Origin: a virus
Length of the DNA stretch: 22,666 bases
Direction: 5' to 3' (one strand)
Virus record (IMG/VR): IMGVR_UViG_3300009168_000123
Location: 1-22,666 of that record
This document shows positions 1 through 22,666 of this stretch, one piece after another; the first letter of the stretch is position 1; each line of letters starts with the position of its first letter. The notes under the pieces are model-generated. The model saw only the letters and a list, made by a program, of their open reading frames with translations. It did not search any database and was not told the DNA's origin. Position numbers and translations under genes: made by a program.

Positions 1-206
1 AGCCAGGATGTGTCGAGATACGAGGCGCAGATCGCCATCTCGCGCGTCGAAAATGGCGACCCGGCCTGCGTCCCTTCAAGCTCATGCAGCAGAGCTTCAA
101 GAGCTTCATACGCCGCTTCCATCCTGTCGCGGCGAGCCTGTCGGTGTGCCGCCTGCTCGGCGGCGTGGCCCTGCTGCGGGCCACCTGCTGGCTGCGTCGA
201 CCTCAT
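1..206 (-). CDS. Small charged protein, partial (cut by left edge)
   Basis: The frame opens with an ATG at 206 and stays open to the window edge, giving at least 68 residues. Its ATG overlaps the TGA of the upstream minus-strand gene (ATGA arrangement), the usual sign of translational coupling in this cluster. The N-terminus is rich in Gln, Ala, Arg and His, followed by an Ala/Glu/Leu-rich stretch (about residues 29-47) that would form an amphipathic helix. I do not recognise a family. Position after the virion genes suggests a small structural or accessory protein, by inference only. The overlapping plus-strand frames here are judged to be shadows. Confidence 0.55.
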   Translation of the reverse strand, partial: MRSTQPAGGPQQGHAAEQAAHRQARRDRMEAAYEALEALLHELEGTQAGSPFSTREMAICASYLDTSW

Positions 207-829
207 GTGAAGGTGAAGTTCACGGCTGAGGTCTTCAGATTGTGCTCCAGCACCTTGACGCTGATGACGCCGGCCACCGAGTTCATGGTGTCGACCGGGA
301 AGCGCAGTTCGGTCGGTGAGACATAGGTCGTCGGAGCGTAGTTGGTGCCGCCGACCTCGACCACGCTGTAGGGCGTGAAGTTGGTGCCGGTTGCCTTGAC
401 GATGACGCTGGGCTGGCCAATGGCAGCGGTGTTCGGCGTCAGGGTCGACAGCGTCGGCACACCGGGGGCGGGCGATCCGGCGACCGGATAACCGTCACGC
501 GGCTCAATGGACCCGAACGGTGTGTTGATCGGGTCGGCAAAGGCAACGCCAAGCTGTGTAGCCTTGTCCGACTGGGTGCGCGGCATGTAGTCGACATCGG
601 TGTTTGGGCCATTGGTGTCGAGCTTGACGTTGGCCGTGCCATGCTCGTTCGACGTGTTAGGCCCGGTGAGTGGCTTGCCACCGGCCCAGGTGTTCGTGGG
701 GATGTAGGCCGGGATCAGGTTAGCCTTCGGGATCGCCGGCGGGTACTTGTGCCAGTTCTTCGGCGTGATCTCGACCAGTCCGATTCCGGCCCCGCTTGCC
801 GGATTGAGCGGGAATGTCTGCAAGGCCAT
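203..829 (-). CDS. Virion protein with C-terminal IPT/TIG-like Ig domain
   Basis: 208 residues. The start at 829 follows a strong ribosome site (AGGAGAG, 7 nt before ATG). Residues 1-120 are Pro/Asn/Gly-rich with no recognised fold. Residues about 124-208 look like one IPT/TIG immunoglobulin-like domain: a PTLSTLTPNTAAIGQPSV opening, a GTNF turn, VVEVGG, a T-x-LRFPVD strand and a final VKVLEHN...VNFTFT strand. Such domains are common as surface-exposed decorations of phage virion proteins, so a head-decoration, tail or fibre-associated role fits the position downstream of the portal. The gene begins 110 nt inside the end of the upstream gene. Family assignment is from the pattern of strands and loops, and the virion role is inferred. 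Confidence 0.72.
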   Translation of the reverse strand: MALQTFPLNPASGAGIGLVEITPKNWHKYPPAIPKANLIPAYIPTNTWAGGKPLTGPNTSNEHGTANVKLDTNGPNTDVDYMPRTQSDKATQLGVAFADPINTPFGSIEPRDGYPVAGSPAPGVPTLSTLTPNTAAIGQPSVIVKATGTNFTPYSVVEVGGTNYAPTTYVSPTELRFPVDTMNSVAGVISVKVLEHNLKTSAVNFTFT

Positions 830-1202
830 CAGTGTCTCTCCTGTATCCGTGCGCCGCGTAGAACCCACCTTCCGGCTCGTTGGGAAGTGGCGCGTCCTCG
901 TCCTCATGGTCGGGGCGACGGAAACCGTGCGCCTGGTAGAACTCGTTCTCAAGGTCTCGGTCACCGACCGGATACCCCTCCAGCCCGGTGTCGATAACCT
1001 CGACCATCCCGACATTCAACAGGGCGGCCTTCTCTTCCTGGGTCTTCGGCGTGTAGTCAGGAATCGAGTTGGTCACGCCATCCGGGTTTTCGGTCGGATG
1101 GTCACCCTCGACGTAGTCGTCATAAACATCGTCGATAGGCACCGGGACGTAGGCGTCGACGTACTGTTCGACTTCAGGGTCGTCCTGTCGTGTTCGGGGC
1201 AT
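720..1202 (-). CDS. Acidic virion-region protein with FYxAHG repeats
   Basis: 160 residues. The ATG at 1202 is preceded by GGAGG at a spacing of 7 nt. The N-terminal half is very acidic (Asp/Glu/Tyr-rich, PIDDVYDDYVEGD). Two copies of a short motif follow: EFYQAHGFRRPDHEDEDAP and GFYAAHGYRRDTDG. A related copy (IFHSIHGSYPEDKDAP) sits at the end of the neighbouring upstream gene. The last ~36 codons run through the ribosome site and first 110 nt of the IPT/TIG gene in another frame, an unusually long overlap. No family recognised. Placement among virion genes suggests a structural or assembly role. An alternative is that the true product ends earlier through a frameshift or sequencing error. 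Confidence 0.6.
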   Translation of the reverse strand: MPRTRQDDPEVEQYVDAYVPVPIDDVYDDYVEGDHPTENPDGVTNSIPDYTPKTQEEKAALLNVGMVEVIDTGLEGYPVGDRDLENEFYQAHGFRRPDHEDEDAPLPNEPEGGFYAAHGYRRDTDGLADIPAQSGKRGRNRTGRDHAEELAQVPAGDPEG

Positions 1203-1467
1203 CCTTGTCCTCCGGGTAGCTTCCGTGAATGGAATGGAAAATCTCACGCTGGTCCGGCGGGTTGCCGGTCGGGTATGGATCGCGAGGACCGATGCCCAGG
1301 TCTTCGTCCACCCGCGTGACAGGCTGCTGGTGTACGTCCTGACGAAAGGTCGCGGAAGAGGTGTGCGCGGCATTGGCAGGCGTACCCTCCAGTTCCTGCG
1401 GCGTCACGTCGGCAAGATCGTCTTCACCGTCTGCGGTGGTCGAAATATCGCGGGATTTCTTGGCCAT
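1174..1467 (-). CDS. Hypothetical 97-aa virion-region protein
   Basis: 97 residues starting at 1467, with a near-consensus ribosome site (AGGAGG, 7 nt upstream). The product is hydrophilic and probably largely disordered, rich in Asp, Thr, Gln and Pro. Its C-terminus carries IFHSIHGSYPEDKDAPN, clearly akin to the FYQAHG...EDEDAP repeats of the next gene, so the two adjacent genes share a short linear motif. The 3' end overlaps that next gene by 29 nt. No known family recognised. A small assembly, scaffold or head-associated protein would suit the position, but that is inference. Confidence 0.65.
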   Translation of the reverse strand: MAKKSRDISTTADGEDDLADVTPQELEGTPANAAHTSSATFRQDVHQQPVTRVDEDLGIGPRDPYPTGNPPDQREIFHSIHGSYPEDKDAPNTTGRP

Positions 1468-1488
1468 GGTGTTCCTCCTATGGAGCTT

Positions 1489-1519
1489 GGGAGAGGCAGG
1501 CTACACTGAAGCCTCTCCC
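1489..1519 (-). other. Perfect 9-bp hairpin between small virion genes
   Basis: GGGAGAGGC at 1489-1497 is exactly complementary to GCCTCTCCC at 1511-1519, with a 13-nt loop. It lies in the gap between the Gly-rich gene and the 97-aa gene, upstream of that gene's ribosome site. No T-tract follows on either strand, so it is not a standard intrinsic terminator. An mRNA-stability or RNase III processing hairpin is possible. Confidence 0.55.
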
Positions 1520-1533
1520 GCGCCAGTTAACGT

Positions 1534-1695
1534 TTAGCGGCGGTCGTCGCCACCCTGACCCGGACGGTCGCCGCCCTGACCAGGCTTGTTTTCGCCAGGC
1601 TTGTCCTGACCACCCTGGCCCGGACGATTCTGGCCGCCTTCGCCGCCCTGCTGTCCACCCTGGCCGCCTTCGCCGCCTTGTCCTGGATATGCCAT
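1534..1695 (-). CDS. Small Gly/Gln-rich collagen-like protein
   Basis: 53 residues from the ATG at 1695, which has a strong ribosome site (GGAGG, 7 nt upstream). The sequence is almost entirely low complexity: repeats of GEGGQ, GQGGQ, PGQGGD and KPGE built from Gly, Gln, Pro, Asp and Glu, ending in DDRR. It contains no hydrophobic core, so it is expected to be disordered or collagen-like. It sits directly after the portal and is bracketed by perfect hairpins at 1708-1732 and 1489-1519. A longer overlapping minus-strand frame (1478-1726) is Arg-rich and lacks a ribosome site, so it is taken as the shadow. Function unknown; a virion surface or linker peptide is a guess. Confidence 0.68.
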   Translation of the reverse strand: MAYPGQGGEGGQGGQQGGEGGQNRPGQGGQDKPGENKPGQGGDRPGQGGDDRR

Positions 1696-1707
1696 AACAT
1701 TTCCTCC

Positions 1708-1732
1708 GTAACGGTGGGGAATCCACCGTTAC
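1708..1732 (-). other. Perfect 10-bp hairpin at the end of the portal gene
   Basis: GTAACGGTGG (1708-1717) is perfectly complementary to CCACCGTTAC (1723-1732), with a 5-nt loop. It includes the portal stop codon and ends next to the ribosome site of the Gly-rich gene. No T-tract is present. It could protect the portal mRNA end or modulate initiation of the next gene. Its arms contain the CCGTTAC sequence that recurs in intergenic regions of this window. Confidence 0.6.
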
Positions 1733-4074
1733 TGTAACTGCGGTCCTGCCGCCCCGTTCCCTGACGGCGGTCCTGAGTTCACTGTTCCCGGTCTTGGACC
1801 GGCCCCATTGGGACCGCCTGAATCTGGTCCAGGCGGTCCCGCTGGCAAGCCGCCACCTGGCTGTGGCCCGTTTATAGGCGCACCGAGCATCGGCGGCGGC
1901 AGCATCCCCATCATGGCGTCCATCTGTTCCTTGAAGTCGTCGAGCAGTTCGATGACGCCACGCGAATGGCGGAGCGGGTGCAGGAACATACGCAGCAGTT
2001 CCAGCGCCAACTGGATCACCTGCGGCGGTGGAAGCACGCCGGTCTGCAGCATCTGCCCTGCACCCATCATGACAGCCTGCACCGACTGCATGATCTGCGC
2101 CATCGACTGCTGCTCGGTCTGCTCGTCGACCTCGACCGTGCTGTCGGACTCAATGTCGATCATGCAGGTGCGGGTGAAGTCGCTGCGCAGGATGGCCAGC
2201 ACCGCTGGGGTGACTTCCTCCCCCGTCATTTGTGTCAGCGTCTCGGCATCGAAGTTTGTGGCGATAATCTCAGCCTGCAGGCGCATCAGATCGCGGGCGA
2301 AATTCGCCGCTGCGGTCTTCTGGTCCTGCAGGCGAACCACGCCCATGGACCCTTTGATCCGCTGGGCCGTGGCTGTCTCGGAGGCCTTTGTGGCCCCCCT
2401 CATAATATCCGAAATCCCCATGATCTCATAGACAGCCTGCTTCTGCGCCTCACGCGACATCAGGAGCTTGTCGAGCGCCTGCATCCAGATGTCGATTGGC
2501 ACCATCCAGATGTGGTTCTGCAAGCCACCGTTGATCATGTCGACGCCATCGACGGGGATCATTTTGCCGTCGTCGGCGGTGAGCAACTGGGAGATTTCCG
2601 GCGAGGCGCTGTTGTAGGCGCCACGCACCCTGATCTTTTCGATCAGCCTGGAAATTCGAACGGACGTGGTTTCGATGTCCTCGGCCAGCCGACTGTAGAG
2701 ATCGTAGAACGGTTTCGGGATCCGGCTGTCCGAGGTGCTGACGGCGAGCAGCGCCTGCGGCGTCGAGAAGAAGCCGGAAAGGCCGAGCGGGTCCGGGTCG
2801 ATCCGCAGATCCATGCCACCGGCCTCGCGCATGAACCAGATGATGCGCGGGTTGGCCGGGTCAGTGCGGTCCCAGATTTCCCAGACCATCGCCTTGCGGA
2901 TGGCGTCACCAAGCTGCTCGGCTGACTTTGTGTAAGAGCCGCCTGACGGCGGCGATTTGGCTGCCGATTCCTCGGTCCATTTGAGCAGGTTCTTGACCTT
3001 TCCCGCCGCGACGATCTGGTCGAACTCAGGTGTTCCGCTGAACTCGGCGATAAGCTCCTGTTCGGTAAACAGATGCCGGAAGGCTTCCCACTTCTTGTCC
3101 ACAGCCTGGCGCACCGGATCGCACAGGTAATCCTCCCAGTATACATACTCGGTGTCGGTGGTTTCCCACACCTTGACCATTTCCGGCTCCGGCGGCGGGG
3201 CCATCGGATCGGCGAACTCCTGCAGGCTTGGCCGCTCCATCTTCTGCGTTTCGATCAGCTTCGGCTTCCAGCGGACGCGACACAGTCCGCGACCGGGAAG
3301 AAGGACATCCTTGATCGCGGTGCGGATCGCTTCGTGCGACGACTCTTCCTGGACGACGATCTCCAGCGCCTTTTCCATCACCGCAGCGGCGGTGTCGATG
3401 TCTTCGGTCTTCGGGCCGGGGCGTGGCACTTCCATCATCGGCGGTGGGGCCGGTGGGCCGCCCATCGCCATCGGGTCGAGCGGGGGAATGCCGCCAGGGG
3501 ATTCTGGCGGCACCCCGCCCAGCGCGTCAGGCGACACCTCCCCCGATGGGGGTGGGCCCGGAGGGGGTGCCATCGCACCGGAAGGTGGCAAACCGGGAGG
3601 GGGCGGCCCTCCCGGCGGCATGCCGGGCGGCCCAAGAGGAGGCATGCCCGGAGCCATTCCCATCGGCGGCATCATGGGCGGTGGCGGCACCGGGACCATT
3701 TTGCGCGACTGAATGAAGCGTGACCTTACGACAGGAGTCGGCGGTTTGGCATAGACAGCCGGAAGCATGACTTCGGTGTTGGCGAACAGGATGTTGAAGT
3801 GCTGGCCACCGGCGTTCTTGGATGACTTCGGCGACGACGTGCCGGGGCCTTCGTTACGATAAATGCCGACGATTTCCCGTCCTCGACGCCGCCAGTTCTG
3901 CTCGGCGCGCTCGGCGTCGGCGAGGCACGTTTCCCAGTACTTACGGTCGACTTCGCGGTCTACGCCGGTGTCTTCGACGGGCGTATCCGGCTCGTCGACA
4001 GGCCGGTTCGGCTTGCCGATCTCCGCCGTCGACGGTTCGATGGGTGGTTTGGTGATCTCAGGGTCGCGCGCCAT
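1729..4074 (-). CDS. Portal protein with large proline-rich insertion
   Basis: 781 residues, start at 4074 (AGGTGA ribosome site, ATG sharing one base with the upstream stop). Portals form the dodecameric ring at the capsid vertex through which DNA is packaged and ejected. Evidence: size, position downstream of the terminase, the N-terminal segment with YWETCLADAERAEQNWRRRGRE followed by FNILFANTEVMLPAVYAKPP, and a long central region (about 226-660) with WEDYLCDPVR, RISRLIEKIRVRGAYN and MGISDIMRGATKASETATAQ, the last typical of portal stem/wing helices of podovirus-like portals. Residues about 127-222 are an extraordinary Pro/Met/Gly-rich insertion that interrupts the fold just after the first conserved block. 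Residues about 724-781 form a second Gly/Pro-rich tail. The exact portal family is not assigned. Confidence 0.85.
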   Translation of the reverse strand: MARDPEITKPPIEPSTAEIGKPNRPVDEPDTPVEDTGVDREVDRKYWETCLADAERAEQNWRRRGREIVGIYRNEGPGTSSPKSSKNAGGQHFNILFANTEVMLPAVYAKPPTPVVRSRFIQSRKMVPVPPPPMMPPMGMAPGMPPLGPPGMPPGGPPPPGLPPSGAMAPPPGPPPSGEVSPDALGGVPPESPGGIPPLDPMAMGGPPAPPPMMEVPRPGPKTEDIDTAAAVMEKALEIVVQEESSHEAIRTAIKDVLLPGRGLCRVRWKPKLIETQKMERPSLQEFADPMAPPPEPEMVKVWETTDTEYVYWEDYLCDPVRQAVDKKWEAFRHLFTEQELIAEFSGTPEFDQIVAAGKVKNLLKWTEESAAKSPPSGGSYTKSAEQLGDAIRKAMVWEIWDRTDPANPRIIWFMREAGGMDLRIDPDPLGLSGFFSTPQALLAVSTSDSRIPKPFYDLYSRLAEDIETTSVRISRLIEKIRVRGAYNSASPEISQLLTADDGKMIPVDGVDMINGGLQNHIWMVPIDIWMQALDKLLMSREAQKQAVYEIMGISDIMRGATKASETATAQRIKGSMGVVRLQDQKTAAANFARDLMRLQAEIIATNFDAETLTQMTGEEVTPAVLAILRSDFTRTCMIDIESDSTVEVDEQTEQQSMAQIMQSVQAVMMGAGQMLQTGVLPPPQVIQLALELLRMFLHPLRHSRGVIELLDDFKEQMDAMMGMLPPPMLGAPINGPQPGGGLPAGPPGPDSGGPNGAGPRPGTVNSGPPSGNGAAGPQLQ

Positions 4075-4286
4075 CAGATCACCTGGCCCTGGCTGTACTG
4101 CGGGCCTCTAGGCATCACTGTGGTGTCCGATGGTACGTTCCCCATACCAGCGGGGGGTACACGACGGGCTGGGCCGCCGCCTTGCCACCATTCCGGCGGA
4201 ACAAAGTTGAAGAAATTCGGCATGCCTGGCTGCACCTGCTGATTAGGGCGCTGCGCCCCGATCTGCGCCAGAAGCTGCGCGAACAT
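4074..4286 (-). CDS. Small Pro/Gln-rich hypothetical protein
   Basis: 70 residues from the ATG at 4286, preceded by GAGGTGG about 11 nt upstream. The stop codon shares its last base with the portal ATG (TGATG), so the gene is coupled to the portal. It starts with a short amphipathic segment (FAQLLAQIGAQ), then FFNFVPPEWWQGGG, and the rest is Pro/Gly/Gln-rich and probably disordered. A longer frame upstream to 4427 is a shadow through the neighbouring gene. No family recognised. Its composition resembles the Pro-rich segments of the portal and the 253-aa protein on either side, which hints at a shared virion-assembly context. Confidence 0.55.
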   Translation of the reverse strand: MFAQLLAQIGAQRPNQQVQPGMPNFFNFVPPEWWQGGGPARRVPPAGMGNVPSDTTVMPRGPQYSQGQVI

Positions 4287-4302
4287 ATTGCGGTCTTCCA
4301 CC

Positions 4303-5064
4303 TCAGACGCCCAGCCCAAGCAGCCTGGCGAGCATCGCACGCGGATCGATGACCGGATTGCCGGCACCGGACGCGCCACCCATACCGGAGACCGGCGGGT
4401 TGCTGTTGCCGAACGGGGTCGCCCCACCCATACCGACCGGCGGTCGCCCTGCCACTCCGCCGCCGAGCATATCCATCGGCCCCGGCAGCGGCGGGCGCGG
4501 CGCGGTTTGCTGACCAGCCATGAAATTACCGGGCGGCGGCGTCTGCAGTGCCGGTGGCACTGTGTGCAGGATCGATGCGTCGGACATCTGCGGGTTGAAC
4601 GGCGGCACGAAGGGCGGCGCGGGACGCGGTGCTGTCTCGGTGCCGGCCATCGACTGGCCTGGTGTCACCCCGCCGCCATACATATAGGGCGCGGGTGCCG
4701 GCGCTGTTTCCGTACCGGCCATCGACTGACCGGGAACTTGCGCCGCCCCGCTGCCATACATGTAAGGGGTTGGCGTCGAGCCGGTGGTTATCGGATCCGG
4801 GCGTGGTGTCGGCACCGGGGCCTTCGACGGTAGTGCAAACGGGCTTTTGGCTTTCGGTTTCGGTGCGGCTGCTTTCGGTTTCGGGGCGTCTGACTTACCC
4901 GACATCTCTTCCCTGGTCACGCCCTTCGGCGTCTGCGCCTTGAAGGGCTTCTTTTTCTCGGCGGTCGAGTTGCCGCGCCCTTGCTTGATATTCTTGCGGC
5001 GGACCTCCTCATCCCTGACGCTGGTGCCTGCATCTCGGCTACTGCGTAGGTGGAAGTTGGCCAT
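4303..5064 (-). CDS. Pro/Gly/Ala-rich repeat protein between terminase and portal
   Basis: 253 residues, start at 5064 with a GGAGAG ribosome site. The N-terminus (about 1-75) is basic, with Lys/Arg clusters and PKPKAAAPKPKAK. The middle contains imperfect tandem repeats with the pattern PYMYGxG...PGQSMAGTETAP, twice nearly complete and once degenerate (NFMAGQQTAPRP). The C-terminus ends with an Ala/Leu helix (PRAMLARLLGLGV). The protein should be largely disordered. Its place between large terminase and portal would fit a scaffold, head-assembly or ejected protein, but no family is recognised. The ribosome site lies inside a small predicted hairpin (5072-5092), which may limit expression. 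Confidence 0.65.
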   Translation of the reverse strand: MANFHLRSSRDAGTSVRDEEVRRKNIKQGRGNSTAEKKKPFKAQTPKGVTREEMSGKSDAPKPKAAAPKPKAKSPFALPSKAPVPTPRPDPITTGSTPTPYMYGSGAAQVPGQSMAGTETAPAPAPYMYGGGVTPGQSMAGTETAPRPAPPFVPPFNPQMSDASILHTVPPALQTPPPGNFMAGQQTAPRPPLPGPMDMLGGGVAGRPPVGMGGATPFGNSNPPVSGMGGASGAGNPVIDPRAMLARLLGLGV

Positions 5065-5071
5065 GGCGTCT

Positions 5072-5092
5072 CTCCGGGGATTTAAATCGGAG
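5072..5092 (-). promoter_or_regulatory. Hairpin that may sequester a ribosome-binding site
   Basis: On the minus strand CTCCG (5092-5088) pairs with CGGAG (5076-5072), the latter overlapping the GGAG ribosome site of the 253-aa gene. The loop contains ATTTAAAT. With only 5 bp the structure is weak, so any control of translation is tentative. Confidence 0.3.
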
Positions 5093-5103
5093 TACGCTTA
5101 AAG

Positions 5104-6525
5104 TTAACGGTTTTCCAGTTCTTTTAGCTTGAAGATGTTGGCGATCAGGTACGGATTCCTGTCTTCCAGCTTCTCCTTGCGGGCACCGAACGGTCGCGAC
5201 ATGCAGGAATAGCGCAATTCGTCGACGGCGTGGTCCTCGCCATCGGTGTCGAGGTCTTCCACGTCGAAAGTGTCGTGCTGCATCATTGGAAGCGTTCTAA
5301 TCAGGTGCCGGCAGGTCGAAAACAGGAAGATCATCGGGTTGCCTTCACCGTCGCCCTTGAGCCGGTTGCGGACCTGATCCCACCCACCTGCCCTTTTGTC
5401 GCGGCTTTTGCGGGTGTTGTCGGCGCGGCGGAAGTGGCAGCCGTGGCGGCCCAGAGTCTCCGCAATGGACGGACCCGATATGACCGCAAACGCTGCTGGG
5501 TCCAGAATGCCATAAGCCATCTTCGTCCGCGTCCCGCCGTGGGTTTCACGATGTACGATGCCATGCGCCACTTCCTCCGCTGTCATGTGAAGCCCGACGT
5601 TTGGTTTGCTGCAGCCGTACCACTCGGCGTAGCGGATGATCGCACCACGCTTGAGGATACGGCCATCGTGATGGGTGTCGTCCTGGACGTGAGCGTACCA
5701 CCCCACTGAAAAGGGCTTGGCCGAACCCCAGTCCATCGCACGCCATTTAGTCCAATCGTCAGGGATATCGAAGGGTTCAATGATGTGACGGTCGGGACGA
5801 AATTCGGGGAAAAAGGCACCTTCGATCACCGTCCAGTCGCCGTTGAGCCAAGCCTTCACAAGTTCGGGAGAACCGACAGCCTTCAAACGATTTACGTAAT
5901 TTGGATCACTATCCATCAGCGCCGGATTGTCCTTTAGCTTGGCCGGTATGAAAGCCCTGGACAGCCCGGATTCCGGGTCCACCGTGATCTGGTATTCACC
6001 GGGGTCGATGATCCATTCCTTGACCCAGCCGTGACCGACACCGCCGGGATTACAGGTCGCGCGGAACTGCGGCCTGATGCCTTTGGAAGACCTGAGCGTT
6101 GCAAGCAGCTTGAACACCGGATCCGGTAGCGGGAACTGGGTCAGTTCTTCGACATAGACCCGCGTGAGGGACCAGCCTTGATAGTTCTCCGCGTCACGGT
6201 CATTTTCCAGATAGGCGCAGTTGAGCCGCGCCCCGTTGGCAAAGCGGAAGACATTCCCTTTCTCACTGTAACGCGCCGCATTTCCGTACATACGGATCGC
6301 CGTGGCAATCGTATCTTTAAGATCTTCCCTGGAGCGTCGAACGATGAGGCCGACCGCGTCCGCACCGTGATCCTCCGCGTGGATCCAGAACTCACCAAGG
6401 CTGGCGTAGGTCTTGCCGCCGCCGCGAGCACCGCCGTAGACGACTATGTCCGTCGGTGCTTTGATGAACGCCAGTTGTGGACCCTTCTGGGGGACAAATC
6501 CTAGCCGGACGCTGACGTTCATCAT
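5104..6525 (-). CDS. terL: Terminase large subunit (packaging ATPase-nuclease)
   Basis: 473 residues from the ATG at 6525 (a second in-frame ATG follows at 6522), overlapping the small-terminase stop as ATGA. It powers DNA translocation into the capsid and cuts the concatemer. Walker A is GGARGGGKT at residues 31-39, Walker B is the hydrophobic strand RVYVEEL around 122-128, and a TCNPGG coupling motif is near 155. The C-terminal nuclease half shows an Asp-bearing AMDWGSAKPFSVGWY strand, GILDPAAF and an acidic DGEDHAVDELRY stretch, consistent with the RNase H-like nuclease fold. Length is normal for the family. The adjacent small subunit, portal and lysis genes support the assignment. Confidence 0.93.
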   Translation of the reverse strand: MMNVSVRLGFVPQKGPQLAFIKAPTDIVVYGGARGGGKTYASLGEFWIHAEDHGADAVGLIVRRSREDLKDTIATAIRMYGNAARYSEKGNVFRFANGARLNCAYLENDRDAENYQGWSLTRVYVEELTQFPLPDPVFKLLATLRSSKGIRPQFRATCNPGGVGHGWVKEWIIDPGEYQITVDPESGLSRAFIPAKLKDNPALMDSDPNYVNRLKAVGSPELVKAWLNGDWTVIEGAFFPEFRPDRHIIEPFDIPDDWTKWRAMDWGSAKPFSVGWYAHVQDDTHHDGRILKRGAIIRYAEWYGCSKPNVGLHMTAEEVAHGIVHRETHGGTRTKMAYGILDPAAFAVISGPSIAETLGRHGCHFRRADNTRKSRDKRAGGWDQVRNRLKGDGEGNPMIFLFSTCRHLIRTLPMMQHDTFDVEDLDTDGEDHAVDELRYSCMSRPFGARKEKLEDRNPYLIANIFKLKELENR

Positions 6526-7022
6526 TTGACGACGGTCAATTTCGGCTTCGGCGCGAACTGCTCCTGCCACTCTTCCGGCGACAGCGTCACGATGTCGGTC
6601 GGCTCGCGCGCCGGTTTCGACAGGATATGCAGTTCGATCTCGGTCTTGTCGGCCAGGTGTCCCATCATCTTACCGATACCCATCACCGCCTGCACGGCGG
6701 GGCCGAACTGGTTCTTCTCCATCGCCGCGATGCAGATGTGCTCCAGCCGGGCGCAGAGATTGTCGATTGAGTAATCCAGCCGCTCGATCTGCCGCTTCCG
6801 CAGTTCATCCAGATGCCTGATGAAGCGGGGCCGCTCCTCGACCGTGTCGTTGCTCACCGCGACGGCGGAGTAACCGGCTTTCTGGTACGCCGCCTTGCGC
6901 GACAGCCCCTGCACCAACCCTTGAGCCAGCAGCCGCTCCTTGTCGGTGAGCGGATCGGTCCGCTTCTTCAGCGCGGCCTTCTGCCGTGACGGCCTGTTGT
7001 GCGGTCCGAACGTCTTGGTCAT
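6522..7022 (-). CDS. terS: Terminase small subunit
   Basis: 166 residues from the ATG at 7022 (an alternative in-frame ATG lies at 7034). The small subunit recognises phage DNA and recruits the large subunit. Residues about 24-45 (LTDKERLLAQGLVQGLSRKAAYQKAGYS, here in the typical order of helix, turn, recognition helix) form a terminase-type HTH, followed by a Glu/Arg-rich helical oligomerisation region and an acidic C-terminal tail that probably contacts the large subunit. The ATG overlaps the stop of the 31-aa membrane peptide, and the stop overlaps the terL start. Longer upstream extensions of this frame run over the membrane-peptide gene and are not adopted. Confidence 0.82.
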   Translation of the reverse strand: MTKTFGPHNRPSRQKAALKKRTDPLTDKERLLAQGLVQGLSRKAAYQKAGYSAVAVSNDTVEERPRFIRHLDELRKRQIERLDYSIDNLCARLEHICIAAMEKNQFGPAVQAVMGIGKMMGHLADKTEIELHILSKPAREPTDIVTLSPEEWQEQFAPKPKLTVVK

Positions 7023-7114
7023 CCGACCCACCATACCAGTATCACCACGATGCCGAACATGATCAGCGCGAAAACGCCAAGCGCCGCCAGCCACTCGGCC
7101 TGTGACCGGGTCAC
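7019..7114 (-). CDS. 31-aa single-pass membrane peptide (holin candidate)
   Basis: GTG start at 7114 overlapping the endolysin stop (GTGA), and TGA overlapping the small-terminase ATG (ATGA). The product is MTRSQAEWLAALG followed by a strongly hydrophobic segment VFALIMFGIVVILVWWVG. It thus has a short charged N-terminus and one transmembrane helix reaching the C-terminus. The perfect fit into a coupled gene chain argues that it is real despite its length. Position immediately after the endolysin suggests a lysis role such as holin, antiholin or spanin component. This is inferred from context, as no family is recognised. The GTG start lacks a good ribosome site, as expected for coupled re-initiation. 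Confidence 0.6.
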   Translation of the reverse strand: MTRSQAEWLAALGVFALIMFGIVVILVWWVG

Positions 7115-7695
7115 GCCATTGGGTCCGGTAGACGAGCCTCATTCAAGGCACTGAGGAACGTCTTGTGGTAGCCGGCGATCAGGTCGGCCTGGTCGGTCCC
7201 ATTAATAATGCGTCGGGCGTTCACCGGGTCGTCCTTGTCTTCGTTGAAATAGTCACCCAGTGCGACACCGGTGAACCAGCCCTCGGCCATGCCCCGGAAC
7301 ATAATGCGAGCAGCAATAAGGCTATCAAGGGCCACATCAGGATGAGCCACCAGATCGCGCTTGTCGATAAGCGAGAGAGTCTTTGACGCCTTGTCGTAGT
7401 TGTAATCCCAGGTCAGTTGGACGAAGCCGCGCCCGATATACGGCCAGTACGCCTTGCCCTGCAGGTACTCACTGCCGCCCTGCTCTGTCACCGGCCACAT
7501 CTCGTAGGCCGTCTCATGGTAGACCGTCGCCAGCATATACGCCAACCAGCGGACATCATCCATCGGCGTGCCACCGCCCTCGTACTCCCACACCGCCAGA
7601 ATCACGTTCTGGCCGTCGACCTGAACCTGCTGCAGCGCGCCGCGAAATAACTCGCTGCGCACCGCCGAAAAGTAGATATCCCGGTCGAATCTCAT
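7111..7695 (-). CDS. Endolysin, chitinase/GH19-like lysozyme fold
   Basis: 194 residues from the ATG at 7695, which overlaps the stop of the 27-aa membrane peptide. The protein should hydrolyse peptidoglycan glycan strands to release progeny. Residues 59-62 (YHET) match the catalytic Glu motif of the GH19/lysozyme-like superfamily, followed by GKAYWPYIGRGFVQLTW (about 80-96), the characteristic substrate-cleft block, and NARRIINGTDQADLIAGY near the C-terminus. No signal peptide or transmembrane segment is visible in the protein itself, so export would need a holin, for which the two flanking membrane peptides are candidates. A longer upstream frame to 7845 is a shadow of the preceding genes. 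Confidence 0.85.
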   Translation of the reverse strand: MRFDRDIYFSAVRSELFRGALQQVQVDGQNVILAVWEYEGGGTPMDDVRWLAYMLATVYHETAYEMWPVTEQGGSEYLQGKAYWPYIGRGFVQLTWDYNYDKASKTLSLIDKRDLVAHPDVALDSLIAARIMFRGMAEGWFTGVALGDYFNEDKDDPVNARRIINGTDQADLIAGYHKTFLSALNEARLPDPMA

Positions 7696-7775
7696 TTGAA
7701 GCCCCACCAGATAAACCCGACGCCCAGCCAACATCCGACGATCACCGACCAGCCAATGGCTTCGACTTCGCTCAT
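7692..7775 (-). CDS. 27-aa single-pass membrane peptide
   Basis: ATG at 7775 overlaps the TGA of the Acb2-like gene, and its own TGA overlaps the endolysin ATG. The peptide has an acidic N-terminus (MSEVEAIG), one hydrophobic helix (WSVIVGCWLGVGFIWWG) and a short FK tail. It is below most gene-caller limits, yet both junctions are exact ATGA couplings, which is good evidence for translation. Together with the 31-aa peptide it brackets the endolysin, so a membrane role in lysis (for example a small holin) is plausible but unproven. No family is recognised. Confidence 0.58.
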   Translation of the reverse strand: MSEVEAIGWSVIVGCWLGVGFIWWGFK

Positions 7776-8014
7776 GGCAGCATCGCCCGCACCGCAGCGT
7801 CCTTGGCCTCCAGCAGCTTCCGCAGCGCCACCGTCCGTTCCGCATTACGCGGGCATTTCAGAATGATGAATTGAGCCACACCGCAGAACTGGGCGGATAT
7901 CGTCCGCAGCGTCGGCGGCAAATGGCTGTAATGAAAGAACCGCAGCACCGGGTCCATCCCGATCTCTTCCGGCGAGAACTCACCGGGAGCCGGGTGAATG
8001 CCAACATTCTTCAT
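7772..8014 (-). CDS. acb2: Acb2/Tad1-hairpin-like protein, candidate anti-CBASS cyclic-nucleotide sponge
   Basis: 80 residues from the ATG at 8014, with GGTGATC just upstream. Residues about 20-80 fit the helical-hairpin domain of the Acb2 family: RFFHYSHLPP, a helix ISAQFCGVAQFIILKCP, then the hallmark NAERTVALRKLLEAKDAAVRA at the C-terminus (quoted in parts: ERTVALRKLLEAK, DAAVRA). Characterised Acb2 proteins assemble into hexamers that bind cyclic di- and trinucleotides, blocking CBASS signalling. Whether this one binds ligands cannot be read from sequence. It lies in the lysis/packaging operon, coupled to the 27-aa membrane peptide, a common spot for phage accessory genes. Assignment rests on recalled family sequence features. 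Confidence 0.68.
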   Translation of the reverse strand: MKNVGIHPAPGEFSPEEIGMDPVLRFFHYSHLPPTLRTISAQFCGVAQFIILKCPRNAERTVALRKLLEAKDAAVRAMLP

Positions 8015-8030
8015 GCGGATCACCGGTTCG

Positions 8031-8198
8031 TCATTTCTTTCCAAAGGGCTTCCACTTCTTACCGAGCTTGAATGGGCTGCTCTTCTTCGCGGCACCGCCG
8101 CCAAAGGGCTTCTTGCCAGCACCTATCTTCGCCGCAGCGGCGTTGGCCTCTGCGGCATCCAGGTCAGGCCCTATGGGGTTCTTCTTTCCGAACGGCAT
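8031..8198 (-). CDS. 55-aa Lys-rich KPFG-repeat protein
   Basis: 55 residues from the ATG at 8198, with AAGGAT about 8 nt upstream. The sequence is basic and low complexity. It starts PFGKKNP, has an Ala-rich middle (AAEANAAAAK), then KKPFGGG, KKSSPFKLGKK and KPFGKK at the C-terminus, so a PFG/KKPFG motif recurs three to four times. It is the first gene of the leftward operon. The basic repeats would suit nucleic-acid binding or a virion-packaged peptide, but no family is recognised and this is speculation. Confidence 0.6.
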   Translation of the reverse strand: MPFGKKNPIGPDLDAAEANAAAAKIGAGKKPFGGGAAKKSSPFKLGKKWKPFGKK

Positions 8199-8263
8199 GG
8201 AACTCTATCCTTGTGCTGGCATTTCCGTTACATTACATATTCTGCAGCAAAGGAAAAGCCAAA
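8199..8263. promoter_or_regulatory. Divergent intergenic region with candidate promoters
   Basis: This 65-bp gap separates the leftward packaging operon from the rightward early-type genes. On the plus strand TTGTGC (8211-8216) and TACATA (8234-8239) are 17 bp apart. On the minus strand TTGGCT (8262-8257) and TATGTA (8239-8234) are also 17 bp apart and share the same -10 bases. A CCGTTAC box lies at 8225-8231. Matches to sigma70 consensus are only moderate, so this is suggestive. The plus-strand ribosome site AAGGAAAAG is at 8250-8258. Confidence 0.38.
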
Positions 8264-8533
8264 ATGCCGAAACCCCCCGACGCTTTCATGGGCATGCTCG
8301 ACTGTGCATGGGAAGACTTCAAGACGTACCAGGACACTGAAGAACCATCCACGCCGCTCGGCATCGTCGTCATCCTGATCGGCCATGACGCCGAGGCTAT
8401 GACCGTCAAGACCGGTGCCAACGTCCACCCGGAGTGGGTCAAGTCGGCGCTGGCGCAACTTACGCTCGGCATGGTCACCGGCAGCATGGAGATGGAGTGC
8501 ATGCCAAAAATCCGAAAGAAGCGAGTCGTATGA
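8264..8533 (+). CDS. Hypothetical 89-aa protein
   Basis: 89 residues from the ATG at 8264, with AAGGAAAAG 6 nt upstream. It shows a hydrophobic strand (GIVVILIG) followed by HDAEAMTVKTGANVHPEWVKSALAQ and ends with a basic tail (PKIRKKRVV). No transmembrane helix is convincing and no family is recognised. It is the first gene of the rightward operon, and its stop overlaps the HTH gene start (ATGA). An early regulatory or host-takeover role is possible from position only. Confidence 0.65.
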   Translation: MPKPPDAFMGMLDCAWEDFKTYQDTEEPSTPLGIVVILIGHDAEAMTVKTGANVHPEWVKSALAQLTLGMVTGSMEMECMPKIRKKRVV

Positions 8534-8769
8534 CCAACCATGACTTCCGAAGAATTCGCCACGGCCTCCTGCTGACACAGAAGGAACTCGCCGAGGTGCT
8601 GGGCTACGCCCACAAGATCCGCATCTCCGAATACGAGCGCGAGACCAACCCGGTGCCGATCCCGGACCATATCGCCGACGCGATGTGGAAGCTGCAGGTC
8701 ACCGGGAGTGATCGGTTGCCTCGTCCTGCTGTCCGCGAATGGAGCCGACACGATGGCCTTCGTCAGTAG
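8530..8769 (+). CDS. HTH (XRE/Cro-like) DNA-binding protein
   Basis: 79 residues from the ATG at 8530, overlapping the previous stop. Residues about 5-48 match an HTH_XRE domain: FRRIRHGLLLTQKELAEVLGY followed by IRISEYERETNPVPIPDHIADAMWKL, the usual helix 2-turn-helix 3 with the E-rich fourth helix. The C-terminal 25 residues are basic and not obviously folded. Such small proteins act as phage repressors or Cro-like regulators by binding dyad or repeat operators. The direct repeats at 9085-9183, about 300 bp downstream, are candidate targets, by inference. Confidence 0.72.
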   Translation: MTNHDFRRIRHGLLLTQKELAEVLGYAHKIRISEYERETNPVPIPDHIADAMWKLQVTGSDRLPRPAVREWSRHDGLRQ

Positions 8770-8956
8770 CACCGCCGTCCTTCGGATCGACTGGTACGAC
8801 ATCTCCGAGACGCTGGTCATCAACATGCGTGACGGCTCGAAGCTGGTCTACAGTGGTGTGCCCCAGGGTGTGTACGAGGACTTCAAGGATGCACCGTCGA
8901 TAGGGGCTTTCTTCAATTACGAGATCCGAAATCGGTATCCGTTTAGCTATGGATGA
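8753..8956 (+). CDS. KTSC-domain protein
   Basis: 67 residues from the ATG at 8753, which has GGAG 8 nt upstream. A longer GTG-started form from 8708 is less likely. Almost the whole protein is a KTSC domain: VSSTAVLRIDWYDISETLVINM, DGSKLVYSGVPQGVYEDFKDA, then GAFFNYEIRNRYPF (quoted in segments). This small domain occurs in many phage proteins and fused to some lysyl-tRNA synthetases; its biochemical role is unclear. It overlaps the HTH gene by 17 nt and is the last gene before the long non-coding region. Confidence 0.8.
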   Translation: MAFVSSTAVLRIDWYDISETLVINMRDGSKLVYSGVPQGVYEDFKDAPSIGAFFNYEIRNRYPFSYG

Positions 8957-8973
8957 TGGAGTCCCTAAGTCAG

Positions 8974-8991
8974 GGTAATCCGTTACCTTTT
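8974..8991 (+). terminator. Weak candidate terminator after KTSC gene
   Basis: GGTAA (8974-8978) pairs with TTACC (8983-8987) around a 4-nt loop, and is followed by a T-rich run. The stem is only 5 bp and AT-containing, so efficiency is doubtful. It would end the 8264-8956 transcript. Confidence 0.3.
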
Positions 8992-9077
8992 TATATTTCC
9001 AGATTTTGCGCAGGAATTGGGGGCCCCGACGAGCCGGCCTACCCCCCGCCAACCGACGATCCCCCACCCCTATACTA

Positions 9078-9183
9078 TACCGTTACTTGAGCTAGGCTAA
9101 ACTATACTTGACTTAGGCTAAACTATACTTGTCAAGCAACCGTTACGTGTATGATATACTTGGCCAGGATAGGCTAAACTACA
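9078..9183. repeat. 21-bp tandem repeats with CCGTTAC boxes, operator or promoter array
   Basis: TAGGCTAAACTATACTTG occurs exactly at 9093-9110 and 9114-9131, offset 21 bp (two helical turns). A third partial copy (TAGGCTAAACTACA) is at 9170-9183. CCGTTAC boxes at 9080-9086 and 9140-9146 flank the tandem pair. TTGTCA (9129-9134) with TATGAT (9150-9155) is a possible sigma70 promoter with a short 15-bp spacer. The layout resembles a repressor or activator array controlling the rightward genes; the upstream HTH protein is a candidate ligand by inference. A phage-specific RNA polymerase promoter is another possibility. Confidence 0.6.
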
Positions 9184-9317
9184 CACGCATAGCGCGAGTG
9201 CCTCCAGGGCTGCCCGGCCTGGCAACCGGCATGCTGCAAGCACCGCCACTCGTTAGGCCTTAGATGCACCGGGGGGTTTGATAGGGCTTTAGGGTGGAGC
9301 AAGGGCCGGCGGCGGCG

Positions 9318-9361
9318 GCGGCGCAATAGGGGGTAGGTATACCCCCTATTATTTGCGCCGC
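9318..9361. repeat. Large imperfect inverted repeat
   Basis: GCGGCGCAA at 9318-9326 is mirrored by TTGCGCCGC at 9353-9361. Inside, TAGGGGGTA (9327-9335) is complementary to TACCCCCTA (9340-9348), with a 4-nt bulge on the right arm and a 4-nt apex (GGTA). The whole could extrude as a cruciform about 20 bp tall. It forms the left border of the iteron block and uses the same GCGGCGCA word. Confidence 0.7.
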
Positions 9362-9392
9362 TTAACGCAAATCCCGCGCCGCTCCGGCTCCG

Positions 9393-9600
9393 CCTTGCGC
9401 CGCTTCCTGTTTTTTCCTTTAGAATCAATGGTGACTCAAAGCCGAAGCGGCGCAGAAGCGGCGCAAGGTAGCGCCGAAGCGGCGCAGGAAGCGGCGCAAG
9501 GGGGTATTTTAGCGGCGCAAGCTGCGCCGCTACCCCGATTATTCAATGATATCAAACACTTAACTATGCCAAACAGTTACTAAATCATTCCGCATCCGAA
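9393..9600. other. Putative replication origin: GCGGCGCA iterons plus AT-rich stretch
   Basis: GCGGCGCA occurs directly at 9447-9454, 9458-9465, 9479-9486, 9491-9498 and 9512-9519. The offsets of 11, 21, 12 and 21 bp keep the copies on one face of the helix. Inverted copies lie at 9396-9403 and 9523-9530. The 15-mer AGGAAGCGGCGCAAG (9486-9500) is the exact reverse complement of 9393-9407. The last iteron forms a perfect 10-bp hairpin (9510-9532). An AT-rich stretch follows immediately (9537-9590), as in unwinding elements. Phased iterons beside an AT-rich element are classic for initiator-bound origins. The replication genes start about 4 kb downstream. Function is inferred. Confidence 0.6.
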
Positions 9601-9607
9601 ACGATTT

Positions 9608-9637
9608 TTGCCCTTGTATATGGTAACGGACTATGAG
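9608..9637 (+). promoter_or_regulatory. Candidate promoter for the small-gene cluster
   Basis: TTGCCC (9608-9613) and TATGAG (9632-9637) are separated by 18 bp, immediately upstream of the first cluster gene. Both hexamers are imperfect. A GTAACGG box (inverse of CCGTTAC) lies between them at 9623-9629, where a bound regulator would block or assist polymerase. Confidence 0.33.
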
Positions 9638-9673
9638 ATAAGAGGACATCAGATTAAACAAGGAAACAAGCTA

Positions 9674-9916
9674 ATGCTCACATACACCGCTCTTGACCCT
9701 AACGGTCGCACGCACACGCGCAACAGCAAACGCGCGTTCTCGCACGCGGTGCTCGCGACCTGCACGAACTACGATGCAGACGACAGTTATTACGTCATAG
9801 GTTGGGCCAGCACATTGCCGCTGGCGGAAAAGCTTTACCGCGCCACGCTAACCGCGAAACATCCGCGCACAAAAAAGCTGACATACAACAATGTAACGCT
9901 TGTAAACGCAAGCTAG
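9674..9916 (+). CDS. Cluster gene A, hypothetical 80-aa protein
   Basis: 80 residues from the ATG at 9674, chosen because AAGGAA lies about 9 nt upstream. The in-frame TTG and ATG further upstream (9608, 9620) have no ribosome site. The protein is basic with Thr/Arg-rich stretches (NGRTHTRNSKRAFSH), an aromatic core (DDSYYVIGWA) and a helix (LAEKLYRATLTAKH). No family recognised. It is the first gene of the ribozyme-separated cluster, and its TAG contributes its final G to stem II of the first hammerhead. Confidence 0.65.
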   Translation: MLTYTALDPNGRTHTRNSKRAFSHAVLATCTNYDADDSYYVIGWASTLPLAEKLYRATLTAKHPRTKKLTYNNVTLVNAS

Positions 9917-9974
9917 GACGAAAGCGCCCGCCTATGGCGGGCGCTCCATGCGTCAAGCGCATGCTGATGAGTCC
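9916..9974 (+). ncRNA. Hammerhead ribozyme 1 (type II)
   Basis: Open stem II: GGAC 9916-9919 with GTCC 9971-9974. Core GAAA 9920-9923 and CTGATGA 9964-9970. Stem III: GCGCCCGCC 9924-9932 with GGCGGGCGC 9936-9944, closed by A9923-T9945 (the A15.1-U16.1 pair). Cleavage-site C is 9946, so cleavage is predicted between 9946 and 9947. Stem I: CATGCG 9947-9952 with CGCATG 9958-9963, loop TCAAG. All invariant hammerhead positions are present. The first base is the last base of gene A's TAG stop. The AACCACGAAAGGCCAC leader of gene B follows directly. Confidence 0.93.
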
Positions 9975-9993
9975 AACCACGAAAGGCCACGAA

Positions 9994-10185
9994 ATGACCC
10001 TCTCGAAAGAACAGCGCAAGCACCTTTTGTACGCCTTCGGCTGGCACAAGGATTACTGCGAAAAGCTACATGCCAAAAAGCCGCGCGGCATATCGTGGCA
10101 GGATTGCCGCCGCATGCGCGACGAGGAACTCAAAGCCGCTGGAATCGAAAATCTGTTCGAAACTGATTTTGAGTTAGTTTCCTAA
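9994..10185 (+). CDS. Cluster gene B, hypothetical 63-aa protein
   Basis: 63 residues from the ATG at 9994, preceded by GAAAGGCCAC (ribosome site AAAGG, 7 nt spacing) that follows hammerhead 1. The protein is Lys/Arg-rich and mostly helical, with WHKDYCEKLHAKKPRGISW and CRRMRDEELKAAGI. No family recognised. The reading frame continues upstream through the ribozyme, but the ribosome site and comparison with other cassettes place the start here. Its TAA lies 2 nt before hammerhead 2. Confidence 0.68.
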   Translation: MTLSKEQRKHLLYAFGWHKDYCEKLHAKKPRGISWQDCRRMRDEELKAAGIENLFETDFELVS

Positions 10186-10187
10186 CA

Positions 10188-10241
10188 GGACGAAACGCAC
10201 CTTCCGGTGCGTCCATGCGTCAAGCGCATGCTGATGAGTCC
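10188..10241 (+). ncRNA. Hammerhead ribozyme 2 (type II)
   Basis: Stem II GGAC 10188-10191 with GTCC 10238-10241. GAAA 10192-10195. Stem III CGCACC 10196-10201 with GGTGCG 10206-10211, loop TTCC, closed by A10195-T10212. Cleavage-site C 10213, cleavage predicted between 10213 and 10214. Stem I CATGCG 10214-10219 with CGCATG 10225-10230, loop TCAAG. CTGATGA 10231-10237. Stem III is different in sequence from copy 1 but fully paired. It starts 2 nt after gene B's stop. Confidence 0.94.
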
Positions 10242-10263
10242 AACCACGAAAGGCCACACCGCA

Positions 10264-10509
10264 ATGGCATACCTAGACAAGAAAACCGTAGCGGGTTTCC
10301 GCGACCGCGCCTCCGCATGGCTTGCGGTGAAACATCCCGCTCACACCATCGAAACGATCAAATCAGGCCGCGACGCATGGACAGTCGCGCACGGCGCCGG
10401 GATCGTCGATGAGTGCTACCGCGTCCATAAGGCCCATGACGCGCACATACAGACCGCGCTTGAGGCAATATTCCCTTACGCCGTGTTTCGCGACAAGAAG
10501 CATTATTGA
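10264..10509 (+). CDS. Cluster gene C, hypothetical 81-aa protein
   Basis: 81 residues from the ATG at 10264, with the shared GAAAGGCCAC leader 10 nt upstream. It contains FRDRASAWLAVKHPAHTIETI, a WTVAHGAG turn and a His-rich helix (VHKAHDAHIQTALEAIF), ending in a basic RDKKHY. No transmembrane helix or known family. Its TGA abuts hammerhead 3 with no intervening base. The upstream in-frame codons lie inside hammerhead 2 and are not adopted as the start. Confidence 0.68.
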   Translation: MAYLDKKTVAGFRDRASAWLAVKHPAHTIETIKSGRDAWTVAHGAGIVDECYRVHKAHDAHIQTALEAIFPYAVFRDKKHY

Positions 10510-10563
10510 GGACGAAACTCACCCTCCGGTGAGTCCATGCGTTAGGCGCATGCTGACGAGTCC
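10510..10563 (+). ncRNA. Hammerhead ribozyme 3 (type II)
   Basis: Stem II GGAC 10510-10513 with GTCC 10560-10563. GAAA 10514-10517. Stem III CTCACC 10518-10523 with GGTGAG 10528-10533, loop CTCC, closed by A10517-T10534. Cleavage-site C 10535, cleavage predicted between 10535 and 10536. Stem I CATGCG 10536-10541 with CGCATG 10547-10552, loop TTAGG. Core CTGACGA 10553-10559, where C replaces T at the variable position 7. The G-C to T-A change in stem III relative to copy 2 is compensatory. It begins immediately after gene C's TGA. The leader after it is shorter (ACGAAAGGCCAC). Confidence 0.93.
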
Positions 10564-10580
10564 ACGAAAGGCCACGTAAA

Positions 10581-10868
10581 ATGAAACAGCCATCCTTTTA
10601 CAACAATCGAGGCCGCTTGACCGCCTACGGCTTAAGCTGCGGCTATGTCGAGCGTGTCGAGACAGTTGACGGTGATTCCTCGCTGACACTGTGGAGCACC
10701 TACGGCCAAGTATTCCATGTCCGCGAACACTCGCGCTCAAATGGCCGCCGCTTCTGGTATTCCTACGCCACGCTAACCGAAGCGCGGAATCGCTTCGATG
10801 TCGCCAAACACGTTTTGCGCAAGGTTTACGGGCTGGCCTATGGCTATCCAAGGGCGGTGCAGAAATGA
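10581..10868 (+). CDS. Cluster gene D, hypothetical 95-aa protein
   Basis: 95 residues from the ATG at 10581, with GAAAGGCCAC 9 nt upstream. The protein has a beta-rich look: GLSCGYVERVETV, SSLTLWSTYGQVFHVREH, RRFWYSYATL, then a helix TEARNRFDVAKHVLRKVYG. No family recognised. Its stop overlaps the ATG of gene E (ATGA), so D and E remain on one RNA after ribozyme cleavage. Confidence 0.68.
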   Translation: MKQPSFYNNRGRLTAYGLSCGYVERVETVDGDSSLTLWSTYGQVFHVREHSRSNGRRFWYSYATLTEARNRFDVAKHVLRKVYGLAYGYPRAVQK

Positions 10869-11170
10869 ACACGCGCGACAAGCTTGTTCATGCCGTCACG
10901 GCCTTTGACCGTGCACAAGAGGCAAAAGCCACCAAGAATCCGCGTCATTACTATAATCACTACGCCCTGCCGCAGTACCTAGGCGCTGTCGCGCGCGTGG
11001 CAGATGACATTGAGGCCGGCGCGGCGGTGGATGAAGCGATTATCGCCGCCATGCATGGGCCACTCCGCACCGCCTGTTTGAAAGCATGCGGGTTTAAAGC
11101 CAACCATGTGCCAGCGCGGCACGGGAATTATCTCGGATTGCCGGTGTATCGCCCGGCCTCACAGAAATAG
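10865..11170 (+). CDS. Cluster gene E, hypothetical 101-aa protein
   Basis: 101 residues from the ATG at 10865, coupled to gene D by an ATGA overlap. It is predominantly helical: DKLVHAVTAFDRAQEAKATK, then NPRHYYNHYALPQYLGAVARV, then DDIEAGAAVDEAIIAAM and a Cys-containing LRTACLKACGF segment. The conserved-looking YYNHYALPQYL motif hints at a family of small phage proteins, but I cannot name it. Its TAG supplies the first G of hammerhead 4's stem II. Confidence 0.7.
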   Translation: MNTRDKLVHAVTAFDRAQEAKATKNPRHYYNHYALPQYLGAVARVADDIEAGAAVDEAIIAAMHGPLRTACLKACGFKANHVPARHGNYLGLPVYRPASQK

Positions 11171-11225
11171 GGCGAAACGCACCGCGCGCGGTGCGTCTAG
11201 GCGTAATGCGCCTACTGACGAGTCC
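11170..11225 (+). ncRNA. Hammerhead ribozyme 4 (type II), most diverged copy
   Basis: Stem II GGGC 11170-11173 with GTCC 11222-11225, one G-U wobble. GAAA 11174-11177. Stem III CGCACC 11178-11183 with GGTGCG 11190-11195 around GCGCGC, closed by A11177-T11196. Cleavage-site C 11197, cleavage predicted between 11197 and 11198. Stem I TAGGCG 11198-11203 with CGCCTA 11209-11214, loop TAATG. Core CTGACGA 11215-11221. Two stem I pairs differ from the other copies by compensatory double changes (C-G to T-A, T-A to G-C), strong evidence for selection on pairing. It overlaps gene E's TAG. Confidence 0.93.
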
Positions 11226-11244
11226 AACCACGATAGGCCACACA

Positions 11245-12054
11245 ATGATTACCGACATTCACGAGCTACGCCGCGCGCTTAAGGGTTCGAACCCTAAGTT
11301 TCGCGGCGTTATCCTATGGCAAGGGGCATCCTTGATTGACGGTGCGCCGGTAGTTGCCATTGCTTCGAAGATTCTCACGGCTTCGAAGAACGAAAAAACC
11401 GGCGCAATGGTACAGACCTATATCATCCGCTCCGATATGGATCCTATGGACGCCGTGAAGTCAGGCGACGATGAAAGCGTTTGCGGTGATTGCAAACACA
11501 GGCCTTATCTCATTAAGACCGGCGCAAGCGATTCAGACCCTTGCTATGTCCAGGTCGCGAAAAGCGTAAAGAGCGTTTACAACGCCTTCACGCGTGGCCG
11601 CTATGCGGCGCCGGGCATCGATTACGATGTTAAGCTCTTGCCGCTGTTGTTCGAAGGCCTTGCCTTCCGCATTGGCACCTACGGCGATCCGTGCGCTATC
11701 CCTTTTCAGGTTTGGCGCGCGGCCACGCTTAAAGCGCTGTTTGACAATGGCTATACGCATCAATGGATGTCTCCGAAGTTCGCAGCGTTCAAGTTGCTTT
11801 GCATGGCTTCGGTAGATTCCATCGAAGAGCTCTATGAAGCGCAATCGATGGGTTGGCGCACATTCCGTGTGCGCGGTGCCCATGAGCCGCTTGATCGTGA
11901 AGTGGAAAGGCCTTGCCCGGCCTCGAAGGAAGCCGGCAAAAAGACCAATTGCGACAAGTGCAAGGGCTGTGGTGGCCTTGGCGCAAAGGCCAGAATATCC
12001 TTCGCCATTATCTCGCATGGCATCGGCTCGCCAAAATGGCTTATTGCCGCCTAG
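11245..12054 (+). CDS. Cluster gene F, 269-aa Cys-rich phage protein
   Basis: 269 residues from the ATG at 11245, with TAGGCCAC 7 nt upstream after hammerhead 4. It is the only large gene of the cluster. It has two Cys clusters that may bind zinc: CGDC at about residues 78-81 with another Cys near 98 (DPCYVQVAKSVKSVYNAF), and near the C-terminus C-x12-C-x2-C-x2-C (CPASKEAGKKTNCDKCKGC), resembling a zinc ribbon. Between them are VWRAATLKALFDNGYTHQW and a hydrophobic helix. Similar proteins are known to me only as phage hypotheticals. Its TAG overlaps hammerhead 5. Nucleic-acid binding is a plausible guess. Confidence 0.75.
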   Translation: MITDIHELRRALKGSNPKFRGVILWQGASLIDGAPVVAIASKILTASKNEKTGAMVQTYIIRSDMDPMDAVKSGDDESVCGDCKHRPYLIKTGASDSDPCYVQVAKSVKSVYNAFTRGRYAAPGIDYDVKLLPLLFEGLAFRIGTYGDPCAIPFQVWRAATLKALFDNGYTHQWMSPKFAAFKLLCMASVDSIEELYEAQSMGWRTFRVRGAHEPLDREVERPCPASKEAGKKTNCDKCKGCGGLGAKARISFAIISHGIGSPKWLIAA

Positions 12055-12109
12055 GACGAAACGCACCGCGCGCGGTGCGTCCATGCGTTAAGCGCATGCT
12101 GATGAGTCC
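12054..12109 (+). ncRNA. Hammerhead ribozyme 5 (type II)
   Basis: Stem II GGAC 12054-12057 with GTCC 12106-12109. GAAA 12058-12061. Stem III CGCACC 12062-12067 with GGTGCG 12074-12079 around GCGCGC, closed by A12061-T12080. Cleavage-site C 12081, cleavage predicted between 12081 and 12082. Stem I CATGCG 12082-12087 with CGCATG 12093-12098, loop TTAAG. CTGATGA 12099-12105. It shares stem III with copy 4 and stem I with copies 1-3, as if patchworked by recombination. It starts inside gene F's TAG. Confidence 0.94.
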
Positions 12110-12129
12110 AACCCTTGAAAGGCCACACC

Positions 12130-12315
12130 ATGAATCCCTTAGCCGCTTATTCCGACATGCGCCTTGTGCGCGTCCTGAAAGGCCTCGACAAGCGAGTCGG
12201 TCCGCTCACCCGCGCCTTGCGCGAATTGATCCTGGCAGAGATGGGTGCGCGCGTAGCGCGCGCCTATGCCACCGAACAGCGCCGCTTGCGCGCATCGCTG
12301 AAGGCGCGGTCATGA
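12130..12315 (+). CDS. Cluster gene G, hypothetical 61-aa protein
   Basis: 61 residues from the ATG at 12130, with the GAAAGGCCAC leader 7 nt upstream. The protein is strongly basic and helical (RLVRVLKGLDKRVGPLTRALRELI, then RVARAYATEQRRLRASLKARS). It is the first of seven small genes that follow the last ribozyme without further ribozymes and are linked by short overlaps. A small nucleic-acid-binding protein is possible from charge alone. No family recognised. Confidence 0.65.
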   Translation: MNPLAAYSDMRLVRVLKGLDKRVGPLTRALRELILAEMGARVARAYATEQRRLRASLKARS

Positions 12316-12485
12316 TACGTATGTGGATCAATCAACCGTCGACATTGCAGCCATTCCATAATTTGCACGGGCAAAATGTGCTCGCCGAAAAAGATTGGGG
12401 AATGATGCGCGTCTATTTCCTGTCAGGCGACATCATATCGCAGCGCATGCCGGTGGAATGCTTATCGAAAGGGTGGCGCACATGA
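12312..12485 (+). CDS. Cluster gene H, hypothetical 57-aa protein
   Basis: 57 residues from the ATG at 12312, coupled to gene G by an ATGA overlap, and its own stop overlaps the next ATG. Sequence features: MIRMWINQPSTLQPFHNLHGQ, then DWGMMRVYFLSGDIISQRMP and a short basic end. No family recognised. Acceptance rests on coupling at both ends. Confidence 0.55.
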   Translation: MIRMWINQPSTLQPFHNLHGQNVLAEKDWGMMRVYFLSGDIISQRMPVECLSKGWRT

Positions 12486-12673
12486 CCCGCACACTCTTTT
12501 ACGCTGTCGCCACCTACGCCACGCCGCGCGGTGCGCTTGGCACATGGCGTGGTCGCCTGTTGGCGGCTGACCTGGCATCTGCGCTCCACACGGTGGAGCG
12601 TATCGTGATCGGTTCCCGCCGTGTTGCCGGAAAGCTGGATATTCAAATCACTACTGTAAAGGATCATCGCTAA
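12482..12673 (+). CDS. Cluster gene I, hypothetical 63-aa protein
   Basis: 63 residues from the ATG at 12482, with ATGA coupling to gene H. It has an aromatic N-terminus (TRTLFYAVATYATPRGALGTW), an Ala/Leu helix (LLAADLASALHTVERIVIG) and a beta-like end (GKLDIQITTVKDH). Unknown family. The TAA overlaps the next ATG (TAATG). Confidence 0.58.
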   Translation: MTRTLFYAVATYATPRGALGTWRGRLLAADLASALHTVERIVIGSRRVAGKLDIQITTVKDHR

Positions 12674-12816
12674 TGCCTGTATTCCTGATGTGTATGATCG
12701 TCGCCGGGTTGATCCTGTACGCACCCTGGGCGGTGTGGCGCTTTGTGTTGGCTACCTTCGGTGTGCTTTTCACCTTACTCGCCCTGAGCGGCTTGGCGCA
12801 CTGGATGGGCGCATGA
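12673..12816 (+). CDS. Cluster gene J, 47-aa membrane protein
   Basis: 47 residues from the ATG at 12673 (TAATG overlap), stop TGA overlapping the next ATG. Almost wholly hydrophobic: FLMCMIVAGLILYAPW, a short VWRF turn, then VLATFGVLFTLLALSGLAHW. This suggests two transmembrane helices in a hairpin with little outside the membrane. It is too short for many gene callers, but both ends are coupled. It could affect the host envelope (superinfection exclusion or an accessory holin), but that is a guess. Confidence 0.62.
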   Translation: MPVFLMCMIVAGLILYAPWAVWRFVLATFGVLFTLLALSGLAHWMGA

Positions 12817-12965
12817 GCCGGCTTCGCCTCTATGTCTGTGGCTGTGATCCGATCATTCGGATCCGCTGCGGCCACGACGATTTGGAAATCATGTGCTTGG
12901 AGTGCATGGAAGTGTTCACCCAGGTCGAGAAATCGCCCACCAACAAGAGAAGGCCACGAAAATGA
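12813..12965 (+). CDS. Cluster gene K, 50-aa Cys-rich protein
   Basis: 50 residues from the ATG at 12813, ATGA-coupled to gene J. The Cys pattern C-x-C near residues 9-11, then C19, then MCLEC (C28, C31) suggests a small zinc-binding knuckle. The rest is LRLYVCGCDPIIRIRCGHDD and a basic C-terminus (NKRRPRK). The last codons contain an AGGCCAC leader like that of the ribozyme cassettes, serving the next gene. Unknown family. Confidence 0.62.
   Translation: MSRLRLYVCGCDPIIRIRCGHDDLEIMCLECMEVFTQVEKSPTNKRRPRK
12935..12961 (+). promoter_or_regulatory. Cassette-type ribosome-binding leader without a ribozyme
   Basis: The sequence CCACCAACAAGAGAAGGCCAC followed by GAAA before the ATG at 12962 is nearly the same as the CCAACCACGAAAGGCCACGAA leader that follows hammerhead 1 (quoted pieces aligned by eye). 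No hammerhead core lies upstream. It looks like the 3' end of the cassette repeat that has lost, or never had, its ribozyme. Confidence 0.55.
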
Positions 12966-13138
12966 ATACGATGTACCCACATCAGGAATCGGATGGGACA
13001 TGGACCCTACGACAGGAACGCTATCGCGGCGCTAAGCACGCGCACGATGTCTGCGCTGTGGCCAGAAGCCTCGAAGAACTGAAGGCCATGTGCGCGCCGC
13101 ACTGGCCCAACATCAAGTGGCCGGAGGTGGTATCATGA
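12962..13138 (+). CDS. Cluster gene L, hypothetical 58-aa protein
   Basis: 58 residues from the ATG at 12962, using the GAAGGCCAC leader and overlapping gene K's stop. The composition is aromatic and Glu/His-rich: YPHQESDGTWTLRQERYRG, then a helix VARSLEELKAMCAPHWP and a C-terminal IKWPEVVS. Unknown family. The stop overlaps the next ATG. Confidence 0.6.
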   Translation: MNTMYPHQESDGTWTLRQERYRGAKHAHDVCAVARSLEELKAMCAPHWPNIKWPEVVS

Positions 13139-13356
13139 AATGTTTCAAGCCGGAAGTTTTTGTCGAAGGCAAATGGTGCCGCAATGCCCTGATATTCGCC
13201 ACCGAAGAGGAGGCCGCACAAAACGCGTCTGACCTTATGTACAGGTGGGTGAACGTCCAGGACAGCCGCGCTGTCGAAGTCGACGAGCCGCGCGTCACCC
13301 ACACCTACATTGACCGCACGCTGGGCCACACACCGGATCCGGTCGAAGAGGCTTGA
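13135..13356 (+). CDS. Cluster gene M, hypothetical 73-aa protein
   Basis: 73 residues from the ATG at 13135, ATGA-coupled to gene L, with GGAGG about 7 nt upstream. It has a beta-hairpin-like start (CFKPEVFVEGKWCRNALIF), a helix (TEEEAAQNASDLMYRW), then VNVQDSRAVEVDE and a Thr/His segment. The overall plan resembles small phage proteins made of short strands and one helix, but no family is named. It is the last gene before the terminator at 13385. Confidence 0.65.
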   Translation: MKCFKPEVFVEGKWCRNALIFATEEEAAQNASDLMYRWVNVQDSRAVEVDEPRVTHTYIDRTLGHTPDPVEEA

Positions 13357-13384
13357 TTGCAACCGCTTAGGCGGCGCACAATGA

Positions 13385-13418
13385 AAAACGGCGTCCAAGG
13401 CCACTCGGACGCCGTTTT
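13385..13418 (+). terminator. Strong intrinsic terminator of the small-gene cluster
   Basis: AAAACGGCGTCC (13385-13396) is perfectly complementary to GGACGCCGTTTT (13407-13418), with a 10-nt loop. The A and T runs make it work in either direction. It sits between gene M and the primase-helicase gene, so it would end the cluster transcript. The loop contains AGGCCAC, the cassette leader word. A 10-bp direct repeat (CAACCGCTTA) flanks it at 13360-13369 and 13429-13438. Confidence 0.85.
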
Positions 13419-13454
13419 AGTCCTATTCCAACCGCTTAAGAAGGAACCTGACGT

Positions 13455-15599
13455 GTGGCGCAAGATACTGCTTCAGACCCGCAAATCAAGACCCGATATC
13501 CAGACCACACGACCGTAGACGCCGTTAAGGCCACACAATTCCTCACGTCTATCACGCATGGTGGACCGGTTTTGCTGGTCTGCTTCGGCGCGACCGGTGG
13601 ATTCTCACGGCAAGGGTTGTTCGACACGTCCGACCCGCACGCGGTGGCCGCCATGCGCTCGTTCATCGCCTTCCAGGAAACCCAGGCCAACAATGTGTTC
13701 TATCTGGCCAACGTGGCCGAAGGTTGCACCGGTGTCCCCGGTCGCGATGACATCACACAGATTCGCCTCGTCGTGCTCGACTTCGACCCGGACAAATCCT
13801 TGCCACTGCACGACGAGCGCGACCGGCTGCGCCAGCGCGCGCACGACTTCCTGACCGGCCCGCTGCAGCCGCGCGCCATTGTCGACACCGGGGGCGGCAT
13901 CCAGGTGGTCTATGAACTGCTTGAGCCGGTGCCGGCCACCGAGGACCGGATCGTCGAGATAGAGCGGCTGATGAAATCGCTGGCCAAATCATTAGGGGCC
14001 GATACCAAGACGTGCAGCGCCAAGAACCTGTTTCGCGTGCCGCACACCTACAACTGGCCAAACGAGGCAAAGAAGCTCGCTGGGCGCGTGCGAAGCGTGT
14101 CGGGCGTATGGTTCAGCGGCGGACCACGTGTTGCGCTCAGTGACCTTTATCCGTTCGCCACGGTGTCATCCGAGGACGGTCCTGTCTCGGCACCGGTGGA
14201 GTTTGGCGACCTGAGCGAAACGGACCTGACCGACGCGCTCGGTGAGCCGTCCGCCTTACCGGCGCGGCTGATCGAGGCCGCACGCGATCCGCTGGTGGTG
14301 AAGGTGCTCAATCGCAACCCAATCCCGAATGACCGTTCTGGATCCGATTTCAGCATGGCCTGTGGGTTGGTGCGCCTCGACCTCTCACCGAAGGATGTTG
14401 CGGTGCTGTTGAGCGCCTACGGTCACAAGGTGCAATCGACGTTCCACGAAGAGCGCCTGTTTTCGTATGTGATTCATACCGTGGAAAAAGCCGTCGCACG
14501 GGTTCGATCCACGCACTTGCTGGATGACTTCCAGGACGAGGCCGAGAAGGTGGCCGAAGAGGCTGAAACGAAAGTCCGCCACGCCAGGCTTGACCCGCTC
14601 ACCGTCGACGAGGCTTTGCATGGCCTGTTCGATGGCGACAACTCGGACATCGTGTCGGGCTTGATCGGCCCGAAGGAACTGATGGTCCTGTATGGCAAAC
14701 CTGGGTCAGGCAAGACCTTCGTGATGATCGACATGGCCTATCACATCGCCCAGGGGGCAGCGTGGAACGAGCGCACGGTAGCGCCGGTGAAAGTGGTCTA
14801 TATCGCCACGGAATCGGCCAGGGGCATCTTGTTTCGCCTACAGGCCCTGAAGGATCGATACGGGCCGGCGGCGGATTTCTACATTATCCCGTCCAGCGTC
14901 AACATGTTCGACCGCAGGCTGGACCTGAAGCCGCTGATGGACAGGATCCACGCCAAGGTTGGAAAGGATGTCGGCCTGATCGTCATCGACACCCTGGCGC
15001 GAGCGATGGGCGGCGGCAATGAGAACAGCGCCCAGGACATGACCGCGCTGATTGAGAACGGCGACCTCTTACGCAACAAGTTTGGTGCTGCAATCTGCTG
15101 GGTCCACCACAGCGGCAAGAACGAGGCGCTTGGGGCGAGAGGATCATCAGCCCTGCTGGCCGCTACAGACATCGAGGTCGAGGTGGCTGACGGCACATTC
15201 CGCACCACCAAGATGCGCGACCGCGAGGGGCTGGACTATCGTTTCGCCCTGAAGCCGGTGCAGGTCGGCACGTTCAAGGACGGCACCACGGTGACTTCCT
15301 GTATCGTCAATTGGGGCGCCGGTGGCCGAGAGTTTGTCGCCACCACGCCGGGGCAGCAAGGGCTGCAGATGGTCGTCGATATCCTGCGCCAGGTTCAAAA
15401 GCCGTTGACGTTCGAATCCATCATTGCCCAGGCATCGCTGACCAAGCACGGCAAACTGCCAGTCACTAGCAAGTCACTGCTTCGCCTGCTCAATGACGCC
15501 TGCGAGAGTGACACCAATATGGTCTTCACCAGATCCGTTTCCGAAGCCCCGAGGAAAAATAAAACCCCTGTTTACGATTATGGGCTTGTCAACTGGTGA
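13455..15599 (+). CDS. AEP-type primase fused to RepA-like replicative helicase
   Basis: 714 residues from a GTG at 13455, with AAGGA about 8 nt upstream. Residues about 1-215 resemble the RepB-type archaeo-eukaryotic primase/polymerase domain: LVVLDFDPDK (metal-binding acid pair near 108), DTGGGIQVVYEL near 145, and FRVPHTYNWPN near 194. Residues about 400-620 are a RecA-fold helicase of the RSF1010 RepA/AAA_25 type: Walker A YGKPGSGKTFV (411-421), VVYIATESARG, Walker B GLIVIDTLARAM (about 507-518), and WVHHSGK near 555. It should synthesise primers and unwind DNA at the phage fork. It opens the replication module, close to the candidate origin. Confidence 0.85.
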   Translation: MAQDTASDPQIKTRYPDHTTVDAVKATQFLTSITHGGPVLLVCFGATGGFSRQGLFDTSDPHAVAAMRSFIAFQETQANNVFYLANVAEGCTGVPGRDDITQIRLVVLDFDPDKSLPLHDERDRLRQRAHDFLTGPLQPRAIVDTGGGIQVVYELLEPVPATEDRIVEIERLMKSLAKSLGADTKTCSAKNLFRVPHTYNWPNEAKKLAGRVRSVSGVWFSGGPRVALSDLYPFATVSSEDGPVSAPVEFGDLSETDLTDALGEPSALPARLIEAARDPLVVKVLNRNPIPNDRSGSDFSMACGLVRLDLSPKDVAVLLSAYGHKVQSTFHEERLFSYVIHTVEKAVARVRSTHLLDDFQDEAEKVAEEAETKVRHARLDPLTVDEALHGLFDGDNSDIVSGLIGPKELMVLYGKPGSGKTFVMIDMAYHIAQGAAWNERTVAPVKVVYIATESARGILFRLQALKDRYGPAADFYIIPSSVNMFDRRLDLKPLMDRIHAKVGKDVGLIVIDTLARAMGGGNENSAQDMTALIENGDLLRNKFGAAICWVHHSGKNEALGARGSSALLAATDIEVEVADGTFRTTKMRDREGLDYRFALKPVQVGTFKDGTTVTSCIVNWGAGGREFVATTPGQQGLQMVVDILRQVQKPLTFESIIAQASLTKHGKLPVTSKSLLRLLNDACESDTNMVFTRSVSEAPRKNKTPVYDYGLVNW

Positions 15600-15649
15600 T
15601 ATAACGGTTATATAGGTAGCAGTGGTTGAGGGAATCAGCCCCCAACCAC
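15599..15649 (+). promoter_or_regulatory. Dyad and hairpin upstream of 97-aa gene
   Basis: ATATAAC-G-GTTATAT (15599-15613) is a perfect 7-bp dyad around one base, like an operator. Next, GTGGTTG (15622-15628) plus GGG (15630-15632) pairs with CCC (15639-15641) plus CAACCAC (15643-15649), one mismatch, loop AATCAG. No T-tract follows, so termination is unlikely; regulation of the following gene is possible. Confidence 0.5.
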
Positions 15650-15682
15650 CACTTGCACCACAACTCCATAGGAGAGATTGTA

Positions 15683-15976
15683 ATGCCGAAAGTTTCTAAA
15701 TCACAGAACCGTCACCCTGTCGACCGCCTCGCCGATGTCCGTGAGCAGCTTAAGGCTCTTGAGAGCGAAGAGCGGATCCTGCGTGATACCATCCTCCGCA
15801 CCGGCGACACCAATGGCGACGACAACGTTGCTATGGTCAAGGAATCGGTCCGCAATATGCTCGACCGCAAGGCGCTGGAATTCAAATTCGGTGTCGCTTC
15901 CGTCGCGGCCTGCACCAAGGAATCGCCGGTCACGACGTTGACACTGTTCAAAAAGACGGTCGATGTCCTCGCCTGA
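15683..15976 (+). CDS. Hypothetical 97-aa helical protein
   Basis: 97 residues from the ATG at 15683, preceded by GGAGAG about 7 nt upstream. An N-terminal basic tail (PKVSKSQNRHP) leads into a charged coiled-coil-like helix (VDRLADVREQLKALESEERIL), then MVKESVRNMLDRKALEFKFG and a Thr-rich end. Proteins of this shape appear beside replication genes in many phages, but I cannot give a function. It overlaps the next small gene by 14 nt. Confidence 0.72.
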   Translation: MPKVSKSQNRHPVDRLADVREQLKALESEERILRDTILRTGDTNGDDNVAMVKESVRNMLDRKALEFKFGVASVAACTKESPVTTLTLFKKTVDVLA

Positions 15977-16127
15977 CCGCTACACCGAGAAACTGGATCG
16001 CGGCCCCGACGAGGGGCCGCGCAAGACCAAGATGCTGCGGTGGGTCGACCGAGACGGCAACCACGTCCGCTACGAAGAATGGTGGCTTGACGCAGACGGC
16101 TACCCAAGCCACCCGGTGGAGGCATGA
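15963..16127 (+). CDS. Hypothetical 54-aa protein
   Basis: 54 residues from the ATG at 15963, overlapping the upstream gene by 14 nt, and its TGA overlaps the rusA ATG (ATGA). The product is charged and aromatic: DRYTEKLDRGPDEGPRKTK, then MLRWVDRDGNHVRYEEWWLDA. No family recognised. It fills an otherwise empty 150-bp gap, and coupling to rusA supports it. No strong ribosome site is visible. Confidence 0.58.
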   Translation: MSSPDRYTEKLDRGPDEGPRKTKMLRWVDRDGNHVRYEEWWLDADGYPSHPVEA

Positions 16128-16570
16128 AGTTCGTTCAGTTTACCCTGGCCGGTAAGCCGATGGCCAAGGGCCGGGTCCGCTTCACCCAGAAGGGCCACGC
16201 CTACACGCCCGACCGCACGGTGCGCTACGAGGGCCAGCTAGCCTTTGCGGCGCAACAGGCGATGAATGGCCGGCTGCCCGCCGATGGCCCGGTGGCGGTA
16301 ACGCTCATCGTCTCCATGCCTATACCGGTTTCCTGGTCGGCCAAGAAGCGAACCCAGGCGGAAACCGGGTTCCTCTACCCCACGGTGAAACCGGATCTCG
16401 ACAACTTCGCCAAGATGCTCGACGCGCTGAACATGATTGTCTGGAACGATGACTCCCAGATTATCGACCTGCGTGTGGTCAAGACCTACTCACTGACGCC
16501 GCAACTGACCGTGGCGGTATCACTGGCCGACGACAAATATTCCGCTCCACGCCTGCTTGACTTGTACTGA
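16124..16570 (+). CDS. rusA: RusA-like Holliday-junction resolvase
   Basis: 148 residues from the ATG at 16124. RusA enzymes are dimeric Mg-dependent nucleases that cleave four-way DNA junctions during recombination and replication. Diagnostic features: an N-terminal strand FTLAGKPMAKGRVRF, the catalytic block KPDLDNFAKMLDAL (about 89-102) with its paired Asp residues, then NDDSQIIDLRVVKTY (about 108-122) carrying further acidic residues and the conserved Lys. Length is typical (E. coli RusA is about 120 aa) with a short extra tail. It probably resolves branched intermediates made by the phage recombination genes downstream. Confidence 0.9.
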   Translation: MKFVQFTLAGKPMAKGRVRFTQKGHAYTPDRTVRYEGQLAFAAQQAMNGRLPADGPVAVTLIVSMPIPVSWSAKKRTQAETGFLYPTVKPDLDNFAKMLDALNMIVWNDDSQIIDLRVVKTYSLTPQLTVAVSLADDKYSAPRLLDLY

Positions 16571-16617
16571 GATTCCGTTATCGCTGTCGTTTCCTCTTTT
16601 CGCAAAGTTCCGCTTTC

Positions 16618-17952
16618 ATGCCGCTCTTCTCGCTCCTTCCGCACCAGCGCGCTGGTGTCGATTTCCTCAAATCCTCTGTCTCTCACGCCCTGCTGTTCGA
16701 TGAACAGCGCGTCGGCAAGACCGGCCAGGCCATCGTCGCCGCTGGTGAACTCGGCCTCAAGCGTGCCCTCGTCATCACCACCGTCGCCGGTGTTGGCGTC
16801 TGGAAGCACCAGATCCCCCAGTGGGACCGACACGGTGTCCACTTCGAAATCGTTCCGTGGTCGCAGATTGTCTCCGGTGGCAAGTATGCCAAGGTGCTCG
16901 CCCAGCACTACGACCTGCTCATCCTCGACGAATCCCACTACGGCAAGAACCCGACAGCGCAGCGCACCCAGCGCGCCTTCGGTCGCCTGTACGGCGACAA
17001 GATCCTGCAGCACCAGTCGTTGTTCAGCCACGCTGACCGCGTCTGGTGCCTGACCGGCACGCCGATGTCGCACGATCCTTCGGATCTCTTCATGGCGCTG
17101 AAGGCGCTGTTCCCGCAGGCGCTGGTCGGCAACTACAACTTCCCCGATGTCTCGACCTTCGCCCGGTTCCGGGCGCGCTACTGCGTCGTCGAACTACGCA
17201 AGTATGGCCGGCAGATGGTGCCGGTCGTCGTGCGCGGCCAGAACACCGGTGAACTCAATCTCCGCATCAAGTCCTACTTCCTGCGCCGCCGTCAGAGCGA
17301 TGTCGGCATCCAGCCGGCCTACTGGGATCAACTGTTCTTCCCGTTGACGCCCAAGGAGAAGGACGAGCTTGAAGGCCTGATCGACCAGGACGCCATGGAG
17401 GCGGCAATGGCGCGCGGCGACTGGGCGGCGGTCGAGCGCAATCTGGCCCGGATGCGGCGGGTCACCGGTGCCTACAAGGCCCATGCCACGGTGACCGCTG
17501 CCAAGGAGTATTTCGACACCTACCCCGACAAGCTGGTAATCGCCTACTGGCACACCGCCGTCGGCACGCTGCTGGAGGAGGGCTTGGCCAAGTTCAACCC
17601 GGTGCGGGTCGACGGCTCGATCACCGGGCTGAACCGCACGATCAGGGTCGAGCACTTCAAGAACGTGCCGACGTGCCGTGTGTTTCTGGCCCAGATAGCC
17701 GCCTGTGGCGAGGCCATCGACCTGTCGGCATCGTCCGAGATGTGGTTCGCCGAATCCGTCTTCACGCCGTCGCAGATGGCCCAGATGGGCGCGCGCATCA
17801 CCAACCTGGCGCAACCCAGGCAATGCCTGGTCCGCGTCATCACCCTTGAAGACACCATCGACGAGATGATCCAGGGCCGCCTCGTCGACCTATCCCGTTC
17901 AATCGCCCACACACTAGGAGAGACATATGCCGAAAATTTCACTGCACGTTGA
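16618..17952 (+). CDS. SNF2/DEAD-like helicase
   Basis: 444 residues from the ATG at 16618. There is no clear ribosome site (upstream TTCCGCTTTC), so initiation may be weak or start elsewhere. SNF2-type motifs are in order: Q-like LLPHQRAGVDFL (6-17), motif I LFDEQRVGKT (about 26-35), Ia VITTVAGVGVWKHQI, motif II LLILDESHYGKN (about 100-111), motif III CLTGTPMSHDP (about 143-153), then a second RecA lobe with YWHTAVGTLLEE, VRVDGSIT and a final LAQIAACGEAID-x-SA and QMGARITNLAQP. It is a compact phage version used in recombination or replication. The 3' end overlaps the next gene by 26 nt. Confidence 0.87.
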   Translation: MPLFSLLPHQRAGVDFLKSSVSHALLFDEQRVGKTGQAIVAAGELGLKRALVITTVAGVGVWKHQIPQWDRHGVHFEIVPWSQIVSGGKYAKVLAQHYDLLILDESHYGKNPTAQRTQRAFGRLYGDKILQHQSLFSHADRVWCLTGTPMSHDPSDLFMALKALFPQALVGNYNFPDVSTFARFRARYCVVELRKYGRQMVPVVVRGQNTGELNLRIKSYFLRRRQSDVGIQPAYWDQLFFPLTPKEKDELEGLIDQDAMEAAMARGDWAAVERNLARMRRVTGAYKAHATVTAAKEYFDTYPDKLVIAYWHTAVGTLLEEGLAKFNPVRVDGSITGLNRTIRVEHFKNVPTCRVFLAQIAACGEAIDLSASSEMWFAESVFTPSQMAQMGARITNLAQPRQCLVRVITLEDTIDEMIQGRLVDLSRSIAHTLGETYAENFTAR

Positions 17953-18547
17953 GGCCGACACCCCGGAAGAGTTCCGCAAGTTGATGGCGATGTTTAACGT
18001 GGCCCCATACTGGGAGCCGAAGGCTGGAGCACCGCAGTCAGACACGTTTGGCGTTGTGGATATCAAAACGAACATCCAGTCAGGCACGCAGGGCATCAAG
18101 CAGTCCGACGACGTTCCAGAGGTCCGGCCTATGCCGGAAGAGATAAAGGCCAAGCTGGACGAGATCGAAGCCACCGAAGAGCCGGTCGAAGAGAAGAAGG
18201 CCCGCAAGCCGCGTGGCCCCAACAAGCCCAAGATGACCCCGGTGACCGAAGAGGCACCGGAAGAGGTCGAGCATGTCGGCACCGTCGCGGTGGCCGAAGA
18301 GCAGGGCAATGGCGAGGTGCTGACCCGCATGGATCTCGGCGACACCATCGCCGGATACGTGCGGAAATATGGCATCAACTTTGCGCAGACGGATGTCAGC
18401 AAGATGCTGCAGGACATGTTCGGCGCGGATGTCCGCAAGAAGTCCGACGTGCCGGACGACCAGCCGTCGCTGCGCAAGGCGATCAGCGCGATCACCCAGG
18501 CGACCATCGACAACCCGTACAACCGCAAGGTCGATGTCAATGGTTAA
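17927..18547 (+). CDS. Hypothetical 206-aa acidic protein
   Basis: 206 residues from the ATG at 17927, with an excellent AGGAGA ribosome site inside the end of the helicase gene. Residues 1-30 (KISLHVEADTPEEFRKLMAMF) look like a small structured start. About 60-125 is a charged, Pro/Glu/Lys-rich linker with a basic patch (EEKKARKPRGPNKPKM). Residues about 135-205 form a helical domain (DLGDTIAGYVRKYGINFAQTD, KMLQDMFGADVRKK). No family recognised. Its context among DNA-metabolism genes suggests an accessory DNA-binding role, by inference. It overlaps the next gene by 8 nt. Confidence 0.72.
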   Translation: MPKISLHVEADTPEEFRKLMAMFNVAPYWEPKAGAPQSDTFGVVDIKTNIQSGTQGIKQSDDVPEVRPMPEEIKAKLDEIEATEEPVEEKKARKPRGPNKPKMTPVTEEAPEEVEHVGTVAVAEEQGNGEVLTRMDLGDTIAGYVRKYGINFAQTDVSKMLQDMFGADVRKKSDVPDDQPSLRKAISAITQATIDNPYNRKVDVNG

Positions 18548-18776
18548 GACCAGTTGGAAGCTGGAGCGGGTCATCGTCGAGGTCATGGTGCATGACGGGT
18601 GCGTCGACATCGGCGATGTCCGCTGGTCCGTCGAGACGGCGCTTACCTCCAGCCGGACCTTCGACACGGTGATCCGTTCGCGGCACTCGAAAAACGGCGG
18701 GCCTGTCCGTCTCGGCGCGCTGACGGTCAAACAGTTCAATCGAGTGGTAGCGGCGAAGGAGGCAGCGCATGGCTAA
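18540..18776 (+). CDS. Hypothetical 78-aa protein
   Basis: 78 residues from the ATG at 18540, overlapping the previous gene by 8 nt and the next by 8 nt. It contains SWKLERVIVEVMVHDGCVDIG, then VRWSVETALTSSRTFDTVIR and a basic C-terminal LGALTVKQFNRVVAAKEA helix. No family recognised. No strong ribosome site is seen, so coupling to the upstream gene is assumed. Confidence 0.6.
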   Translation: MVKTSWKLERVIVEVMVHDGCVDIGDVRWSVETALTSSRTFDTVIRSRHSKNGGPVRLGALTVKQFNRVVAAKEAAHG

Positions 18777-20034
18777 GTCGACCCACAAGGACCGCAAGCA
18801 CACCCAGTGGAGCGCCTCGTCCACCGAGCGCAACTGGTTGTGTCCCGGCAATCTGGCGCTGATACAGGACATCCTGCCGCGTCCAGAGGGCAAGGCAGCC
18901 GCATGGGGGACCGCCTGCCACGAAGTGGCTGAGATGCTGCTGTCCAAAGGCAAGAAGGTTGTCGTTATCGGCGATGCCATCGAGACGGATCGTTTTACCT
19001 TCGTGATCGACCAGGAAATGATGGATGTGGCGTGGGTGTACGTCGACTACATCCGCGACCAGTTGAAGAAAGGCTTCGACCTCTACGCCGTCGAGAAGAA
19101 GTTCGCGCTCGACGACATGAACCTACCCATCGACATAGGCGGCACCGCAGACGCGGTGCTCTATCACCCGCATGAGAAGCACCTGGAGATCGTCGACCTG
19201 AAGACCGGCAAGGGCGGCTTCGTCCATGCCAAGGGCAACCCACAGGAACGCCTCTATGCACTGGGTGTGCTGGTCAGCATCGACCCGCCCATCGACGTGC
19301 ATACGGTCACCACGACCATCGTCCAGCCGCGCTACGCCGACAAGGACGGCGATGTTGTCCGTTCCGAGACAATGAACGTGTCCGACCTGGTCGACTGGAC
19401 CATCGACCTGGTGCCGCGCGTCATCATGGCGGCGGAGGCGCTCAAGACCTATGAGAGAGCGCGGACCAACAGCGCACTGCTCGACGACTGGGTCGGCAGT
19501 TATCTCACCCCCGGTGAGGTCCAGTGTCAGTGGTGCCCGGCAGCCGGTGGCTGCCCGGCGCTGCGCAAGCGGGCGCTGCAGATCGCCATGGACGACAACC
19601 TTCTGCTGAAGTCCAACACTTTCACCGAAAATACCGTCGAGATGGTGGAACAAGACCTCGACGGCATGGAAATCCTGGAAGCGTGGATCCGTGAGCGGCG
19701 TGCGCTGGCTCACGAAATGGCTGTCCAGGGCCTGAAGTTCGATCACTATTCGTTGGTCGAGAAGCATGGCCACCGGAAGTTCTCCGGTGCCACCGAGCAG
19801 GCGGTCGTAGACGCTATCAAGCAGAGGATTCCGATCCTCGACGAGAACCTCTACGACCGCAAACTCAAGTCACCGGCTGGCCTTGAGAGGGCCATCGGCA
19901 AGACCGCCGTCGAGACGTTCCTCGACGACATCATAGTCAAGCCCATGATCGGGACTGACCTTATCCGCAACAAGAACACCGGAGGCCGCGACATGGCGAA
20001 GACCATTCGCGATTTCCTAGAAGGAGACGACTAA
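18769..20034 (+). CDS. DUF2800-type PD-(D/E)XK nuclease with Fe-S cysteines
   Basis: 421 residues from the ATG at 18769 (GGAGG upstream). It matches the Cas4/AddB-like exonuclease plan found in phage DUF2800 proteins: SASSTERNWLCPGNLAL with Cys25, WGTACHEVAE (about 46-55), the nuclease core IGGTADAVLYHP then EIVDLKTGKGG (D-x-K near 142-146), QERLYALG (about 158-165), and a C-terminal C-x2-C-x5-C (CQWCPAAGGC, about 253-262). The four Cys residues are the usual 4Fe-4S ligands in this group. It likely resects DNA ends for recombination together with the following ssDNA-binding-type protein. The next gene starts 1 nt after its stop. Confidence 0.85.
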   Translation: MAKSTHKDRKHTQWSASSTERNWLCPGNLALIQDILPRPEGKAAAWGTACHEVAEMLLSKGKKVVVIGDAIETDRFTFVIDQEMMDVAWVYVDYIRDQLKKGFDLYAVEKKFALDDMNLPIDIGGTADAVLYHPHEKHLEIVDLKTGKGGFVHAKGNPQERLYALGVLVSIDPPIDVHTVTTTIVQPRYADKDGDVVRSETMNVSDLVDWTIDLVPRVIMAAEALKTYERARTNSALLDDWVGSYLTPGEVQCQWCPAAGGCPALRKRALQIAMDDNLLLKSNTFTENTVEMVEQDLDGMEILEAWIRERRALAHEMAVQGLKFDHYSLVEKHGHRKFSGATEQAVVDAIKQRIPILDENLYDRKLKSPAGLERAIGKTAVETFLDDIIVKPMIGTDLIRNKNTGGRDMAKTIRDFLEGDD

Positions 20035-20035
20035 C

Positions 20036-20620
20036 ATGGCACAAGCTAACAGTGGTGAGTTTCGCTCACCGGACTGCACGCTAGCATTCAGCGACGGGCT
20101 GTTCGAACTGAAATCGGTCGACGGCAAGAAGTTCAATTACGGCTGCACGCTAATCTTCGATAACCAGCATAAGAAGTTCATGCAGGACAAGGTTCGCCTC
20201 GTCGTCGGCATGAAGTGGGGCGACAAAGGCCAGGCCCTGCTCGACAAGGGCTTCATCAAAAGCCCGATCCTGGCTGGTGACGGCCCGTCAGCCCACAACA
20301 AGACGACCGGCGACCTCTACAACGGTTTCGGTCCGGACGTGTTCTTCATCCGCGCGAACGCACAAGAGGACGCCAAGCCGCACGTCTACTTCCGCTCCAA
20401 GCACGTCCAGGCCGACAAGGAGGAAATCTATTCCGGCTGCATCGGCTTCGCCGTGCTCAACGCCTACACCTGGGAAAACCAGTCTGGCGGCAATGGAGTT
20501 TCGTTCGGTATCCGGGCGTTCCAGAAGCTGCGCGAGGGCGATGCTCTCGGTGGCCGCGCGCCGTTCAATCCAGACAAGTGGATTGTCGAGTTGAACGACG
20601 AGGAGGACGTGCTGTCATGA
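20036..20620 (+). CDS. DUF2815-type ssDNA-binding protein
   Basis: 194 residues from the ATG at 20036, with AAGGAGA 8 nt upstream. The order nuclease (DUF2800) then DUF2815 is a recurrent phage pair. DUF2815 proteins have an OB-fold akin to T7 gp2.5-type ssDNA-binding proteins. Here the strands SPDCTLAFSDGLFELKSV, YGCTLIFDNQHKKF, VFFIRANAQEDAKPHVYF and SGCIGFAVLNAYTWENQSG are visible, with an acidic C-terminal tail (VELNDEEDVLS), the typical partner-binding tail of phage SSBs. It should coat ssDNA at the fork and during recombination. Function is inferred from family and neighbours. Confidence 0.82.
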   Translation: MAQANSGEFRSPDCTLAFSDGLFELKSVDGKKFNYGCTLIFDNQHKKFMQDKVRLVVGMKWGDKGQALLDKGFIKSPILAGDGPSAHNKTTGDLYNGFGPDVFFIRANAQEDAKPHVYFRSKHVQADKEEIYSGCIGFAVLNAYTWENQSGGNGVSFGIRAFQKLREGDALGGRAPFNPDKWIVELNDEEDVLS

Positions 20621-20886
20621 CCGACCTGGAACAGGCAATCAATGACGCCGTCGAGGATGACTTCACCGAAGACAACCTCAAGCCGTTTCCCATCCCGAAG
20701 ACCAATGGCTCGCGCACCGTGCCATCGGTGGCCGAGCAGTTGCTCACCGTCGCCGCGACGATCAAGGACATCCACGGTGAAATCGACGCCATGCAGGCCG
20801 ACTTCAAGAAGCGCCTGATGGACCTCAACGAGGAGGTCGACAGGCGTCTGATGGCGATCCGCAAGAACATGGGGTCACGGGCATGA
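20617..20886 (+). CDS. Hypothetical 89-aa coiled-coil protein
   Basis: 89 residues from the ATG at 20617, ATGA-coupled to the SSB gene. An acidic N-terminus (DLEQAINDAVEDDFTED) leads to a long helix (about 41-86) rich in charged residues (EIDAMQADFKKRLMDLNEEV, DRRLMAIRKNM) that looks like a coiled coil. No family recognised. It overlaps the following gene (ATGA). It may act as an oligomerising accessory in the replication operon, but this is a guess. Confidence 0.68.
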   Translation: MTDLEQAINDAVEDDFTEDNLKPFPIPKTNGSRTVPSVAEQLLTVAATIKDIHGEIDAMQADFKKRLMDLNEEVDRRLMAIRKNMGSRA

Positions 20887-21416
20887 CCAAGCGGGCGGCG
20901 GGTAAGTTCAAGGTTGTACCGAACCAGTACTATCCGACGCCCGGCAAAGCGATTGACCCCCTGATCATGTTCTTACAGGAAATGGGGGTTAAGACCTTTG
21001 TCGAGCCGTGCTACGGCAAGGGGCACATCGTCGACTATCTTGAATCACAAGGGTTCAAGTGCGTCAGGAAAGGCGACATCGAAGAGGGCGAAGACGCACG
21101 GGACTGGAAACAGGCCGACTTTGTCGGAGCCGATGTGTGCATTACCAACACACCGTGGTCGAACGACCTGATGCAGGAAATCATGTGGGCGCAGACCCAA
21201 CACGTTCCTGGCTGGTTCCTGATAAACAGCGACTGGATATTCACCAAGCAGTCCGCCAAAATCATGTGGGAGCGGTGCACCGACATCGTGCCAATTGGCA
21301 GGGTTAAGTGGTTCGACAACAAAGTCGGCTTCGACAACTGCACCTGGGTCCGCATGACCGCTTTCAAGCAGCCCGACCAATTCATCGAGTTCTGGCCGTT
21401 CCCGGTGAAGTCTTGA
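20883..21416 (+). CDS. Methyltransferase-like protein with NTPW motif
   Basis: 177 residues from the ATG at 20883. It resembles small phage DNA-adenine methyltransferases: YYPTPGKAIDPLI near the start, SAM-site motif FVEPCYGKGHIVDYL (about 39-53), VRKGDIEEGED, then ITNTPWSNDLMQEIM (about 87-101) at the place of the catalytic [DNS]PP[YFW]. Here the tetrad is NTPW, with Thr for the first Pro. The rest has FLINSDWIF and RVKWFDNKVGFDNCTWVRM. It may modify phage DNA against restriction, or be a degenerate or specialised relative. It overlaps the polymerase start. Confidence 0.62.
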   Translation: MTKRAAGKFKVVPNQYYPTPGKAIDPLIMFLQEMGVKTFVEPCYGKGHIVDYLESQGFKCVRKGDIEEGEDARDWKQADFVGADVCITNTPWSNDLMQEIMWAQTQHVPGWFLINSDWIFTKQSAKIMWERCTDIVPIGRVKWFDNKVGFDNCTWVRMTAFKQPDQFIEFWPFPVKS

Positions 21417-22666
21417 TCCTCAGCATCGACCTCGAAACACGCTCCCCCGCCGACCTCAAGAAGGCGGGGGCGTACCGCTATTTCGAGCATCCGTACACCG
21501 AGATTCTGTGTGCCTGCTGGGCCATCGATGACGGACCGGTCCACCAGTGGTTTCCCAGTGACGGCATTCCGGAGGAACTGGCCTGGGCGGTGGTTTCACG
21601 TGAAACACAGATATCCGGCTGGAACGTCAACTTCGAGCGCCAGGGTTGGAACCGGATCCTCGGCCCCATACACGGCTGGCCTGTGCCTCGCCTGGAGCAG
21701 TACCGCGACACCGCAGCACAGTCCGCCGCCCAGTCGCTGCCGCGCAGCCTGGAGAAGGCTGCCGCGGCCTTGGCTATGCCAGAGAGGAAAGACCTCGCCG
21801 GACACAAGCTGATGATGTCGATGGCGCGACCAAGGAAGCGCAGGACAGGCGAGGCGTACCAGACCCATTACTGGAACGAAGGCGACCTGAACCGCCTCGC
21901 CGACTACTGCGCACAGGATGTCATCGTCGAGCGCGCCATCCGCGACAAGCTGCGCCCACTCTCGCCGGAAGAATTTGAGCTTTGGCGCTTTGACCAATTG
22001 ATAAACGACCGGGGCATTACGCTCGACCTGGAGTTGGTCGACGACATGCTGGCGGTGGTCGAGAAGCACATGGAGACGGTCAACGCACAGATGGCGGATA
22101 TCACTGGCGGCGCCGTTACCGCCTGCACGCAGACACCCAGTCTCAAGGTGTGGATGGCCGAGCAGGGTTTCGTCGCAACGTCGCTTGCCAAGGGCGTCAT
22201 CGGCGACGTGATGGCGCGTGAAAAACTGCCAAAGGTCCAGCGGGCACTAGACCTTTGGCAGGAGGCCAGCAGGGCGTCCGTCAACAAGCTCAAGGCAGCG
22301 AAGACCTGTGTCGGTGGCGATGGGCGTGCGCGTGGGCTGCTGCTCTTCCACGGGGCCAATACGGGGCGCTGGAGCGGTCAGCTATTGCAGCCGCAGAATC
22401 TGCCGCGTGGGTCCGGGACCACCGGCACCATCGACGTTGCCATCGACATGGTCCGCTATCGCGATCCAGCCCTGCTGACTTTTATGTACGATTCACCGCT
22501 GACGGTCATTTCCGACTGCCTTCGCGGTATCATGTGCGCCGCTCCCGGTAGGCAACTGATCGCCGGTGACTTCACCTCCGTCGAGGCTCGCATCACCGCC
22601 TGGCTCGCCGGTGCTTCCGAGAAAATCGATCAGTTCATCCGACAGGATCGTGGCGATGGACCGGAG
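21413..22666 (+). CDS. Family A DNA polymerase with 3'-5' exonuclease, partial
   Basis: The frame starts with TTG at 21413, overlapping the previous TGA (TTGA), and is open to the window edge (418 residues visible). Exonuclease motifs: ExoI LSIDLETRS (3-11), ExoII GWNVNFERQGW with Glu in place of the classic Asp (common in phage polymerases of this type), ExoIII DYCAQDVIVER near 163-173. The polymerase part begins with LLLFHGANTGRWSGQLLQPQNLPRG (quoted in order), DCLRGIMCAAPGRQL and motif A, AGDFTSVEARITAWLAG. Motifs B and C lie beyond the window. It is the phage replicative polymerase, and translation is probably coupled because TTG is a weak start. Confidence 0.9.
   Translation, partial: MILSIDLETRSPADLKKAGAYRYFEHPYTEILCACWAIDDGPVHQWFPSDGIPEELAWAVVSRETQISGWNVNFERQGWNRILGPIHGWPVPRLEQYRDTAAQSAAQSLPRSLEKAAAALAMPERKDLAGHKLMMSMARPRKRRTGEAYQTHYWNEGDLNRLADYCAQDVIVERAIRDKLRPLSPEEFELWRFDQLINDRGITLDLELVDDMLAVVEKHMETVNAQMADITGGAVTACTQTPSLKVWMAEQGFVATSLAKGVIGDVMAREKLPKVQRALDLWQEASRASVNKLKAAKTCVGGDGRARGLLLFHGANTGRWSGQLLQPQNLPRGSGTTGTIDVAIDMVRYRDPALLTFMYDSPLTVISDCLRGIMCAAPGRQLIAGDFTSVEARITAWLAGASEKIDQFIRQDRGDGPE

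What the first reader, a model, noticed from the sequence alone, without database searches (positions are those of the whole stretch)
9916..12109. Array of five type II hammerhead ribozymes at consecutive gene junctions
Five elements each show GAAA, an A15.1-U16.1-closed stem III, cleavage-site C, a stem I hairpin, CTGANGA and a closing GGAC/GTCC stem II, all on the coding strand. Spacing ranges from about 270 to 880 nt. Hammerheads, including type II, are known in bacteria and phages as single elements. A serial arrangement that punctuates a protein operon is, to my knowledge, unusual. If active, one primary transcript becomes six RNAs.
Basis: partly seen in the sequence, partly recalled or inferred. 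Interest (0 to 1): 0.97.

Follow-up and report, generated by a model that had tools for sequence, protein, structure and literature searches.

The report
Phage operon punctuated by self-cutting RNAs
This virus of bacteria has five small self-cutting RNA motifs (hammerhead ribozymes), one at each of five gene boundaries in a row, which should chop one long message into gene-sized messages; such clusters were first described in 2011, but related phages found here carry up to about eleven, and standard databases miss most of them.

Summary
Five type II hammerhead motifs lie on the + strand at 9916-9974, 10188-10241, 10510-10563, 11170-11225 and 12054-12109, with predicted cuts after 9946, 10213, 10535, 11197 and 12081. 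A covariance model built only from other phages' elements scores them 57.7-64.6 bits (E 1e-19 to 1e-22); the next best place in the window scores 10.4. Rfam's Hammerhead_II scores them below its cut-off (at most 30.5 versus 37), but also misses about 69 relatives with the same short loop I. The novelty claim is not right: clusters of hammerheads flanking single genes in prophages, including triple arrays that cleave in vitro and in E. coli, were published in 2011. Added here: long one-ribozyme-per-gene arrays elsewhere (7-11 copies in five contigs, 10-12 in cultured Streptomyces phages); a placement rule (in 66 of 106 elements the upstream stop codon abuts or overlaps stem II, versus 4% of random positions); a repeat unit of ribozyme plus ribosome-binding leader; a sister phage with one ribozyme in the same slot between unrelated genes. 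Most likely function: co-transcriptional processing of an early transcript into gene-sized mRNAs with a hairpin at both ends. Self-cleavage was not testable here.

The parts
9916..9974 (+). Type II hammerhead 1: GGAC-GAA-stem III (10 bp, A15.1-U16.1)-C17-stem I (CATGCG/CGCATG)-CTGATGA-GTCC; predicted cut after 9946
   Evidence: descriptor, R1 57.7 bits, MFE fold z -4.6
10188..10241 (+). Type II hammerhead 2; predicted cut after 10213; from U16.1 through the ribosome-binding leader identical over 46 nt to hammerhead 1
   Evidence: (64.6 bits)
10510..10563 (+). Type II hammerhead 3; predicted cut after 10535
   Evidence: 62.2 bits
11170..11225 (+). Type II hammerhead 4; stem I changed on both sides to TAGGCG/CGCCTA, stem II GGGC/GTCC with a G-U pair; predicted cut after 11197
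   Evidence: 58.7 bits
12054..12109 (+). Type II hammerhead 5; stem III identical to hammerhead 4; predicted cut after 12081
   Evidence: (63.0 bits)
9620..9916 (+). ORF A, 98 aa, unknown function; stop TAG shares its last base with hammerhead 1 stem II
9994..10185 (+). ORF B, 63 aa, unknown; ATG 20 nt after hammerhead 1
10264..10509 (+). ORF C, 81 aa, unknown; stop TGA directly abuts hammerhead 3
10581..10868 (+). ORF D, 95 aa (weak phrog_16510), overlapping the next ORF by ATGA with no ribozyme between
10865..11170 (+). ORF D2, 101 aa, unknown; stop TAG shares its last base with hammerhead 4
11245..12054 (+). ORF E, 269 aa, phrog_2554 (unknown function); stop TAG shares its last base with hammerhead 5
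12130..12315 (+). ORF F, 61 aa; ATG 21 nt after hammerhead 5; a similar ORF in sister contig L125 is preceded by an overlapping gene and no ribozyme

Best explanation
The five elements are genuine type II hammerhead ribozymes at consecutive junctions of a phage early operon. Shown: the fold, the invariant core, family covariation, sense orientation, placement between a stop codon and the next gene's ribosome-binding site, and recurrence in many unrelated phages. Inferred: each cuts itself soon after RNA polymerase passes, after C17, turning one early transcript into six RNAs (the four internal ones are 267, 322, 662 and 884 nt). Each internal RNA then begins directly with the stem I hairpin and a 5'-OH, followed by the ribosome-binding site and start codon, and ends just past its stop codon with the stem III hairpin and a 2',3'-cyclic phosphate. 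Such blocked ends should resist RNases that need a 5'-phosphate or a single-stranded tail, end translational coupling, and give each gene its own mRNA level and lifetime. Because the stop codon touches stem II, a terminating ribosome would cover GGACGAAA, so cutting probably waits until the ribosome has left.
For: Five of five fit the full consensus, 0 of 300 shuffles do; R1 without window sequences gives E 1e-19 to 1e-22; covariation 242 both-sided changes versus 71 shuffled. All five lie between a stop codon and a ribosome-binding site plus ATG. Across 106 non-redundant viral elements the upstream stop lies within -6..+2 nt of stem II in 66 (61% when one element per contig is used), versus 4.1% of random positions and 9 of 106 on the opposite strand; a start preceded by a ribosome-binding-like motif follows at a median of 21 nt in 98 of 106. 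Long arrays keep this stop-ribozyme-start order gene after gene. Published arrays of the same arrangement cleave in vitro and in E. coli (PMC3088659). Stem III and stem I hairpins are stable (window -9.3 to -21.1 and -7.7 to -8.6 kcal/mol).
Against: No activity data for these elements. Secondary-structure prediction with 80 nt upstream and 60 nt downstream disfavours the 4-bp stem II in four of five, most strongly in elements 2-4, though the model has no tertiary contacts and other phage elements behave the same. Rfam scores are below cut-off. The loop I to 3'-tail pseudoknot described for most type II hammerheads is apparent only for element 5. Tight packing between stop and start may reflect genome compactness rather than ribosome gating. 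TerL relatives without ribozymes exist, so the array is not essential to this phage type.
Confidence: 0.78

Rival explanations
1. The ribozymes are active, but the important product is circular RNA. Each internal fragment carries a 5'-OH and a 2',3'-cyclic phosphate, and its ends (stem I-CUGANGA-GUCC and GGAC-GAAA-stem III) could pair through the shared stem II and be re-ligated by the hammerhead or by a host RtcB-type ligase.
For: End chemistry follows from the hammerhead reaction (established knowledge). In the window all four internal fragments could pair end to end (4 of 4).
Against: Across nine arrays each element's own stem II is complete in 54 of 57, but the end-to-end stem of neighbouring elements only in 34 of 48, about what random neighbours of the same array give. 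Perreault et al. looked for circular or spliced products and found none (PMC3088659).
Confidence: 0.07
2. The repeats matter mainly at the DNA level: ribozyme plus leader is a selfish or recombinogenic repeat through which small genes are gained, lost and shuffled as cassettes, and RNA cleavage is secondary.
For: Within arrays the elements resemble each other more than those of other contigs (in the window: stem I 0.82, tail 0.74 versus 0.50), while the 24 nt upstream do not (0.47 versus 0.48), so the repeat unit begins at the ribozyme and ends near the start codon. Hammerheads 1 and 2 share 46 identical nt, 4 and 5 share stem III, so copies are mosaic. Sister phage L125 has one ribozyme with the same stem I in the same slot between unrelated genes.
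Against: Invariant core, strict sense orientation and compensatory changes in all three stems show selection on the RNA, which recombination alone would not need. No recombinase or target-site signature was seen. The two readings are compatible.
Confidence: 0.1
3. The elements act only as intergenic hairpins (terminators, RNase sites or mRNA stabilisers) without self-cleavage.
For: Stem III and stem I are stable hairpins in most contexts tested, while stem II is not.
Against: No T-run and no terminator call at the elements on the + strand. Unpaired core letters are conserved as in active hammerheads, which hairpin function alone does not explain.
Confidence: 0.04
4. Chance resemblance or a repeated protein-coding segment.
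For: Some ORFs read through the elements (e.g. 9802-10185, 10207-10509).
Against: 0 of 300 shuffles give even one element. Distances from stem II to the start codon (20, 23, 18, 20, 21 nt) and element lengths differ in reading frame, so no common frame runs through the copies.
Confidence: 0.01

Closest known systems
Clustered hammerhead ribozymes in prophages (Perreault et al. 2011, PMC3088659), e.g. triple array of Agrobacterium tumefaciens, arrays of Azorhizobium caulinodans and Clostridium scindens
   Same: Several hammerheads, of types I, II or III, flank single genes or short gene blocks in phage DNA; gene-length mRNA processing was proposed; activity shown in vitro and in E. coli.
   Different: Five consecutive junctions here, all type II and mutually similar. 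Stop-codon abutment is not mentioned in that paper's main text. Whether the published arrays share the short loop I was not tested.
Rfam RF02276 Hammerhead_II
   Same: Same permutation (stem II open), same core, same cleavage-site class.
   Different: Window elements have a 5-nt loop I (consensus GUNANGC including its closing pair) and a 4-bp stem II, and score at most 30.5 bits versus the cut-off 37; the Rfam model does reach its cut-off on longer-loop elements of Streptomyces phages Salutena and Thestral.
Hammerhead HHphage of haloviruses HF1/HF2 (in PMC3088659)
   Same: Phage hammerhead a short distance (13 nt) upstream of a start codon in early genes.
   Different: A single element upstream of the first ORF of a transcript, proposed as a salt-sensing control, not a serial array.
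Retrozymes and viroid-like circular RNAs with hammerheads
   Same: Serial hammerheads cut a long RNA into unit lengths.
   Different: Those are replicating or retrotransposing repeats of one unit; here the units are different protein genes in a DNA phage operon.

Membership tests
Type II hammerhead ribozyme | Core CUGANGA (C3-A9) and GAA(A) (G12-A15.1) | tested here: met
   5 of 5
Type II hammerhead ribozyme | A15.1-U16.1 pair and H17 cleavage site | tested here: met
   5 of 5, H17 = C
Type II hammerhead ribozyme | Stems I and III closed by loops, stem II open (type II permutation) | tested here: met
   MFE folds of all five isolated elements, descriptor
Type II hammerhead ribozyme | Compensatory changes in the helices | tested here: met
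   14 of 16 pairs across 47 relatives; in the window hammerhead 4 changes stem I on both sides
Type II hammerhead ribozyme | Score above Rfam RF02276 gathering cut-off (a curation threshold, not a structural feature) | tested here: not met
   best 30.5 versus 37; the same model misses all ~69 short-loop relatives, so it is not diagnostic for this subclass
Type II hammerhead ribozyme | Tertiary contact between loop I and the 3' tail (pseudoknot of 4 or more bp in most published members) | tested here: inconclusive
   Element 5 can pair UUAAG with CUUGA; the others show no obvious pairing. Loop I follows a conserved GUNAN(U)GC motif across phages; no convincing loop-tail covariation
Type II hammerhead ribozyme | Mg-dependent self-cleavage at the H17/N1.1 bond | not testable with these tools
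   needs in vitro transcription
Clustered phage hammerheads flanking genes (Perreault 2011) | Several hammerheads close together on one strand of phage DNA, flanking single genes or short blocks | tested here: met
   window is an IMG/VR viral record with a Terminase_6N protein; five elements, all +, one or two genes per interval
Clustered phage hammerheads flanking genes (Perreault 2011) | Long transcripts cut to gene-sized RNAs in cells | not testable with these tools
   needs RNA-end sequencing of an infected host

The most novel reading that the evidence does not exclude
Ribozyme-punctuated cassette arrays: in many unrelated phages a short-loop type II hammerhead plus its ribosome-binding leader is copied as a unit, so small early genes plug in and out of an operon and each is automatically released as its own end-protected mRNA. 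The stop codon built against stem II makes cutting depend on ribosome departure, so translation of the upstream gene gates separation of the downstream one.
Probability: 0.2. Interest if true: 0.82.

Novelty: new member of a known kind. Interest (0 to 1): 0.6.

Why it matters
The role of prokaryotic and phage hammerheads was still called an open question in 2017 (PMC6155905). The window, and still more the longer arrays found from it (11 consecutive elements in one contig; 10-12 in cultured Streptomyces phages), show ribozymes used gene by gene as punctuation, with a measurable placement rule next to the stop codon. Because Salutena and Thestral are isolated phages, the mRNA-processing idea can be tested directly by RNA-end sequencing. 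The Rfam blind spot means such arrays are probably under-annotated in phage genomes, and phage operon models that assume polycistronic messages may be wrong for these phages.

Tried and rejected
Chance: rejected. Coding repeat: rejected, no common frame. Intrinsic terminators at the elements: none found on the + strand. End-to-end pairing or circularisation as a conserved design: not supported. Loop I-tail pseudoknot covariation: nothing convincing; the strongest signal involves tail position +1 in elements with a fifth stem II pair, a likely confounder. Relatives through the adjacent AAA protein: none found by that scan; through ORF E: one contig, without hammerheads. Exact search for this phage's element plus leader: no other viral contig. 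BLAST of hammerhead 2 against named phages: only chance-level hits; a consensus query led to Salutena and Thestral. Of 119 genome-contig loci that matched the pattern, few fit the full structure (25 elements), so most are probably chance. In 289 sampled genomes of the class of G018 only 3 had a match. No defence-system family among the array proteins. Early family searches failed because of wrong coordinates or stops.
Full report
WHAT IS THERE. The window is a whole IMG/VR viral record of 22,666 bases from a tailed phage: terminase on the minus strand with a Terminase_6N domain, best named relatives below 60% identity, replication genes on the plus strand. Between a regulator region (ORF 8434-8769) and the replication genes lies a run of small plus-strand ORFs. 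At five junctions there is an element with the full type II hammerhead anatomy: GGAC (GGGC in the fourth), GAA, an A15.1-U16.1-closed stem III of 7-10 bp, C17, a stem I hairpin, CTGAYGA, GTCC. An own descriptor finds these five and nothing else in the window, and nothing in 300 dinucleotide shuffles. Isolated elements fold into the three-way junction as minimum-energy structure.

COVARIANCE TEST. A model built from 47 elements of other phages, with no window sequence, gives 57.7-64.6 bits to all five, and the next place in the window gets 10.4. The building alignment shows 99.2% standard pairs, 14 of 16 pairs with both-sided changes, and collapses when partners are slid by one column. Rfam at its cut-off finds no hammerhead in 16 loci or in two long-array loci that together hold about 69 unique R1 matches above 30 bits, yet does find 17 in Streptomyces phages with longer loop I. 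So the public model misses a short-loop subclass whose loop I reads GUNAN(U)GC.

WHERE THE ELEMENTS SIT. In the window the stop codon of the upstream ORF shares its last base with stem II (elements 1, 4, 5), abuts it (3) or lies 2 nt away (2); an ATG follows 18-23 nt after stem II, behind AAAGG or AUAGG. This is general. In 106 non-redundant viral elements the upstream stop ends within -6..+2 nt of stem II in 66, exactly at its first base in 23. Random same-strand positions give 4.1%, the opposite strand 9 of 106, and taking one element per contig still gives 61%. A start codon with a ribosome-binding-like motif follows at a median of 21 nt in 98 of 106. The one window junction with an overlapping start and stop (ATGA between ORFs D and D2) carries no ribozyme.

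ARRAYS ELSEWHERE. Whole-record searches with R1 found 11 strong consecutive elements in G015 (14427-19242), 9 in G010, 8 in G012, 8 in G014 and 7 in G011; in these the stop-ribozyme-start order repeats gene by gene. The cultured Streptomyces phages Salutena and Thestral carry about 10-12 and 10. In 289 sampled bacterial genomes of one class only 3 had a match, consistent with a phage habit. The pattern scan was truncated, so no prevalence can be given.

HOW THE ARRAY ARISES. Elements in one array are more alike than elements of different contigs in stem III, stem I and tail. In the window the 24 nt upstream are not alike (0.47 against a background of 0.48), so the repeat unit starts at the ribozyme and runs to about the start codon. 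Elements 1 and 2 share 46 identical nt from U16.1 on; elements 4 and 5 share stem III but not stem I, so copies are mosaic. The sister contig L125 (about 80% identical DNA over part of the structural genes, terminase 94%) has a single hammerhead with the same stem I in the same slot, but between unrelated genes. Other terminase relatives lack it in the sequence held, apart from L132 with one. Recombination between copies, with small genes as cassettes, is a plausible inference from few cases.

MECHANISM. Inferred from hammerhead chemistry and anatomy: cuts after 9946, 10213, 10535, 11197 and 12081 give six RNAs, the inner four being 267, 322, 662 and 884 nt, carrying one, one, two and one ORFs. 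Each inner RNA starts with stem I directly at its 5'-OH and ends with stem III one nucleotide before its cyclic phosphate; both hairpins are stable. Such ends should slow the usual RNA-decay routes and separate translation of neighbours. A ribosome terminating at the stop would cover GGACGAAA, so translation may delay cutting; this step is speculative, and simple genome compactness could also explain the tight fit. Circularisation is possible chemically, but end-to-end stem II pairing is not kept beyond chance, and earlier workers found no circles (PMC3088659).

CAVEATS. No cleavage was measured. With long flanks, secondary-structure prediction often breaks the 4-bp stem II in the window's elements (four of five with 80 nt upstream and 60 nt downstream) and in phage elements generally; the model ignores tertiary contacts and co-transcriptional folding.

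NOVELTY. Perreault et al. 2011 already reported several hammerheads flanking single genes in prophages, proposed processing to gene-length mRNAs, and showed activity of tandem and triple arrays; a 2017 review repeats the pattern and calls the role open (PMC6155905). Searches of the open literature held here found no report of arrays in Streptomyces phages, but subscription journals are missing. The window is therefore a new member of a known kind.

Noticed in passing
L293 (Streptomyces phage Salutena MT708548) and L294 (Streptomyces phage Thestral NC_054670): Cultured phages with about 10-12 type II hammerheads, mostly one per intergenic gap; those gaps carry no hammerhead annotation in the deposited records.
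   Followed up: partly
L285 (contig IMGVR_UViG_3300036832_000364, 14427-19242): Eleven consecutive type II hammerheads in 4.8 kb, the longest run found here.
   Followed up: partly
L176 and L189: 6,654 bp identical at 100%, including a three-hammerhead array, in genome records named Phycicoccus jejuensis NRRL B-24460 and Streptomyces iakyrus NRRL ISP-5482: contamination or one phage in both.
   Followed up: no
window 9372-9530: Large inverted repeat (35-nt arms, 86% complementary) made of repeated GCGGCGC words in a roughly 660-bp non-coding stretch upstream of the array.
   Followed up: no
window 9084-9200: Repeats of the type TACTTGACTTAGGCTAAACTA with nearby TTGTCA and TATGAT words, similar in sister contig L125; candidate early promoter/operator of the array.
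   Followed up: no
L024 2251-2308 (= L291): A hammerhead-like copy with GGACTAGT in place of GGACGAAA in a ribozyme array (21.7 bits): possibly a decayed copy.
   Followed up: no
Rfam RF02276: The Hammerhead_II model at its cut-off misses short-loop type II elements with loop I GUNAN(U)GC: 0 of about 69 in 18 loci.
   Followed up: yes
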